DNA of 64,000 bases from Bradyrhizobium guangdongense (GTDB lineage: Bacteria; Pseudomonadota; Alphaproteobacteria; Rhizobiales; Xanthobacteraceae): assembly GCF_006483445.1 (NCBI RefSeq), contig NZ_PPPT01000005.1, forward strand, positions 1-64,000. Direction: 5' to 3'. The notes beneath the pieces were generated by a model. It had not been told where the DNA came from. It did not search any database and saw only the letters and a list, made by a program, of their open reading frames with translations. Numbering within the stretch: the first letter of the stretch is position 1; each line of letters starts with the position of its first letter. The position numbers and the translations under genes are program-made. Below are positions 1 through 64,000 of this stretch, piece by piece.

Positions 1-150
1 CCCGGGCATGACGAGCTTGAGGTGCAAGCGTCCCGAAAGAAAGTGATCGGCATATGCGATTGCAGACGCGGGCAGCGGTTGCTGACGGCATAAACGGCTG
101 CCTCCGTGGTGCCGGGCTACGCGCTTCGCGCAGCACTGCAACCACTCCGG

Positions 151-2109
151 TTAGGTAGCCGGTGATTGTATTTGGAGCGTTCTATTTTGCTGCGAGTAGG
201 CGGGTCCGACGAGATAGGGCGAATCCTCCAACGCTGGATCGAGCATCGATGTTGTCAGTATGATCTGATGGTCAACTGGCGAAGAATTGCTGGCTGCACA
301 AATCATTCGTTGGAAGTTCCAGCTTCGCTGCGGAACCATTCCTTTGTCCTCTATGTTGTCAAACATCATGAATCTCGGAAGTAGAAATTGGCTATCGCGA
401 AGGGATGCGATAAGCAAGCCGAGATGAAAGCTGTTCTTGAGGATGACCAAGCTGCTAGCTGCAAAATTCGACTTTCCGTCGACGGACATTGCATCGTTGC
501 CGAATGAAAAATTGAAGCTAGTTGCGTCAACAAAGGCATCTTGGTCACCAGTGTCACTGTGCAGAAGGTTGACTACGCTTGTTGCAATGAGCGTATAGGC
601 AGTCCTCTTGCGTTTGTCTTGAGTGGCGATGATTGCTCCTATTTCATCCTTGAGTATCGTGATGCGTTCATTCAAGCGTTGCTTCTCACTGGACATCTCG
701 GTCACTCGAGCGACTAGCTCGAGTCGCTGACCAATTGTTTCGATCCTGGAATCGATGTATCCGATGCGGCGATTGATGTTTGCGATCGCATTGTCGCGAG
801 AGCTAATGGGGGCCTTCGATAGGGCGTCATAGGTAGCTGTCTTCGCCGAGTATTCTCGCCGAAGCGAACGAAGCTGTTTTTCGTTTGAAGCAAGGGCCTC
901 TTCTCGCTGCTCTTGCAATTGTATGGATTCTCGAAGTTGCATTTGAAGGTCGATCTTTACGGCTAAGCTTCGAGTGGCTCGATCGGAGTCTTGAAGGGGT
1001 GTTTTGCAAAGATGGCACTCAATCGAATGATCGGCGTCCTCGACGGTTGGAGAAAAGCAAGCTGGGCAATATTTGAAATGAATTCCACCCAGTTGTTCGT
1101 ACGTGAGGGTCGCTTGGTTGATATCAACCAGCATCTTTTCGAGATGGCGAATGAAATTCCGGCTGTCGGAGATTTCAAAGTCCAGCGTTGAAGTCTCGAG
1201 TTCTAGCGACTGTATCCTTCCGGATAGTGCACCGACTTCTTCAAGGGCCTTCCTGCGTTCAGCTTCACGAGATTTTGTGCTGTCTGTGCTCCCAAAATCA
1301 GACTTGGCTATCTGTTCAAGCGCCACATACTGTTCGTTTCGCTCGTTCGTAAGAGCATCGAGTTCTTTCTCCGTCGCTTCTCTTGCTAGTGGCGTATCTA
1401 GATCGCCGCCGATCAGCGAGAAGATGCTCTTCAATTCTGCATCTATTTCGTTGAATCTATTCTGCAGGCCACGTAGTTCGACCTGCTTTTCGTACAGGTT
1501 GAATTCAGCGACGCCACATAAGAAGTCTCCGACCGCCTGTTTAAGGATTGGAGGATCAAAGTTCTCAAAACGGAAGATGCGCTGCACTGGCGTCATTTGG
1601 TCGGAATACAGCAGCCGAAGGATTTGATGCATCGTTATGTTGCTGCCCTCCGTTGTGGATGCTTCCGGCATGTCGAGGGCTTTAAAGAGGATTTGCGAGA
1701 AAGATTCTTTAGCTCCCTGTCTAGCGTACGGGAAGATTTTCCAGCCCTCCGCAACGGATCTCGCGGCAGCTTCTATTGAGCCGAAGAAGATGTGTAGCGG
1801 CCTAGATCGCTCCGGAGAGATCTCGCGCCTAAGGGTTACGACCGCGTCATTTAGCGCCACTTCGGCGACAACAGTGTCGCAAAGTGCGGCATACTCTTTC
1901 CATTCTTGGATCGTTGGTCCGAGAACTTCCCCTCCAAGGATGTGGAAGATGAAGTCCATTACGGTGGATTTTCCGGACCCATTCGTTCCGCGGATGATGT
2001 TGACGCCGCGGTGAAACTTCTGGTCGTAGACCGTCCTTCCCCTACGAAACACCACTAGGCGTATCAGCGATAGTCGAGGGTTGAATTGGACCTGCTGGAC
2101 TTCGCTCAT
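151..2109 (-). CDS. ABC-3C system ATPase (Rad50/SMC-like, zinc-knuckle coiled coil)
   Basis: Predicted P-loop ATPase of 652 residues, last gene of a three-gene minus-strand operon. The N-terminus carries a Walker A motif GTNGSGKST at residues 41-49. Long heptad-like, Glu/Arg/Leu-rich coiled-coil segments flank a CxxC...CxxC zinc knuckle (C348, C351, C365, C368). The C-terminal half-domain has a degenerate signature region near 545-560 and a Walker B-like FMMFDNIED ending around residue 588. This resembles Rad50/RecN organisation but is shorter. Its start overlaps the upstream middle-component gene by 4 nt (ATGA), which suggests translational coupling. In the ABC-3C families this ATPase is thought to sense or act on nucleoprotein and to control an effector subunit. 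That role is inferred from family knowledge and gene order; the motifs are seen directly. Codon use is visibly more A/T-rich than in the genes after position 4000. A plain DNA-repair ATPase is less likely given the partners. Confidence 0.82.
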   Translation of the reverse strand: MSEVQQVQFNPRLSLIRLVVFRRGRTVYDQKFHRGVNIIRGTNGSGKSTVMDFIFHILGGEVLGPTIQEWKEYAALCDTVVAEVALNDAVVTLRREISPERSRPLHIFFGSIEAAARSVAEGWKIFPYARQGAKESFSQILFKALDMPEASTTEGSNITMHQILRLLYSDQMTPVQRIFRFENFDPPILKQAVGDFLCGVAEFNLYEKQVELRGLQNRFNEIDAELKSIFSLIGGDLDTPLAREATEKELDALTNERNEQYVALEQIAKSDFGSTDSTKSREAERRKALEEVGALSGRIQSLELETSTLDFEISDSRNFIRHLEKMLVDINQATLTYEQLGGIHFKYCPACFSPTVEDADHSIECHLCKTPLQDSDRATRSLAVKIDLQMQLRESIQLQEQREEALASNEKQLRSLRREYSAKTATYDALSKAPISSRDNAIANINRRIGYIDSRIETIGQRLELVARVTEMSSEKQRLNERITILKDEIGAIIATQDKRKRTAYTLIATSVVNLLHSDTGDQDAFVDATSFNFSFGNDAMSVDGKSNFAASSLVILKNSFHLGLLIASLRDSQFLLPRFMMFDNIEDKGMVPQRSWNFQRMICAASNSSPVDHQIILTTSMLDPALEDSPYLVGPAYSQQNRTLQIQSPAT

Positions 2110-2636
2110 GGTTGTCTCCGCACGAGACCTGTGAGCGCGCGCAAACCCCGTGATCCCTCCAATTCGATAGTGCCGAACTCATCGACAAGAAAACTCATGA
2201 AAGCCCCCTCGCGCGAGTTGGTTTCCCGCAAGGTTGCGTGCAACGAATCGGGCATTTCATCAATCTGAAGGCAGGCTGTTCCGGAGAGGTATTGTTCCCG
2301 TGATAGTAGGCCCTTCGCTACCAAGTTGGTGCCCGCTACTTTCTGAAAGACCGCGATATCTCGGAAGAGACTCTTTTCACTTGGAAGTTGGACGAATTGG
2401 TCGGTAGGACGCTCGATATGCAGGGATCGAAAAACACGCCTAATTTCCTGCGGCATCGATGCTCTATGTAACAAGAATGGATACAATAGGTAGAAATCTA
2501 AAATGTTCAGCGTCTCGACCGAAAGGTTTCTGTTCTTTTCGAAAGATAGCAGGCGCAAGAAGCGAAAAGTGCAATGATATGCGTCAAACGAAGGATGCCA
2601 AAGACGAATAGGTGTTGCTTGCGTCATGGCGTCCAC
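2106..2636 (-). CDS. ABC-3C system middle component
   Basis: Small protein of 176 residues between the hydrolase and the ATPase genes. It overlaps the hydrolase stop by 13 nt and the ATPase start by 4 nt, so the three are almost certainly co-translated. The sequence is mostly helical, with an N-terminal segment (SVETLNILDFYLLYPFLL) like the winged-helix start of ABC-3C middle components, and no enzymatic motif or membrane segment. In ABC-3C systems the middle component is proposed to bridge the ATPase and the effector. I base the call on size, position and helical character, not on a strong motif, so the exact middle-component family is not assigned. The start is an ATG near an internal GAC-GCC context inside the end of the preceding gene. 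Confidence 0.68.
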   Translation of the reverse strand: MDAMTQATPIRLWHPSFDAYHCTFRFLRLLSFEKNRNLSVETLNILDFYLLYPFLLHRASMPQEIRRVFRSLHIERPTDQFVQLPSEKSLFRDIAVFQKVAGTNLVAKGLLSREQYLSGTACLQIDEMPDSLHATLRETNSREGAFMSFLVDEFGTIELEGSRGLRALTGLVRRQP

Positions 2637-3856
2637 CGAATGTGGCAGAGTCCGGTCAGGTAGTAGATCATTCGATCGAGGACGACGTGATTTACAAGTG
2701 GGTCGCTCTTGTGAGCTTCAATGATCGGATCACTTATGTGCGTTTTAATTAGAGCTGCGGTTTTCGGGATAGAAGCTCCGTCTACAATGGCGGGATAGAC
2801 GTCTGAATTGAACCGCGCATCAACCTCGGCAAGCAATTTGATGTATCTTTGTGTCGCAGAGGATTGTAGTTGGTTCCGCGTGAACGCTTTAGCAAACTCC
2901 TCCTTAAGGCGTAGTGCCCGAGGAATCTCATGGGCTCTCCCGCCTAGTTTCAATTTCTCTGCGAGATCAAGGCGAGGGTCATCTTTGGATTTGGTGTAAT
3001 TCTCAAATTCACTTGCGAGCGCGTCGTAGACGTCATCTTGGGTGAGCTCTTGCGATACGGCGTAGGGAGGAGTTCCAGGTGGAACGTTCGAGAATGATTT
3101 CGGTTGCAGTCCGATCAAATCGCTAATGAAACTGCGTGCTCCGAGATATATCGGCGATTGCCGCGTCGTTGGCTTGCAGATGCTTACATGATCACCGTCG
3201 CACTCGACGGTAATGCATCCCAGAACGCCTGGATCAGAACTCGCCTTGTCGACGAAGAGAATGCCCTTGTAAGGCTTTGTCTCGCAGTAGGCGTGGGTCT
3301 TTAGGCCCAATGACGTAGCGTTCTCACGATACCAATCTCGAAGAGCAAGCAGATTGGGGTCGTTCGCTGCAATTTGACCGGTGGCTTGCGATACTAATGG
3401 GAATTTTGAGGCGATAGTAGCGATCGCTGATCCCGCGTGCGGGGTCGCGAGAAAGAGTACGCCGCGCGTGTTAGTTGCGATGAGCTTCCAAGCTGGCTTG
3501 TGTAGTTCTACGGCGGTTCGCAGCATTTGCTTGATCAGCAATCCGCCGAGGCTATGCACTACAAAGACAACTGGGCGTGTTCCGATTCCATGTGAGGAGA
3601 GAAGGTCTAAGATTTGTTTGGCTTGATCGCTAATAACGAGTGATCCGTTAGCGCTGCCAAATATTGAAGCTGGATATTCGAGTGACCAGACGTCCACTGA
3701 GGTTAGGTCTTCAAATATCCAAAGTGGCCAAAAAGCATTGGGCCCGGCGGTCCACGTCTCTTTTCCAGTGCCGCCCAAGCCATGAACAAAAATGATGTCA
3801 GTGGTTGTGTTTGGTCGAGTGACGTCGGTCACTCTTATCAATTGAAGCTGCGGCAC
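2624..3856 (-). CDS. ABC-3C effector: SERAC1-like serine hydrolase with C-terminal helical domain
   Basis: First gene of the operon, 410 residues. Residues about 18-250 form an alpha/beta hydrolase of the SERAC1/DUF676 type: oxyanion-loop motif IIFVHGLGG at 21-29, nucleophile elbow VHSLGG with Ser102, SSDPG with Asp208, and DGDHVSICKP with His223, so the full Ser-Asp-His triad is present. Residues about 265-410 are a separate helical region, which I interpret as the C-terminal domain shared by ABC-3C effector subunits. The likely substrates are lipid or ester bonds, so it may damage membranes or lipids when released, but this is inference. Translation appears to start at a GTG preceded by a strong purine-rich GAGGGGGAG stretch. 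There is no signal peptide or membrane segment, so a cytoplasmic location is expected. A closely similar hydrolase domain with a different C-terminus is encoded at 41445-43001. Confidence 0.8.
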   Translation of the reverse strand: MPQLQLIRVTDVTRPNTTTDIIFVHGLGGTGKETWTAGPNAFWPLWIFEDLTSVDVWSLEYPASIFGSANGSLVISDQAKQILDLLSSHGIGTRPVVFVVHSLGGLLIKQMLRTAVELHKPAWKLIATNTRGVLFLATPHAGSAIATIASKFPLVSQATGQIAANDPNLLALRDWYRENATSLGLKTHAYCETKPYKGILFVDKASSDPGVLGCITVECDGDHVSICKPTTRQSPIYLGARSFISDLIGLQPKSFSNVPPGTPPYAVSQELTQDDVYDALASEFENYTKSKDDPRLDLAEKLKLGGRAHEIPRALRLKEEFAKAFTRNQLQSSATQRYIKLLAEVDARFNSDVYPAIVDGASIPKTAALIKTHISDPIIEAHKSDPLVNHVVLDRMIYYLTGLCHIRWTP

Positions 3857-3950
3857 GTCTCCCCCTCAGCGGCAGAATCCTAAGCCCGAGTATCTGCAAC
3901 GTCCAGTAGAGGGCCTTGCGACCTTCGAAGCACGCGTCATTGTGCGCCGC

Positions 3951-3984
3951 AAACAAAAACGGCCAGGTCTTCCGACCCGGCCGT
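3951..3984 (-). terminator. Rho-independent terminator of rpmB
   Basis: Read on the minus strand, a hairpin with arms ACGGCCGGGTC and GACCTGGCCGT around a short GGAA loop is followed by TTTTTGTTT. It lies about 75 bp after the L28 stop codon and closes that transcript before the low-G+C operon. Confidence 0.85.
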
Positions 3985-4059
3985 CACGCAAACTCTGATA
4001 CTCTTAAGCCTACGCCACGCGACGCTTACGCGTGCCCCCGGCCCAGCTCTTGAAAACTC

Positions 4060-4371
4060 TTAGCTCGCCTTCTTCTCAGGCCGCGGCGTCGGGCCGACCT
4101 TCTTCTGGACGGCGCGCTTCAATTCCAGCGCGCGCGGCGACAGGGCGTCGGCGGGCGCTTTAAGCAGATAAGCATCGAGGCCGCCATTGTGGTCGACGCT
4201 CTTCACCGCGTTGGTGGAGACGCGCAGGCGCACGTTGCGGCCGAGCGCTTCCGAGATGAACGTCACGTTGACGAGGTTCGGCAGGAAGCGGCGCTTGGTC
4301 TTGATGTTGGAGTGGCTGACCTTGTGGCCGACGAGGGGGCCCTTGGCCGTCAGTTCGCAGCGGCGAGACAT
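4060..4371 (-). CDS. rpmB: 50S ribosomal protein L28
   Basis: Encodes 103 residues beginning [20 protein letters not shown], the typical alphaproteobacterial L28 start (Cys, [17 protein letters not shown]). It is a structural protein of the large ribosomal subunit. The reading frame stays open far upstream of this ATG, but only this start gives an L28-like N-terminus, and an AAGGA Shine-Dalgarno lies 8 nt before it. The C-terminus ([10 protein letters not shown]) is normal for rhizobial L28. It is a single-gene transcript followed by a good terminator. Confidence 0.97.
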
Positions 4372-4958
4372 CTCGAAAATCCTTGTCCTTCCCCCATAGG
4401 ATTGCGGCGGCCATCGGGGCGCCACGGGGGTGCTAAATCTGTGTCCTTGTGGGAGCGGCGGACGTATAGGGGGGAAGGGGCGGGTAGTCAAGGCGAAGGG
4501 CCGGTTTCGGCCCGTAGTTCCGGGGCGGGCGGCACGCCCGAACCCGGAAACTCGAGCAGCAAATTCAGGGGTTTTTGGCCGGCTTCTTCGCCTCGCCCCG
4601 CTTGGGGGAGAGGCCGGAGCGCGCCGAGCGATGCGAAGCATCGTCCGCAGCGATCCGGGTGAGGGGGAGCCTCCGCGAGTCCAACTCTCACCGTCCCCGG
4701 GGAGGCTCCCCCTCACCCCGACCCTCTCAGAGCGAGCGCAGCTCGTCTCGGCCCCGCAAGCGGGGCGAGGGGGAAGGGGCAGCGGAGCGGGCGGAGAGAG
4801 CGCAAAAACCATCACATAAACGGCGTATTCCGGTCCGAAAACGCATCCGGTTCCCGAAAAATGGCCCTGAACCACAGCCCCTTTGTGCAATTGCGTCCCG
4901 GCTCATTGTCTGCCGCTGTATTTGGCTTAAGTAACAATCATCTAGCGCACCCCTTGGA
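4372..4958. other. Gene-free divergent intergenic region
   Basis: This 587-bp spacer between the divergent rpmB and DUF3108 genes holds no convincing gene. It contains the rpmB leader and a large nested palindromic repeat at 4590-4771. The remaining sequence should include the promoters of both genes, but I cannot assign a -10/-35 pair with confidence. Confidence 0.7.
4590..4771. repeat. Nested palindromic intergenic repeat (CCCTCACC/CCCCGC family)
   Basis: Outer arms contain CCTCGCCCCGCTTG and CAAGCGGGGCGAGG; inner arms contain GGTGAGGGGGAGCCTCC and GGAGGCTCCCCCTCACC. The same words recur at 6285-6422, so this is a dispersed repeat family and not a gene-specific structure. Confidence 0.8.
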
Positions 4959-5834
4959 TTGCGACTGAACGTGACCCTGCCTGACACCCGATATCCCCGG
5001 CGGCGCCCTCTGCGCCGGCTGGCCCTGTTGGCCCTGTGCGGGCTCGGGGCTGGATGGGGGATTGTGCCGGCGGCCGCCCAGGGCAAGCTCGAGGCGCAGT
5101 ATGAGGCGACGCTGTCGGGCATCCCCGTCGGGCGTGGCGGCTGGAATATCGATATCGGCGACGACGTGTTTTCGGCGGCGGCCTCGGGCGGCACCACGGG
5201 GCTGCTGAAGTCGTTTGCGGGCGGGTCCGGCACGGGTGCCTCGCAGGGGCGCGTCGTCAACGGCGCGCTGGTGGCGACCGGCTACCAGGCCTCCACGACT
5301 ACCTCGAAGAAGACCGAGGAGATCCACATCGTCATCGACAAGGGCAATGTGAAGGAATTTGGCATCGTGCCGGAGCCGCCGGTCGATGCCGAGCGCATTC
5401 CCGTCACCGAGGCGCATCGCCGCGGCGTCTGGGATCCGATGACGGCCTCGCTGCTGCGCGTGCCCGGCACCGGCGAGGTGCTGTCGCCGGACTCCTGCCG
5501 CACCGGTGCGGCCGTGTTCGACGGCCGCATGCGCTACGACCTCAAGCTCGATTTCAAGCGCATGGAGAACGTGAAGGCCGAAAAGGGCTATCACGGCCCC
5601 GTCGTGGTCTGCGCGCTCTATTTCTCGCCGATCGCCGGCTACATCCCCGATCGCCCCGTGATCAAGTACCTCGCCACCCAGCGCAATATCGAGATCGCGT
5701 TCGCGCCCGTGGCGGGCACGCGCGTGCTGGTGCCCTTCTGGGTCAAGATCCCGACGCCGCTCGGCCCCGCGATGCTGGAAGCCACCAGCTTCATCACCGC
5801 CCCCCAGCCGCCCCGCGTCGCGAAGACGCAATAA
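4959..5834 (+). CDS. DUF3108 domain-containing exported protein
   Basis: Encodes 291 residues. A basic N-terminus (RRRPLRRLALLALCGL) followed by a hydrophobic core and an AAAQ cleavage-like site near residue 41 indicates export to the periplasm. The mature part starts LEAQYEATLSGIPVGRG and matches the DUF3108 family, whose function is not established; it probably forms a beta-rich barrel-like domain similar to lipid- or envelope-associated proteins. The start is taken as TTG at 4959; a GTG at 4971 would also keep the signal peptide. Its position next to rpmB and the helicase gene is typical of Bradyrhizobium and Rhodopseudomonas genomes. Confidence 0.85.
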   Translation: MRLNVTLPDTRYPRRRPLRRLALLALCGLGAGWGIVPAAAQGKLEAQYEATLSGIPVGRGGWNIDIGDDVFSAAASGGTTGLLKSFAGGSGTGASQGRVVNGALVATGYQASTTTSKKTEEIHIVIDKGNVKEFGIVPEPPVDAERIPVTEAHRRGVWDPMTASLLRVPGTGEVLSPDSCRTGAAVFDGRMRYDLKLDFKRMENVKAEKGYHGPVVVCALYFSPIAGYIPDRPVIKYLATQRNIEIAFAPVAGTRVLVPFWVKIPTPLGPAMLEATSFITAPQPPRVAKTQ

Positions 5835-6492
5835 TCGTCTCGCTCCCGTAGCCCGGATGAGCGAAGCGATATCCGGGGCCTAGCAGCCACTTTCCGCATG
5901 TCGCTGCACTCTTCCGGGCTATATGCGTTCCGGAAAACCCCAACGAATCCAACACCCCTCCTACTGTGCATGGGGTTGTTTTCACCCCCAAATGCCGCCC
6001 CACCCCCTCCAGCCGAATCCATTTGACTCCCACCCGATTCTGATTCGACTCCAAGCCCTCCCCAACTTTAAGGATTTCGCCCCGAAATCACCGCTTGTGC
6101 CATCAGCCAAAACTCCATCTAGTGCGCGCCTGGGACGGCTCCCGCGACATGTTGCGTGAACGTAACGGGAAGCGAAGGGGAGTCAGCGATTCGGCCGCGA
6201 TTCGTTCTAGAGTCGTTCCGAAGCTTAAGCGCAGAGAAGAAAGCGTCGCAAATTGAAACAGTTGCGCGGGATTTGGGGCGGTCTCCCTTCCCCCTCTCCC
6301 CGTTCTTACGGGGAGAGGGTTGGGGTGAGGGGCTGCTGCCGCATATTCGGTGAGAGCTGGACCCGCGGAGGCTCCCCCTCACCCGGCGCTTCGCGCCGAC
6401 CTCTCCCCGCAAGCGGGGCGAGGTGAAGCTCCGGGCCCCTGCAAAAAACAGCACTGACAATCCGCCCCAAGAAGAACTAGCTACAGGCGCAA
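5835..6492. other. Long gene-free region between the DUF3108 and helicase genes
   Basis: These 658 bp hold no reading frame with protein-like composition. At 5847-5880 there is a lone copy of a GTAGCCCGGATGAGCG... repeat word common between rhizobial genes, and at 6285-6422 a larger palindromic repeat. The part between 5900 and 6280 shows no recognisable feature. The 3' end must contain the helicase promoter. Confidence 0.65.
6285..6422. repeat. Palindromic intergenic repeat, second copy of the 4590-4771 family
   Basis: Contains CTCTCCCCGTTCTTACGGGG, then GGTTGGGGTGAGGGG and GGAGGCTCCCCCTCACC, and ends in CTCCCCGCAAGCGGGGCGAGG. It shares arms with the repeat near 4.6 kb and can fold into stacked hairpins. 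Confidence 0.8.
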
Positions 6493-9400
6493 ATGGCCTT
6501 CTCTTCCTTTTCCTCTGCCTCCGAGCGCGTGCATTCCGAGCGCGCGCCCGGTTCCGGCGTCACTGCGGTGCTCGGGCCGACCAACACCGGCAAGACCCAT
6601 CTCGCCATCGAGCGCATGCTGGCGCATTCGTCGGGCATGATCGGGCTGCCGCTGCGCCTGCTCGCGCGCGAGGTCTACAACAAGATCGCCGATCGCGTGG
6701 GCAGCGAGGCGGTGGCGCTCGTCACCGGCGAAGAGAAGATCAAGCCGAAAAACCCGCGCTACTGGGTCTCGACCGTCGAGGCGATGCCGCGCGATCTCGA
6801 TCTGTCGTTCCTCGCCGTGGACGAGGTGCAGATCGCGTCTGATTTGGAGCGCGGCCACGTCTTCACCGACCGCATCCTCAACCGCCGCGGCCGCGACGAG
6901 ACGCTGCTCCTGGGTGCCGCCACGATGCGCCCGATCGTCGAGCGGCTGTTGCCGGGCGCCTCCATCATCACGCGCCCGCGCCTGTCGACCCTTGAATTCG
7001 CGGGCGATCGCAAGATCACGCGGCAGCCGCGGCGCACCGCGATCGTCGCGTTCTCGGCTGACGAAGTCTACGCCATTGCCGAATTGATCCGCCGCCAGCA
7101 TGGCGGCGCGGCCGTCGTGCTCGGCTCGCTCTCGCCGCGCACACGAAATGCACAAGTGGCGATGTTCCAGAACGGCGACGTCGATTATCTCGTCGCGACA
7201 GACGCCGTCGGCATGGGGCTCAATCTCGACGTCGACCACGTCGCCTTTGCCTCCGACCGCAAGTTCGACGGCTATCAGTTCCGCAGGCTCACACCGTCCG
7301 AGTTCGCGCAGATCGCCGGCCGCGCCGGCCGCGCCACGCGGAATGGAACGTTCGGCACAACGGGCCGCTGCGCGCCGTTCGAGCCCGAGCTCGTCAATGC
7401 GCTGCAGAACCACACCTTCGACAGCGTGAAGGTGCTGCAATGGCGGAATTCGAAACTTGATTTCGCCTCGCTCGGCGCGCTCCAGGTCTCGCTCAACCTT
7501 GCCCCCGGCCACGAGGCGCTGACGCGCGCGCCGATCGCCGAGGACATGCGCGTGCTCGACCACGCCGCCCGCGACGGCGAGGTGCGCGACATGGCGCATG
7601 GCAAGGCGGCCGTGGAACGTCTCTGGGAGGCCTGCCAGGTCCCCGATTACCGAAAGCTGTCGCCGGCGGCCCACGCCGAGCTCGTCACCACGCTGTACGG
7701 CTTTTTGATGCAAAAGGGCCGCATTCCCGATGCCTGGTTCGGCGCCCAGGTGAACCAGGCCGACCGCACCGATGGCGACATCGACACGCTGTCGGGCCGG
7801 ATCGCGCAGATCCGCACCTGGACCTTCGTGGCGAACCGCCCCGATTGGCTCGCCGACCCCGAACACTGGCAGGGGATTACGCGGGAGCTGGAAAATAAAT
7901 TATCGGATGCGCTCCATGAACGGCTTACAGAGCGTTTCGTTGATCGTCGTACCAGTGTATTGATGCGCCGCCTGCGGGAGAACACGAGCTTGAATACTGA
8001 AATCGGCAAGACCGGCGAAGTCATCGTCGAAGGCCACGTCATCGGCCGTCTTGATGGATTTACCTTTGCGCCAGATGCCGCGGAAGCAGGCTCGGATGCG
8101 AAAGCCTTGCAGGCTGCCGCTCAAGCGGTGCTCGCCGGCGAGATCAATGCGCGTGCCGAAAAACTGGGCGCAGCGCCCGACGAGCAGTTCGTGCTCACCT
8201 CCGACGGCACCATCCGCTGGACCGGCGACGCCGTGGCGCGCCTTTCTGCCGCAGACGAGGCGCTGACGCCGCGCGTCCGCATCATCTCGGACGAGCGGTT
8301 GACGGGCAGCCCGCGCGAAAAAGTGCAGGCGCGGCTCGACCTCTGGCTTAAAACGCATATCGAAAAGCTGCTCGGGCCGATGTTCGAGCTCTCCAAGGCC
8401 GAGGACGTCACCGGCATCGCGCGCGGCATCGCCTATCAGCTCGTCGAAGCGCTCGGCGTGCTCGAGCGGCAGAAGATCGCCAACGAGCTGAAGGATCTCG
8501 ACCAGGCCTCGCGTGCCACCTTGCGGAAATACGGCGTGCGGTTCGGCGCCTACCACCTCTACTTCCCGCAGCTGCTCAAGCCCGCCGCGCGTGCGCTCGC
8601 CGCACTGCTGTGGGCGCTGAAGCAGGACAATGTCGATCTCTCGGCACTGTCGGGCGCGCAGCACCTCGCGAGCTCGGGCCGCACCTCGTTCCCCGTCGAC
8701 AAGACGCTGCCGCGCGATGCCTATCGCGTGCTCGGCTACAAGCAGGCCGGCGAACGCGCGGTGCGCGTCGACATTCTGGAGCGCCTCGCCGATCTGATCC
8801 GTCCGGCGCTCGCCTGGCGCGAGACCTCGCCCGGCGAAAAGCCCGCCGGTGCGTTCGACGGCCGCAGCTTCGTGGTGACGCAGGCGATGACCTCGCTCAC
8901 GGGATCGGCCGGCGAAGATTTTGCCTCGATCCTGCGCGCGCTCGGTTATCGCATGGAGAAGCGCGCCCCGCTGCCGCCGAAGCCTGTTGTCGCGGAGACG
9001 CCGGCTGCTGCGCCCGCCGAAGGCGAGGCTGTTGCTGAAGCCGCTGCTGCCGAGACGCCCGCGACGGATACGGGAATCGAAGCGGCCGCCGAGCCCGTCA
9101 CCGTCGAAGACGCGCCGGGCATGGAGCAGGACGCGGAGCCGCACGCGGCGCCCGCGCTCGAAGCTACGCCTGAAACGCCCGTTACTCCCGAGGATGCCCC
9201 CGGCATCGCGCCGCCGGCTGAAGAGCCTGCGCCTGTTGAAGCCTCTGCCGAAGATTCGGCTGCGATCACCGCGGCCACGGAAGCCGCTGCATCACCAGAT
9301 GCGGCTGCGCCCGTCGAGGCCGCAAGCACTGAAACCGCTGCGTCAGAAGCACCCGCCGAGCCGCAGCTCGTCGAAGTCTGGCGTCCCGGCGGCCGTCACG

Positions 9401-9915
9401 AGGATCGCAAGCCGCGTCACGATCGCAACCGTCACCAGCATCAGCGCCATCGTCATCAGCCGCGTCCGCAAGAGAGTGCGCAGGCGGGTGCTGCTCCCGC
9501 GGAAGGCGGCGAGGCGACACCGGCGGCAGATGGCGAGAAACGCCATGAGCGTCATCGTCACGGCGGACCGCGCAAGGACTTTCGCAAGGGCCGCGAGCAG
9601 GGCGGTGAAGGCGGCGAGCGCAGAGAGCCGCGCGGCGACGACAAGAACCGCCGCTTCGAAGGCAAGGATCGCAACCAGGACCGCGATCGCAACAAGGGTA
9701 AGTTCGGCGGCGGTGGCGATCGCGACAAGGTTCGCGACAATCGTGGCCGCGATCGCGACAAGGGCCGTGACCGGCGCGACCGCGAGGGCGGTCCGTCGCT
9801 GCGTCCCTACGCCTCGAGCGCCAATCCGCGCGAGCGCGATCGTCCCATCGATCCGAACTCGCCCTTCGCAAAACTCGCCGCGCTGAAAGAGCAGCTCGCG
9901 GGGCGCAAGGAGTAG
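6493..9915 (+). CDS. SUV3-like superfamily 2 RNA helicase with long disordered tail
   Basis: Encodes 1140 residues. The N-terminal helicase core has Walker A GPTNTGKTH (28-36), DEVQ box (110-113), and a second RecA domain with the motif VI-like QIAGRAGR. This is the mitochondrial SUV3 / DEAD-DEAH helicase type that in eukaryotes unwinds RNA for degradation; a related RNA-decay or ribosome role is inferred here. From about residue 830 the protein becomes Ala/Glu/Pro-rich, and from about 970 it is a highly charged Arg/Asp/His/Gly tail with DRDR and RNRHQHQRH-like stretches, likely an unstructured RNA-binding segment. The stop lies only 3 bp before the likely start of the next gene, so an operon with the S4 protein is expected. 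Long open frames on the opposite strand are compositional shadows. Confidence 0.93.
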   Translation: MAFSSFSSASERVHSERAPGSGVTAVLGPTNTGKTHLAIERMLAHSSGMIGLPLRLLAREVYNKIADRVGSEAVALVTGEEKIKPKNPRYWVSTVEAMPRDLDLSFLAVDEVQIASDLERGHVFTDRILNRRGRDETLLLGAATMRPIVERLLPGASIITRPRLSTLEFAGDRKITRQPRRTAIVAFSADEVYAIAELIRRQHGGAAVVLGSLSPRTRNAQVAMFQNGDVDYLVATDAVGMGLNLDVDHVAFASDRKFDGYQFRRLTPSEFAQIAGRAGRATRNGTFGTTGRCAPFEPELVNALQNHTFDSVKVLQWRNSKLDFASLGALQVSLNLAPGHEALTRAPIAEDMRVLDHAARDGEVRDMAHGKAAVERLWEACQVPDYRKLSPAAHAELVTTLYGFLMQKGRIPDAWFGAQVNQADRTDGDIDTLSGRIAQIRTWTFVANRPDWLADPEHWQGITRELENKLSDALHERLTERFVDRRTSVLMRRLRENTSLNTEIGKTGEVIVEGHVIGRLDGFTFAPDAAEAGSDAKALQAAAQAVLAGEINARAEKLGAAPDEQFVLTSDGTIRWTGDAVARLSAADEALTPRVRIISDERLTGSPREKVQARLDLWLKTHIEKLLGPMFELSKAEDVTGIARGIAYQLVEALGVLERQKIANELKDLDQASRATLRKYGVRFGAYHLYFPQLLKPAARALAALLWALKQDNVDLSALSGAQHLASSGRTSFPVDKTLPRDAYRVLGYKQAGERAVRVDILERLADLIRPALAWRETSPGEKPAGAFDGRSFVVTQAMTSLTGSAGEDFASILRALGYRMEKRAPLPPKPVVAETPAAAPAEGEAVAEAAAAETPATDTGIEAAAEPVTVEDAPGMEQDAEPHAAPALEATPETPVTPEDAPGIAPPAEEPAPVEASAEDSAAITAATEAAASPDAAAPVEAASTETAASEAPAEPQLVEVWRPGGRHEDRKPRHDRNRHQHQRHRHQPRPQESAQAGAAPAEGGEATPAADGEKRHERHRHGGPRKDFRKGREQGGEGGERREPRGDDKNRRFEGKDRNQDRDRNKGKFGGGGDRDKVRDNRGRDRDKGRDRRDREGGPSLRPYASSANPRERDRPIDPNSPFAKLAALKEQLAGRKE

Positions 9916-9918
9916 CCC

Positions 9919-10191
9919 ACGACCGAGCGCCAGCGCCTCGACAAATGGCTGTGGCATGCGCGGGTGGTGAAGGCGCGCACGTCGGCGGCCGAGCTCGTCG
10001 AGCGTGGCCATGTCCGCATCAACGGCGTGCGCGAGACCTCGCCAGGACATGCGATCAAGATCGGCGACGTCCTGACCATCGCGCTCGATCGTACCGTCCG
10101 CGTGATGAAGGTGATCGCATTCGCCGAGCGGCGCGGCGATGCTGATGCGGCGCGCGTGCTGTATGAGGAGTTGCAACAGCGGCAATCGTAA
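9919..10191 (+). CDS. S4-domain RNA-binding protein (Hsp15/HslR-like), putative ACG start
   Basis: The frame reads TTERQRLDKWLWHARVVKAR and onward through an S4 RNA-binding domain (AAELVERGHVRINGVR), ending after 90 residues. The family is related to E. coli Hsp15, which rescues stalled 50S-nascent chain complexes. The S4 fold needs the RLDKWLWHARVVK segment, yet this frame has no ATG, GTG or TTG between the in-frame stop at 9913-9915 and the GTG at 9964, which would remove the first part of the domain. An ACG codon at 9919 sits 6 nt after a perfect AAGGAG (9907-9912) and exactly where relatives have Met before TERQRLDKW. I therefore call ACG as the start, either a rare start codon or a T-to-C change. 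The AAGGAG lies inside the end of the helicase gene, indicating coupled expression. Confidence 0.8.
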   Translation, partial: TTERQRLDKWLWHARVVKARTSAAELVERGHVRINGVRETSPGHAIKIGDVLTIALDRTVRVMKVIAFAERRGDADAARVLYEELQQRQS

Positions 10192-10328
10192 TTAATTGCC
10201 CGTTGCATTCATTTCTTGGCCGTCCAAACGCGGAAACCAGCCATGATGGGTCGTTCCCGATCTTGCGGCGCTGGTCTATCCGCGCTAGGCAAGCCGCGAC
10301 TTTCTAGAAGAGCTTTTCGGAGCGTTGG

Positions 10329-10667
10329 ATGACTTACGTCGTCACTGAAGCCTGCATCAAGTGCAAGTACACCGACTGCGTCGAGGTTTGCCCCGTCGAC
10401 TGTTTCTACGAGGGCGAGAACATGCTGGTCATCCATCCGGACGAGTGCATCGACTGCGGCGTGTGCGAGCCGGAATGCCCCGCCGACGCCATCAAGCCGG
10501 ACACCGAGCCCGGGCTCGAAAAGTGGCTGGAAGTGAATACCCAGTACGCCAAGAGCTGGCCGAACATCACCCAGAAGAAAGAATCACCCGACGACGCCAA
10601 GGAATTCGACGGGATGGAAGGCAAGTTCGAGAAATATTTTTCTCCGAACCCCGGCTCTGGGGACTGA
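10329..10667 (+). CDS. fdxA: 7Fe ferredoxin FdxA
   Basis: Encodes 112 residues of the 7Fe (3Fe-4S plus 4Fe-4S) ferredoxin family. Cysteines lie at 9, 12, 17, 21, 25, 40, 43, 46 and 50. By comparison with Azotobacter ferredoxin I, C9, C17 and C50 should bind the 3Fe-4S cluster and C21, C40, C43 and C46 the 4Fe-4S cluster. The C-terminal extension after residue 60 is normal for the family. It is a soluble electron carrier; the partner cannot be told from the sequence. A GGAG-type ribosome site (TTCGGAGCG) precedes the ATG. A 137-bp gap separates it from the S4 gene, so it probably has its own promoter. Confidence 0.96.
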
Positions 10668-10813
10668 TCCGCGCCCAAACTTAACCCTAATCGCGCCGAA
10701 ACCGCCGAAAACCAAGGCGGAAGACCCCTAAATCATTGATTTTTGCGGGAAATGTGTTATATTGGGCACATTAAGCCGAACCCCGTCAGCCCCGTTGGCC
10801 CCTCTGGGTTCCC

Positions 10814-11848
10814 GTGAAACCAAATGTCGAACAGGGGCGTGGCAGTTTCCGCGCGCAGGCTGTGTCACAGAAAACGCGTAAAAAGAGTACTTCTGCCAAG
10901 GCTTCCCATAAGGAAGCCAAAAAAGCCGCCGCGGCGAGCCGTAGCGCATCCAAGGGCCGTGCCGCGACCAAGGCTACGGCCGCAAAGTCCTCGAAGAACA
11001 AAAGAAGCGCAATGCCTAATAAGACTGCCAAACCGGCCGCGAAGGCGACCGTTTCTAAGCCTGCTGCGGCCAAGCCGGCCGCGCCGAAGGCTGCTGTGAA
11101 GCCTGCCCCGAAAGCCCCCGTTGCCGCTCCCGCCGCCAAGGCCCCGGTTGCCAAGGCTCCGGCTGTGAAGGCGCCCGTCGCCGCTGCCAAGCCCGCCGTG
11201 AAGCCGGCTGCCGCCGCGCCGAAGGTCGAGGAGAAGAAGGTCGTGACTCAGCGCCAGGGGTTCAAGGCCAATGAATTCGTGGTCTATCCCGCTCACGGCG
11301 TCGGCCAGATCCTGGCCATCGAGGAGCAGGAGATTGCCGGTGCCAAGCTGGAACTCTTCGTCATCAACTTCATCAAGGACAAGATGACGCTGCGCGTTCC
11401 GACCGCCAAGGTCGCCAATGTCGGCATGCGCAAGCTGTCCGAGCCGACCCTGGTGAAGAAGGCGCTGGAGACCCTGAAGGGCCGTGCCCGCGTCAAGCGC
11501 ACCATGTGGTCGCGCCGCGCGCAGGAGTACGAAGCAAAGATCAACTCGGGCGACATCGTCGCGATCGCGGAAGTCGTGCGCGACCTCTATCGCTCCGAGT
11601 CGCAGCCCGAGCAGTCCTACAGTGAACGCCAGCTCTACGAAGCGGCGCTCGATCGCCTGTCCCGCGAGATCGCGGTCGTGCAGCACTCGACCGAGACCGA
11701 AGCGGTCAAGGAGATCGAAGCCCAGCTCGCCAAGAGCCCGCGCCGCAACGCCAAGGCGGAAGCCGGAGCGGAAGGCGAGGCCGATGCCGAGGGCGAGGCC
11801 GACGATACGGATGGCGACGACACCACGGTCGCCGACGAAGCCGCCTGA
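10814..11848 (+). CDS. CarD family transcriptional regulator with H1-like N-terminal extension
   Basis: Residues about 145-310 form a CarD/TRCF RNA-polymerase interaction domain (GFKANEFVVYPAHGVGQI) followed by the helical C-terminal DNA-contact region (MWSRRAQEYEAKI). CarD stabilises open promoter complexes and is broadly required. Before it lies a Lys/Ala/Pro-rich tail resembling histone H1 (repeats such as KPAAAKPAAPK and APVAKAPAVKAP), likely an unstructured nucleic-acid binding arm. The start is uncertain: GTG at 10814 gives 344 residues, ATG at 11012 gives 278. The upstream segment has the same Lys/Ala-rich composition in this frame, which favours the longer form. The C-terminus is acidic (Glu/Asp/Ala). 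Confidence 0.9.
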   Translation: MKPNVEQGRGSFRAQAVSQKTRKKSTSAKASHKEAKKAAAASRSASKGRAATKATAAKSSKNKRSAMPNKTAKPAAKATVSKPAAAKPAAPKAAVKPAPKAPVAAPAAKAPVAKAPAVKAPVAAAKPAVKPAAAAPKVEEKKVVTQRQGFKANEFVVYPAHGVGQILAIEEQEIAGAKLELFVINFIKDKMTLRVPTAKVANVGMRKLSEPTLVKKALETLKGRARVKRTMWSRRAQEYEAKINSGDIVAIAEVVRDLYRSESQPEQSYSERQLYEAALDRLSREIAVVQHSTETEAVKEIEAQLAKSPRRNAKAEAGAEGEADAEGEADDTDGDDTTVADEAA

Positions 11849-11871
11849 GCGGTCCGTCGAGGCAAGAAATC

Positions 11872-11904
11872 AAAAGCCCGGCCGAATGGCCGGGCTTTTT
11901 GTTT
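11872..11904. terminator. Bidirectional terminator between carD and the cyclase gene
   Basis: Perfect arms AAGCCCGGCC and GGCCGGGCTT around a GAAT loop. The plus strand continues TTTGTTT and the minus strand TTTGATTT, so it can end both convergent transcripts. Confidence 0.9.
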
Positions 11905-11928
11905 GGGCGGTGTGTAGCCGTAGATGTC

Positions 11929-13323
11929 CTACACTGCGCGCGCCTGGGTCCAGATCGCGATCGGCCGCTCGAGCCCGCGGACGGGCTGCGGGTCCCGGGC
12001 GGTCAGTGGTTGAAATGTTTCGGCTGCTCCACCGAGCTCGGCCTTGGCGCGGCTGACGAGATCGTTGCTGGCCACCAATGCGCAATCGAGCGGGCGCGTC
12101 ATCGCCTCGAGACGGCTCGCAGCGTTGACGGTCGCGCCGATCACGGCGAACTCGAGACAGGTGTGTCCGATGTCGCCGAGCACCACCGGCCCGTAATGCA
12201 GGCCGAAGCCGACGCGCATCGGCGGCTCGCCGGACGCCTGTCGCTGCGCGTTCCACCGCTCCGCCGCCGCGATCATGGCCTGGGCACAGCGCAGCGCGTT
12301 GCTGGCGTCGCGCGGGCCGGCAAACGGCGTGCCGAACGTCGCCATCAATCCGTCGCCGAGATATTTGTCGAGCGTGCCCTCGTGACGGAAAACTTCATGC
12401 TCCATCAGGCCGTGGAATTCGCGCAAGGTCCGCACCACCTCCTCCGGCGTGCGCGCATCGGCAAAGGCCGTGAAGCCGACGATGTCGACGAACAGCACCG
12501 CGACGTCCTGCGTGCGGACTTGCTTCAGTGGCTCATCGTGCTTCGACAATTCGGTGACGACGTTGGGCGAGAAGTAGCGCGCGAGATTGCCGCGTTCCCG
12601 TTCCACCGCGGCGTGGCGGATCAAGAGATCGTTGCTGCGGCGAACCGCGAGCGCCAGCGTTACGGCAACGATCATGAAGACGACGATTTCCTGGATGCGA
12701 AGACCGAATCCGACCGCGTTCGGCGAGAGTAGCGCGAACAGCCGGTGATCGCTGCCGATGGCGTCCGCGATGCGGGCGGTCAGGGCGGGATCGCGATCGG
12801 GCTGCCACCACACCCAGGCCATGCCGATCATCCAGAGCACGGCGGTCCATGTTCCCATCGCAACCACGGTGCGCCAGGAATAGGCGAGCGTCGCGCCCGC
12901 GAGCAGCACGAAGAAGTAGATGAAATTGCCAAAGTGGTACTGCATCGCGACCGGCCAGTGCGCGGCGCCGAACGGATTCGGGACGACGGTGATCAGTGTG
13001 AGCAGGGCCAGGTCGCAGAACAAAAGCGCCAGTTCCGCGCGCGACACGCCGACCCGTCCAACTCTGACCTGGGCCCAGCCGATCAGCGCAAACAGGCCGA
13101 GCAGCGCCACGTAGTAGAGCTGCTCCCATGCCGGGTTGATGGCCGGCAGCAGCACCGCGATGATGGCGAGCGCGACATAGCGCGCCCGTACGGCCAGTTG
13201 CAGGCCCTCCCGCTTGGCGGCCGCAAGGGCTGCCTGCGCGAACTCCACGGTTTCGGTCTCGCGCTGGCTGCGCGCGCTTGACGATGCGGCAGGCAAGTCG
13301 AGGCGCTCGACGAGCATTGTCAC
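11929..13323 (-). CDS. Membrane-bound class III adenylate/guanylate cyclase
   Basis: Encodes 464 residues: about six predicted membrane helices (near 48-64, 67-85, 95-115, 131-148, 154-172 and 208-226) followed by a short linker and a cytosolic class III cyclase domain from about 270. The metal-binding aspartates are D280 (in FVDIVGFT) and D324 (in YLGDGLM). K320 in the substrate-selecting position favours ATP over GTP, and N400 and R404 (NAASR) match transition-state residues. It likely makes cAMP in response to a membrane signal through an uncharacterised sensor region. The start may be GTG 13323 or ATG 13317. It converges with carD. Confidence 0.9.
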   Translation of the reverse strand: MTMLVERLDLPAASSSARSQRETETVEFAQAALAAAKREGLQLAVRARYVALAIIAVLLPAINPAWEQLYYVALLGLFALIGWAQVRVGRVGVSRAELALLFCDLALLTLITVVPNPFGAAHWPVAMQYHFGNFIYFFVLLAGATLAYSWRTVVAMGTWTAVLWMIGMAWVWWQPDRDPALTARIADAIGSDHRLFALLSPNAVGFGLRIQEIVVFMIVAVTLALAVRRSNDLLIRHAAVERERGNLARYFSPNVVTELSKHDEPLKQVRTQDVAVLFVDIVGFTAFADARTPEEVVRTLREFHGLMEHEVFRHEGTLDKYLGDGLMATFGTPFAGPRDASNALRCAQAMIAAAERWNAQRQASGEPPMRVGFGLHYGPVVLGDIGHTCLEFAVIGATVNAASRLEAMTRPLDCALVASNDLVSRAKAELGGAAETFQPLTARDPQPVRGLERPIAIWTQARAV

Positions 13324-13418
13324 GGGGCGGTCTCCTCGCGGTGGGCGGGTGCGGTCGGTGATGAGTGTAGAAGGTTTTGGGGCGAAGAGGGTATTGGTTC
13401 GAGTGAAGTAAGCGCTTC

Positions 13419-13560
13419 GTAGGGTGGGTTAGCCGCGCGGCTGCGCGCAAGCGCGGTCCGCGGGCGTAACCCACCGCTTCTGTTCCCGCGGAGGGTAAAG
13501 AGGTGGGTTACGCTGAGCGGCTTGCGCTTCGCGCAATCCGTTCCGCTAACCCACCCTACG
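13419..13560. repeat. Palindromic GTAGGGTGGGTTAGC intergenic repeat
   Basis: The ends CGTAGGGTGGGTTAGC and GCTAACCCACCCTACG are inverted copies; internal GTAACCCACC and GGTGGGTTAC form a second nested pair. The same organisation occurs at 37240-37356 and, diverged, at 22018-22138. It fills most of the spacer between the cyclase promoter side and the 3' end of regR. Confidence 0.88.
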
Positions 13561-13587
13561 ATTCCGTGCGTGCGGTAAGACTGGCGC

Positions 13588-14121
13588 TCACTTCACCGGC
13601 CGCTTCTCGAGCTTCCGCGCCAGCGTCCTGCGGTGCATACCGAGCCGTCGTGCCGCCTCCGAAATGTTGAAATCGGTCTCGATCAAGGTCTGATGAATGC
13701 GCTCCCATTCCAGCGTCTTGATCGAGGTGGGGCGGACGTCGAGCGCGACCTCGGCGTTGCCTTCCGCCTTCTGAAAGGCGGCTTCGATGTCGTCGGTGTT
13801 GGACGGTTTTGCGAGATAGTGGCAGGCGCCCAGCTTGATCGCCTCGACGGCGGTCGCGATGCTGGCAAAGCCGGTCAGGACGACGATGAGTGTTTCCGGA
13901 TCATGGGCATGCAGCAGTTCGACGCAGGCAAGGCCCGAGGCACCGCCGAGCTTGAGATCGACGACGGCATAGCCGAACGACTTTTCTTCCAGAACCTTCT
14001 TGACCTCCTCGATTGAGGCGGCAAGTACGACGTCGTACCCGCGACGCTCGAAGGAGCGCTTCAGCGTGCGGGCAAAGCCCGCATCGTCCTCGACGACGAT
14101 GAGCGAACGGTCAAGCGTCAA
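13588..14121 (-). CDS. regR: Redox response regulator RegR (RegA/ActR/PrrA family)
   Basis: Encodes 177 residues: a receiver domain with acidic pocket E11-D12-D13 and phospho-acceptor D55 (AVVDLKLGG), then a C-terminal Fis-type helix-turn-helix (NISEAARRLGMHRRTLARKL). Length and the terminal helix match RegA/ActR/RegR, which control respiration, nitrogen fixation and carbon fixation genes; in Bradyrhizobium RegR activates fixR-nifA. It overlaps the kinase gene by 11 nt, indicating tight coupling. It is the last gene of the cyo-SURF1-regSR run. Confidence 0.93.
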   Translation of the reverse strand: MTLDRSLIVVEDDAGFARTLKRSFERRGYDVVLAASIEEVKKVLEEKSFGYAVVDLKLGGASGLACVELLHAHDPETLIVVLTGFASIATAVEAIKLGACHYLAKPSNTDDIEAAFQKAEGNAEVALDVRPTSIKTLEWERIHQTLIETDFNISEAARRLGMHRRTLARKLEKRPVK

Positions 14122-15499
14122 AGCCGCCTCCGATCGCGAGCGTCGACAGCGGCAGCACGAGGCGCACTGTGGCGCCGCGCTTGCGGTGGTTCTCCGCGGT
14201 GACGGTGCCGCCGAGCTTGCGCACGACGTTGACGACCAGGAACAGGCCCAGCCCGCCGCCTGCGCGCCCCTTGCTCGACTGATAGGGCTTTCCGAGCTGC
14301 GCCAGCATTTCCGGCGCGAAGCCGGGGCCGCGGTCGCTGATCGACAACACGAGATTGTCGCCCTCGCGTTCGGCGATCAGCTCGACCCATTCACGTGAGA
14401 CCTCGTAGGCATTGTCGAGCACGTTGAAGATCACCTGCTTCAGCGCGACGTCGGAGGCGATCGCGACGTCCTCGCCAAAGGCGTTGGTGAAGTAGAGCGT
14501 GTGCGCCGAGCGCGCGTTGCGCCATTCCTCGACCAACGCCGTGAGGAAGGCTGCCACCGTGGTCGGCGATGAGCCTTCGCCGCGCGCCTCGCCGGCCGAG
14601 ACCAGAATCCCTGTAACGATCGATTTGCAGCGCTGCAGCGACGTCTCCATCTCGGAGAGGTCCTCGGCGAGCTCATGGTCGGCGGTAAGGTCGGGCATGC
14701 GGCGCCAGTCGCTCAGGATGACCGAGAGCGAGGCGAGCGGCGTGCCGAGCTCATGCGCCGCGCCCGAAGCGAGCAGGCCCATCCGGACGATGTGGTCCTG
14801 CTCGGCCGCGTGCTGGCGCAGCGCGGCCAGATGGGCGTCGCGTTCCCTTAAGTTGCGATTGATGCGGGTAACGAACACGACCAGCAGCACGGCATTGAGC
14901 GCAAAGCCGACCAGCATGCCGACGACCGTCAGGCTGTAGGTATCGCTCAATGGGTTTTGCGGCAGGTCCAGCGGTCGATAGGCAAGCGTCAGCCAGACGA
15001 AGCTTGCACAGGTCAGCGCGACCAGCGACCAGGTCGAGCGCGCATCGAGCAGCACGGCGCCGAGCGTCACCTGCAGCAGGAACAGCGAGGTGAAGGGATT
15101 GGTGGCGCCGCCACTGAGATAGAGCTGCGCGGTCAGTGCGGCCACGTCGAGCATCAGGGCGATCAGCAGTTCATGATTGGTGATTTCGGCGTGCCGCCGC
15201 ACCCAGGCCAGGCTCGCGATGTTGAGCACGACCAGCGCAGTGATCACCGCGCCCATCGGCACCAGCGGCAGCGGGATGCCGAGCCACAGATACACCGCGC
15301 CGATAGTCACGATCTGGCCGACCACGGCAGTCCAGCGCAACTGGATCAGCAGCGCCATGTTTTTGCGGTTGGTCGCATCGTCAGTGGATGACGGCGGCGA
15401 GAAGCCGGCGAGCTCGGTGCGGACGCCCGGGGCTGCGGCGTTGTCGTCGCGGGACAGGCGTCCCGCGTCGTCAGGTCGGCTCGACGATCGTTCCAGCAT
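14111..15499 (-). CDS. regS: Redox-sensing histidine kinase RegS (RegB/ActS/PrrB family)
   Basis: Encodes 462 residues from the ATG at 15499; the frame is open upstream but that part overlaps SURF1. About six membrane helices include the quinone-site motif GGATNPF at 130-136, which in RegB senses ubiquinone. The H-box HELGTPLASLS carries the phospho-accepting His249, and Cys291 (QRCKS) matches the redox-active cysteine of RegB. A HATPase domain (NVLDNAYE; DRGPGF; GGLGLFL) ends the protein. It should phosphorylate RegR according to quinone redox state. Its start lies 29 nt inside the end of the SURF1 gene. Confidence 0.93.
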   Translation of the reverse strand: MLERSSSRPDDAGRLSRDDNAAAPGVRTELAGFSPPSSTDDATNRKNMALLIQLRWTAVVGQIVTIGAVYLWLGIPLPLVPMGAVITALVVLNIASLAWVRRHAEITNHELLIALMLDVAALTAQLYLSGGATNPFTSLFLLQVTLGAVLLDARSTWSLVALTCASFVWLTLAYRPLDLPQNPLSDTYSLTVVGMLVGFALNAVLLVVFVTRINRNLRERDAHLAALRQHAAEQDHIVRMGLLASGAAHELGTPLASLSVILSDWRRMPDLTADHELAEDLSEMETSLQRCKSIVTGILVSAGEARGEGSSPTTVAAFLTALVEEWRNARSAHTLYFTNAFGEDVAIASDVALKQVIFNVLDNAYEVSREWVELIAEREGDNLVLSISDRGPGFAPEMLAQLGKPYQSSKGRAGGGLGLFLVVNVVRKLGGTVTAENHRKRGATVRLVLPLSTLAIGGGFDA

Positions 15500-16325
15500 C
15501 TGATCCCGTCCCGCGGGCGGCGCGGGCTCCGTCACTCCTCGCGCGGGCGAAGCGTGGGCGGCGGAACAGCCCGCCGCCAAAAGTGACCAAGAGTTTCCCG
15601 GCCAGCATAAAGGCGAGCGCAAACCATGTCAGCGCATAAATCAGGTGGTTGTTGGGAAAGCGGATCACAGTCAGGCCACCGGCCGGCGCATTGCCCGCAT
15701 TGGCCACAGGGTCTGCGTCGATAAAGAAAGGTGCGACATCACCGAGGCCACGCGCCGCCGCAATTGCCGCGACGTCGCGCGAGTACCAGCGCTCATGCGC
15801 GGGATCATTGGTCCTGAGGAAGCCACCCTTGGGCTCGGTGACGCGCAGCAGCCCTGACAGCGCGACCTCGCCTTCGGGATTGCCGTCTCGCCGCGTGGAG
15901 GCGTCACGTCGCTCCGTCGGAACGAAGCCGCGATTGATCAGGACCGTGCTGCCGTCATCGCGCAGCAGCGGCGTGAGGACCCAATAGCCACCGCCTTCCT
16001 CCGTCACCGCTTTGACCAGTGTCTCCCGGTCATGCAGGAACCGGCCGCGCACGGCGACGTGCCTGTATTCCTCGCCGGCCACCGATATCCCGGGCCACGA
16101 CGAGGCTGCCGGCAGCGGCATCGCCTTCGCATGAACACGATGCTCGACGCGGTCGATCAGTGCCAGCTTCCAGGCGCGGCGCTCGATCTGCCAGACGCCA
16201 AGCGCAGTCAGGATGGCGATGGCGGTCAGTGCGAGGGCGATGAGCCAAAGCGAGGGCGATCGCGCAGCCGTTATTCGGCCGCGCGTTCCGCTGTCCTCAA
16301 GGCTCGCAAGCTCGATCGCGCTCAC
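15471..16325 (-). CDS. SURF1-family oxidase assembly protein
   Basis: Encodes 284 residues starting at a GTG that overlaps the cyoD stop by 4 nt (GTGA). Two membrane helices, one near the N-terminus (LWLIALALTAIAILTALGVW) and one near the C-terminus (HLIYALTWFALAFMLAG), enclose a periplasmic domain with the family's WQ..R..K, YR.V and INRGFVP motifs. SURF1/Shy1 proteins help insert haem into haem-copper oxidases. In Paracoccus a dedicated Surf1q serves the quinol oxidase, and this operon position suggests the same job here. Confidence 0.92.
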   Translation of the reverse strand: MSAIELASLEDSGTRGRITAARSPSLWLIALALTAIAILTALGVWQIERRAWKLALIDRVEHRVHAKAMPLPAASSWPGISVAGEEYRHVAVRGRFLHDRETLVKAVTEEGGGYWVLTPLLRDDGSTVLINRGFVPTERRDASTRRDGNPEGEVALSGLLRVTEPKGGFLRTNDPAHERWYSRDVAAIAAARGLGDVAPFFIDADPVANAGNAPAGGLTVIRFPNNHLIYALTWFALAFMLAGKLLVTFGGGLFRRPRFARARSDGARAARGTGSDAGTIVEPT

Positions 16326-16699
16326 TTCATCCCGCTCATCTCGTGGACCGGCATCATGTTGGTCGTGAGGTGGTGCATGACCCACAGCGAGCCGGACAAT
16401 GCGATCACCACCATGACGATGGTGAAGATCAGCGCCATCATGGTCCAGCCGTTCTCGGAGCTCGTGTTCATGTGCAGGAAGTAGATCATGTGCACCACGA
16501 TCTGCACGATCGCGAAGCCCATGATCACGAGCGCCGTGACCTGCTTGTTGCCGAGCTCGCCGCTCATCACCAGCCAGAACGGAATGGCGGTCAGCACGAC
16601 CGACAGGATGAAGCCGAGCAGATAGGTCGACAGCGAGCCGTGGGCGTGCTGGTCCGGGTGATGATCCGCCGTGATAGCCGAGTGAGCTTCCGTTTTCAT
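16322..16699 (-). CDS. cyoD: Cytochrome o ubiquinol oxidase subunit IV
   Basis: Encodes 125 residues with three membrane helices (SLSTYLLGFILSVVLTAIPF, ALVIMGFAIVQIVVHMIYFL, and a C-terminal one) and the family motif HMIYFLHMN. The N-terminal His-rich stretch (ADHHPDQHAHGS) is typical. It is a small structural subunit of the bo3 quinol oxidase in the cytoplasmic membrane. It overlaps cyoC by 4 nt and SURF1 by 4 nt. Confidence 0.95.
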   Translation of the reverse strand: MKTEAHSAITADHHPDQHAHGSLSTYLLGFILSVVLTAIPFWLVMSGELGNKQVTALVIMGFAIVQIVVHMIYFLHMNTSSENGWTMMALIFTIVMVVIALSGSLWVMHHLTTNMMPVHEMSGMK

Positions 16700-17325
16700 C
16701 GCAGCATTCCCATCAGATAGACAAAGGTGAAGACGCCGATCCAGACCACGTCGAGGAAGTGCCAGAACATCGACAGGCACATCAGGCGGCGTTGGTTGGC
16801 CTCGATCAGGCCGAAGCGCCAGACCTGCACCATCAGCGTCACCAGCCAGACCAGGCCGAAGGAGACGTGCAGGCCGTGGGTGCCGACGAGGGTGAAGAAC
16901 GACGACAGGAAGGCGCTGCGCTGGGGCGTGGCGCCCTCGTGGATCATGTGGGCGAACTCGGTGAGCTCGATGCCGATGAAGGCGAGGCCGAACAGGCCGG
17001 TGATCGTGAGCCACATCTGCGTCTGGGCGATGCGGTTCTGCTGCATCGTCAGCATCGCAAAACCGTAAGTGATCGACGACATCAGCAGCATCGAGGTGTT
17101 GATCGCGACCAGCTTGAGGTCGAATAGATCCTTTGGCGCGGGGCCGGCGGCGTAGTTGGCGCCGAGCACGCCATAGGTCGCAAACAGGATCGCGAAGATG
17201 AGGCAGTCGCTCATCAGATAGATCCAGAAGCCGAGCGACGTGCTCCAGCCTTCGGGGTGCGGATGCTCGTCGGCGAGGTAGAACAGCGGCTCGCCGATCT
17301 GCTGGGGCTTGACTGAGATGGTCAT
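16696..17325 (-). CDS. cyoC: Cytochrome o ubiquinol oxidase subunit III
   Basis: Encodes 209 residues with five membrane helices; GFWIYLMSDC, FHGLHV-like GTHGLHVSFGL and WHFLDVVWIGVF are characteristic of CyoC/COX3. It supports proton uptake and stability of subunit I. The start ATG shares one nucleotide with the cyoB stop (TGATG), which keeps translation coupled. Confidence 0.95.
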   Translation of the reverse strand: MTISVKPQQIGEPLFYLADEHPHPEGWSTSLGFWIYLMSDCLIFAILFATYGVLGANYAAGPAPKDLFDLKLVAINTSMLLMSSITYGFAMLTMQQNRIAQTQMWLTITGLFGLAFIGIELTEFAHMIHEGATPQRSAFLSSFFTLVGTHGLHVSFGLVWLVTLMVQVWRFGLIEANQRRLMCLSMFWHFLDVVWIGVFTFVYLMGMLR

Positions 17326-19325
17326 CACTTGGCTCCGGCGAGCAGGTTGGTGCGCGCGTCCTCGGTCCGGACGACCTGATCGGCCGGAATGTCGAAGTCG
17401 CGGTGATAGTTGAAGGTGTGGCCGATCGCGACGACGAGCAGCGCGATGAAGGAGACGGCGGCAAGCAACCACATGTACCAGATCAGGCCGAACGCCATCG
17501 CGGTCGAGAGCCCGGCGAGGATGATGCCGGTGCCGGTATTTTGGGGCATGTGGATCGGCTTGAAGCCGGTGAGCGGACGCTGATAGCCGCGGCGCTTCAT
17601 GTCCCACCAGGCGTCGTTGTCATGCACGACGGGGGTGAAGGCAAAATTGTAGTCCGGCGGCGGCGAGGAGGTCGCCCATTCCAGCGTGCGGGCGTTCCAG
17701 GGATCGCCGGTGACGTCGCGGAGCTGCTCGCGGCGGAGCACGCTGACCGCGATCTGCACGAGGAAGGCGCCGATGCCGAGCAGGATCAGGAACGCGCCGA
17801 AGCCGGCGATGATGAACCAGATCTGCAGCGACGCATCGTCGAACACGCGCAGGCGGCGGGTGACGCCCATCAAGCCGAGCACATAGAGCGGCATGAAGGC
17901 GAAGAAGAAGCCGGAGACCCAGCACCAGAACGACACCTTGCCCCAGAACGGCTCGAGCCTGAATCCGAACGCTTTCGGGAACCAGTAGCCCATGCCGGCG
18001 AACAGGCCGAACAACACGCCGCCGATGATGACGTTGTGGAAGTGCGCGACCAGGAACAGGCTGTTGTGCAGCACGAAGTCGGCCGGCGGCACCGCGAGCA
18101 ACACGCCGGTCATGCCGCCGACCACGAAGGTCAGCATGAAGGCGATGGTCCACATCATCGGTAGCTCGAAGCGGATGCGGCCCCGATACATCGTGAACAG
18201 CCAGTTGAACATCTTCGCGCCCGTCGGGATCGAGATGATCATCGTGGTGATGCCGAAGAACGAGTTGACGCTGGCGCCCGAGCCCATCGTGAAAAAGTGA
18301 TGCAGCCAGACCAGGTACGACAGGATGGTGATGACGACGGTAGCGTAGACCATCGAGGTGTAGCCGAACAGGCGCTTGCCGGAGAAGGTCGAGGTCACCT
18401 CCGAGAAGATGCCGAAGGCCGGCAGAACCAGGATGTAGACCTCGGGATGACCCCAGATCCAGATCAGGTTCACGTACATCATCGGGCTGCCGCCAAAATC
18501 GTTCGTGAAGAAATTGGTGCCGACGTAGCGGTCGAGCGAGAGCAGCGCGAGCACGACGGTCAGCACCGGGAACGAGGCGACGATCAGCACGTTCGTGCAC
18601 AGCGAGGTCCAGGTGAACACCGGCATCCGCATCATGGTCATGCCGGGCGCGCGCAGCTTGACGATGGTGCAGATCAGATTGATGCCCGAGAGCGTGGTGC
18701 CGACGCCCGCGACCTGCAGGCCCCAGATGTAATAGTCGACGCCGACATCGGGACTGTAGCCGATATTGGAGAGCGGCGGATAAGCGAGCCAGCCGGTGCG
18801 GGCGAACTCGCCGATGAACAGCGAGGCCATGACCAGCACGGCGCCACCGACCGTCATCCAGAAGCTGAAATTGTTGAGGAACGGGAACGAAACGTCGCGG
18901 GCGCCGATCTGCAGCGGCACGACGTAGTTCATGAGGCCGGTGACCAGCGGCATCGCCACGAAGAAGATCATGATCACGCCGTGGGCGGTAAAGATCTGGT
19001 CGTAGTGGTGGGCGTTGAGATAACCCTCTGAGCCGCCGAAGGCGATCGCCTGCTGCGCGCGCATCATGATGGCGTCGGCAAAGCCACGCAGCAGCATCAC
19101 GATGCCGAGGATCATGTACATGATGCCGATGCGCTTGTGGTCGACGGTGGTGAACCATTCGCGCCAGAGGTAGCCCCAGAGGCGGAAATAAGTCAGCGCG
19201 CCGAACAGCGCGAGGCCGCCGGTTGCGACCACGGCGAAGGTGCCGACGACGATCGGCTCGTGCAGCGGCAGCGATTCCAGCGTGAGCCGGCCGAAGATGA
19301 GCTTGATGAGATCAGGACTGGGCAT
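17325..19325 (-). CDS. cyoB: Cytochrome o ubiquinol oxidase subunit I
   Basis: Encodes 666 residues from the ATG at 19325. It holds the catalytic haem-copper centre: low-spin haem ligand in [10 protein letters not shown], the cross-linked His-Tyr region [15 protein letters not shown], the CuB histidines in WLHHFFTMG, and the haem ligands in HFHNVIIGG. It reduces oxygen to water with quinol electrons and pumps protons. The length and about 14-15 membrane helices match E. coli CyoB. It follows cyoA after 23 bp. Confidence 0.97.
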
Positions 19326-19348
19326 GTGTGTTCTCTTGCGAGCTCTCT

Positions 19349-20512
19349 TTAGGAGTCTGACTTCGGACGCTGTCCGAGGAAGAAGGATGTCGAGGATTTC
19401 AGCGGCGCGAAGGTCGGCCGCTTCAGGCCGGCGCCGGTGAGCGGCGCGGCGTCGAGCGGCGCCTTGATGGCCGCGGTGGTCTGTCCCTGCGGCGCGTCGG
19501 GTGTGCAGGTGCCGACGACGAAGGCGGGCTCGGGGCCGAGCGCGGTGCCGCGGCGGGCATATTTGTCGTAGGCGAGCGGCAGCGTGTTGTTGAGGCCTTC
19601 GTGGCCGAGGCCGCCCTTGGCGTCGATCGCCATCATCTCGCTCATGCACATCTTGCCGGCTTCGACGCACATGTTGAGGATGGCGCGGTAGAGATCGACA
19701 TCGACATTGCCATAGCGGCGCACCGGCTCGTTCTGGCTCGGCTTTTCAAGCTGCAGATATTCGCCGCGACCGAGCGAGCCGCCGGTGGACTTGGCGCGCG
19801 CGACCCAGTCGTCGAAATTTTTGTCGTCCAAACCGTGGAAGGCGAAGTGCATGCCGGAGAAGCCGGCGCCGCTGTAATTTGCCGAAAAGCCCTTGTAGGT
19901 GCCGGCGTGGTTGACCACGGCGTGCAGCTTGGTCTCCATGCCCGGCATCGCATAGATCTGGCCGGCGAGCGCGGGGATGTAGAACGAGTTCATCACGGTG
20001 GACGCCGTGATGCGGAAGTTGATCGGGCGGTCGACGGGCGCTGCGAGCTCGTTGACGGTGGCGATGCCGTAATCGGGATAGATGAAGAGCCACTTCCAAT
20101 CGAGCGCGACGACGTCGACCTCGAGCGGTGCGCGCCCCTTGTCCACGGGACGTTCGGCGGCGATGCGGCCGAGCGATCGGTAGGGATCGAGCAGATGCGT
20201 GCCCATCCAGGTCAGCGCGCCCAGGCAAACGATGATGAGAAGCGGCGCCGACCAGATCACCAGCTCGAGCTTGGTCGAGTGATCCCATTCCGGCTCGTAG
20301 CGCGCCGCCGTGTTGGACTGGCGGTAGCGCCAGGCGAACACGGCCGTGAGCACCATGACCGGCACCACGATCAGCAGCATCAGGACGGTGGAGATGATGA
20401 CGAGGTCGCGCTGCTGGGCCGCGATATCGCCGGCCGGCGCCAGCACGATGAAGTTGCAGCCGCTGAGGGCAACCGCCAAAGGTAGCAGCGCCAGGATCTT
20501 GAGACGGGACAA
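19349..20512 (-). CDS. cyoA: Cytochrome o ubiquinol oxidase subunit II
   Basis: About 387 residues. A lipoprotein signal ends at LAVALSGC, two membrane helices follow ([37 protein letters not shown]), then a periplasmic cupredoxin domain. The CuA cysteines of cytochrome c oxidases are absent (the region reads [11 protein letters not shown]), so this is a quinol oxidase subunit. The start is uncertain; TTG at 20512 gives a normal-length signal peptide, and an ATG lies further upstream at 20614 but would add an atypical Cys-rich stretch. It heads the operon and is divergent from the MFS gene. Confidence 0.93.
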
Positions 20513-20578
20513 GGGCAGGCTCTTTGAGAATGAGTTTCTATTGCAGGACCAAGGCCTAGCTGCGGCGCAGCAATCCGG

Positions 20579-20601
20579 ACATTGGACAATTTGTCCAATG
20601 T
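20579..20601. promoter_or_regulatory. 23-bp perfect palindrome, candidate operator
   Basis: Two perfect 11-bp arms, ACATTGGACAA and its reverse complement, flank one T. It lies between the divergent cyoA and MFS genes, 67 bp from cyoA and 92 bp from the MFS start. It has no flanking T-run, so it looks like a regulator binding site and not a terminator. The regulator is unknown. Confidence 0.65.
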
Positions 20602-20692
20602 TGCAGTGCGGCATCGTAGGTCACAGAGGGCAGGCTGCCGGGTCACTGTCCGGGCAGTCGCGGTGCAATTTCAGGGACTTGAAGAGCGCAAA

Positions 20693-22003
20693 ATGGCGAT
20701 GGCACAGACCCCGGCAGTGGGCATGAATTCAGGCCAGCTTGGTCACGACCAGGCCAATCCGGGCGATATCGCCATCGGCGTCATCATCGGGCGCACGTCG
20801 GAATTCTTCGACTTCTTCGTCTATGCGATCGCGTCCGTGATCGTGTTCCCGCGGCTGGTCTTCCCGTTCGCCAGCGAACTGACCGGCACGCTCTATTCCT
20901 TCGCGGTCTTCGCGCTCGCCTTCATCGCACGTCCGGTCGGCACCGTGCTGTTCATGACCATCGACCGCCGCTACGGCAAAAGCGCAAAGCTGATTCTGGC
21001 GTTGTTCCTGCTGGGCACCGCGACCGTCGCGCTCGCCTTCTTGCCCGGCTACGCCGAGATCGGCGCCGCCGCGATCTGGCTGCTGGCGCTGGCACGCGCT
21101 GCGCAAGGTCTCGCCTGGGGTGGCGCCTGGGACGGGCTCGCCTCGCTGCTCGCGCTCAATGCCCCGCCGGAAAAGCGCGGCTGGTACGCGATGGTGCCGC
21201 AGCTCGGTGCACCGCTCGGCCTGATCGTGGCGAGTGCGCTGTTCGCCTATTTCGCCGGCAATCTCTCGGCCGAAGACTTCTTCGACTGGGGCTGGCGCTA
21301 TCCGTTCTTCGTCGCCTTCGCCATCAACGTCGTGGCGCTGTTCGCGCGGCTGCGCATGGTGGCGACGCCGGAATATGCCTCGCTGTTCGAGAGCCGCGAT
21401 CTGCAACCGGCGCGTATCTCCACCACCGTCGCCCATGAAGGCCACAACATCCTGCTCGGTGCCTTCGCGCCGCTGGCGAGCTTTGCGCTGTTCCACATGG
21501 TGACGGTGTTCCCGCTGTCCTGGGTGTTTTTGTTCACCCGCGAGAGCCCGGTGAAATTTCTGATCATCGAGATGGTCGGTGCTGTCTTCGGTGTCGCGGC
21601 GATCGTCGCCTCCGGCATGATCGCCGACCGCGTCGGGCGAAAGTCGCTGTTGATGGGATCGGCGATCGCGATCGCGATCTACAGCGGTTTTGCCCCGCAA
21701 CTGCTCGATGCCGGCGAGTTCGGCGAAACCATCTACATGGTCATCGGCTTTATCCTGCTCGGCCTGTCCTTCGGCCAGTCGTCAGGCGCGATTGCCTCCA
21801 ATTTCAAGCAGGTCTATCGCTACACGGCCTCCGCGCTGACCTCAGACATGGCGTGGCTGTTCGGCGCCGGCTTCGCACCGCTCGCCGCGCTTTTGCTAGC
21901 AACGAACCTCGGCGTCATCGCCTCTGGCGCCTATCTGCTCTCGGGTGCGATCTGGACGATCTTTGCGCTGTGGCTGAGCGGGCTGCGCGAGAGCGTGGAG
22001 TAG
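20693..22003 (+). CDS. MFS transporter (metabolite:H+ symporter type)
   Basis: Encodes 436 residues from the ATG at 20693 with about 12 membrane helices. The motif-A-like loop MTIDRRYGKSAKL, the N-terminal GRTSEFFDFFVYAIAS and the repeat loop IADRVGRKSLL match the proline/betaine and dicarboxylate-shikimate (MHS) subfamily. Substrate cannot be told. The reading frame extends upstream into the palindromic operator, so I use the first ATG giving a normal N-terminus. Divergent from cyoA. Confidence 0.88.
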   Translation: MAMAQTPAVGMNSGQLGHDQANPGDIAIGVIIGRTSEFFDFFVYAIASVIVFPRLVFPFASELTGTLYSFAVFALAFIARPVGTVLFMTIDRRYGKSAKLILALFLLGTATVALAFLPGYAEIGAAAIWLLALARAAQGLAWGGAWDGLASLLALNAPPEKRGWYAMVPQLGAPLGLIVASALFAYFAGNLSAEDFFDWGWRYPFFVAFAINVVALFARLRMVATPEYASLFESRDLQPARISTTVAHEGHNILLGAFAPLASFALFHMVTVFPLSWVFLFTRESPVKFLIIEMVGAVFGVAAIVASGMIADRVGRKSLLMGSAIAIAIYSGFAPQLLDAGEFGETIYMVIGFILLGLSFGQSSGAIASNFKQVYRYTASALTSDMAWLFGAGFAPLAALLLATNLGVIASGAYLLSGAIWTIFALWLSGLRESVE

Positions 22004-22017
22004 CAACGGGCTCCGCT

Positions 22018-22138
22018 CTTGTAGGGTGGGCAAAGGCGCGGAGCGCCGTGCCCACCGTCTTTCCCCGATCTCGGCAGAAGTGGTGGGCACGCCAGCGGTC
22101 GCGCTTCGCGCGCTCGGTGGCTTTGCCCACCCTACAAG
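22018..22138. repeat. Palindromic CTTGTAGGGTGGGCAAAG intergenic repeat
   Basis: Ends CTTGTAGGGTGGGCAAAG and CTTTGCCCACCCTACAAG are perfect inverted copies, with internal GTGCCCACC and GGTGGGCAC as a nested pair. Related to the repeats at 13419 and 37240. It fills the gap between convergent genes and may also act as a transcription stop. Confidence 0.88.
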
Positions 22139-22139
22139 A

Positions 22140-23630
22140 TCAGTCCACCACGATCTTGACGCGGTCGCGGACCTTCACCTGGCCCTTCGCATCCAGCCCG
22201 TTCAGCACGCGAAAGCGCTCGGCCGGATGGTCGACGCCGGCCATGCGGTGGGCCAGCGATTCCACGGTGTCGCCGGGCTGCACGGTGATCACCTTGATGC
22301 GCAGCGGGCGCGCGGCCTGGATTTCTTCCAGCGTCAGGCGGCGGAACGAGCCGACCGTCTCGCGCGCATTGCGCTCGCTCTCGGTGCTCTTCTGGCGGCT
22401 CGCGAAGATGAAACGGTAGACGTCGCTGCCGAAGCGCAGCGCATAGACCTTGAATTGCCACTGGTCGCCCTTGGCTGTGACTGACGCCGCCGGGAAACCG
22501 TTGATGGTGATGTCCTCGGTCGAGGCCTTGTCGACACCTTCCATCCAGCCCGAATTGAGATAGTCGCCGAGCGACTGCTCCGCCGGCACGCGCACCACGT
22601 CGAAGCGCATCGCCTGCGAGCCGCCTTCGCGCACGCCGATCACCGCCTGCGCGGTGTTGTCGAGCGTAAAATTGTCCGGCGCCTGGAAGGTGAAGCCCAG
22701 CTTTGGATGCAGGAACCGGCGCCCGCGCACAAAACCTTCGCTGGGATCCTCGCCGAACACGATGTTGTCGATCGCCGTCAGGTACGTCTCGCGGTCACGC
22801 TCGGCGCCTTCGGGCGCCGCATATTGCCGCGCAATCGTCTGTGCGTTCTGCACGCGCTCGGGCGTTGCCGGATGCGACGAGGTGAAATCCTGCGCGCGGG
22901 GATCGAGCGAGGCCTTGCCGGCCTTGAGCGCCGCATTGCGCTCCATCGCAGAAAGGAAGCGCGACGCGCCATAAGGATCGAAATGCGCACGCGCGGCAAT
23001 GCCGACGCCGATGCCGTCGGCCTCGAACTCCTGCTTGCGCGAGAAGCTCGCCATGGTGAGTTTTGTCTTGGCGAGCGCGAGCGCGGTGAGATCGGGGTCG
23101 TTGCTCATGTCTGTCACCACGCGGGTGACGATTGCGGCCTGGCGCGCCTGGTCCTCGCGCATCGCGGCGTGTTTTGAGATCACATGCGCCATCTCGTGGC
23201 TGAGCACGGAAGACAATTCGGAGGTGTCGCTCGCCAGCGCCAGCAAGCCGCGCGTGACATAGAGCTGGCCGTTCGGCAGCGCGAAGGCGTTGACCGCACC
23301 GGAATTGAGGATGGTGACCTTGTAGCCCTGATCTGGACGGTCGGACGCCGCGACCAGGCGGTCGACGGTTTTGGAGACCAGCGCCTCCAGACGCGGGTCG
23401 TCATAGGCGCCGCCGTAATTGGCGAGGATTCGCTCGTGCTCGCGTTCGGTCGCAGGCGTCTGCGCCACCGCCGGCTTCGGCTTGGGCATGATGACTGACG
23501 GTGCCGAGGTCTGGAACCGGCCCATGTCGCCACAGCCGGCGAGGGTGGCCCCCAGCAACAGGCACAGCACGGCCGGCGCAGCCCGAAGGCCGCGGGGGTG
23601 ACCCGTCTGACGTCCTAGTTCCCCATTCAC
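22140..23630 (-). CDS. M48 family metalloprotease lipoprotein with C-terminal LysM-like region
   Basis: Encodes 496 residues. A lipoprotein signal ends at LGATLAGC (Cys33). The peptidase domain has HEMAH at 145-149 and the third zinc ligand in EFEAD (201-205). A beta-rich middle part resembling the BepA-associated region follows, and the C-terminus has a LysM-like stretch (ITVQPGDTVESLAHRM ... VKIVVD). Members act in outer-membrane protein quality control. Facing the periplasm and lipid-anchored, it may degrade misassembled envelope proteins. The start is a GTG. Confidence 0.9.
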   Translation of the reverse strand: MNGELGRQTGHPRGLRAAPAVLCLLLGATLAGCGDMGRFQTSAPSVIMPKPKPAVAQTPATEREHERILANYGGAYDDPRLEALVSKTVDRLVAASDRPDQGYKVTILNSGAVNAFALPNGQLYVTRGLLALASDTSELSSVLSHEMAHVISKHAAMREDQARQAAIVTRVVTDMSNDPDLTALALAKTKLTMASFSRKQEFEADGIGVGIAARAHFDPYGASRFLSAMERNAALKAGKASLDPRAQDFTSSHPATPERVQNAQTIARQYAAPEGAERDRETYLTAIDNIVFGEDPSEGFVRGRRFLHPKLGFTFQAPDNFTLDNTAQAVIGVREGGSQAMRFDVVRVPAEQSLGDYLNSGWMEGVDKASTEDITINGFPAASVTAKGDQWQFKVYALRFGSDVYRFIFASRQKSTESERNARETVGSFRRLTLEEIQAARPLRIKVITVQPGDTVESLAHRMAGVDHPAERFRVLNGLDAKGQVKVRDRVKIVVD

Positions 23631-23669
23631 GTCGCTTACTCGTCGTGCCTAGCCGCGGCTCATGGCCGG

Positions 23670-24425
23670 CTAATTCGCGCCCAGTAACTCAACTTGTCCC
23701 ACCCGGAGCACGTCGATCCGCGGCCCGGCATTCCCTTCGACCCAACCCCGCACTCGAATCCGCCGATTCTCCAGTGACTTAGGGGCTATACCAGCGCCCT
23801 CGAACGCTGTGACCATGCGCCTTGAAATAGTCACCGCGAAGCCGCGTGTCCAGTTCCGCCCGAAATTGAGATAAGTCGTTGCCCCGGCTTGCCGGACGGA
23901 CAGGACTTTCCCCTCCACCACCACAAAGCGCCCCATCCCGGCCAAAATATCGTCCGGACTTTCCGCGTTTTTTATGGCCGATGGGTCAGCCCAATTTCCC
24001 TTTTTTGACCGCCGCGCCTCGGCCTCGGCGCCCAAGAGGGCGGCCGCGCACTCCTTGTCGGCGATTTCGCCTGACACCAGCGCCTCGCCCCGGGCGAGCA
24101 GCAGGGCCTGCGCCGGCGTGTCGTTGCCGGCGACGAAGACCAGCGCGACCTGCCGGCCGTAGCGGTCCGGCGTGTCGTCCTTTCCGCTCAGCGTGACGTC
24201 GCGACCCACCAGCAACGCGGTAAGCGCCTGCTTCGTCGTCGCGACCGGCTCGATCCCGCTCAGCCGCACCTCGCGGCCGTCGTCGAGACGCAAGCTGCGC
24301 GCGTCGGTGACGGCCGCCACGCGTCCTTCGCCCTGCGTCTCGAACTGGCACGCGCCCGCGCGTGCCGCGCCGTGAGACGCGAACAGCAGCGACGCCGCGA
24401 CGAGGAGGGTAACCGGCTGCTTCAC
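23670..24425 (-). CDS. Exported thermonuclease (SNase-like) family protein
   Basis: Encodes 251 residues with a signal peptide ending near AARAG. An SNase-like OB-fold is visible (SLRLDDGREVRLSGIEPV ... DTPDRYGRQVALVFV ... LLARGEALVSG). The Arg of DRYGR is kept, but the PE glutamate that normally follows the GI-D loop is not seen, so catalytic activity is doubtful. The C-terminal third (VEGKVLSVRQAGATTYLNFG) resembles an additional OB-like domain. Periplasmic location. Divergent from the VOC gene, 87 bp away. Confidence 0.82.
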   Translation of the reverse strand: MKQPVTLLVAASLLFASHGAARAGACQFETQGEGRVAAVTDARSLRLDDGREVRLSGIEPVATTKQALTALLVGRDVTLSGKDDTPDRYGRQVALVFVAGNDTPAQALLLARGEALVSGEIADKECAAALLGAEAEARRSKKGNWADPSAIKNAESPDDILAGMGRFVVVEGKVLSVRQAGATTYLNFGRNWTRGFAVTISRRMVTAFEGAGIAPKSLENRRIRVRGWVEGNAGPRIDVLRVGQVELLGAN

Positions 24426-24512
24426 GTTCCCCGCAAAACTTGCGCTATGCTCAACCCCAAGAGGAAACCGGCTTCACGAGCAAAGGGCAAGGGAAACGAG
24501 GAGGGGATCGAG

Positions 24513-24932
24513 ATGGGGATCGAGATCAACGGCATCGCGCATATTTTCCTGACCGCGTCCAATTTCGAGCGGTCGCGCGAGTTCTACCGCAAGCTGCTGC
24601 CGTTCCTCGGGCTGACACCCGTCATCGACATCGAGACGACCTTCTACTGCGTCGGTGGCCGCACGGCAGTCGGCATCTCCGCGCCGGCGCCGGAGCATGC
24701 GGGTGCGGCCTTCGAGCAAAAGCGCGTCGGGCTGCATCATCTCTGCTTCCGCGCACGCGAGCGCACCGATGTCGACGAGCTGCATCGCTTCGTCACCACT
24801 CTCGGTGCAAACGTCATTCGCGCGCCGCGCGAGGACAAATGGGCGCCGGGCTATTATTCGCTGCTGTTCGAAGACCCCGATGGCATCCGGCTCGAGCTCA
24901 ATCACGTGCCGGGCAAGGGATTGCTGGCGTAG
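24513..24932 (+). CDS. VOC family (glyoxalase-like) protein
   Basis: Encodes 139 residues, one vicinal-oxygen-chelate domain. Likely metal ligands include His in GIAHIFL, His in VGLHHLCF and Glu in GIRLELNH. The start at 24513 follows a strong GAGGAGGGG site. Such proteins act as glyoxalases, isomerases or dioxygenases; the substrate is unknown. Confidence 0.88.
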   Translation: MGIEINGIAHIFLTASNFERSREFYRKLLPFLGLTPVIDIETTFYCVGGRTAVGISAPAPEHAGAAFEQKRVGLHHLCFRARERTDVDELHRFVTTLGANVIRAPREDKWAPGYYSLLFEDPDGIRLELNHVPGKGLLA

Positions 24933-24949
24933 CGCGTCGTCACACACTC

Positions 24950-25037
24950 CGTCATTGCGAGGAGCCCTTGCGACGAAGCAATCCAGAGTCCCTCCGCGGA
25001 TGCATTTCTGGATTGCTTCGCTTCGCTCGCAATGACG
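24950..25037. repeat. Palindromic CGTCATTGCGAGG intergenic repeat
   Basis: Arms CGTCATTGCGAG and CTCGCAATGACG plus inner GAAGCAATCCAGA and TCTGGATTGCTTC form a long hairpin. This sequence type is common between rhizobial genes. Confidence 0.88.
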
Positions 25038-25188
25038 GTTTGGACAAATCATTCCGCTTTGCGGAAAACATGCGCGCAGACGCTGCGCGCGTGCCTGACT
25101 TGCTGCGCTCTCGCGCATGCGGCATGATCGCGGCAAGACCAATAACCAAGCCGCCATCAGAGCACGGCGCGATAAGGGAGTTTTTACG

Positions 25189-26394
25189 ATGAAAAGAATT
25201 TTGTCCGGCATGGTCGCCGCCGCGTTTGCGCTCGGTGCAAGCGCCGCGCAGGCGCAGGACAAGCCGCCGCTGAAGCTCGGCGGCATTCTGGACATGTCGA
25301 GCCTCTATGCCGACATCACCGGCGCCGGCAGCGAGACTGCGGCCAAGATGGCAGCGGAAGACTTTGGCGGCGAGGTGCTGGGGCGCAAGATCCAGATCAT
25401 CGCGGCCGATCATCTCAACAAGGCCGACAATGCGGCGAACATCGCTCGCGACATGTTCGACAATCAGGGTGTCGAGATGCTGTTCGACATCGCGGCCTCC
25501 GCCACCGCGCTGGCGGGCGGTGAGATTGCCAAGGCGCGCAACAAGATCGTCATCTTCAACGGCCCCGGCTCGATCCGCCTCACCAACGAGGCCTGCGGTC
25601 CCCTGACCGTGCACTACGTGTTCGATACTTTTGCGCAGGCCAACGTGACGGGCCTTGCTGCGGTGAAGTCGGGTCTCGACACCTGGTTCTTCCTGACCGC
25701 CGACTACGCCTTCGGCCAGGATCTGGAGAAGGACACCAGCAACGTCGTGACCAAGACCGGCGGCAAGGTGCTCGGCAACGTCCGTCATCCCCTCAACACG
25801 TCGGACTTCTCGTCCTTCCTGCTCCAGGCGCAGGCCTCCAAGGCCAAGGTGATCGGGCTTGCCAATGCCGGCGGCGACACCGTCAACGCCATCAAGCAGT
25901 CGGCCGAGTTCGGCATCATGAAAGGCGGTCAAAAGATCTCGCCGCTGCTCGCCTTCGTCACCGACATCGATTCGATCGGGCTCGAGACCGCGCAGGGATT
26001 GCTACTGGCCGAAGCCTTCTACTGGGATCTCAATGACGACACGCGCGCGTTCGCAAAACGCTTCCAGGAGCGCATGAAGCGGCCGCCGACCTCGGCGCAG
26101 GCCGGCGTCTATTCTTCCGTCACGCACTACCTGAAAGCGGTGAAGGCGGCCGGCACGACCGATGCCGCCGCGGTCATGAAGGTGATGAAGGAAACGCCGA
26201 TCAACGACTTTTTCGCCAAGAATGGCAAGATCCGCGAGGACGGCCGCATGATCCACGACATGTATCTGTTCGAGGTGAAGAAGCCGTCGGAATCGAAAGG
26301 CCGCTGGGACGACTACAAGCTGCTGGCGACTGTGGCCGGCAACGAGGCGTTCCAGTCGCTGGAGCAGTCGCGCTGCCCGCTGGTGAAGAAGTGA
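25189..26394 (+). CDS. Branched-chain-amino-acid-type ABC transporter substrate-binding protein
   Basis: Encodes 401 residues from the ATG after AAGGGAG. A signal peptide ends at ASAAQAQ. The mature part (KLGGILDMSSLYADITG) is the LivJ/Leu-Ile-Val binding fold. Closest functional groups in rhizobia bind aromatic or acidic metabolites as well as amino acids. No permease or ATPase lies nearby, so it must use a remote transporter. Its placement before an enoyl-CoA hydratase gene suggests uptake of a compound degraded by this cluster, but this is inference. Confidence 0.9.
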   Translation: MKRILSGMVAAAFALGASAAQAQDKPPLKLGGILDMSSLYADITGAGSETAAKMAAEDFGGEVLGRKIQIIAADHLNKADNAANIARDMFDNQGVEMLFDIAASATALAGGEIAKARNKIVIFNGPGSIRLTNEACGPLTVHYVFDTFAQANVTGLAAVKSGLDTWFFLTADYAFGQDLEKDTSNVVTKTGGKVLGNVRHPLNTSDFSSFLLQAQASKAKVIGLANAGGDTVNAIKQSAEFGIMKGGQKISPLLAFVTDIDSIGLETAQGLLLAEAFYWDLNDDTRAFAKRFQERMKRPPTSAQAGVYSSVTHYLKAVKAAGTTDAAAVMKVMKETPINDFFAKNGKIREDGRMIHDMYLFEVKKPSESKGRWDDYKLLATVAGNEAFQSLEQSRCPLVKK

Positions 26395-26435
26395 CGGCGT
26401 GAGCCGTCGTGGCGACACGCCGGCCCAACAACCGG

Positions 26436-26567
26436 TCGTCATCCCGGGACGCGACGCAAGTCGCGAACCCCAATGCGCAATTGCGCATTGTGGGATCCAT
26501 CGGGCCGCAGTGACTGTTGAGAAATGGATTCCGGGCTCGCGCCAAGAGGCGCGCCCCGGAATGACGA
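26436..26567. repeat. Imperfect palindromic TCGTCATCCCGGG intergenic repeat
   Basis: Left end TCGTCATCCCGGG and right end CCCCGGAATGACGA are near inverted copies. Inside is the palindrome CAATGCGCAATTGCGCATTG; a similar TGCGCAATTGCGCA core occurs in the repeat at 34770. Confidence 0.8.
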
Positions 26568-26604
26568 TGTGAGAGATCGAGACCAAAACCGAGGAACACA
26601 CCCC

Positions 26605-27396
26605 ATGAGCAACGAAATGGTCCTGCAAAAGCTCGAAGGCGGGCTGCTCACCATCACCATGAACCGGCCGGAGCGGAAGAACGCGCTGAACCCGGATATG
26701 GTGCGCGGGCTGGTCGAGGCGGCGCGGCGCGCGGCTGATGATCCGGAGGTGCGCGCCGTGCTGTTCAAGGGGGCGGGCGGCTCGTTCTGCGTCGGCGGCG
26801 ACGTTAAGTCGATGGCCGAGGGCCGCGCGCCGCTGCCGTTCGAGCAGAAGCTCGCAAATCTGCGTCGCGGCATGGAGGTCTCGCGCATCCTGCACCAGAT
26901 GCCAAAGCCCGTGGTGGCGCAGCTCGACGGTGCGGCGGCCGGCGCCGGCCTCTCGATGGCGCTGTCCTGCGATCTCCGCATCGCCAGCGAGTCCTGCAAG
27001 ATCACCACTGCTTTCGCAAAAGTCGGCTTCTCCGGCGACTATGGCGGCACCTATTTCCTCACCCAGCTCCTCGGCAGCGCGCGGGCACGCGAGCTCTATC
27101 TGATGTCGCCGGTGCTGACGGCGAAGGAGGCGCACGCGATCGGCATGGTGACAAAAGTCGTGCCCGATGCCGAGATCGATACCGCCGCGCACGAGCTCGC
27201 GCTGTCACTGGCGCAGGGCCCGTCGATCGCGCTTGGCTTCATCAAGCGCAACATCAACAATGCCGAGCATCTCGCGCTCGAAGATTGTTTTGACGGCGAG
27301 GCGATCCATCACACCCGCTGCGGCGATACCGCCGACCACAAGGAAGCGGCAAAAGCCTTCGTCGAGAAGCGCAAGCCGGCCTTCAGAGGCGAATGA
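26605..27396 (+). CDS. Enoyl-CoA hydratase/isomerase family protein
   Basis: Encodes 263 residues of the crotonase fold. The oxyanion-hole segments are GSFCVGGDVKSM and LDGAAAGAGLSMAL. The residue after GDYGG is in the region of the second catalytic Glu, which is not obvious, so the enzyme could be an isomerase instead of a hydratase. The start ATG follows GAGGAA. It overlaps the next VOC gene by 4 nt (ATGA). Confidence 0.9.
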   Translation: MSNEMVLQKLEGGLLTITMNRPERKNALNPDMVRGLVEAARRAADDPEVRAVLFKGAGGSFCVGGDVKSMAEGRAPLPFEQKLANLRRGMEVSRILHQMPKPVVAQLDGAAAGAGLSMALSCDLRIASESCKITTAFAKVGFSGDYGGTYFLTQLLGSARARELYLMSPVLTAKEAHAIGMVTKVVPDAEIDTAAHELALSLAQGPSIALGFIKRNINNAEHLALEDCFDGEAIHHTRCGDTADHKEAAKAFVEKRKPAFRGE

Positions 27397-28160
27397 TCAT
27401 GGCCTCGTATATGCGCTTGCGGCAGATCTGCCTGGTCGCGCCGCAGCTCGAGCCTGTGATCTCCGACATCGCCGCAATCATGGGGCTCGCCGTCTGCTAT
27501 CGCGACGGCAATGTCGCAAAATACGGCCTGGAGAACGCACTGCTCCCGGTGGACACGATCTTGCTGGAGGTGGTGGCCCCCTTCAAGGACGGCACCACGG
27601 CCGGCCGCTTCATCGAAAAGACCGGCGGTCGCGGCGGCTATATGGCGATTTTCTGCTGTAACGATCCCGACGAGCGCGGCCGCAATGCCAACGCGATGGG
27701 TGTGCGCACCGCGAACGTGATCGACCACGCGCCCTATCACGGCGTCCAGCTCCATCCGCGCGACTGCCGCGCCGCCTTCATCGAGTTCAACCACACCGAC
27801 GGCAGCGACGACATTTTGGGCCCTTATCCGCCCGCGGGGCCGGACTGGCAAAAGTTCATCACCAAGGAGACGACCCAGGCTCTGACTGCGGTCGAGATGC
27901 AGAGCCCGGACCCGCAAGGGTTGGCCGAGCATTGGGGCAAGATCGTCGGTACGGCTGCAACGAGGGTCGGCGATGGCGCGGAACTGAAGCTCCCGAACGC
28001 CACCTTCCGCTTCGTGAAGGGCGGAAGCGAGATCATGAGCGGGCTGGAGTTTCGGGTGACCGATACGGCGCGTGTGCTGCACGCGGCGAAGGCCAGGGGG
28101 CATGCGGTGGCGGGCAACGAGTTTCTGCTGGGTGGCGTGACGTTCCGGCTTGTTGCTTAA
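27393..28160 (+). CDS. VOC family protein, two-domain
   Basis: Encodes 255 residues with an N-terminal glyoxalase-like region (MRLRQICLVAPQLEPVISDI) and a C-terminal one (ALTAVEMQSPDPQGLAEHW), consistent with a fused pair of half-domains. Function is unknown. The start ATG overlaps the stop of the enoyl-CoA hydratase gene, so the two are co-translated and probably act in the same pathway. Confidence 0.85.
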   Translation: MIMASYMRLRQICLVAPQLEPVISDIAAIMGLAVCYRDGNVAKYGLENALLPVDTILLEVVAPFKDGTTAGRFIEKTGGRGGYMAIFCCNDPDERGRNANAMGVRTANVIDHAPYHGVQLHPRDCRAAFIEFNHTDGSDDILGPYPPAGPDWQKFITKETTQALTAVEMQSPDPQGLAEHWGKIVGTAATRVGDGAELKLPNATFRFVKGGSEIMSGLEFRVTDTARVLHAAKARGHAVAGNEFLLGGVTFRLVA

Positions 28161-28178
28161 CTTCTTGCCTTGGTCGCT

Positions 28179-28327
28179 CTCAATCCGTCATCCTGAGGTG
28201 CGAACCATGCGACGCAACGCGTCGCGTGGAGAGCCTCGAAGGATGAGCGGCCGGGGTATTGCCACAGCCGGGCTGTCGCCCTTCGAGGGCCGCTGAAGAA
28301 GCGGCCGCCTCAGGGTGACGGATTGAG
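28179..28327. repeat. Palindromic CTCAATCCGTCATCCTGAGG repeat
   Basis: The left 20-bp arm and its complement at 28308-28327 differ by one base. Internal CCTCGAAGGATGAG and CTTCGAGGGCCG give further pairing. A typical rhizobial intergenic repeat. Confidence 0.87.
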
Positions 28328-28346
28328 ATAAGAGCAAGGGTTCAGC

Positions 28347-30461
28347 ATGCCGCATCCGCTCGACAGCTTCTTCGCACCCGCCAGCATCGCATTGATCGGC
28401 GCCTCGCGCGATCACGAGAAGATTCCGGGGCGGCTGCTGTCGATGCTGCGGAAGAACGAGTATCCCGGACACATCTACCCGGTGAACCCGAACTACAGCG
28501 ATATCGACGGTATCGCCTGCTACAAATCAGTCGCCGAGATCGGCGCGCCGATCGATCTTGCCGTCATCATCATCCCGGCCCGTGCGGTGCTGTCAGCACT
28601 CGAGCAATGCGCTGCGGCCGGCGTCAAGAACGCCGTCATCATCTCCTCCGGCTTTGCGGAGGAGGGCGGCGACAGCGCGGCGATGCAGGATGCGATCGCC
28701 GGTCTCGCCAAACGCACGGGCATGCGCATCTCCGGCCCCAACGCCGAAGGCTTTTTCAGCCAGATGCAGCGAGTGGCGGCAACGTTCAGCCCGGCGGTGG
28801 ACGTCAAGCCGGGCGTGGTGCCGCTGGTCGCGACCAAAAGAAGGATCGGCATCGTCGCGCAGAGCGGCGGCATCGGTTTTGCCTATTACCATCGCGCCAA
28901 GGCGCTCGGCGTCGCCGTGAGCTACGTGGTCAGCGCCGGCAACGAGTCCGATCTCGGCGCCGGTGAATTCCTGGACTACATGGTGCAGGACGCCTCGACC
29001 GACGTGATCCTGCTGTTCATCGAGGGCATCCGCGACGTCGAGAAATTTCTTGCCGCCGCGCGCCGCGCGGCCGAGTTGAAGAAGCCCATCATCGTCACAA
29101 AGGTCGGCCGCTCCGGCGCTGGCGAGCGCGCCGCGGCCTCGCACACCGCGAGCATGGCCGGCTGGTCGGCGGCCTATGACGCGGTCTTCGCAAAATATGG
29201 CTTTATCGTCTCCAACGATCTCGACGAAGCCCTGACCGTCGCCGCGGTGCTCGCCAGCAATCCGCTGCCAAAGGGCGATCGCGTCGCTGTGGTCACCGTG
29301 TCCGGCGGTGCGGGCATCTGGGGCGCGGACGCCGTGGCGCTGCGCGGTTTGCAGGTTCCGGAGCTGTCCGAGCCAATCCAGGCCGGGATCAAGGCGCTGA
29401 TGCCGTCCTATGGCTCGGCGCGCAACCCCATCGATGTCACCGCGCAGGGCGTGACCTCGGGTGGGCTGCAGAAGAGCGTCGACCTTCTCACGGCCTCTGA
29501 CGATGTCGATGCGATCCTGGTCGTACTGTCGCTGTCGAGCGAGGTGCGGATGCCCTTCAAGGAGGCGGAGCTCAAGCCGGTGCTGTCGGCGCAGCGCATG
29601 CCGGTGGTGTTCTACTCCTACACGGTGCCCTCGGATTTCGCGCGGCGCGAGCTTGCCAAGTCCGGCGTCGTCGTGCTCTCAGGCCTCACTCATGTCGGTG
29701 TCGCCCTGCGTCAGCTCGTCGACTATGCGCGGTTCGAACTGCCAAGACCCGCCCACGATACGCGGCTGCCGCCGCGCGATCTGTCGACGCATCTGAAGTC
29801 GCCGGCTCTGTCGGAGGCCGACAGCAAGGCGCTGCTTCGCGCCGCCGGCATTGCGTTGCCGGACGAAGTGCTGGTCATGGATAAGAGCGGTCTCGATGAG
29901 GCGATTGCCCGCGTCAGCTTTCCTCTCGCGATGAAGGTCCAGTCGCCTGACATCGCGCACAAGAGTGAGGTCGGCGGCGTGCGCGTCAACGTCACGACCA
30001 AGGGCGAAGTATTCCTGGCGTTCGAATCGCTCCTGAACAATGCGCGCAAGCATCGGCCGGATGCCAGCATCCAGGGCGTGCTGCTCGCGCCGATGGCGAA
30101 GAAGGGCGTCGAGATCATCGTCGGCACGATGACGGACGCAACGTTCGGGCCGATGGTGATGGTGGGCCTCGGCGGCATCACCACAGAGCTGTTTCGCGAC
30201 GTCGTCTACCGGCCCGCGCCGGTGAGCGCAGAGGAGGCGGGCGCGATGCTGTCGGGGTTGAAGGCCGCGCCGTTGCTCAACGGGTTTCGCGGGGCGGCGA
30301 AGGCGGATGTTTGCGCGCTGGCGCGATTGATTGCGGATGTGTCAGTGCTGGCGGCGCGGCATGCAAGGGAGATCGCGGAGATCGAGCTCAACCCGGTGCT
30401 CGTGCATGGCGAAGGGCAGGGTGTGACGATCGTCGATGCGCTGGTGGTGGGAAGGAAGTAG
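28347..30461 (+). CDS. Acyl-CoA ligase (ADP-forming, acetate-CoA ligase family)
   Basis: Encodes 704 residues. The N-terminal CoA-binding Rossmann domain begins FFAPASIALIGASR; succinyl-CoA-ligase-like domains follow, with the phospho-His region ASHTASMAG; the C-terminal third is an ATP-grasp domain (KSEVGGVRVNV). The alpha and beta parts are fused, as usual in this family. It converts an acid plus CoA and ATP to acyl-CoA, ADP and phosphate, reversibly. Together with the neighbouring hydratases and dehydrogenases it should feed a beta-oxidation-like route; the acid is unknown. Confidence 0.92.
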   Translation: MPHPLDSFFAPASIALIGASRDHEKIPGRLLSMLRKNEYPGHIYPVNPNYSDIDGIACYKSVAEIGAPIDLAVIIIPARAVLSALEQCAAAGVKNAVIISSGFAEEGGDSAAMQDAIAGLAKRTGMRISGPNAEGFFSQMQRVAATFSPAVDVKPGVVPLVATKRRIGIVAQSGGIGFAYYHRAKALGVAVSYVVSAGNESDLGAGEFLDYMVQDASTDVILLFIEGIRDVEKFLAAARRAAELKKPIIVTKVGRSGAGERAAASHTASMAGWSAAYDAVFAKYGFIVSNDLDEALTVAAVLASNPLPKGDRVAVVTVSGGAGIWGADAVALRGLQVPELSEPIQAGIKALMPSYGSARNPIDVTAQGVTSGGLQKSVDLLTASDDVDAILVVLSLSSEVRMPFKEAELKPVLSAQRMPVVFYSYTVPSDFARRELAKSGVVVLSGLTHVGVALRQLVDYARFELPRPAHDTRLPPRDLSTHLKSPALSEADSKALLRAAGIALPDEVLVMDKSGLDEAIARVSFPLAMKVQSPDIAHKSEVGGVRVNVTTKGEVFLAFESLLNNARKHRPDASIQGVLLAPMAKKGVEIIVGTMTDATFGPMVMVGLGGITTELFRDVVYRPAPVSAEEAGAMLSGLKAAPLLNGFRGAAKADVCALARLIADVSVLAARHAREIAEIELNPVLVHGEGQGVTIVDALVVGRK

Positions 30462-30478
30462 CGGCCATCATCACCGCT

Positions 30479-30619
30479 GTCGTCCTGGACAAGCGAGCAG
30501 AGCGAGCGCCGATCCAGGACCCATTACCCAAGGGAGTAGTTTGGCGACGACTCGTGGTTACCAGAGTCGCGCCGCAACCTCTCCCTGGGGTAATGGGTCC
30601 TGGCTTTCGCCAGGACGAC
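30479..30619. repeat. About 140-bp dispersed palindromic repeat (TCCCTGGGG family), copy 1
   Basis: Ends GTCGTCCTGG and CCAGGACGAC. The core includes ACCCATTACCC and CTCCCTGGGGTAATGGGTCC. Related copies lie at 34770, 58622 and 62490. Confidence 0.85.
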
Positions 30620-30645
30620 CAGCGAGTGCGAGGTAGCAGCGGGCC

Positions 30646-31464
30646 TCACCGCCCCTTAAAGTTCGCCGCCCGCCGCTCTTCCGTGGCCTTCACGCCTTCC
30701 TTGAAATCTTCCGTGGCGCGCAGCCGGGTCTGCTCGGCGAGCTCGTGGTTGGTTGCCGCCATCACGCGATCGGCCAGTCCCGCGCGCATCGTGGCGCGCG
30801 TCGACAACAGGCCGAGCGGGGAGCATTCGGCGATTTCGCCGGCGAGCTTCATCGCGGTTGATTTCACCTGGTCCTGCGGCACCAGCTCGTTGGCGAGGCC
30901 CCATTTATAGGCTTCTTCGCCGGTGACGCGGCGGCTGGTGTAGAACATCAGCTCGGCATTGTTCTTGCCGATCAGTTCGGGGAGCGTCGTCGTCAGACCA
31001 AAGCCTGGATGGAAGCCGAGCTTCGTGAAATTCGCGGAGAAGCGCGCTTCGGGGCAGGTAACGCGGAAATCCGCCGACACCGCAAGCCCGAGCCCGCCGC
31101 CGATGGCTGCGCCCTGCACGGCGGCGACGATCGGTTTCTTGGCGCGGAAGATGCGCACGGCCTGGATGTAGAGATGGTTGATCGGGCCGAGGCTGTCGGC
31201 CGGATCGCCCTTGGCCTTCTTTTCGGCCTCCTGGGCTTCCTGCGCCTGCCGTGCGGGATCGCCAAAGTTGGCGCCGGCACAGAACGCCTTGCCTTGTGCT
31301 GACAGCACGGAGGCGCGGATCTCGATGTCGCGATCGAACTCGTCGAGCGCATCGGCGATCTGGTTGATCAGGGAGATGTCGAAGAAGTTGAGCGGGGGCC
31401 TGCGGATCTCGATGGTGCCGACATGCCCGACCTTCTCGACGCCGATATCTTTGTAAGTGCTCAT
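30646..31464 (-). CDS. Enoyl-CoA hydratase/isomerase family protein
   Basis: Encodes 272 residues from the ATG at 31464, after a GAGGAT-type site. Crotonase motifs: KAFCAGANFGDP and QGAAIGGGLGLAVSADFRV. The protein follows the two acyl-CoA dehydrogenase genes after 16 bp, so the three form an operon. It likely hydrates the enoyl-CoA product of the dehydrogenase. Confidence 0.92.
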   Translation of the reverse strand: MSTYKDIGVEKVGHVGTIEIRRPPLNFFDISLINQIADALDEFDRDIEIRASVLSAQGKAFCAGANFGDPARQAQEAQEAEKKAKGDPADSLGPINHLYIQAVRIFRAKKPIVAAVQGAAIGGGLGLAVSADFRVTCPEARFSANFTKLGFHPGFGLTTTLPELIGKNNAELMFYTSRRVTGEEAYKWGLANELVPQDQVKSTAMKLAGEIAECSPLGLLSTRATMRAGLADRVMAATNHELAEQTRLRATEDFKEGVKATEERRAANFKGR

Positions 31465-31480
31465 GATGATCCTCGAAACT

Positions 31481-32641
31481 TTAGCGCAGGCCCAGTCCGC
31501 GGGCGATGATGCCGCGGAGCACTTCTGTCGTACCGCCCTGGATGGTGAGTTTCGGCGCGGTCTTGATGGCGAAATCGAGCTGCCGCTCCAGCGTCTCGCG
31601 ATTGGTCGCGGTCTCCTCGACGAAAGCGGCGAGATCGCGCACGCGATGGGGCAATTGCTGCTCCCACACCGTGCCGATGTCCTTGACGATGGACGCTTCC
31701 ACCACCGGCTCCTTGCCAGCCTGGAGCATGCCGGCAACCGACACCGACATACGCCGCATGGTGTGGAGCTGCGCGACGAGGCGGCCGATGCCTTCGGCGC
31801 TGCGGGTGTCAGGATTTGGACCGACCGCACGGACGAGCTCGGTCAGCACGTAATAGGTCTCCAGGAAGCGTTCGGGGCCCGAACGCTCATAGGCGAGCTC
31901 CGATGTTGCCTGCTTCCAGGCGCCGTCGACCTCGCCGAGCACGTGGTCTTCAGGCACGAAGAAGTCGGTGAATACGACCTCGTTGAACTCGTACTGGCCG
32001 GTGATCTGGCCGATCGGATTCACCTGAATGCCCGGCTGTTTCATCTTGACCAAGAACTGCGTCAGGCCGTGACGGCGGTTTTCCTTGGTCGGCGGCGAGG
32101 TCCGGAAGATCGCGATCATGTAATCGGCGATATGCGCCGATGAAGTCCAGATCTTCGTGCCATTGATGAGATAGCCGCCGTCGGTCTTGGTTGCGCGCGT
32201 CTTGGCGGCGAACAGGTCGGAGCCGGAGTTCGGCTCGCTCATGCCGATGGCAAAGCAGATCTCCCCGCGGCAGATCCGCGGCAGGATGTCCATCTTGATG
32301 TGCTCGGGCGCGTATTTGATCAGCACCGGCCCGCTCTGGCGATCGGCGACGAAGAAGCGCCGCGTCGGCGCGTTCGCCACGCGCATCTCCTCGGTCACCA
32401 CATAACGCTCGAGGAACGAGCGCTCCTGGCCGCCATATTTCTTCGGCCAGGTCATGCCGAGCCAGCCTTTTGCGCCGACGCGACGCGAAAATTCCGGCGC
32501 GTCGGTGTCCTCGCGGTTGGGCTTGTGCGGATCGAAGGTGCCGGCGGCGATCTCTTCGGCGAGGAAGGCACGCACTTCCTTGCGCAATTGCTCGCACTTT
32601 TCCGGCAGGCGGATCGGATCGAAACGGAGGGCAGCGGTCAT
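31481..32641 (-). CDS. Acyl-CoA dehydrogenase, large subunit (PimC-like)
   Basis: Encodes 386 residues from the ATG at 32641. FAD-binding and substrate motifs of the family are present (ICFAIGMSEPNSGSD; GTKIWTSSAHIADY; IQGGTTEVLRGIIARGLGL). It is followed after 16 bp by the hydratase gene and preceded by a shorter, divergent acyl-CoA dehydrogenase, a pair organisation seen in heteromeric enzymes such as pimeloyl-CoA dehydrogenase PimCD. It should introduce a 2,3-double bond into an acyl-CoA; electrons go to ETF. Confidence 0.9.
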   Translation of the reverse strand: MTAALRFDPIRLPEKCEQLRKEVRAFLAEEIAAGTFDPHKPNREDTDAPEFSRRVGAKGWLGMTWPKKYGGQERSFLERYVVTEEMRVANAPTRRFFVADRQSGPVLIKYAPEHIKMDILPRICRGEICFAIGMSEPNSGSDLFAAKTRATKTDGGYLINGTKIWTSSAHIADYMIAIFRTSPPTKENRRHGLTQFLVKMKQPGIQVNPIGQITGQYEFNEVVFTDFFVPEDHVLGEVDGAWKQATSELAYERSGPERFLETYYVLTELVRAVGPNPDTRSAEGIGRLVAQLHTMRRMSVSVAGMLQAGKEPVVEASIVKDIGTVWEQQLPHRVRDLAAFVEETATNRETLERQLDFAIKTAPKLTIQGGTTEVLRGIIARGLGLR

Positions 32642-32657
32642 TGTTGTCTCGTCCTTC

Positions 32658-33722
32658 TCAGCGCGAAGCGACCAGCGGCCACAATTCGTCGGCGCCGCGA
32701 TTTGCGACCAGTCTGCCGAGCTCGACGGCCCAATGGCTCTCGGAGCCAAAATCGTCGCGCCAGGCGAGCGCGCGCAGCGAGTAGCGGTGCAGAATGTGCT
32801 CGCTGGTGAAGCCGATGGCGCCATGCACCTGGTGGGCGATGGCGCCGCCCTTCTCGGCCGCTTCGGCGCAGCGGATCTTTGCCGAGGCTGCTTCGAGGAA
32901 CACTTCGTCGTTGAAGGCGGAGGCGTTCGCGATCGCGTCGGCCGCTGATGTCGCAGCCGCAAGCGCTGCGGCGGATTCGCCGGCAAGGCGTGCGAGGTTG
33001 TGCTGCACGGCCTGGAATTTCGAGATCTTCTTCTCGAAGGCGACGCGCTCGTTGGAGTAGCGTACGGTGATGTCGAGCATCGATTCCAGCGCGCCGGCGA
33101 TCTGCAGGCTGCGGGCGACGCCACCCATCAGCATCAGTTGCGCCTGGTCGAAGCCTTTTGGCGCCGGCTTGATCGTGATGGCGTGAGCCTTGTCCAGCGT
33201 CACGATATCGCTGTTGTCGTAGCCGACATTGAGGCCGCCCTCGATGCGTGCCTTGCTTGCGTCGACCAGCGCGATCGACACGCCGCCGCTGCCGTGGGCC
33301 AGCACCGCAAAATGCTTTGCGGCCTTGCCGAAAGGCACACTGCGCGCACGACCGGAGAGCGAGCCGTCGGCGTTCAGCGTGATCTTGTCCTTCGGGCTCG
33401 CCGGCAGCACCGTCATCTCGCCGCCGGGCGAGGAAATCTTGGCTTGCGCGAGCAGCCAGCCCGCAAGCATGGTTTCGGCCAGGGGAACCGCGACCGCGAA
33501 GCGGCCGGCGGCGTTCAGCAGCGCAAAGCCGTCGGCGAGGTCCGCGCCCGAACCGCCGCAATCTTCCGGTACCCATGAGAGGGGCAGGCCGGCATCGCTC
33601 AGCGCCTGCCACAGTGGCGCTTTCCAGGCGTCCTTCTTGTCGTGATTGATGGTTTGCGGATCGGCGAGATCGGCGAAGATTTTCTCCGCGGTCTCGACGA
33701 TGATGTTGTCACTCTCCGCCAC
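32658..33722 (-). CDS. Acyl-CoA dehydrogenase, small subunit (PimD-like)
   Basis: Encodes 354 residues from a GTG at 33722 preceded by GGGGAA; the open frame continues upstream but that part is not family-like. The C-terminus IGFTSEHILHRYSLRALAWRD fits the short partner subunit of heteromeric acyl-CoA dehydrogenases, and the middle domain is less conserved than in homomeric enzymes. It begins the minus-strand operon and is divergent from the SDR gene. Confidence 0.88.
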   Translation of the reverse strand: MAESDNIIVETAEKIFADLADPQTINHDKKDAWKAPLWQALSDAGLPLSWVPEDCGGSGADLADGFALLNAAGRFAVAVPLAETMLAGWLLAQAKISSPGGEMTVLPASPKDKITLNADGSLSGRARSVPFGKAAKHFAVLAHGSGGVSIALVDASKARIEGGLNVGYDNSDIVTLDKAHAITIKPAPKGFDQAQLMLMGGVARSLQIAGALESMLDITVRYSNERVAFEKKISKFQAVQHNLARLAGESAAALAAATSAADAIANASAFNDEVFLEAASAKIRCAEAAEKGGAIAHQVHGAIGFTSEHILHRYSLRALAWRDDFGSESHWAVELGRLVANRGADELWPLVASR

Positions 33723-33956
33723 AGCGTTCCCCGTATTTTGCCATTGGCGCGTCCGTCTTGCGGACAGAGGCGCGGTCTCTTCTTGCGCCCGATGATCGGA
33801 AAAAGCCATGGTCCTGACAAGCGCTGTTCGCAAGCCCATCTGCGGCGGCGGCATGGGACAGGACTAATTCCGCTTAGCGGAGTATGGTCGATTTGCAGGG
33901 CTCGCCAAACTCGCTAAACAGGCGCCTGCAACTTGAAAACAAGAGAGGAAATCCGG

Positions 33957-34742
33957 ATGGCTAAGGACGGCTTGTGCGCAATCGTGACGGGGTCCGCATC
34001 CGGTCTTGGAGCAGCGACCGCAGAGATTCTCAGCAAGGGTGGCGCGCGGCTCGTCATCAACTATTCGTCGAGCAAGAACGAGGCGGAGGCGACCGCAGAA
34101 GCCTGTCGCAAGGCGGGCGCGGCAGAGGTGCTGATCGCGCAGGGCGACGTCTCGAAGGACGAGGATTGCCGCAGGATCGTCGCGGCGGCCGCCGCCTGGG
34201 GCCGGCTCGACGTGCTCGTCAACAATGCCGGCACCACCAAGCATGTCGCACACGCCAATCTCGACGGGCTTTCGTCGGAAGATTTCCAGCGGCTCTATGG
34301 CGTCAACACCATCGGTCCGTTCCAGATGGTGCGCGCGGCGCGCAGCCTTTTGGAAGCGGGCGCGAAAGCTTCGGGCCGTCCGTCGGCCGTCGTCAACGTG
34401 TCGTCGGTTGCCGGCATCAGCGGCGTCGGCTCGTCGATTGCGTATGCGGCGAGCAAGGGCGCGCTCAACACCATCACGCTGTCGCTGGCGCGCGCGCTCG
34501 CGCCGCTGATCCGCGTCAACACGGTGTGCCCCGGCTATATCGATACGCCATGGTTCACCAAGGGGCGCGGCGAGGACGGGGCCAAGCAGGTGCGCGATGG
34601 CGTGGTGGCGAAGGTGCCGCTCAGGGTTGCCTCAAGCGCTGATGACATCGCGCAGCTCGTCTGCTTCCTGGCGACGCCCGCGTCCAGCAACATGACGGGC
34701 GAGATCGTGCGCATGGATGCGGGGCTGCATCTGGTGACGTGA
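33957..34742 (+). CDS. SDR family oxidoreductase
   Basis: Encodes 261 residues. NAD(P)-binding TGSASGLG and NNAG motifs, and the catalytic Ser-Tyr-Lys in NVSSVAG ... YAASKGALN are present. The Asp/Asn pattern after beta-2 (NYSSSKNEAE) suggests NADP use. The start ATG is preceded by AGAGGAA. Likely a 3-hydroxyacyl-CoA or alcohol dehydrogenase serving the adjacent acyl-CoA operon. Confidence 0.9.
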   Translation: MAKDGLCAIVTGSASGLGAATAEILSKGGARLVINYSSSKNEAEATAEACRKAGAAEVLIAQGDVSKDEDCRRIVAAAAAWGRLDVLVNNAGTTKHVAHANLDGLSSEDFQRLYGVNTIGPFQMVRAARSLLEAGAKASGRPSAVVNVSSVAGISGVGSSIAYAASKGALNTITLSLARALAPLIRVNTVCPGYIDTPWFTKGRGEDGAKQVRDGVVAKVPLRVASSADDIAQLVCFLATPASSNMTGEIVRMDAGLHLVT

Positions 34743-34769
34743 GCGCGTCGTCGGTGCGGCAAAGCAGGT

Positions 34770-34928
34770 GTCGTCCCGGCCTAGTGCGCAATTGCGCACG
34801 GGGGCCGGGACCCGTAACCCCAGGGAGGAGTTGCGGCGCGAGACTGGTGACTACGAGTCTTCGCCAAACTACTCCCTGGGGTTATGGTCCCGGATCAGCG
34901 CTCGCTACGCTCGCTTGTCCGGGACGAC
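34770..34928. repeat. About 150-bp dispersed palindromic repeat, copy 2
   Basis: Ends GTCGTCCCGG and GGGACGAC. Inside are a TGCGCAATTGCGCA palindrome, ACCCCAGGGAG and CTCCCTGGGGTTATGG. Same family as the 30479 repeat. Confidence 0.85.
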
Positions 34929-34933
34929 GAGGG

Positions 34934-35200
34934 TCACCCCTTGATCACCCCACTCGCCACCAGCCGGTGCCAGATGAACAGCACCACCACCGCGCCGATG
35001 GTGGCGGTGATGAAGCCGGCGCCCTGGTCCAGGCTGTAATGGCCGATGGCCTGGCCGACCCAGGTCGCGAGGAATGCGCCGGCGATGCCGAGGACGGTGG
35101 TGAGGATGAAGCCTTGCGGATTTTTCGGTCCCGGCATCAGCCAGCGCGCGATGAGGCCGGCGATGAAGCCGACGATGATGACCCAGATGATTCCGCCCAT
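34934..35200 (-). CDS. GlsB/YeaQ/YmgE family small membrane protein
   Basis: Encodes 88 residues with three membrane helices (GIIWVIIVGFIAGLIARWLM, FILTTVLGIAGAFLATWVG, ATIGAVVVLFIW), typical of the transglycosylase-associated family. Role in stress response is suggested for the family, but the mechanism is unknown. It is followed by the 34770 repeat. Confidence 0.92.
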   Translation of the reverse strand: MGGIIWVIIVGFIAGLIARWLMPGPKNPQGFILTTVLGIAGAFLATWVGQAIGHYSLDQGAGFITATIGAVVVLFIWHRLVASGVIKG

Positions 35201-35222
35201 GTCCGTGCTCCCCTTGCTCTGA

Positions 35223-35825
35223 TCAGATCCGGCCCGAGAGTTCGTTCTCGGTCGGCAGCCGTCCGTCCGGCGTCAGATGATCGATCACCTGCGGCAGATA
35301 CTGGCTGAGACCGGAAAGCAACTCGTCGCGCGAGAGGCCGCTCTGCGCCGACAGGCTCTGGATCTGGTCGGCACCGAGCGCGCTGGCGAGATCGCCGGGC
35401 GAGATCGCCTTGTTCTCGCCCTTGCCCACCCAGGTGCTGGCGGTGTCACCATGTCCGCCCTGCTGCAACTGGTTGAGGAGATCGCCGAGGCCGCCGGAGA
35501 GCACGCTGCCGGCCGCGCCGCCTGCGAGCAGGCCGCCGAGACCGCCCTTGAGAATATCGCTAAGGCCACCGCCGTCCTGGCCGCCAGCCGCGACAGTTCC
35601 GCCGCCCGCATTCGCCGGTGTCGGCGGCGGCAGCGGCGAGCGCGGCTGCGGTGCGGCACCAGGCTGACCGGCGGTCAGATGCTTGAAGGCTTTCCAGGCG
35701 AGCAGGCCGAGCAGCGCCATGGTCATCGGCGACATGCCGCCGGATTCGCCAGAACCTTTCGGGCTCGGTGTGCTCGGCCCGCGCGGGCCGTTCTGCATGC
35801 CGTTGAGGACGTCGAGTAGACCCAT
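35223..35825 (-). CDS. YidB family (DUF937) protein
   Basis: Encodes 200 residues from the ATG at 35825. A Gly/Pro-rich segment with GGLGGLLAGGAAGSVLSGGL precedes the C-terminal family domain (SQYLPQVIDHLTPDGRLPTE). Function is unknown. It is followed by the GlsB-like gene after 22 bp, so the two are probably co-transcribed. Confidence 0.9.
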   Translation of the reverse strand: MGLLDVLNGMQNGPRGPSTPSPKGSGESGGMSPMTMALLGLLAWKAFKHLTAGQPGAAPQPRSPLPPPTPANAGGGTVAAGGQDGGGLSDILKGGLGGLLAGGAAGSVLSGGLGDLLNQLQQGGHGDTASTWVGKGENKAISPGDLASALGADQIQSLSAQSGLSRDELLSGLSQYLPQVIDHLTPDGRLPTENELSGRI

Positions 35826-35955
35826 GGTGCTCTCCTGCCGCTGAACATGCCCCGGGCGAAAACATATGGGGCTCCCATGACGGTTACAAGGCAGACGCGG
35901 CGCAACCGGACGATGGGCAGCAGGCACGACCTTTGCTATCGATGCAGCCAGAGCC

Positions 35956-36993
35956 ATGCAGCAGGATCTTTCGGGAGCACGACAGGTGGTGACGGATCGA
36001 CCGATCGCGGTGGCCGGCGCGGGCGCCATCGGCTGTTTCGTCGGCGGCATGCTGGCGGCGCGCGGGTATCGCGTGGCGCTGCTGGTGCGGCCGCGGCTGA
36101 AGACCGAGATCGAGCGGTTCGGGCTCCGGCTGACCGATTTCGACGGCTCCGAGCAGCGTCTCTCCGCCGGACAGCTTGCGATGTCGGAAGATGCCTCAAT
36201 TTTTCACAGTGTTGGCGCGGTGCTGGTCACCGTGAAAAGCGCCGACACCGCTGAGGTCGCCGACCTCATCGCAAAGCATGCGCCGCAGGATGCCGTGATC
36301 GTTTCCTTGCAAAACGGCATCGGCAATGTCGGCGTGCTGCGCGAGCGCCTGCCGGGCCGGACGGTGCTGGCGGGCATGGTGCCGTTCAACGTGATTGCGA
36401 TGGGCGAGGGACGCTTTCACCGCTCGACGTCCGGCGACATCACTATCGAGGCGGATGCCAAGGGCACGGCGGCGCAGCTCTCGGTGCCGAGCCTGGCGAT
36501 GCGCGCGAGCCAGAACATGGTCGGCGTGCAGCATGGCAAGCTGCTCATTAATCTGAACAATGCGCTCAGCGCGCTCTCGGATATGCCGTTGCGCGCGCAG
36601 CTCGCGAGCCGCGAATGGCGAAGATTGTTCGCCGACCAGATGGCCGAGGGCCTGGCCGTGATGACAGCGGCCGGCATCAAGCCGGTGTCGTCGACGCCGA
36701 TCCCGCCGGCCTGGACGCCATTCCTGCTCAGGCTGCCCGATCCGATCTTCAACGCCATTCTGGGGCGCACGATGAAGATCGATCCAGAGGCACGCTCCTC
36801 GATGTGGCAGGATTTGAAGCAGGGCCGCAAGACCGAGATCGACTATCTCCAGGGCGCGATCATCGCGCTCGCGGAGAAGCACGGTGTCAGCGTGCCGCTG
36901 TCGCGCCGCATTGTTGCGCTGATCAGAGAGGCTGAGGAGGCGGGCAAAGGCCCGCCGAAGCTGACGCCGCAAGAGATCAGGGGCGGTGAGTGA
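35956..36993 (+). CDS. panE: 2-dehydropantoate 2-reductase family protein
   Basis: Encodes 345 residues. The Rossmann start IAVAGAGAIGCFVGG, the NADPH-binding VTVKSADTAEVA and the GIGNVGVL segment match ketopantoate reductase PanE/ApbA. The catalytic Lys/Glu region is plausible (HGKLLINLNNAL; DYLQGAII). It would supply pantoate for coenzyme A, though rhizobial paralogs act on other 2-oxoacids. The start may be the ATG at 35956 or a GTG near 35986. Confidence 0.85.
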   Translation: MQQDLSGARQVVTDRPIAVAGAGAIGCFVGGMLAARGYRVALLVRPRLKTEIERFGLRLTDFDGSEQRLSAGQLAMSEDASIFHSVGAVLVTVKSADTAEVADLIAKHAPQDAVIVSLQNGIGNVGVLRERLPGRTVLAGMVPFNVIAMGEGRFHRSTSGDITIEADAKGTAAQLSVPSLAMRASQNMVGVQHGKLLINLNNALSALSDMPLRAQLASREWRRLFADQMAEGLAVMTAAGIKPVSSTPIPPAWTPFLLRLPDPIFNAILGRTMKIDPEARSSMWQDLKQGRKTEIDYLQGAIIALAEKHGVSVPLSRRIVALIREAEEAGKGPPKLTPQEIRGGE

Positions 36994-37007
36994 CGAGGAG
37001 ATTTGCG

Positions 37008-37211
37008 ATGAAGGTTTGCCTGATCGCGTCGATCTTGGTGGTGGCGCTCGTGAGCGCGCCTGCGTTGGTGCTCGCCGCGCCGCCGACTGTGACGCCGTCG
37101 CCCGGCTACGACAGGCGGCTGCAGGAGAGCCGCTCGGCAACGACCAGCTCACCTGCGCCGGTCAATCCGCCGACCACGGTGCGGAAGTCGAAGAAGAAGC
37201 CTGCAAGCTGA
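37008..37211 (+). CDS. Small exported protein of unknown function
   Basis: Encodes about 67 residues: a clear signal peptide (MKVCLIASILVVALVSAPAL ... LAA) and a short Pro/Ser/Thr-rich mature part ending KSKKKPAS. The ATG at 37008 follows a GAGGAG site; a GTG at 36990 overlapping panE is the alternative. I recognise no domain. Confidence 0.6.
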   Translation: MKVCLIASILVVALVSAPALVLAAPPTVTPSPGYDRRLQESRSATTSSPAPVNPPTTVRKSKKKPAS

Positions 37212-37239
37212 AGCGTTGCGCGTGCCGATCGATCGGTGC

Positions 37240-37356
37240 CGTAGGGTGGGTTAGCCTTGCGACTGCGCGAAGCGCAGTTCGCTGGGCGTAACCCACCTCT
37301 TTACTCTCCGCGGAGACAGACGTGGTGGGTTACGCCTTCGGCTAACCCACCCTACG
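37240..37356. repeat. Palindromic GTAGGGTGGGTTAGC repeat, second copy
   Basis: Ends GTAGGGTGGGTTAGCC and GGCTAACCCACCCTAC with inner GTAACCCACC / GGTGGGTTAC, the same family as the 13419 repeat. It separates two convergent genes. Confidence 0.9.
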
Positions 37357-37366
37357 GCAGCGTGCC

Positions 37367-37990
37367 TCAGCTCTTCTTCTTGCCCGACGGCGTCGTGAAC
37401 AGCTTCTTCAAATCGTTCAGCCCTTCAGACAGCCGCGGCCATTCGCAGGAGAACGAGCCCTTTGCGCAATTCTTCGGCCGCGGGCGTACGTCGGTGCTTG
37501 CGGCGGGCTGCTGCTGTAATTGCTGCTGCCTTGGCCGTTCGACCGGCACCGGCACGCGCTCCGTCTCCGTGCTGCGCAGCGCGACCTGCTGGATCTGTTC
37601 CTGCTGTTGCTGCTGCTTGGCGGCGGCTTCGGCCGCCAGATGGCTGCGGCGCTGGTTGCCGAGATAGGAGGTGTAGGATTCGTCGATCTTCTTCTGCTCC
37701 TCCGGCGTCGGATTGGGGCCGGCGATGTCGAAGGTGCGGTCCTGCAGGAAGTCGTAATAGGTGTAGCCGCCACCGGGCTTGCGACGGCCGGCATATTTTG
37801 CGTTGCATTCGGCGAGCGCGGCGGTCGTCTCCGCCTTGGTCGCGGATTTCTCGGCGCGATCGGCGCAGTCCTCGAAATCGACCGGCGCGCGCTTCCACCA
37901 TTGCGCATGGGCGTGCACGGGCAGCAGGACGAATCCTGCCACCAAGCCAACAGCCAACGCAGTGCTACGCGATGCGATCACGGACGACAT
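37367..37990 (-). CDS. Exported Gln-rich protein of unknown function
   Basis: Encodes 207 residues with a signal peptide ending AHAQ. The mature part has Cys residues (FEDCADRAEKSAT; LAECNAKYAGR) and a Gln-rich stretch (AAAKQQQQQEQIQQVA) that may be a flexible linker, and ends KLFTTPSGKKKS. No domain recognised. Likely periplasmic or envelope-bound. Confidence 0.75.
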   Translation of the reverse strand: MSSVIASRSTALAVGLVAGFVLLPVHAHAQWWKRAPVDFEDCADRAEKSATKAETTAALAECNAKYAGRRKPGGGYTYYDFLQDRTFDIAGPNPTPEEQKKIDESYTSYLGNQRRSHLAAEAAAKQQQQQEQIQQVALRSTETERVPVPVERPRQQQLQQQPAASTDVRPRPKNCAKGSFSCEWPRLSEGLNDLKKLFTTPSGKKKS

Positions 37991-38198
37991 TCACCAGATG
38001 CAAATGATATGGAACTCAACTGGAACTGAATCAGGCAAATTTTTGCCTGTTTCCCGGCAACTTGTCACCCATGGAACCCGTCTTTTTCGTGGCTGCAGTG
38101 CTGACATTTTTTGCTTGACGTGGCCGCAAGGTCACAGCCGCAACCGCCATGATGCGCATAGAGTTTGGAAAGGCTCGAAGCGGCGGGGATTTTTGGGA

Positions 38199-39227
38199 AT
38201 GAGGTGGCCGGCATATCTCGCAGGAATCGCGCTGGTACTGTTGTCCTGCCACGCGCACGCTGCCGATGAGGACGCGCCCAACCGCAAGCCCGTGAAAGTG
38301 ATAGCGGATGCGCGCCTTGCGGTCGGCAGCCAGGGAATTCTGCCGCTTTACCTGTCCAGCGACTGGACGCTGCCGCTGCCTGCGATCTCGCGCGCGGTGA
38401 TCGTGCTGCATGGCCGCCTGCGGAACGCCGACGTCTATTATCAGTCGGCCACGACGGCACAATTTGCCGCAGGCGATGAGGGCAAGGCGACGCTGATGAT
38501 CGTGCCGCAGTTTCTCGCGGAGATCGACATCGAGGCGCACAAGCTGCCGGCCGAGACATTGCGCTGGTCGCTCGAAGGATGGGAAGGCGGCGATACCGCG
38601 CTCGCGCCCAATCCCGTGTCGTCGTTCGAGGCGCTCGATGCGGTCCTGGCAAAACTCTCCGACCGCCGCATCTTCCCGAACCTCAAGCAGGTCGTGGTCG
38701 CCGGCCATTCTGGCGGCGGCCAGGTCGCGCAACGCTACGCCATCGCCGGCCGCGGCGAGGCGATGCTGACACGCCAGCATATCGACGTTCGCTACGTCGT
38801 CTCCAACCCGTCGTCCTACGCCTATTTCAGCAAGGAGCGGCCGGAGGCCGCGGTCGCCGCCTCCTGCCCCGGCTACAACAACTGGAAATACGGCATGGAC
38901 GAGCGGCCGCCCTATCTCGCCGACGCCACGCCGGCCGCGCTCGAAGCGCGCTATGTCGAGCGCGAGGTGATCTATCTGCTCGGCACGCTCGACACCAATC
39001 CGGAGCATCCCGCGCTCGACAAGAGCTGCATGGCGAAGGCGCAAGGCCCCTATCGATACGCGCGCGGCCACGCCTACGCCGAAGCCATGGCCAAGCGCGA
39101 CAAGGGCACGCCCAATCACAAGGTGTGGGATGTCGCCGGAGTCGGACACGACGCCGACAAGATGCTGACCTCGAAATGCGGGCTCGCTGCACTTTTTGAC
39201 TTGCCGAGCTGCACTGCGGATCGGTGA
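38199..39227 (+). CDS. Exported alpha/beta hydrolase-fold protein
   Basis: Encodes 342 residues. Signal peptide MRWPAYLAGIALVLLSCHAHA, then an alpha/beta hydrolase with AVIVLHGR (oxyanion) and the nucleophile elbow VAGHSGGG. The His in VAGVGHDADKM near the C-terminus is a likely triad member. Substrate unknown; possibly a periplasmic esterase. The start at 38199 was chosen because it begins the signal peptide; upstream sequence in the frame is not protein-like. Confidence 0.8.
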   Translation: MRWPAYLAGIALVLLSCHAHAADEDAPNRKPVKVIADARLAVGSQGILPLYLSSDWTLPLPAISRAVIVLHGRLRNADVYYQSATTAQFAAGDEGKATLMIVPQFLAEIDIEAHKLPAETLRWSLEGWEGGDTALAPNPVSSFEALDAVLAKLSDRRIFPNLKQVVVAGHSGGGQVAQRYAIAGRGEAMLTRQHIDVRYVVSNPSSYAYFSKERPEAAVAASCPGYNNWKYGMDERPPYLADATPAALEARYVEREVIYLLGTLDTNPEHPALDKSCMAKAQGPYRYARGHAYAEAMAKRDKGTPNHKVWDVAGVGHDADKMLTSKCGLAALFDLPSCTADR

Positions 39228-39254
39228 ACGTTTAACCCTGGGGGAAGAGCCAGC

Positions 39255-39893
39255 ATGACCATCACCATCGCGGCCACGAGCGTCGCAAAGCCGCGCAAGG
39301 ATCTGCTCGAGGGCTTCAAGGGCGCGCCAACCTCGGTCATTTCGGACAATCTCGCGCGGCTGCCCGGTTGCGTGGGCTTGCGCCCGTTCCACCGCGGCGG
39401 GCCGCTGCTTGGCGTTGCCTTCACGGTGCGTACGCGCCCTGGTGACAATCTCGCGATCCACAAGGCGCTGGAGATGGTCGGGCCCGACGACGTCATCGTC
39501 GTCGATGGCGGCGGCGACGAGTCCCGCGCGCTGGTCGGCGAGATCATGACCAATATCGCGCTCTACCGGGGCGCGGCGGGCTACGTCATTGACGGCGCGA
39601 TCCGCGATGCCGGCGCGCTCGCGGCATCCGACTTTCCCGTCTATGCGCGCGCGGCGATCCATCGCGGGCCTTACAAGAGCGGGCCCGGCGAGATCAACGT
39701 GCCGGTCTCGGTCGGCGGTTGCGTGATCGCGCCCGGCGACATCATCGTGGGCGATGAGGATGGCGTGGTGTCGTTCCCGCAAAGCATTGCCGCAGGGCTG
39801 TTAGAGGCGGTACGTGCGCAGGTCGCGCGCGAGGAGGAGACGCTGAAGGCGATCCGCGAGGGTCGCTATCAGGGCTCGTATGGAAAATCGTGA
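39255..39893 (+). CDS. RraA family protein (aldolase/decarboxylase type)
   Basis: Encodes 212 residues. The family motif region VIDGAIRDAGALAASDFPVY and GDIIVGDEDGVV match RraA-like 4-carboxy-4-hydroxy-2-oxoadipate aldolases/oxaloacetate decarboxylases. The motif keeps the Arg-Asp needed for the metal enzyme, so enzymatic use is more likely than RNase E inhibition. The following cupin and Bug-type genes suggest an aromatic-acid or tricarboxylate pathway. Confidence 0.88.
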   Translation: MTITIAATSVAKPRKDLLEGFKGAPTSVISDNLARLPGCVGLRPFHRGGPLLGVAFTVRTRPGDNLAIHKALEMVGPDDVIVVDGGGDESRALVGEIMTNIALYRGAAGYVIDGAIRDAGALAASDFPVYARAAIHRGPYKSGPGEINVPVSVGGCVIAPGDIIVGDEDGVVSFPQSIAAGLLEAVRAQVAREEETLKAIREGRYQGSYGKS

Positions 39894-39908
39894 TCAGGGG
39901 AGGGCGCG

Positions 39909-40280
39909 TTGAGCCAGAAGGACGAATTCCACAATCTCGATAATCCCAGTGATGGCCTGTTCCGCGATCTCGCGCCCGGGCTCACGACGCGCATCTTCTC
40001 CGGCGAGCAGGCGATGCTCTCGGTGGTGACGCTGGCGCCGCATGCGGAAGGCACGCTGCATCATCATCCCGAGGAGCAATGGGGCGTGCTGCTCGAGGGT
40101 TCGGCGATCCGCGTCCAGGGCAGCGAGGAGATCCCGGTGAAGAAAGGCGATTTCTGGCGCACGCCCGGCAACGTGCCGCACACGATGCGCGCAGGTCCTG
40201 AGGGTGCGCGCGTGCTCGACATTTTCAGTCCGCCACGGCCTGAATACAAGAAGGCGGGCTCTGGCTTCGGTACGACTTAA
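39909..40280 (+). CDS. Cupin domain-containing protein
   Basis: Encodes 123 residues with a TTG start 15 bp after the previous stop. The cupin metal motif HHHPEEQWGVLLEG and later GNVPHTMRAG place it among small single-domain cupins. Function unknown, probably linked to the RraA-like enzyme by co-transcription. Confidence 0.86.
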   Translation: MSQKDEFHNLDNPSDGLFRDLAPGLTTRIFSGEQAMLSVVTLAPHAEGTLHHHPEEQWGVLLEGSAIRVQGSEEIPVKKGDFWRTPGNVPHTMRAGPEGARVLDIFSPPRPEYKKAGSGFGTT

Positions 40281-40328
40281 ATCGCTGCACGACAAAAACA
40301 ACAGGCAGCAATCAAGGGGAGGGACGAC

Positions 40329-41285
40329 ATGGCGATCACGCGACGAACCCTGCTGGCCGCGCCGGCCGTGCTGGCGATTGGGCCGGCCTTCGCACAGGCA
40401 TCGAAGATCACGCTGGTGGTGCCATTCCCGCCGGGTGGCTCGACCGACGCGCTGGCGCGGCTAATCCAGACGAACTTGCAGAGCAAGCTCGGCCGCGTCG
40501 TGATCGTCGAGAACAAGGCGGGCGCTGCCGGTGCGCTTGGCGCGGCGCAGGTCGCCAAGAGTCCGGCGGACGGCACCTCGTTCCTGGTGACCTTCGATTC
40601 CCATGCGGTGATCCCGACCATCCTCGACAAGCCGCCGGTCGATGTCGAGCGCGAGCTGGTGCCGGTCTTCCTCGTCGGCACCGCGCCCTATGTGATCGCG
40701 GCGAATGCCAGCCGGCCCTACAAGAATTTTGCCGACGTGATTGCGGCCTGCAGGCAGAGCCCGGGCGCGGTGAAATACGCGTCCGTCGGCATCGGCACGC
40801 TCGGCCATCTCGCCATGACCGTGCTCGGCAAGAAGGCCGGCGTCGAGATCATGCACGTGCCCTATCGCGGCGGCGGTCCCGCCATGAACGACGTCCTCGG
40901 CGGCCATGTCGATCTCATCGCGGGCTCGGCGGCGCTGGTTGCGGCGCAACTCGGCACTGGCTTGCTGCGCCCGATCCTGCAATTGGGCCGCGAGCGGCTG
41001 CCGAACCTTCCGGACACGCAGACCGCGATCGAAGCCGGCTTCCCCGATTTCGAGACGCTGGCCTGGTGGGGCATCTTTGCGCCCGCAGGCACGCCGGCGG
41101 ACATCACCTCCGCCATGGCGAAGTCGGTGAAGGACATCCTGAGCGAGCCCGCGATCGCGGCCCAGCTCAAGGAGACCCAGCAAATGACGCTACTGCTCGA
41201 AGACGCCGCCCCCTTCAAGACCTTCTTCGACAAGCAGGTCGCCTATTGGGGCCAGGTCGTGCGCGAGAACAATATCAGGGCGTGA
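40329..41285 (+). CDS. Bug-family tripartite tricarboxylate transporter substrate-binding protein
   Basis: Encodes 318 residues. An N-terminal TRRTLLAAPAVLAIG signal, possibly Tat-type, is followed by the Bug/TctC fold (ITLVVPFPPGGSTDALARL). No TctA/TctB membrane proteins lie nearby. Probably binds a carboxylate used with the RraA/cupin genes. Confidence 0.9.
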   Translation: MAITRRTLLAAPAVLAIGPAFAQASKITLVVPFPPGGSTDALARLIQTNLQSKLGRVVIVENKAGAAGALGAAQVAKSPADGTSFLVTFDSHAVIPTILDKPPVDVERELVPVFLVGTAPYVIAANASRPYKNFADVIAACRQSPGAVKYASVGIGTLGHLAMTVLGKKAGVEIMHVPYRGGGPAMNDVLGGHVDLIAGSAALVAAQLGTGLLRPILQLGRERLPNLPDTQTAIEAGFPDFETLAWWGIFAPAGTPADITSAMAKSVKDILSEPAIAAQLKETQQMTLLLEDAAPFKTFFDKQVAYWGQVVRENNIRA

Positions 41286-41444
41286 GCGGCGTTTTGGCCG
41301 GCCATGTGAAGATGGGCTCGTCACCGAGATGGAAATCGGGCTCGCTGTCTATTGCGTTGAATAATCATTGCCAGGCCCTCGATGGGGGGTACACTCAATA
41401 AAGGTTGAGTATTCTCGTCTCGGCTCCTCCTGGTCGAAAGCGAT

Positions 41445-43001
41445 TTGGCCTTGATCGACGATTTTGTGCTGGCAAAGGTTGGTCCGAGTTCGGGTGTTCT
41501 CGACCTCATCTTCATTCACGGATTGACGGGGGATCTGACGCAGACATGGATGTCGCCCAGGTCCGGGGAGTCGAGCGGCGACTACTGGCCAAAATGGGTG
41601 TCTGAGGATCTGCCAGATGTGAATGTTTACGCACTGGGCTATCCGGCAAGCCTGTTCGAGAAGTGGACTATGCGCGAAATGTCTCTGTATGAGCGCGCGA
41701 AGGCAACACTCGAATATCTTGCGTCCTACAGCTTCGGAGATCGGCCTCTAGCATTTGTAGCTCACAGCCTAGGCGGGCTTCTCGTGAAGCAGCTTTTGAA
41801 GACGGGCTCGGAGTCCGTCGACGCCAGATGGCGAAAGATCGCTGAGAACATACGTTTGATCGTCTTTCTTGCTACGCCTCACACGGGGTCCAGTGTCGCT
41901 TCGGCGCTGACATTCTGTCTTCCGAGGCTAAGCTCGAAGCACGTTAACCTGCTTCGCTCGGGAGACAGCGAGCTGGATCAGCTCAACGCCACCTACCGCA
42001 AGTTGGCGCCGCAACTCGGGATTAGGACCGTGCCGTTCTATGAGATGCACAGAACTAAGCGATCAGCTTTGATCGTGGATAAGCTTTCCGCCGATCCCGG
42101 CGTCGCTGAGACGGAGTTGATTCCGGTTGATGCGGATCATGTTTCTATTTGCAAACCCGCGAACCGGCATGGTCTCGTCTATCTTAGCATAATCGGGCGT
42201 CTCTCCGATCTGCTCAAGTCCGTGGAAGGGAAGCGTACGGTTCGCCCACCCTTGTCACTACAATCTCACCGGTTGTCTCTTGCCGTCTATGGCGAGGAAG
42301 TTATCCGGGATTTCTACGTCGTTCTTCCGTTCGACGGCAAGACGGTGTTCGCGATCCCGATCGAATTTGCCGTCCAGTCGGCAATTCAAGCGAGCATTAA
42401 GAATGTCTTCGTGCATCTTGAAATCTCGGACACCCATTATCAGCATAAGCTCGTTCGCAAGCTCGACTCCTTTGCAGAGGCCCGTGACATCCGTCTGATC
42501 ACAGACCAGGGAAGGACGAAACATATCGCGAGGGCGCTCTTTAGAATCCCGCATGTGCCTCCCGGTGCGGGCGTTCTCATCAATGACTTTATCTTCGCCA
42601 AGGAATCGACGATCGCGCCGTTCGATATTGATCTGCCGCTAAGGGATGCAAAGCCAGGAAAAGTTAGCGGCAAGGTCGTCTTTCGCATTCCCATCACTTT
42701 GACACTCGACGGCGAAGACGTGCAGCCATTGTCGACGACGGTCAATATCAGCTTCCGTCAGGGCGATATCCAGGATTTCAAGCACGTGAAGCGGGCGGAA
42801 AATCAAATCATCGAGGAGATGAAGGATGTAAGGCCGGCAGATGCCGTTTTCATCGGGTTCACCCGTTTCGTCAATCGGGACGGCTTCACACCCGAGGAAC
42901 CGATATCCGAGGCCGATCCGGAGTCGCTGATTGCCGAGGTCGTCCGCATCACCCCTCGTGGCGTTGAGCCGAAAGGTCGAAGAAGGCGCGATCCGCATTA
43001 G
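41445..43001 (+). CDS. SERAC1-like serine hydrolase with unknown beta-rich C-terminal region
   Basis: Encodes 518 residues, starting at a TTG. The N-terminal 260 residues are an alpha/beta hydrolase of the SERAC1/DUF676 type: LIFIHGLTG at 21-29, nucleophile elbow AHSLGG with Ser108, SADPG with Asp217, and DADHVSICKP with His232. This layout closely follows the ABC-3C hydrolase at 2624-3856, down to the shared DHVSICKP. The C-terminal half (about 275-500) is different: it predicts mostly beta strands (IPIEFAVQSAIQ; KVVFRIPITLTLDGE) that I cannot assign. The gene is A/T-richer than its neighbours and stands alone just before a tRNA gene. Role unknown; perhaps an effector of the same class as the ABC-3C hydrolase. 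Confidence 0.82.
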   Translation: MALIDDFVLAKVGPSSGVLDLIFIHGLTGDLTQTWMSPRSGESSGDYWPKWVSEDLPDVNVYALGYPASLFEKWTMREMSLYERAKATLEYLASYSFGDRPLAFVAHSLGGLLVKQLLKTGSESVDARWRKIAENIRLIVFLATPHTGSSVASALTFCLPRLSSKHVNLLRSGDSELDQLNATYRKLAPQLGIRTVPFYEMHRTKRSALIVDKLSADPGVAETELIPVDADHVSICKPANRHGLVYLSIIGRLSDLLKSVEGKRTVRPPLSLQSHRLSLAVYGEEVIRDFYVVLPFDGKTVFAIPIEFAVQSAIQASIKNVFVHLEISDTHYQHKLVRKLDSFAEARDIRLITDQGRTKHIARALFRIPHVPPGAGVLINDFIFAKESTIAPFDIDLPLRDAKPGKVSGKVVFRIPITLTLDGEDVQPLSTTVNISFRQGDIQDFKHVKRAENQIIEEMKDVRPADAVFIGFTRFVNRDGFTPEEPISEADPESLIAEVVRITPRGVEPKGRRRRDPH

Positions 43002-43124
43002 CTCTTGGCAGGCAATCCCGGCCGGCAGCGAAAACGGCGATGCCGCAGAGGTGGAAGGGGCTTCCGATCCGCCGCCCGCTTTGATATGAACGGCACCAGC
43101 AACCCGCTCACGCGCGGGTTCCGC

Positions 43125-43201
43125 GGTCCCGTAGCTCAGCCGGATAGAGCGACGGTTTCCTAAACCGTAGGTCGCATGTTCGAGTCATGCCGGGATCGCC
43201 A
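43125..43201 (+). tRNA. tRNA-Arg (anticodon CCT)
   Basis: 77 nt with encoded CCA. The acceptor arm GGTCCCG pairs with CGGGATC (one G-U), the D arm is GCTCAGCCGGATAGAGC, the anticodon loop TTCCTAA gives anticodon CCU, and the T arm reads CATGTTCGAGTCATG. Discriminator base G73. Confidence 0.97.
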
Positions 43202-43250
43202 GTTTTTTCGGGGCACGCTGATCGAAGAATTCGGCAACCTCCGCAGCTCA

Positions 43251-44426
43251 TCATTCGATCCGAACCCAAACGCCGTTGGCTGAGGATGATTTCACCGCGG
43301 CGTCGATGAACTTCATGCCGGCGAGCCCATCATTCACCGTCGGATAGATCACCGCTGGATCCGGCTTGGCGCCGGCTAGGGCGGCGCGAATCGCGCGTGC
43401 TGCTTCGGCATAGATCGTTGCAAAACCTTCGAGGTAGCCTTCGGGGTGACCTGATGGGACGCGGGTGACGCGGCCAGCTTCCGGCAAGGCGCCGGCGCCG
43501 CCGCGGGTCAGCAGTTGCTTCGGCTGGCCGTAGGGCGTGTACCAGAGATAGTTTGGATCGGACTGAGCCCATTCGAGGCCGCCCTTGGTGCCGTGGACGC
43601 GCAGCTTCAATCCATTCTCATTGCCAACCGCGACCTGGCTCGCCCAGAGCATGCCCTTGGCGCCGCCCTTCCATCTCAGAAGGATCTGGACGTCGTCGTC
43701 GAGCAGTCGACCCGTCACGAAAGTCGAGAGCTGAGCGAGCAGCTCGTCGAGTTCGAGCCCGCTGACGAAGCAGGCGAGATGATAGGCATGGGTCCCGATG
43801 TCGCCGATGCAGCCACCGGCGCCGGACCGGGCCGGATCGGTACGCCATGCCGCCTGCTTTTGGCCGGATGCCTCCAGCCGCTCCGTCAGCCAGTCCTGTA
43901 GATATTCGGCCTGGACCAGCCGGATCGCGCCGAGATCGCCGTTTGCCACCATGGCGCGGGCCTGACGGATCATCGGATAGCCCGCATAATTATGCGTGAC
44001 CACGAAGACCTTGCCGGTCTTTTTGACGAGTGCCGCCAGTTCCTCGGCTTCAGCGACAGTCGTCGTCAGCGGCTTGTCACAGATCACGTGAATGCCGGCT
44101 TCGAGGAAGGCCTTTGCCACCGGGCCATGCATGTGATTGGGGGTGACGATCGAGACCGCCTCAATGCCGTCGGCGCGGGCGGCTTCCGCTCTTGCCATCT
44201 CGTCGTAGCTGCCATAGGCGCGGTCCGCAGCGATTCCGAGCTCCTTTGCCGAAGCCTTGGCGCGGGCAGGCTCCGAAGCAAGCGCACCGGCGACGAGCTC
44301 GAACTGGTCATCGATCCGGGCTGCGATGCGGTGGACCGCACCGATGAACGCCCCCTGACCGCCGCCGACCATGCCGAGCCGGATACGGCGGTGACCTCCG
44401 GTCTCGTTGCCTGCTTCGATTGCCAT
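43251..44426 (-). CDS. Gfo/Idh/MocA family oxidoreductase
   Basis: Encodes 391 residues. The N-terminal Rossmann motif GMVGGGQGAF, the signature ICDKPLTTT, and GDIGTHAYHLACF with conserved Asp/His are visible. Such enzymes oxidise or reduce sugars and cyclitols with NAD(P). It is the last gene of the eight-gene LacI-controlled operon and lies 12 bp after the TIM-barrel gene. Confidence 0.92.
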   Translation of the reverse strand: MAIEAGNETGGHRRIRLGMVGGGQGAFIGAVHRIAARIDDQFELVAGALASEPARAKASAKELGIAADRAYGSYDEMARAEAARADGIEAVSIVTPNHMHGPVAKAFLEAGIHVICDKPLTTTVAEAEELAALVKKTGKVFVVTHNYAGYPMIRQARAMVANGDLGAIRLVQAEYLQDWLTERLEASGQKQAAWRTDPARSGAGGCIGDIGTHAYHLACFVSGLELDELLAQLSTFVTGRLLDDDVQILLRWKGGAKGMLWASQVAVGNENGLKLRVHGTKGGLEWAQSDPNYLWYTPYGQPKQLLTRGGAGALPEAGRVTRVPSGHPEGYLEGFATIYAEAARAIRAALAGAKPDPAVIYPTVNDGLAGMKFIDAAVKSSSANGVWVRIE

Positions 44427-44438
44427 GTATTGCCTCGC

Positions 44439-45494
44439 TCAGGAGATGCCCAGCATCTTGCGGTTCATCTTGACGTCGGTGCCGGCGCCGGCGAAATCGT
44501 CGAAGGCCTTTTCGGTGACGCGGATGATATGGTTCCTGATGAACTCGGCGCCCTCGCGCGCACCGTCCTCGGGATGCTTCAACGCGCATTCCCATTCGAG
44601 CACCGCCCAGCTGTCATAGTCATACTGCGTCAGCTTCGAGAATATGGCGCCGAAATCGATCTGCCCGTCACCCGGCGAGCGGAAGCGGCCGGCCCGATTC
44701 ACCCAGCCCTGGAATCCGCCATAAACACCTTGTCGGCCGGTCGGGTTGAACTCGGCGTCCTTGACGTGGAAGGCCTTGATGCGATCGTGGTAGATGTCGA
44801 TGTAGTCGAGATAGTCGAGCTGCTGCAACACGAAGTGCGAGGGGTCGTAGAGCAGGTTCGCTCGCCGATGGTTGTTCACCCTCTCGAGGAACATCTCGTA
44901 GGAGACGCCGTCGTGGAGGTCTTCGCCGGGGTGAATCTCATAGGCAAGATCGACGCCGTGCTCGTCCGCCTCGTCGAGGATCGGCCGCCAACGCCTGGCG
45001 AGTTCGTCGAAGGCCTCTTCGACGAGGCCGGGTGGGCGTTGCGGCCACGGATAGATATAGGGCCAGGCGAGCGCGCCCGAGAAGGTCGCGTGCGCCGTGA
45101 GTCCAAGGCGCTTTGAGGCGCGAATGGCGCACTTGACCTGGTCAACGGCCCACTCGGTGCGCGCTTTCGGATTGCCTCGCACTTGCGGGGCGGCGAAGCC
45201 GTCGAACACGGCATCATAAGCGGGATGAACGGCGACGAGCTGGCCCTGGAGGTGGGTCGAAAGCTCCGTTATTGCCAGGCCGTGACCGATGGCGACACCC
45301 TTAACCTCGTCGGCGTAATCCTGCGACTCCGCCGCCTTCTTGAGGTCGAACAGCCGTCCATCCCAGCTCGGTATCTGGACGCCCTTGTAGCCGAGAGAGG
45401 CGGCCCATTTGCAGATCGTATCGAAGGAATTGAACGGTGCCGTGTCGGATGCGAACTGCGCGAGGAAAATCGCCGGTCCCTTGATCATCTTCAT
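44439..45494 (-). CDS. Sugar phosphate isomerase/epimerase-like TIM-barrel protein
   Basis: Encodes 351 residues of the xylose-isomerase-like TIM-barrel class. Metal-binding segments include LAYEIHPGEDLHDG, DPSHFVLQ and AFHVKDAEF. It may epimerise, isomerise or dehydrate a keto-sugar or inosose produced by the oxidoreductases. It is longer than the second TIM-barrel protein (253 residues) at 46773, so the two probably have different substrates. Confidence 0.9.
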   Translation of the reverse strand: MKMIKGPAIFLAQFASDTAPFNSFDTICKWAASLGYKGVQIPSWDGRLFDLKKAAESQDYADEVKGVAIGHGLAITELSTHLQGQLVAVHPAYDAVFDGFAAPQVRGNPKARTEWAVDQVKCAIRASKRLGLTAHATFSGALAWPYIYPWPQRPPGLVEEAFDELARRWRPILDEADEHGVDLAYEIHPGEDLHDGVSYEMFLERVNNHRRANLLYDPSHFVLQQLDYLDYIDIYHDRIKAFHVKDAEFNPTGRQGVYGGFQGWVNRAGRFRSPGDGQIDFGAIFSKLTQYDYDSWAVLEWECALKHPEDGAREGAEFIRNHIIRVTEKAFDDFAGAGTDVKMNRKMLGIS

Positions 45495-45568
45495 CGAATG
45501 CTTCCTTCTCGCCTAGTTTCACGCGGCGGCTTCGGACGGTACGGCGAAGTCGCGACGTTGGCCGTGCT

Positions 45569-46729
45569 TCAGAACGTCTCCGCCGCCCACAGTGCCATCG
45601 CATCGGCCTCGGACATTGCTGCCGGCCGATCGACGCGCGAATGTACGGCGATTTCGCCGCCCTCGACACCGGCCTTCAGCGTGGCGTGCATCACCTCGAG
45701 CGCATGGCTCGCCAGCGCTCCGGAGGCGCGGTGCGGCGTGCCGTGCAACACCGCGCTTGCGAGTTCGGCGATGCCGAGGCAGCGATAATTGGCCTGGCTC
45801 GGCATGTGATCGGCCCAGTTCGGCGAGCGCCAATTGGGCTTGCCGAACGGACGGTCGTCGGCCGCGACCGAAATCCAGTCGCCACCCCTCTCGGTGTATT
45901 GCACCGCGCCGCCGAAAAAGTTCGGATCCGGCACGCGCAGCGACCCCTCGGTGCCGTACAGTTCGATCGGTGCATGCCCGTGCTTCCACACATCCCAGCT
46001 CATCGTGAAGACGATGTCAGCGCCGGTTTCGAAGTGAAGAAGCGCCATCACGGTCGTCGGCGTCTCCACCGTGATCGACTTGCCGTTCATCGGTCCCTTC
46101 GCGGAGACAAGCCGCGTGGCGAAGCCGGAACTCGCGCGTCCCTGCACGTGCGTCACGGGTCCCAGGAGATTGATCAGGGCCGCAAGGTAATAGGGTCCCA
46201 TGTCGAGGATCGGTCCGCCGCCCGGCTTGAAGAAGAAGGTGGGGTCGGGGTGCCAGTGCTCCATCCCGTGCGACATCAGAAAGCAGGTACCGTAGAGCAC
46301 CTTGCCGATCCGACCCGCGTCGATGATCTCGCGTGCGGTCCGTCCGCCACCACCGAGGAACGTGTCGGGTGCGCAACCGAGCTTGAGACCGCGCCGCGTC
46401 GCTTCGCCGACCAGTGCTGCGGCATCGGCGGCCTCTACCGTGATCGGCTTCTCGCCGAATACATGCTTGCCGGCGGTCAGCGCGGCGTGGCTCACGGCGA
46501 AATGTGCGTTGGGTGTCGTGAGATTGACGACGATCTGGATGTCGGGACGCGCCAGCAGCGCGTCGATCGTCAAGGCCTCGATGCCGAATTGTCCGGCCTG
46601 GTCGCGTGCGACCTCAGGGCGCAGGTCGGCGCAGGCGATCAGTTTGAGATCGCGGAAGTTCGGCATGTTCCGCAGGTAAATCGTCGAGATGTTCCCGCAT
46701 CCAACGACGCCGACGCCGAGCTTGCTCAT
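45569..46729 (-). CDS. Gfo/Idh/MocA family oxidoreductase
   Basis: Encodes 386 residues from the ATG at 46729, 9 nt after AAGGA; an ATG at 46738 directly abuts that site and is less likely. It has the Rossmann start VGVVGCGNIS, the signature VFGEKPITV and the GPILDMGPYYLAALIN region. A second dehydrogenase of the operon, diverged from the 43251 copy, with a different likely substrate or direction. Confidence 0.92.
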   Translation of the reverse strand: MSKLGVGVVGCGNISTIYLRNMPNFRDLKLIACADLRPEVARDQAGQFGIEALTIDALLARPDIQIVVNLTTPNAHFAVSHAALTAGKHVFGEKPITVEAADAAALVGEATRRGLKLGCAPDTFLGGGGRTAREIIDAGRIGKVLYGTCFLMSHGMEHWHPDPTFFFKPGGGPILDMGPYYLAALINLLGPVTHVQGRASSGFATRLVSAKGPMNGKSITVETPTTVMALLHFETGADIVFTMSWDVWKHGHAPIELYGTEGSLRVPDPNFFGGAVQYTERGGDWISVAADDRPFGKPNWRSPNWADHMPSQANYRCLGIAELASAVLHGTPHRASGALASHALEVMHATLKAGVEGGEIAVHSRVDRPAAMSEADAMALWAAETF

Positions 46730-46772
46730 GTCACTCATTCCTTCAGCTCCAAGCCCTTCTAGTCCAAGCCCT

Positions 46773-47534
46773 TCAAGTCCAGGCGGCCACTGTCTCGCGC
46801 GCCCGGCTCGCGAAGCGAGCGACGTCGTTCGGCTTGTCATGTTCGGCGACGAACAGCGACACGTTCGCCTGTTTCATCGCGGCCCGCAGCGCCGACCAGT
46901 CCATGGTGCCGTGGCCGGGATCGGCCCAGCCGTCCTCGTCCGCGCATTGTCCCGCTGGCGCGAGGTCCTTGATGTGGCAGGCGACCAGGCGCTTGGCGTG
47001 CTTTTTGATTTCAGCGACGGGGTCGCCGTTGCCGCGCACGATCCAGGCGAGGTCCGCCTCCCAGACCAGTTCGGGTGCTTCCTCGAACAGGCATTCGAGA
47101 TAGGTCCCGCCGCTCGCGCCGCGGCCATATTCCCAGTGGTGATTGTGCCAGCCGAAGCGCAGCCCTTCGCCGGTCACCGCCTTGCCGATCGCGGCAAGCT
47201 CGCGCCCGATGCCGCGCCACTCCTTCTCGCCACCCTCGCGTTCGCCAGGCGGTGGCGCCGGTGCAAAGATCGTATCGATACCCAAGCCCTTGCAGAGCTT
47301 GGTGGTGCCCGCCGCATCCGCGCGCAACCGGTCGAGACCGACATGAGCGCTCGGCGCGGTCATGCCGTAGCGTTCGAGTAGTCGTTTCAGCGTATCGGTA
47401 TCGTTGAACAGCGCGCCCCAAGGCTCGACCATCTTGTAGCCGAGGCCGGCGAGCAGCTCGAACTGCGCCTCGAGCGGTTCGATCGTACGGGCGGAATAGA
47501 GTTGGAAGGACAGTCGATCTATCGGCGTGGTCAT
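46773..47534 (-). CDS. Sugar phosphate isomerase/epimerase-like TIM-barrel protein
   Basis: Encodes 253 residues. The barrel's ligands lie in GWHNHHWEYG, WEADLAWIVRG and CHIKDLAP. Positioned between the transporter ATPase gene and the oxidoreductase gene. Function is inferred from the operon. Confidence 0.9.
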   Translation of the reverse strand: MTTPIDRLSFQLYSARTIEPLEAQFELLAGLGYKMVEPWGALFNDTDTLKRLLERYGMTAPSAHVGLDRLRADAAGTTKLCKGLGIDTIFAPAPPPGEREGGEKEWRGIGRELAAIGKAVTGEGLRFGWHNHHWEYGRGASGGTYLECLFEEAPELVWEADLAWIVRGNGDPVAEIKKHAKRLVACHIKDLAPAGQCADEDGWADPGHGTMDWSALRAAMKQANVSLFVAEHDKPNDVARFASRARETVAAWT

Positions 47535-47564
47535 GCTGGATTCTCGTGCGAGGTGGGTACGGAG

Positions 47565-48650
47565 TTAAAGACGCTGTCCGCTCTGGTCATCGAACAGGGA
47601 GAAAGCTTCGGCTGGAAACCGCAAGGCGAGGGTGTCACCCGCGCGCGCCTGCGCATCGGCATCGCTGCGGAAGGAGAACGCCGTCCCGTCGGCAAGGCGA
47701 CACCAGATCAGCGCGTCGGCGCCCATCGGTTCCACCATCTCGACACGCGCCGGCACAGCGGACGGATGATCGGAGCCGATGACCTCGATATGTTCAGGGC
47801 GGATGCCGAGGACGGCCGGTGCATCTGACGGCGGCGTGCGGAATGCATAGCCGTTCAGGTCGAACCGGGCATCTCCGGCGATGAACGCCAGACCGCCATC
47901 ACGGGCGATCCGGCCACGAATGAAGTTCATCGCGGGCGAACCGACGAAGGAGGCGACGAAGCGGTTGGCCGGCTCGCGATAGATCTTTTTCGGCGTATCG
48001 AGTTGCTGGATGACGCCGCCCTGCATGACGGCGATACGGTCGGCAAGGGTGAGCGCCTCGATCTGGTCGTGGGTCACGTAGATCATGGTCGCGCCCAGCC
48101 GCGCATGTAGGCGCTTGATCTCGACCCTGAGTTCGGCACGCAACTGGGCGTCGAGATTGGAGAGCGGCTCGTCGAACAGATAGACGCCGGCATGACGTAC
48201 CAGCGCGCGGCCGATCGCGACGCGCTGGCGCTGCCCGCCTGACAGTTCGGACGGACGACGGTCGAGCAGCTCGGTCAGCCGCAGCATCTTTGCGGCCTCG
48301 CCGACGCGGCTGTCGATCTCGTCCTGGGGCGTGCGGGCGACTTTCAGTCCGAAGGACAGATTCTTGCGCACACTCATGCGTGGATAGAGCGCGTAGCTCT
48401 GGAACACCATGGCGATGCCGCGATCCTTCGGCTCGGCCCAGGTCACGTCGCGGTCGCCGATCCGAATCTCGCCGCCCTTGACGTCGATCAGTCCGGCGAT
48501 GGCGTTCAGAAGCGTCGACTTTCCGCAACCGGAGGGGCCGAGCAGGACGAGGAATTCGGAGGCGTCGACATGAAGGTTGAGATTCTCCAGAACCTTCAGT
48601 CCGCCAAAGCCTATCTGAAGGTTCGTGATATCGACGTTGGAGCGTTGCAT
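47565..48650 (-). CDS. Sugar ABC transporter ATP-binding protein (UgpC/MalK type)
   Basis: Encodes 361 residues. Walker A GPSGCGKST, signature LSGGQRQRV and Walker B VYLFDEPLSNL are intact. The C-terminal TOBE-like region (VLGIRPEHIEV) marks the CUT1 family. It energises the import of a carbohydrate together with the two permease genes just upstream. Confidence 0.96.
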   Translation of the reverse strand: MQRSNVDITNLQIGFGGLKVLENLNLHVDASEFLVLLGPSGCGKSTLLNAIAGLIDVKGGEIRIGDRDVTWAEPKDRGIAMVFQSYALYPRMSVRKNLSFGLKVARTPQDEIDSRVGEAAKMLRLTELLDRRPSELSGGQRQRVAIGRALVRHAGVYLFDEPLSNLDAQLRAELRVEIKRLHARLGATMIYVTHDQIEALTLADRIAVMQGGVIQQLDTPKKIYREPANRFVASFVGSPAMNFIRGRIARDGGLAFIAGDARFDLNGYAFRTPPSDAPAVLGIRPEHIEVIGSDHPSAVPARVEMVEPMGADALIWCRLADGTAFSFRSDADAQARAGDTLALRFPAEAFSLFDDQSGQRL

Positions 48651-48656
48651 GTCGCC

Positions 48657-49541
48657 TCAGCCCTTCACAGCGCCTGCGGCGATGCCGCGAACGAACCAGC
48701 GGCCGGAGCCGAAATAGACCACCAGCGGCAACAGCGCGGTGAGAAGCGTGGCCGCCATGTCGACATTGTAGGCGCGCTCGCCTTGCGTCGAGTTGACGAT
48801 GTTGTTGAGCTGCACGGTCATCGGCAGATTGTCGCGGCCGGCGAACACCAGCCCGAGGATGAAATCATTCCAGATGCCGGTGGTTTGCAGGATCACCGCG
48901 ACGACGATCATCGGCGTCGCCATCGGCATCATGATGCGGGCATAGATCTGGTAGAAGCCGGCGCCATCGATGCGGGCGGCCTTGAACAGTTCGACCGGGA
49001 GTGAGGTGAAATAGTTGCGGAACAGCAGCGTCATGGTCGGAAGCCCAAAGATCGTGTGAATGGTCACGATGGTGGCAAGCGACTGGCCGAGCCCGGTAAA
49101 GGAGAACACCCGCACCAGCGGATAGATGAACACTTGATAGGGGATGAAGGCGACGACCATCATCGCGCCGAACAGAATGTTTGCTCCACGCACGCGCCAT
49201 AGCGATAGCGCGTAGCCGGTCAACGATCCGACCAGGATCGAGATCACCACCGATGGCACCAGTATCCGCAGCGAATTGAAGAAGCCGATCCTGATGCCCT
49301 CGCAGGTGAGCCCGGTGCAGGCCGAAGTCCAGGCCTTGACCCAAGCCGCGAGGCTCGGCGAGGCGGGCAGGGCGAGCAGATTGCCCTGCCGGATCTCGGC
49401 CATCGGCTTCAGCGACGTGACGATCATGACGTAGAGCGGCAGCAGAAAATACAGTGCGGTGATCAGGATGAACGCATAGAGGCCCCAGCGCGCTGGGCTG
49501 ATGCGTCTCGGCCGGCCGGAGCTGAGAGCGGTCGCGCTCAT
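48657..49541 (-). CDS. Carbohydrate ABC transporter permease (MalG type)
   Basis: Encodes 294 residues from the ATG at 49541 with six membrane helices and the EAA-loop region FKAARIDGAGFYQIYARIMM. The start overlaps the upstream permease stop by 4 nt, so the two permeases are made together. Confidence 0.95.
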   Translation of the reverse strand: MSATALSSGRPRRISPARWGLYAFILITALYFLLPLYVMIVTSLKPMAEIRQGNLLALPASPSLAAWVKAWTSACTGLTCEGIRIGFFNSLRILVPSVVISILVGSLTGYALSLWRVRGANILFGAMMVVAFIPYQVFIYPLVRVFSFTGLGQSLATIVTIHTIFGLPTMTLLFRNYFTSLPVELFKAARIDGAGFYQIYARIMMPMATPMIVVAVILQTTGIWNDFILGLVFAGRDNLPMTVQLNNIVNSTQGERAYNVDMAATLLTALLPLVVYFGSGRWFVRGIAAGAVKG

Positions 49542-50416
49542 CGCACCTCTCCCTTGCGCGCACGCCAATAAAGATAGGGTGCGACCACCGCGATCACGGT
49601 GATCAGCATGGTGGTGGCGGCCGCGGTTGCGAGCCCGATATTGGCCCGCTCGAACAGATGGTCCATGACGAATTTGGCGGGCACTTCGGAGGCGATGCCG
49701 GGGCCGCCATTGGTCATCGAGACCGACAGGTCGTAGAGGCGCACGACAGCCGTCGAGAGCAGCACCGCGGCGGTTGCGAAGCTCGCGCCCATCATCGGGA
49801 TGACAATGGAGATGTAGACCCGCCATTTCGGCAGGCCGTCGACCCTCGCCGCCTTCCAGATTTCATCGTCCACGCCGCGAAGGCCTGCCAGCATGATCGC
49901 CATCACCAGGCCAGAGGCCTGCCAGACGCCCGCGATGACCAGGCAGTAGATCGCGGTCTCCGGCCGCACGATCCAGTCGAAGGTCGCGCCCGCAAATCCC
50001 CAGCTCCGCAGCACATGCTGAATGCCGAGCGTCGGGTTCAGAAGCCACTGCCACACCAGCCCCGTGACCACGAAGGACATCGCATAGGGATAGAGGTAGA
50101 TCGAGCGAATGGTGTCCTCGGCCCGCACCCGTTGGTCGATCGCGACCGCCAGCAGGAACCCGATCAGCAGCGCCAGCGAGACGAACAGCACGCCGTAGAT
50201 GATGACATTGTGGACCGAGGTGAGCCAGCGATCGTTGGTGAGCAGCAGTTCATACTGCCGAAAGCCCACGAAGTTGTTGTTCGGCAGCATCCGCGAATTG
50301 GTCAGCGACATCCACGCCGTCCAGCTCGTGGCGCCGATATAGACGACCAGCATCACCATCAGCGCCGGCAGCAGCGCCGAGATCACGGAAAGTCGAGAGG
50401 TCAGCGAAAGACGCAT
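49538..50416 (-). CDS. Carbohydrate ABC transporter permease (MalF type)
   Basis: Encodes 292 residues with six membrane helices and the EAA-loop WKAARVDGLPKWRVYISIVI. It pairs with the other permease and the UgpC-type ATPase. It follows a stem-loop after the binding-protein gene. Confidence 0.95.
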   Translation of the reverse strand: MRLSLTSRLSVISALLPALMVMLVVYIGATSWTAWMSLTNSRMLPNNNFVGFRQYELLLTNDRWLTSVHNVIIYGVLFVSLALLIGFLLAVAIDQRVRAEDTIRSIYLYPYAMSFVVTGLVWQWLLNPTLGIQHVLRSWGFAGATFDWIVRPETAIYCLVIAGVWQASGLVMAIMLAGLRGVDDEIWKAARVDGLPKWRVYISIVIPMMGASFATAAVLLSTAVVRLYDLSVSMTNGGPGIASEVPAKFVMDHLFERANIGLATAAATTMLITVIAVVAPYLYWRARKGEVR

Positions 50417-50450
50417 CGTGTCGCCGGACTGAGGAGAGGGATAGGGGGTC

Positions 50451-50484
50451 AGGAAAGGCGGCCGACAATTCCTCGGCCGCCTTT
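50451..50484 (-). terminator. Intra-operon stem-loop after the binding-protein gene
   Basis: On the minus strand GGCGGCCGA and TCGGCCGCC pair around a 7-nt loop, followed by TTTCC. Between binding-protein and permease genes this kind of stem usually lets the binding protein be made in excess by partial termination or mRNA protection. Confidence 0.75.
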
Positions 50485-50492
50485 TCGATGCA

Positions 50493-51734
50493 TCACTCCG
50501 CGGATTTCAGCACCGCAGCAACCTTGGCCGAGAATTCATCGGCGCTCATACTGGTGTTCCAATATTGCGAGATGGCATCCTGCAGCGCGCCGATCAGCGC
50601 GGGCGGCGCCAGCATGTCGCCGGACGGCATTTGCTGGGCCTTGTCTGCGACATAGCGCATGCCCTTCTGGGCGCAAGCGTCCAGTGCGGACGTGTCGACA
50701 TCGTTACGTACCGGGATCGAGCCCTTCCTCAGCGCGAACTGGATCTGGGTCTCCGGCGTCAGCATCAATCTCGCCAGGGTCATTTGCGCCTTCGTGGTGG
50801 CCGGGTCCTTCGCCTTCGGGAAGACGAACACGTCGCCGCCCATCACGTAACCGCCGCTGCCATTGGACAGTACGGTGCAGCCATAGTCCTTCTCGGGGAC
50901 CTTGCCGGCGGCGACGAACTCGCCTTTGGCCCAGTCGCCCATGATCTGCATTCCGGCCTTGCCCTGGATGACCATGTTGGTCGCGTCATTCCAGTTGCGG
51001 CCGGGCGCGCCGGCATCGACATAGTCCTTGAGCTTCTTGTAGGTGACGGCGACCGCCTTGAACTCGGCGCTCTGCGCCAGCGCCACGTCGCGCTTGCCGA
51101 GGATGCCGGTCCACATCTGCGCGCCGCCGACGCCGATCATGACCGCGTTGAACAGATTTTGCTCCCAGTTCTTCTGGCCCGAGAAGGCCAGCGGGATCAC
51201 CTTGCCCTCAGCCTTGAGCTTGTCGAGAATGGCGAGCGCGTCATTCCAGGTCTTCGGCTCGTCGGCTCCGACGGAGGCGAGCACGGCCTTGTTGTACCAG
51301 AGCCAGTTTTGACCGTGGATGTTGATCGGCACCGCATACATCTTGCCCTTGCGGGTTGCCGCGGCAATGATCGCGGCGGGCATCACGCCTTTCCAGTTGC
51401 CTTCGGTTGCGATCGCATCGATATCGGCGAGCAGATCGCCCTCCACCAATTCGTCGAACTGCTTGCCGGTGTTGAGCTGCATGGCGGTCGGCGGATTGCC
51501 GGAGACGGTGCGGGTAATCGCGGCGTTTCGTGCATTCGCAGCACCAGCGACCGCGCTATCGATCCAGGTGCCGCCCGCCTTGGTGAACTGGTCGGCAAAC
51601 ACTTTCACGGCGGCCGCCTCGCCGCCGGAGGTCCACCAGTGGATCACCTCCGCCTTCATCTCCTGGGCGTTGGCGGGTAACGAGGCAAGCGCCGTGGTGG
51701 CAACGGCCACCGCAGCGAACAATATGCGCTTCAT
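50493..51734 (-). CDS. Carbohydrate ABC transporter substrate-binding protein
   Basis: Encodes 413 residues from the ATG at 51734, after GGGAGGGAAG. A signal peptide ends at PANAQ. The mature domain starts KAEVIHWWTSGGEAAAVKVF, typical of the group that binds sugars or polyols. First gene of the operon and directly downstream of the LacI operator. Confidence 0.94.
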   Translation of the reverse strand: MKRILFAAVAVATTALASLPANAQEMKAEVIHWWTSGGEAAAVKVFADQFTKAGGTWIDSAVAGAANARNAAITRTVSGNPPTAMQLNTGKQFDELVEGDLLADIDAIATEGNWKGVMPAAIIAAATRKGKMYAVPINIHGQNWLWYNKAVLASVGADEPKTWNDALAILDKLKAEGKVIPLAFSGQKNWEQNLFNAVMIGVGGAQMWTGILGKRDVALAQSAEFKAVAVTYKKLKDYVDAGAPGRNWNDATNMVIQGKAGMQIMGDWAKGEFVAAGKVPEKDYGCTVLSNGSGGYVMGGDVFVFPKAKDPATTKAQMTLARLMLTPETQIQFALRKGSIPVRNDVDTSALDACAQKGMRYVADKAQQMPSGDMLAPPALIGALQDAISQYWNTSMSADEFSAKVAAVLKSAE

Positions 51735-51787
51735 GACTTCCCTCCCGTGTATGCCCATCTGCGGGGCGAATTATCCCTTTACAGGCT

Positions 51788-51805
51788 TATGTAATCGATT
51801 ACATA
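51788..51805. promoter_or_regulatory. LacI-type operator palindrome
   Basis: TATGTAATCGATTACATA is a perfect 18-bp palindrome with the central CG common in LacI-family operators. It lies between the divergent binding-protein and lacI-type genes, 53 bp from the binding-protein start, so it can control both. Confidence 0.85.
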
Positions 51806-51868
51806 TGATCGTATCACAACCCTAGGATTTTGCAAGCGCGTTCAAGCCGCCAGGATCTGGATCAGCAA

Positions 51869-52927
51869 ATGACCAAGCGCCCCAAGGAGACACGCCGGCC
51901 GCCGGCAAAGATCGCGGATGTTGCGCGCCTTGCCGGTGTGTCGGTCGCGACCGTGAGCCGGACGCTGGCGCGGCCCGAGGTCGTGAGCGAGGAAACCCGC
52001 ACCCGCGTGCTCGCCGCGGTACGCGACACGTCCTATACGCCGAACATCTCGGCCAGGAATCTGCGCGTCCGCAAGACCATGGTGGTGCTGGTGGCGGTGC
52101 CTGACATCGCCAACCCGTTCTTCGCCGAGATATTGCAGGGAATCGACGATACGCTGTCGGCTGCTGGTTACGGTCTCGTCATTGCCAATCTGGCCGGTCC
52201 GCCCGAGAAGGAGGCCCGCTATGTCGACCTGGTCTGCGCCGGTCAGGCCGACGGCGTGCTGCTGCTGTGCGGTCACGTCATCCGAAGTCGCGACCGCGAC
52301 TTGTACGATGCGCACGTGCCGCTGGTGGCTGCCTGCGAGTATATTCCCGGTGCGACCTTTCCGCAGATTTGCATAGACAATGTCGGTGCTGCACGCGCGG
52401 CAGTGCGGCATCTGATCGAACTCGGACACACAAGCATCGCCTATCTGTCGGGTCCGCAATCGACGATCCTCGAAAGGCAACGCCTCGAAGGCTACAGGAA
52501 GGCCCTGAAAGAAGCCGGGATTGCTGCCGTCGACAGCCTGATGATGTCCGGCGATTTCACCTTCCGAACCGGTGTCGAGGCCGGCCGGGCGCTGCTTGCG
52601 CTTGCGCCGGAAGTGCGTCCGACCGCACTGTTTGCCGCCAATGACGAGATGGCGATCGGCCTGATCAAGACCGTGCACGCGGGAGGACTGCGGGTTCCGC
52701 GCGATCTCTCCGTCGTTGGCTTCGATGGCATTCCCTATGCCGATTATTGCGAGCCGACCTTGACCACCATCGTCCAGCCGCGTCGCGAGCTCGGCGCCGG
52801 CGCCGCTGCCGAGTTGATTGCGCTGATGACGACGGAGAGGACGGCGGCGCGCAAGGATATCGAGCTTCCGGCCGCGCTGGTCTTGCGTGACAGCACCTGT
52901 CCGCCATCGGACCGCGGCAGGAACTAG
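51869..52927 (+). CDS. LacI family transcriptional regulator
   Basis: Encodes 352 residues from the ATG at 51869 (an upstream TTG at 51830 is possible). The helix-turn-helix KIADVARLAGVSVATVSRTL lies near the N-terminus, followed by the periplasmic-binding-like ligand domain (VAVPDIANPFFAEILQGI). It likely represses the divergent sugar operon until its inducer binds. Confidence 0.93.
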   Translation: MTKRPKETRRPPAKIADVARLAGVSVATVSRTLARPEVVSEETRTRVLAAVRDTSYTPNISARNLRVRKTMVVLVAVPDIANPFFAEILQGIDDTLSAAGYGLVIANLAGPPEKEARYVDLVCAGQADGVLLLCGHVIRSRDRDLYDAHVPLVAACEYIPGATFPQICIDNVGAARAAVRHLIELGHTSIAYLSGPQSTILERQRLEGYRKALKEAGIAAVDSLMMSGDFTFRTGVEAGRALLALAPEVRPTALFAANDEMAIGLIKTVHAGGLRVPRDLSVVGFDGIPYADYCEPTLTTIVQPRRELGAGAAAELIALMTTERTAARKDIELPAALVLRDSTCPPSDRGRN

Positions 52928-53112
52928 CTGTGTTGTTCGGCCGGTAAACTGCTCACGCAAAGCGTTCGATCGTCGCGGATACAATCTCTGTTTGCATCAC
53001 GCCGTGTTTGCTCATACCATTTTCCCGGTATTGGCCCGGACGGCGCGGTTTGTGTCGATCTGCGCCGCGGCCGCTGTCCGATTGGCTCAATCAAATTGCA
53101 GGGTTGAAGCAC

Positions 53113-54168
53113 ATGACCTTCAAGCAGGACAACGCCGCATTCGAAAAATGGCTGCGCCGGAATTGCAGCGTGGTCAGGAAAGACCTCGAGCACAAGCACG
53201 AGCGCATGAAGAAGGATGCGTTCGTCTTCCTGCGCGCCACCTTCTTCCGCTGGGCGAAACAGATCGAGTCGCTATGTCCCGAGCTTGCGCGCGCTACGCG
53301 CGTGCTGTCGGTGGGCGATACCCATACCGAGAACTTCGGGACATGGCGCGATAGGGAGGGGCGGCTCGTCTGGGGCGTCAATGATTTCGACGAGGCCGCG
53401 GTCATCGCCTATCCGTTCGATTTGGTGCGGCTTGTGACCAGTGCGCGCCTGGCGCCAAAGGCGAGAGTCGGAAACGCCGCAGTTGCTGCGGCTATTCTCA
53501 AGGGCTATCGGAAGGGGCTCAGGCACCCGCGTCCTTCGCTTCTCGACGAGCAGGCGAGTTGGATGCGCTCCTATGTGGCTTGTACCGACAAGGAGCGCGA
53601 AGAATTCTGGGACGAGGTAGAGGACTATCCAACGGCGAAGCCGGCGCCGCCGCCGGCCGTTGCCGCAGCGCTACGCAAGAACCTGCCGCCGGGTGCGACT
53701 TTCGTCCGCTTCGCCACGCGCGTCAAAGGCGGCGGCGGGCTCGGCCGGCCCCGCTATGTCGCGATCGCCGAATGGCGCGGTGGCCAGGTCGTCCGCGAAG
53801 CCAAGGCGCTGGTACCTTCCGCCTGGGACTGGGCGCATGACAAGGCCGGCAAGCCGCGCTTTCTCGACCTCGCGCGCGGGCAATACCGCGTGCCCGATCC
53901 GCATCTTGCGCTCAACGCAAGCTTCGTCATCCGGCGCATCGCCCCCGACGCCCGCAAGATCGACCTTGAAAAGCTCCCCGAAGGAGAACTGAAGGCCGAT
54001 CTGCTCGAAGCTATGGGCTTCGACATCGGCGCAATTCACGCCGCAACCGCCGGCGCGCAGGACAGGATCACCGCGGACCTCGAGAAGCGCGACGGCACCT
54101 GGCTGCATGATGCGGCCAGGAAAGCCGCAGCCGCCGTGGTCGAGGACTACGAGACATGGCGCGAGTAG
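53113..54168 (+). CDS. DUF2252 family protein
   Basis: Encodes 351 residues from the ATG at 53113. Kinase-like features are GDTHTENFG and VNDFDEA, comparable to the catalytic loops of aminoglycoside phosphotransferase-like proteins. Function is unknown for the family. A single-gene unit, convergent with the hydrolase at 54196. Confidence 0.88.
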   Translation: MTFKQDNAAFEKWLRRNCSVVRKDLEHKHERMKKDAFVFLRATFFRWAKQIESLCPELARATRVLSVGDTHTENFGTWRDREGRLVWGVNDFDEAAVIAYPFDLVRLVTSARLAPKARVGNAAVAAAILKGYRKGLRHPRPSLLDEQASWMRSYVACTDKEREEFWDEVEDYPTAKPAPPPAVAAALRKNLPPGATFVRFATRVKGGGGLGRPRYVAIAEWRGGQVVREAKALVPSAWDWAHDKAGKPRFLDLARGQYRVPDPHLALNASFVIRRIAPDARKIDLEKLPEGELKADLLEAMGFDIGAIHAATAGAQDRITADLEKRDGTWLHDAARKAAAAVVEDYETWRE

Positions 54169-54195
54169 CCTGCGCTCCGCGGCCGGGATCGCCCT

Positions 54196-55026
54196 TTACG
54201 GCTTCAGGACGTTTCTGAGAAAGTCCGATGTTGCCTGGTGCACGTCCGCTCTGTTGAGGATGGTGTGGATGTCGGCATCCACGACGAACACGGAAGCATT
54301 GGGATTGCCCTTCAGCGCGCCCGCGCAATTGCCGGTGATGGCGTAGTCCTTGTTCCAGGGATTTTGGGGCGAGAAATAGGGATCGCGCGCCGAGATGGCG
54401 TTGAACACTGGCTCCTTACCGCCGAAGCCCGGGCGCGGACCATTGACGAAATAATTGGCCTCGCAGGACCACGAAAAGATCAGCCGCGCGGCGCTTTGCG
54501 TGCCGGCATAACGGCTGACCGCGACGGCGCCCTCGCTGGTTCCGGCGAGCACGATGCGGGTGCGATCCACCCACGCCCATGCATTCGACGCCGTGAGCGC
54601 GTATTCGAGCTCCGCGAGCCGGAGCGCGTGAACGCGCTCGTAAATGTCGATCGAGACCGGCGAGTCGTAGGTCAGCCGCCCGTCGATCGCAAAACTGTCG
54701 GGTGCGATCGAAGCCAGGTTGAACGTGTCGGCCAGCCAGACCTGAAACTCCTTCACGGCGGGTGCGATGCCGCTCGATCCATGGAGCAGAATGACGAGCG
54801 GCGCCTTGCCGGCAACGGCGGGAGCCTCCGCCGCGACGCCCTGCCACCGCTGGCCCCCGGCCAGCGCTGCGGGCAGCACGAGATGGGCCCTGCTCCAAGT
54901 GGCGGCCAGATTGTCGGGCGTTGCATCGAGCGTGGTGCCCTTGATGTCGCCCGGCTTGCCCTTAGCGGGGATCGGCGCCGCCGTAACGACGAGTGCAAGC
55001 GCAAGGGCAAGGACGATGTGCTTCAT
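54196..55026 (-). CDS. Exported alpha/beta hydrolase-fold protein
   Basis: Encodes 276 residues. A signal peptide ends near AAPIPAKG. Hydrolase motifs: VILLHGSSGI, the nucleophile elbow LAGTSEGAVA, and VVDADIHTIL near the C-terminus with possible Asp/His. Resembles dienelactone-hydrolase-like proteins; substrate unknown. Not closely related to the SERAC1-like pair. Confidence 0.82.
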   Translation of the reverse strand: MKHIVLALALALVVTAAPIPAKGKPGDIKGTTLDATPDNLAATWSRAHLVLPAALAGGQRWQGVAAEAPAVAGKAPLVILLHGSSGIAPAVKEFQVWLADTFNLASIAPDSFAIDGRLTYDSPVSIDIYERVHALRLAELEYALTASNAWAWVDRTRIVLAGTSEGAVAVSRYAGTQSAARLIFSWSCEANYFVNGPRPGFGGKEPVFNAISARDPYFSPQNPWNKDYAITGNCAGALKGNPNASVFVVDADIHTILNRADVHQATSDFLRNVLKP

Positions 55027-55144
55027 AGGCTTTCAATCGCGCCTGGTCAGCACGGCATCGATCGTCGTGCTTCGTTGCGGCGACTGGCAGGATATCGCCT
55101 TCACCATCTGGTCGGGATTGCGCGGGATCAAATCGTCCGCCTAA

Positions 55145-55160
55145 CATGTTAATTAACATG
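55145..55160. promoter_or_regulatory. 16-bp perfect palindrome upstream of the chemoreceptor gene
   Basis: CATGTTAATTAACATG is unusually A/T-rich for this genome and sits between the divergent hydrolase and chemoreceptor genes, 118 bp from the hydrolase start. It looks like a regulator site, although an ATG inside it could serve as a far-upstream start of the chemoreceptor. Confidence 0.55.
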
Positions 55161-55325
55161 ACGTTATCTCCCCGCGCCGAATTGGTATTTGACGACAGGA
55201 GACGGTTATCGCCTCCTCTCCGAGGGCGAGGAAGCGCGTGCAAGCGTGAGTCGGGAGATCGGCGCAAGGCGCGACTGCTCCCATGTCGCGCCGGCGGATA
55301 CGCGTCAGCAATCGGGTGGGCTTAC

Positions 55326-57359
55326 GTGGGGGCAACGGCTGCGGATAAGCTTGGACGGATTCCGTTCTGGCGTTCCTTTCAAACCAAGACGATCGTCGGC
55401 TTTATCGGCGTCCTGACCATCGCCATGGGGGCCGTGGCCGTGGAATATGTCGGGTATGATCGCGTGCTCGACGGCTACACGACCTACCGGGAAGCGGTAT
55501 CGGACTGGTCCCAGGTCGAGAGCATCGACCAGGCCAGCACGCGCTTCCAGTTTGCGATCGCCAAATTCGTGCTTACCGCGGCGGATGATGATGCGGCTCT
55601 CGCGCGCGATGCAGAGTCGAGCTTGGGCGCCGCGGTCGAGAAGGCGCTGCAAACGACCCAACGCGGCGATCGGCGCGCGGACCTCAAGGCGCTGTCGGAT
55701 CAGTTCGGCAAGATGACCGTCGCGTTTGGCGGCGTGCTCGAACTGACCGCGAAACGCCTGAGACCGTCGAAGGACGATTTCGCCCGTCTTTCCGCGGCGT
55801 TGCGCACCAAGATCGAGGCACTCGCCGAATCCGCCACGCTCTCCGATATTTCAAGCATCCAGATCGGCGCCCGCGACGCCCTCGCCAAATTGGCGGTGCT
55901 GTCTGAAAAGGCGGATCGCGTCCTCAATCGCTATGACGGCGCACTCGCAAGCGAGGTCAAGGCGTCGGCCGGCAGCCTGGCTGCGTCGCTGCGAGAGCTG
56001 ACGACGACGAGCAACATGGTGAACCGCCGCCTGGCCGCGGCCAATGAGCAAAGCGCGGCTTTTGCAAAGGTGCTGGAAACCGCTCTTGCTGCCAAATCGG
56101 ACATCGATGGTCTGTTGATCGAGGTCGATGGACTCATCCGTCAAAGCGCCGACTCCTTGAGGAAGCTGGTCGAAGCGGTCAAGGCGGATCAAGAGAGAAG
56201 CGAACGGGAAATGACCGCCCTCATCGCGAGGACGAAGGCGGTAGCCCTGGCGCTGGCATTGGGAACGGTGCTCGTCGGTGTCGTCCTGGCCGTCATCCTC
56301 GGTCGCGGCATCACGCGTCCGATGGTGCATCTCTCGGCCGCGATGCGGCAGCTTGCCTCCGGTGCTTTCGATGTTGTTTTGCCGGGGCTCGCGCGGCAGG
56401 ACGAAATCGGCGCCATGGCGGCCGCGGTCGAGCAATTCAAGGAGACTGCCACGGCGAGGGCCAATCTCGAGGCATCGAATCGCGAGCAGGAACGGGAAGC
56501 GGTGGAGGTCGCTCGGCGCAAGCAGATCGGTGAGTTCGCAGCCGGCTTCAACGCCAGGGTCGGCGGTATCGTCGCCCATGTTTCCTCCTCGGCGACGCAG
56601 CTTCAGGCCTCGGCAAGCCTGCTGGCGCAGACGGCTGCAAGGACCCGGGAACTGACGGGCCGTGTCGCCAATTCGTCGCAGGAAACGTCCGCCGATGTCG
56701 GCTCCGTCGCGTCGGCGACCGAAGAGCTCTCGGCGTCGGTCGGTGAGGTGGAAAGGCTCGTCGGCCGCTCGCGTTCGATTGCAGGGACGGCCGTCGGTCA
56801 AGCCGACGTGACGAACACGCGGATGCAGCGGCTGTCGGATGCCGCAAGAGAGGTCGGCGAGGTCGTCGGACTCATTACGTCGATCGCCGACCAGACCAAC
56901 ATGCTGGCCCTCAATGCGACGATCGAGGCGGCCCGTGCGGGAGACGCAGGCAAGGGGTTCAGCGTCGTCGCAGCCGAAGTCAAGACTCTGGCAAGCCAGA
57001 CCTCGCAGGCAACCGACCGGATATCGGCGCAGATCCTGGTCATGCAGAGCGCCACGGATGAGTCGGTTGACGCGATTCGCGAGATCAGCCGCACCATCGA
57101 GGAGATTTCGACTGCAGCCGAGGCAATCATCTCGGCGGTCGAACAGCAGAATCTCGTGACGCAGGAGATTTCGCGGAACATCCAGTCCGTTGCCGGCCGT
57201 ACGCGAGATGTGACGACCGACATCCTTCAGGTCGACCAGAGCACCGCTGAAACGGACCAGGCCTCGGGCGGTGTTCTGGCCGCATCAGAGCAACTCCTGG
57301 TCGAATGCGATCGCCTCACGGGAGAGCTCTCGGCGCTGATGGCCACCGTCGGGTCGTAG
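55326..57359 (+). CDS. Methyl-accepting chemotaxis protein
   Basis: Encodes about 677 residues. A membrane helix near 22-40 ([20 protein letters not shown]), a helical periplasmic sensor, a second helix near 306-328 ([20 protein letters not shown]), HAMP, then the signalling domain with hallmark [17 protein letters not shown]. It reports ligand binding to CheA/CheW; the ligand is unknown. The start is uncertain: GTG at 55326 places the first helix normally, while ATG at 55146 adds 60 Arg/Cys-rich residues not typical of receptors. Confidence 0.9.
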
Positions 57360-57476
57360 GAGCGCCATCGCGCCGGTCTGCGACCGGCAATTTGCCTGTC
57401 CGGCGCAAAACTTGCTACAGGCATCGGGTGACCCAGCGGAGGCGCCGGTCACGTCCCACTGCCATGTCCGGAGACG

Positions 57477-58619
57477 ATGATGCCTTTCGATTTGATTCTG
57501 CGCGGGGGCCGCGTCGTCGACCCCTCGCAAAAGCTCGACGCGGTAACCGATGTCGCCTTCTCCGGCGGCAAAGTGGCCGCGGTCGGCAACGGGCTCAAGG
57601 CGGATCCGGGCACCGAGGTGCGCGACGTTTCGAAGTACATCGTGACGCCCGGGCTGATCGACCTACACACCCACGTCTATTGGGGCGGCACCTCGCTCGG
57701 CATCGATGCCGAGGAGTTTTGCCGTACCTCCGGCGTCACCACGGCGGTTGACACCGGCAGCGCCGGTCCCGGCAACTTCGCCGGCTTCCGCAAGCATGTG
57801 ATCGAGCCGAGCCAGGTGCGCATCCTCGCCTATCTGCACGTCTCGCATGCCGGCATCTTCGGTTTCTCAAACCGCGTCATGGTCGGCGAGAGCGAGGAAC
57901 TGCGGCTTATGAACCCGATCGACGCGGCTGCGGTGGCTGACGCCAATCGCGATCTCATCGTCGGCATCAAGGTACGGGTCGGCCTGCATGCCTCGGGCAC
58001 GTCGGGCATCGTGCCGCTCGACATCGCGCTCGAAGTCGCCAATGAGGTTGGCATGCCCCTGATGGCGCATATCGACCATCCGCCGCCGAGCTACGAGGAG
58101 GTGCTCGCGAAGCTGCGTCCCGGCGACGTGCTGACGCACGCGTTCCGGCCGTTCCCCAACACGCCGGCGACGGCGCAAGGCACGGTGAAGAAGGTGGTGC
58201 TGGAAGCACGCGAGCGCGGCGTCATCTTCGACATCGGTCACGGCAAGGGCTCGTTCGCCTTCAAGACCGCGCGCGCGATGCTCGCCAACGGTTTCTATCC
58301 CGACACGATCTCCTCGGACATCCATTTATTGTGCATCGACGGGCCCGCCTTCGATCAGGTGACGACGATGTCGAAGTTCTTGTGCATGGGCATGCCGCTC
58401 TCCGACGTCGTCGCCGCCTCGACCGTCAACGCGGCGATGGCGCTGCGGCGGCCGGAGCTCGGCAGCCTCAAGCCAGGCAGCGTCGGCGACGCAACGCTGA
58501 TCACGGTGAGGGAAGGTCGGTTCGATTATGTCGACGTTGTCGGCGAGCACCTGATCGGCAATCAGAAGATTGCCTCCGAAGGTGTGGTGATTGCCGGGCG
58601 CTGGTGGCATCCGAAGTAA
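57477..58619 (+). CDS. Amidohydrolase/deacetylase family metallohydrolase
   Basis: Encodes 380 residues. Metal-binding LIDLHTHVYWGG, HIDHPPPSYEEV and DIGHGKGSF plus SSDIHLL give a two-metal amidohydrolase pattern. Possible roles include dihydroorotase-like or N-acyl amino acid deacylase activity. Two adjacent ATGs (57477 and 57480) are possible starts. Confidence 0.88.
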   Translation: MMPFDLILRGGRVVDPSQKLDAVTDVAFSGGKVAAVGNGLKADPGTEVRDVSKYIVTPGLIDLHTHVYWGGTSLGIDAEEFCRTSGVTTAVDTGSAGPGNFAGFRKHVIEPSQVRILAYLHVSHAGIFGFSNRVMVGESEELRLMNPIDAAAVADANRDLIVGIKVRVGLHASGTSGIVPLDIALEVANEVGMPLMAHIDHPPPSYEEVLAKLRPGDVLTHAFRPFPNTPATAQGTVKKVVLEARERGVIFDIGHGKGSFAFKTARAMLANGFYPDTISSDIHLLCIDGPAFDQVTTMSKFLCMGMPLSDVVAASTVNAAMALRRPELGSLKPGSVGDATLITVREGRFDYVDVVGEHLIGNQKIASEGVVIAGRWWHPK

Positions 58620-58621
58620 CT

Positions 58622-58782
58622 GTCGTCCCGGACAAGCGGAGCGAAGCGACGTGCAGATCCGGGACCAATAACCACAAGACTGAGTTTGACGCGAGCTGGC
58701 AACCACGAGCCTTCGCCAACTTCTCCCTGTGGGTATGGATCCCGGATCGGCGCGCGCTCTTGGCGCGCTTGTCCGGGATGAC
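58622..58782. repeat. About 150-bp dispersed palindromic repeat, copy 3
   Basis: Ends GTCGTCCCGGACAAGCG and CGCTTGTCCGGGATGAC. The core includes CTTCGCCAACTTCTCCCTG and GGTATGGATCCCGG, as in the copy at 62490. It separates the amidohydrolase gene from the convergent peptide-binding protein gene. Confidence 0.85.
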
Positions 58783-58798
58783 ACCAAATGTGTGGACC

Positions 58799-60409
58799 TT
58801 ACCCCTTCTTCTCCACGTTCCAGAACATCGGCGCCGCGGGGCCGTCGATCACGGCGGTGATCGATTTGCGCCATGCGCTCGGCGCCTGGAATTGGCCAAG
58901 CGGGACGTAGATCACCTGGTCGTAGGCTTCCTTCTGCACGTCGAAGGCGATCTTCTTCCGCTCTTCCGGTGAGGTGGCGCGGGCAAAGGCGTCGCGCAGC
59001 TCCTCGAGCTTCGGGTCCTCCGACCAGCCGAACCAGCCGCCATTCGTGCCCTTGCCGACCATCGCGCCATTGACCAGCGGGTTCATCGAATCAGCGGCGC
59101 CCTGGTAGGTGAAGAACATGTTCCAGCCGCCTTCCTTGGGCGGCTTCTGGATCGCCCGGCGACTGACCACGGTCTGCCAGTCCATGGCTTGAAGATCGAC
59201 CTTGAAGCCGGCCTCGCGCAGGAGCTGCGCAACCACGACCGGCTGCGCTTTCAGGAGGATCTGATCGGTCGGCGCCAGGATCACCACGGGCGTGCCGTCA
59301 TAGCCGGCCTCGGCCAGCGCTTTCCTGGCCTGGGCCATGCCGTTGCCCTTGACCAGGGTCTCGCCGCCCTCGTCGCTGGCGAGCGGCGTGTCGCAGATGA
59401 AGAACGCGCCGCACAGCTTGTAATATTTGGGATTGCCGATCTGCGCGTCGAGCACGTCCTTCTGGTTGATCGCGAGCAGTGCGGCGCGGCGGATCTTCGC
59501 ATTGTCGAACGGCGGATGCAAAAAGTTCATCCGGCCGAACGACTGGAAGCCGAACTTGTTCAGGATGGAGACGTTGATTTCGGGATTGGACTCCAGCATG
59601 GGCAGCAGGTCGAAGGGCGGCGTCTCGACGAAATCGACGTCACCCGATTGCAGCGCGTTGAGCGCTGTCTGTGCGTCCGGCATCGTGATCCATTCGACGC
59701 GGTCGACCTTCACCACCTTGCCGCCCGACGTCCATTCGGCGGGCTCCTTGCGCGGCAAATAGTCGGTGTTTTTGTCGTAGACGGCCTTCACGCCGGGCTG
59801 GAATTCGGCCGCTGCGAATTTGAACGGGCCGGAGCCGATCTGCTCGGGAATCTGCTTGTTGATCGGGGTCTCGGCGATGCGCTTCGGCATCATGAAGGCG
59901 CAGATCGACGACGGTTTTGCGATCGTCTCCAGCACCAGCCCATAAGGCTCCTTCAGCTTGAGCACGATCGTCTTGGGATCTGCGGCTTCGATGCTCGCGG
60001 TAAAATCCATCAGTTTGCGGGCCATTCCGTCGACACTCGAGCCCCAGCGCCTGAGAGAGGCAACGCAATCCTCCGCCGTCACAGGCGCGCCGTCATGCCA
60101 CTTCAAGCCGTCGCGCAGGATGAAGCTGTAGGTCAGTCTGTCGTCGGAGATCGTCCAGTCGGCCATCTGTGGCCGAACCTTGAAGCTGGAATCGATGCCG
60201 AGCAGCGTATCGTAGACCATATAGGCATGATGGCGGGTGATGATCGCGGTCGTGAAGCCGGGATCGATGATGCGGAGGTCCGACTGCATCACCGCAGTCA
60301 ACGTCTTCTTGCCGCCTGCGGCTTTCGCAAGCGATGTCCAGGCAACGGGAAGTGCCGATGGCACGACAGTCGCAAGCTGAAGCAGTTTCCGGCGCGAGAC
60401 GTGAATCAT
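58799..60409 (-). CDS. Peptide/nickel-type ABC transporter substrate-binding protein (family 5)
   Basis: Encodes 536 residues from the ATG at 60409 after AGGAGAA. The N-terminus SRRKLLQLATVV is a twin-arginine (Tat) signal, unusual but known for this family. The mature part (TLTAVMQSDLRIIDPGFTT; LKWHDGAPVTAEDCVASLRR) is the DppA/OppA fold. No permease genes are adjacent, so it uses a remote transporter. Confidence 0.92.
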   Translation of the reverse strand: MIHVSRRKLLQLATVVPSALPVAWTSLAKAAGGKKTLTAVMQSDLRIIDPGFTTAIITRHHAYMVYDTLLGIDSSFKVRPQMADWTISDDRLTYSFILRDGLKWHDGAPVTAEDCVASLRRWGSSVDGMARKLMDFTASIEAADPKTIVLKLKEPYGLVLETIAKPSSICAFMMPKRIAETPINKQIPEQIGSGPFKFAAAEFQPGVKAVYDKNTDYLPRKEPAEWTSGGKVVKVDRVEWITMPDAQTALNALQSGDVDFVETPPFDLLPMLESNPEINVSILNKFGFQSFGRMNFLHPPFDNAKIRRAALLAINQKDVLDAQIGNPKYYKLCGAFFICDTPLASDEGGETLVKGNGMAQARKALAEAGYDGTPVVILAPTDQILLKAQPVVVAQLLREAGFKVDLQAMDWQTVVSRRAIQKPPKEGGWNMFFTYQGAADSMNPLVNGAMVGKGTNGGWFGWSEDPKLEELRDAFARATSPEERKKIAFDVQKEAYDQVIYVPLGQFQAPSAWRKSITAVIDGPAAPMFWNVEKKG

Positions 60410-60611
60410 TCGCTGTTCTCCTGACCTGACGCAAACGAGACCGGAGGCGGGCTGTCGAGGACCGGCAGCGTATGGCGCGGAGCCACACGCGACTGGCACG
60501 GGTTGTTTCCGCTGATCTCTGTGGTTTGCGATCAAGCAAGGGCCGTGCCGCCGAAGCCGACGGCACGAGCAATTGCCAAAGATCGTCTCGTCAGTGCAGG
60601 AGGACGCGGCG

Positions 60612-61337
60612 TCAGTCGCGCCCTGCTTCCATGATGGCCTTGGCGAGCCGTGCCGGATCGGAGAAACACAGCTCGTGGCTGCCGCTGACCTGCACCAGGC
60701 GGAACAAGCCGAGCTTTTCCGAGAGGCGCGGATGCCAGGGATAGCCATGCGGCAGCGCGGTATCCTCGGTGCAGTTGATGTAGGATTTTGCGATTCCCAT
60801 CTCGGCTGGATTGGTCTTCAGCGCGATCTTGTCGCTGAAGGTCTTCAGCGGATGCGGATTGAGGATGTCGTAGGCGCGCTGCGCCAGTTCGAGATCGGCG
60901 TCGTTGATGAAAGCCTCGCGCCAGATCGGGAATGGCAGCACCACCGAGCCGTCACCACGCTCGGCGGCGATCATGTCGAACAGCCCGACATATTGCGGCG
61001 GCACCATGTCGTTGAGGCACTCGCCATTGTTGGGCACGAAGGCATTCCAGTAGACCAGGCGCCTGATGCGCTCGGGCACGAGGTCGGCAACGCCCGTGAT
61101 CACCATGCCGCCATAGGAATGGCCGAGCAGGACCACGTCCGCCAGATTGTTCTCGGCGAGATAATCGACGATCGACTGGATCGCCTCCTTCAGGCCGGTT
61201 GTCTTGGCATCGCCCGGCCGGTTGCCCTTGATGGTCGGTGTATAAACCTGGTGGCCGGCGGCGCGAATGGGCGCGGCAACGGGCTCGATCTCGGCACCGG
61301 TATGCCAGGCGCCGTGGACGAGGACGTAGGTCGACAT
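60612..61337 (-). CDS. Alpha/beta fold hydrolase (salicylate esterase-like)
   Basis: Encodes 241 residues. Motifs: YVLVHGAWH, nucleophile elbow LLGHSYGG, and terminal VSGSHELCFSDP with the catalytic His. This is the hydroxynitrile-lyase / methyl-salicylate esterase-like subfamily common in soil bacteria. Divergent from the AraC gene, which may regulate it. Confidence 0.9.
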   Translation of the reverse strand: MSTYVLVHGAWHTGAEIEPVAAPIRAAGHQVYTPTIKGNRPGDAKTTGLKEAIQSIVDYLAENNLADVVLLGHSYGGMVITGVADLVPERIRRLVYWNAFVPNNGECLNDMVPPQYVGLFDMIAAERGDGSVVLPFPIWREAFINDADLELAQRAYDILNPHPLKTFSDKIALKTNPAEMGIAKSYINCTEDTALPHGYPWHPRLSEKLGLFRLVQVSGSHELCFSDPARLAKAIMEAGRD

Positions 61338-61507
61338 ATTGTAGCTCCCTCAGAGGAATGGTTAGATCGATCCGGCAAGAGCCTTGCCGGACTTGCCGGA
61401 CTTGCCGGCTGGGCGCCGGTCGTTGTCCTTGTTGCCGGTCATATTGAACCCATCGGCGGTTTCAGCGCTTGTCTGGCCCTGAACCGGATTGGTCTCGGAG
61501 CGCACTG

Positions 61508-62518
61508 ATGGAGCAGGTCACTCTCGGAAGCCGGCCGCGCCACTTCATCTGGAATACCGATGAGACGCGCCCCGCCGAGCAGTTCTCCTACTATCGCGAG
61601 GCGATCTGCCAGGCGTTCATGAACCTGACGCCGGAATCGGCGACGACGTCGCGCTTCCCCGCCAAGGTCGAGACCATCCGGCTGGGCGAGGGTGCGATCA
61701 ACCGCGTGGTGTTTCCCGAGCACACGGTCAACCGCTCGCGCGCCGATATTTCGGCCTCATCAGAGAGCTGCTTCTATCTAAACTTCAAGCTCGCCGGCCG
61801 TTGCCGCATGGTGCAGGGCGGGCGCGAGGTCAGCCTGTCGCGTGGCCAGGTCGGCATCTGCGACAGCGACCGCGAGGTGACGCTGCTGCACGATCGCGGG
61901 CCGACGCTCGAGGTCGCCTCGTTCTGGGTGCCGTCGCGCGCACTGCGGGACCGGCTGCCGCCGTCGTTCGATTTCGGGGTCGAGCGCGTCTCAGACGATC
62001 CCTTTGTCGGCCATCTCATCGTCGAGACGGCGCGTTCGCTCAATGCCGGCGCGCTGCGGATGACGGAGACCGAGGCCGTCGGCCTGTTCGGCGTGTTGCT
62101 CGATCTCGTCGCGCTCAGCCTGTCCCGCCGCAGCCGCGCGCAGACGGCGGAGGCCGCAGGCTTTGCCGATGCGACCGCGCTGGCGTTGCGCCGCACGGTG
62201 CACGAGCGTCTCTGCGAGCAGGGGCTGACAGTTGCGGCGGTCGCAGGCGCGGTCGGCATCAGCGAGCGCTACGTCCACAAGCTGTTCGAGCGCGCCGGCA
62301 CGACGTTCTCAGACTATGTCATGGACCGTCGCCTCGACGGCGCCGCGCGTGACCTCAACGATCCCGCCAAGACGGACCAGGCCATCGGCGCCATCGCCTT
62401 CGACTGGGGCTTCTCCGACCTGTCGCATTTTACAAGACGGTTCAAACAGCGCTTTGGGTGCCGGCCGCGGGATTGGCGGGGCCACACTGGTCGTCCCGGC
62501 GAAGGCCGGGACGCATAA
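61508..62518 (+). CDS. AraC family transcriptional regulator
   Basis: Encodes 336 residues from the ATG at 61508 after GGAG (a TTG at 61469 is also possible). The N-terminal domain is cupin-like (FPEHTVNRSRADISASSESC); the C-terminal helix-turn-helix pair includes VAAVAGAVGISERYVHKLF and GFSDLSHFTRRFKQRFG. The last about 10 residues and the stop codon lie in the dispersed repeat starting at 62490. Probably controls the divergent hydrolase gene. Confidence 0.9.
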   Translation: MEQVTLGSRPRHFIWNTDETRPAEQFSYYREAICQAFMNLTPESATTSRFPAKVETIRLGEGAINRVVFPEHTVNRSRADISASSESCFYLNFKLAGRCRMVQGGREVSLSRGQVGICDSDREVTLLHDRGPTLEVASFWVPSRALRDRLPPSFDFGVERVSDDPFVGHLIVETARSLNAGALRMTETEAVGLFGVLLDLVALSLSRRSRAQTAEAAGFADATALALRRTVHERLCEQGLTVAAVAGAVGISERYVHKLFERAGTTFSDYVMDRRLDGAARDLNDPAKTDQAIGAIAFDWGFSDLSHFTRRFKQRFGCRPRDWRGHTGRPGEGRDA

Positions 62519-62630
62519 CCACAGGGAGTGGTTGTGGTGCGAAGCTGCCAACTACGGGTCTTCGCCAAACTTCTCCCTGGGGGTATGGGTCCCGGATCGG
62601 CGCTCGCTCCGCTTGCTTGTCCGGGACGAC
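62490..62630. repeat. About 150-bp dispersed palindromic repeat, copy 4
   Basis: Ends GTCGTCCCGG and CCGGGACGAC with core CTTCGCCAAACTTCTCCCTG and GGGTATGGGTCCCGG. The first 29 bases overlap the 3' end of the AraC gene. Confidence 0.85.
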
Positions 62631-62672
62631 GAGTTGAGTTCGTGGCGATCGTCGCGCTTTCGTCGAATGACC

Positions 62673-63818
62673 CTACAACGATCTCGCAATCAGCAGCTTC
62701 ATGATCTCGTTGGTCCCGCCATAGATCTTCTGGATGCGGGAATCGATGAAGATGCGCGAGATCGGGTACTCCTGCATGTAGCCGTAGCCGCCGAAGAGCT
62801 GGAGGCATTCGTCGGCGGTTTCGACCTGCTTTTCCGAGCACCAGTACTTTGCCATCGACGCCGTGACGGTGTCGAGGTCCCCTTCGACCAGACGCTCGAT
62901 GCACCAGTCGACGAAGACGCGCGCGATCATCGCTTCCGTCTTGCGCTCGGCGAGCTTGAAGGCGGTGTTCTGAAAGTCCATCAGCGGCTTGCCAAAGGCC
63001 TTGCGCTCCTTGGTGTAGTCGGAGGTCAGCTTCACGGCGCGCTCCATCGAGGCAACGGCGCCGACGGCGAGCGAGAGGCGCTCTTGCGGCAGTTGCTGCA
63101 TCAGCTGCACAAAGCCCTGGCCCTCTTCCTTGCCGAGCAGGTTTTCCGGCGGCACCGTGACATTGTCGAAGAACAATTCCGACGTGTCGGAGGCGTGCAG
63201 GCCGATCTTGTCGAGGTTACGCCCGCGTTTGTAGCCATCCGCGCCTGCGGTCTCGACCACGATCAGCGAGATGCCCTTTGCGCCGGCATCACCGGTGCGC
63301 GCGACCACGATGACGAGGTCGGCGGCCTGGCCGTTGGTGATAAAGGTCTTCTGGCCGTTGATGACGTAGGAATTGCCCTGCTTCTTCGCCGTGGTCTTGA
63401 CGCTCTGCAGGTCCGAGCCGGTGCCGGGCTCGGTCATGGCGATGGCGCCGACCATCTCGCCCGATGCCATCTTCGGCAGCCAGCGCTTCTTCTGTTCCTC
63501 CGAGCCGTAGTTGAGGATGTAATGCGCGACGATGGCACTGTGCACGGAGACGCCGGTCGTGAGTTCCGGAACCGTGCTTTCGAGGTCCTCCAGCACCGCG
63601 GCATCATAGGCGAAGGTCGCACCGAGCCCGCCATATTCCTCCGGCACGCTCGCCAAGAGCGCGCCCATCTCGCCGAGCCCGCGCCAGGCGAAGCGGTCGA
63701 CCATCTTCTGCTCGCGCCACTTCTCCGCATGGGGTGCCAGGTCCTTGGCGAGATATTTTCGGAACTGGTCGCGGAAGACGTCGAGCTCTTCGGTCATCCA
63801 GGAGGAGCGATAAGGCAT
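62673..63818 (-). CDS. Acyl-CoA dehydrogenase
   Basis: Encodes 381 residues from the ATG at 63818. It has the FAD and substrate motifs IAMTEPGTGSDL, YVINGQKTFITNGQ and the C-terminal IQKIYGGTNEIMK. It is a homomeric-type enzyme, unlike the pair near 32-34 kb, and likely acts in fatty or branched acyl-CoA oxidation. The frame extends 18 codons upstream but this ATG starts the normal N-terminus. Confidence 0.93.
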   Translation of the reverse strand: MPYRSSWMTEELDVFRDQFRKYLAKDLAPHAEKWREQKMVDRFAWRGLGEMGALLASVPEEYGGLGATFAYDAAVLEDLESTVPELTTGVSVHSAIVAHYILNYGSEEQKKRWLPKMASGEMVGAIAMTEPGTGSDLQSVKTTAKKQGNSYVINGQKTFITNGQAADLVIVVARTGDAGAKGISLIVVETAGADGYKRGRNLDKIGLHASDTSELFFDNVTVPPENLLGKEEGQGFVQLMQQLPQERLSLAVGAVASMERAVKLTSDYTKERKAFGKPLMDFQNTAFKLAERKTEAMIARVFVDWCIERLVEGDLDTVTASMAKYWCSEKQVETADECLQLFGGYGYMQEYPISRIFIDSRIQKIYGGTNEIMKLLIARSL

Positions 63819-63944
63819 GGAAACCCCGGTCGTTGCTGTGTGTCTCGTTGGTAAGCCAGCTTGAGCCGGCAATTATTGTGTTTTCAGGCTGCGCCGGTGA
63901 GGCTACCAAAGCAACCGGATTCACAAGGCCCGAGGTGAGTGATT

Positions 63945-64000
63945 TTGACCGTCACGACGACAGAGCTCAAGGTCGACATCGAAGGTATCGGTGCGGTCTC
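63945..64000 (+). CDS. 5' end of a gene cut by the window edge
   Basis: A TTG at 63945, preceded by GAGGTGAGTGA, opens a frame reading TVTTTELKVDIEGIGAV to the last base. It is divergent from the acyl-CoA dehydrogenase gene and might belong to the same pathway, but 18 codons are too few to name it. Confidence 0.5.
   Translation, partial: MTVTTTELKVDIEGIGAV

Follow-up and report, generated by a model that had tools for sequence, protein, structure and literature searches.

The gene for an S4-domain protein that lies downstream of a helicase gene in Bradyrhizobium guangdongense very probably begins at an ACG codon. The best explanation of the locus as a whole is that this ACG, at position 9919 of the window (the entire stretch of 64,000 nucleotides that was analysed), is the true start, long kept across a clade of the genus, and that it would be used with the help of a strong Shine-Dalgarno (SD) sequence and, in most lineages, of termination-reinitiation. 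A preliminary description of the window had noted an apparent ACG start, which is now strongly supported, at the level of sequence comparison, by genus-wide conservation and by an anchored-codon test. Three features by which a non-canonical start is recognised, namely no canonical start nearby, an SD sequence and conservation across species, were found.

Table 1. Features of the helicase-S4 locus, in positions of the window
Feature	Position	Strand	Basis or remark
Upstream gene, Suv3-like DEXQ-box helicase, 1140 aa	6493..9915	+	Pfam DEXQc_Suv3 80.9 bits, Helicase_C 45.4 bits
Shine-Dalgarno AAGGAG	9907..9912	+	6 nt gap to ACG
TAG, helicase gene stop	9913..9915	+	3 nt before ACG, in frame with S4 gene here
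ACG, proposed start codon	9919..9921	+	Sequence, conservation and anchored-codon test
Hsp15/RqcP-like S4-domain protein, 90 aa including the ACG codon	9919..10191	+	Pfam S4; best PDB match Hsp15
Rival internal GTG	9964..9966	+	Start there would drop S4 profile positions 1-15

In the window, both the SD sequence and the stop that precede the S4 gene are supplied by the last helicase codons, AAG GAG TAG. CCC at 9916-9918 separates the TAG from the ACG, which is followed by ACC GAG CGC CAG CGC CTC GAC AAA TGG. The window sequence bears out two points of the preliminary description, the placing of AAGGAG 6 nt before the ACG (9907-9921) and the lack of any ATG, GTG or TTG in the S4 frame from the TAG to the GTG at 9964; the sole in-frame NTG in that interval is the CTG at 9949. 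The statement that homologs begin at precisely this point is true of the nearest relatives, which have the same ACG; more distant ones begin NTG-[D/E]-R-Q-R and are one codon shorter. The RNA near the start shows no remarkable folding (z 0.12 and 0.40), and an explanation by RNA structure was rejected.

The form of the protein that starts at ACG matches the Pfam S4 profile over its full length (1-48) with 45.5 bits against a cut-off of 22.8, whereas the form starting at GTG 9964 scores 29.1 bits and matches positions 16-48 only, a truncation that the preliminary description had anticipated. The NCBIfam Hsp15 model gives 55.0 bits for the ACG form and 29.8 for the GTG form, neither of which reaches the equivalog cut-off of 148. 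Its match covers positions 7-88 of 133, and the protein is without the C-terminal extension beyond the S4 domain that is described for Hsp15 in a section of PMC8012679. Since the curated score is not reached and the extension is absent, membership in the Hsp15 family is not claimed. The best PDB matches are nevertheless Hsp15 chains, with RqcP (YabO) lower in the list. RqcH, the partner of RqcP, was not found in the window's genome, in the sense that this genome (93% complete) gave no match to NFACT_N, a search that was positive in 11 of 14 control genomes. Judging from these matches, the protein may work like, or near, Hsp15 and RqcP, which are S4 proteins of the 50S subunit. The window's genome has six S4-domain hits including this gene, and a plasmid search gave matches to the FdxA region only.

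The comparison of homologous loci that the preliminary description had proposed found the same ACG in 144 of 265 Bradyrhizobium genomes. Another 118 have a start of the ATG/GTG/TTG type, at least 114 of them TTG, and three (G132, G135 and G227), with weak matches only (23-31% identity), were counted as lacking a clear ortholog. The pattern ACG-NNN-GAR-R-Q-R occurs in 110 genomes and NTG-[D/E]-R-Q-R in 115, and no genome has both. TTG is the start in 112 of these 115; one of the other three was read as GTG (L119) and two are known as NTG only. The 40 genomes matching neither pattern were read one by one. Seventeen of them (L137-L153) have ACG with a longer N-terminus or with GAC replacing GAR. 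Twenty more (L157-L176) comprise four with ACG ACC ACC/ACA GAG, three with ACG GAC, ten with ACG TCC/TCG/TCT in which the ACG stands about 8 nt past an SD-like stretch, and three with NTG starts, these being TTG in L163 and L165 and ATG in L166. Across 84,980 species genomes the ACG pattern was found at 74 loci. Records that bear the name Bradyrhizobium account for 72 of these, a Bradyrhizobiaceae MAG for one and a record named 'Frankia sp. RB7' for the remaining one. The DNA of this Frankia record (L297, JAUEPE010000014.1) is identical over 480 nt to loci L026/L193 of the Bradyrhizobium genus, and the record is probably mislabelled or contaminated.

Canonical start codons are scarce upstream of the ACG in the genus as well as in the window. 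Distinct loci with the motif numbered 242, and 136 of these are without ATG, GTG or TTG in the eight codons preceding the motif; ACG is present within those eight codons in all 136. In 128 of the 136, ATG, GTG and TTG are absent all the way to the in-frame stop, a count that refers to distinct loci and not to all 144 ACG genomes, some of which are represented by a 30-base match only. The remaining eight comprise L166 with its ATG, five loci with an in-frame TTG 14-22 codons upstream (L167, L171, L172, L173 and L176, all of the L167-L176 lineage) and two with NTGs only more than 50 codons upstream.

Because the ACG itself had been located by search in the SD count, an anchored-codon test was run in which the SD and stop element served as the anchor and the first codon in the S4 frame at least 3 nt past the stop was taken. 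The long-branch row L277 was excluded from this test and from the dN/dS counts. Of the 127 loci with the element, 119 have ACG as the anchored codon (the other eight having AGG in four cases, CCC in two, GCG in one and TAG in one), as do 93 of the 96 tips of the main clade, where the three exceptions (two CCC, one GCG) have an ACG further on. The three positions of the anchored codon required 2, 0 and 1 parsimony changes, compared with a mean of 11.4 and a minimum of 1 across 38 fourfold sites in the gene. Threonine inside the S4 protein is mostly encoded by ACC, so codon preference does not account for ACG at the start position. The codon following the ACG is variable, being ACC in 88, ACG in 25, TCC in 11 and one of seven others in the rest of the 136 loci, and the N-terminus can gain a codon (ACG ACC ACC GAG, ACG ACG ACC GAG) while the codon at the SD distance is still ACG. 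In 25 of the 136 loci the ACG is expanded into runs of two to four ACG codons that resemble a small triplet repeat (L194/L288, L016, L009).

The evolutionary history of the codon can be read from a quick maximum-likelihood tree of 154 of the 160 usable loci, six near-copies having been dropped and L277 forming one long row. The six outgroup loci have TTG, as do the branches of the genus that diverged early, and ACG is thus most simply derived from TTG and kept thereafter. Loci from other genera of the family numbered 46, of which 45 were readable (L241 showed no motif). Within the eight codons ahead of the motif, the NTG closest to it is TTG in 31 and GTG in 14, and none of the 45 relies on ACG. 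On the tree, 97 ACG loci including that of the window form one clade with an SH-aLRT of 96, and the L166-L176 lineage is sister to this main clade with joint support of 87. Three further ACG loci (L159, L162 and L164) are placed elsewhere. The ACG label requires four changes, at least two of which are forced by strong branches, and the switch from TTG to ACG probably took place more than once. ACG is a later arrival in the genus and is fixed in a large Bradyrhizobium clade. One outgroup locus, L211, was placed inside the genus on this tree.

It is very unlikely that translation begins instead at GTG 9964 or at a neighbouring GTG to give a truncated S4 protein. GTG 9964 is the first in-frame NTG apart from CTG 9949, 121 of the 136 ACG loci have GTG at the same codon, and at least one GTG of the internal pair is present in 135 of the 136. 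The second GTG of the pair is kept in 119 of 121 ACG loci and in 58 of 65 TTG loci, so that it is better conserved in the former, but the first is not (112 of 121 and 60 of 65, respectively), and these counts cut both ways. A start at the GTG would remove about a third of the S4 profile, and purifying selection acts on the 12 codons that precede it, dN/dS being 0.076 in the main clade (96 loci, 1500 pairs sampled), 0.002 in L166-L176 and 0.010 in the TTG loci. The codons between the ACG and GTG 9964 are very likely translated, as this purifying selection implies, and the GTG start was rejected on the loss of profile and on dN/dS. It is highly improbable that stop readthrough or frameshifting yields an S4 part fused to the helicase, a reading favoured by the in-frame TAG of the window, since the relative frame of the S4 gene varies among loci. 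All three frames are represented (82, 14 and 1) among 97 long ORFs that end within 13 nt of the ACG, and the stops differ. Editing of the mRNA from C to U, turning ACG into AUG in the manner of plant organelles, seems extremely improbable. Start codons generated by editing in plant organelles are described in the portions of literature drawn upon, but we know of no mRNA editing of this kind in bacteria. The preliminary description had also raised a point change or sequencing error. Both an error of sequencing and an ATG mutated in recent times can practically be dismissed, as nothing was found in favour of either and the same ACG recurs across 144 genomes and in the 74 loci of named public records, so that it is no artefact and no mutation peculiar to this genome.

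The sequences before the ACG suggest how such a codon might be used. AAGGA or AAGGAG lies 6-9 nt ahead of the ACG in 125 of the 136 distinct ACG loci, and the 18 nt searched upstream of the ACG hold none of the SD strings in three, whereas 55 of the 65 distinct loci that start with TTG, five of the 65 being outgroup loci, have none of the sought strings in the 16 nt searched upstream of the TTG. In 117 of the 136 a stop codon precedes the ACG by 3-5 nt, within the few nucleotides expected of termination-reinitiation. The ORF that it ends has 60 codons or more in 94 loci and is short in 23, the long ORF being the helicase gene where loci were printed and read, as opposed to being identified locus by locus. 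At TTG loci the stop of the long ORF lies at a variable distance of 1-39 nt, and nine have none within 59 nt. The helicase stop and the S4 gene are separated by a repeat, its core resembling CGCGTGAAGAAAACGCGTC, in 24 of the 136 ACG loci and in four of the 65 TTG loci; it is carried, for example, in the upstream regions of L157 and L162. Most of the repeat-bearing ACG loci have a new AAGGA-like stretch and stop after the repeat, just before the ACG. All but one of the 23 short ORFs have at their end a peptide characteristic of the inserted repeat, such as KKTRQKE, and in these 22 loci the AAGGA-like stretch and the stop again stand 3-4 nt ahead of the ACG after the insertion.

In the mechanism that we propose, the initiator fMet-tRNA, with its CAU anticodon, would pair with A1 and G3 of the ACG, leaving a central C-A mismatch, and the near-consensus SD sequence 6-9 nt upstream would hold the ribosome and make the codon usable. 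In most lineages the ribosome would terminate on the helicase gene 3-4 nt upstream and then reinitiate at the ACG; in loci with the inserted repeat the terminating ORF would be the short ORF instead of the helicase gene. The weak codon would probably result in a low yield of the S4 protein that is tied to translation of the helicase. What the sequences show is that the ACG is conserved, that no other start lies close by, how the SD sequence and the stop are spaced, that the N-terminal codons are under purifying selection and that the change went from TTG to ACG; initiation at the ACG, the reinitiation step and the low yield are the parts that we infer. The earlier suggestion that ACG could limit expression is plausible. 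Alternatively, the ACG could be reached by ordinary de novo binding of the 30S subunit at the strong SD sequence, with the nearby stop incidental and no reinitiation involved. This is a real though lesser possibility. It is favoured by the difference in SD content between ACG and TTG loci and by the L167-L176 lineage, most members of which keep the SD sequence and the ACG while the close stop is not kept. A stop at 3-5 nt is missing in 19 of the 136 loci, including the lineage L166-L176, and coupling is therefore not universal. The regular placing of the stop in the other loci, and its return at 3-4 nt behind a short ORF in the 22 loci with the repeat, speak against de novo binding.

The IF3 gene of the window's genome (L332, G000:C337, about 5385) has an apparent ATT start after GGAG, which suggests that ordinary start-codon discrimination operates in this genome. 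One reading, which seems unlikely, is that ACG was selected as a sensor. IF3 would normally reject the codon with the C-A mismatch, and the S4 protein, which is of the ribosome-rescue type, would be made mainly under reduced initiation fidelity or when ribosomes remain bound to the mRNA after termination on the helicase gene. If this were true, the ACG would be a natural fidelity-sensing start beside the infC AUU, on a gene for ribosome quality control, and would break the central-U rule.

The AUU of infC is the classical non-canonical start under IF3 discrimination. It resembles the Bradyrhizobium ACG in being a weak start codon behind an SD sequence and kept across species, but AUU retains the central U and ACG does not. 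Plastid genes, in the accounts drawn upon, likewise have ACG at the start position; unlike the Bradyrhizobium case, these starts are tied to RNA editing or to plastid ribosomes. The VP2 protein of AAV also starts at ACG and relies on eukaryotic scanning, again unlike the case described here. Comparable in arrangement are termination-reinitiation pairs as portrayed in sections of PMC10666635, with stop and start 3-4 nt apart and the SD sequence inside the end of the upstream gene; those sections argue that short stop-start distances are necessary for reinitiation. An excess of IF3 hinders reinitiation according to a passage of PMC2268962. Weighing against ACG as a start, an E. coli reporter study places it, in the part cited, among codons giving 0.1-1.5% of the output of ATG (PMC6925171). 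The central U is called universal in start codons in a passage of one review (PMC4611024), measured against which a conserved ACG start would be a lasting exception. ACG appears solely as a mutated codon in IF2 in PMC2859245, and neither PMC4842269 (Bradyrhizobium TSS mapping) nor PMC10117765 (Sinorhizobium Ribo-seq) has in its main text a word that starts with 'ACG'. Among the open-licence PMC papers listed, none showed a bacterial ACG start that is both natural and conserved, which is not proof of absence.

A gene that starts with ACG throughout a large clade would be evidence that a start codon with a central mismatch can persist as a stable, inherited option when SD sequence and coupling are suitable, and the natural relatives, TTG mostly without an SD sequence versus ACG with one, offer a test system for this. 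Gene callers restricted to ATG, GTG and TTG would be expected to shorten or miss the S4 protein in more than half of the genus (144 of 265 genomes), and perhaps other genes of the same kind as well.

Reinitiation at non-AUG codons is reported in a part of PMC2268962 with matching mutant initiator tRNAs, whereas the Bradyrhizobium initiator has the ordinary CAU anticodon. An initiator-tRNA pattern with the anticodon left free matches in 257 of the 265 genus genomes, ACG and TTG genomes alike, and as the core pattern is common to both it does not explain the difference between them. No CGU anticodon occurs among the matches listed (up to G148), all of which are CAT, and the single match in the window's genome is tRNA-Met(CAT). 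A dedicated initiator tRNA with a CGU anticodon was rejected on these grounds. In the anticodon stem of this initiator tRNA (L330:1482-1558), A-U stands in place of the first of the three G-C pairs of the E. coli initiator tRNA, as the latter is described in a section of PMC2268962.
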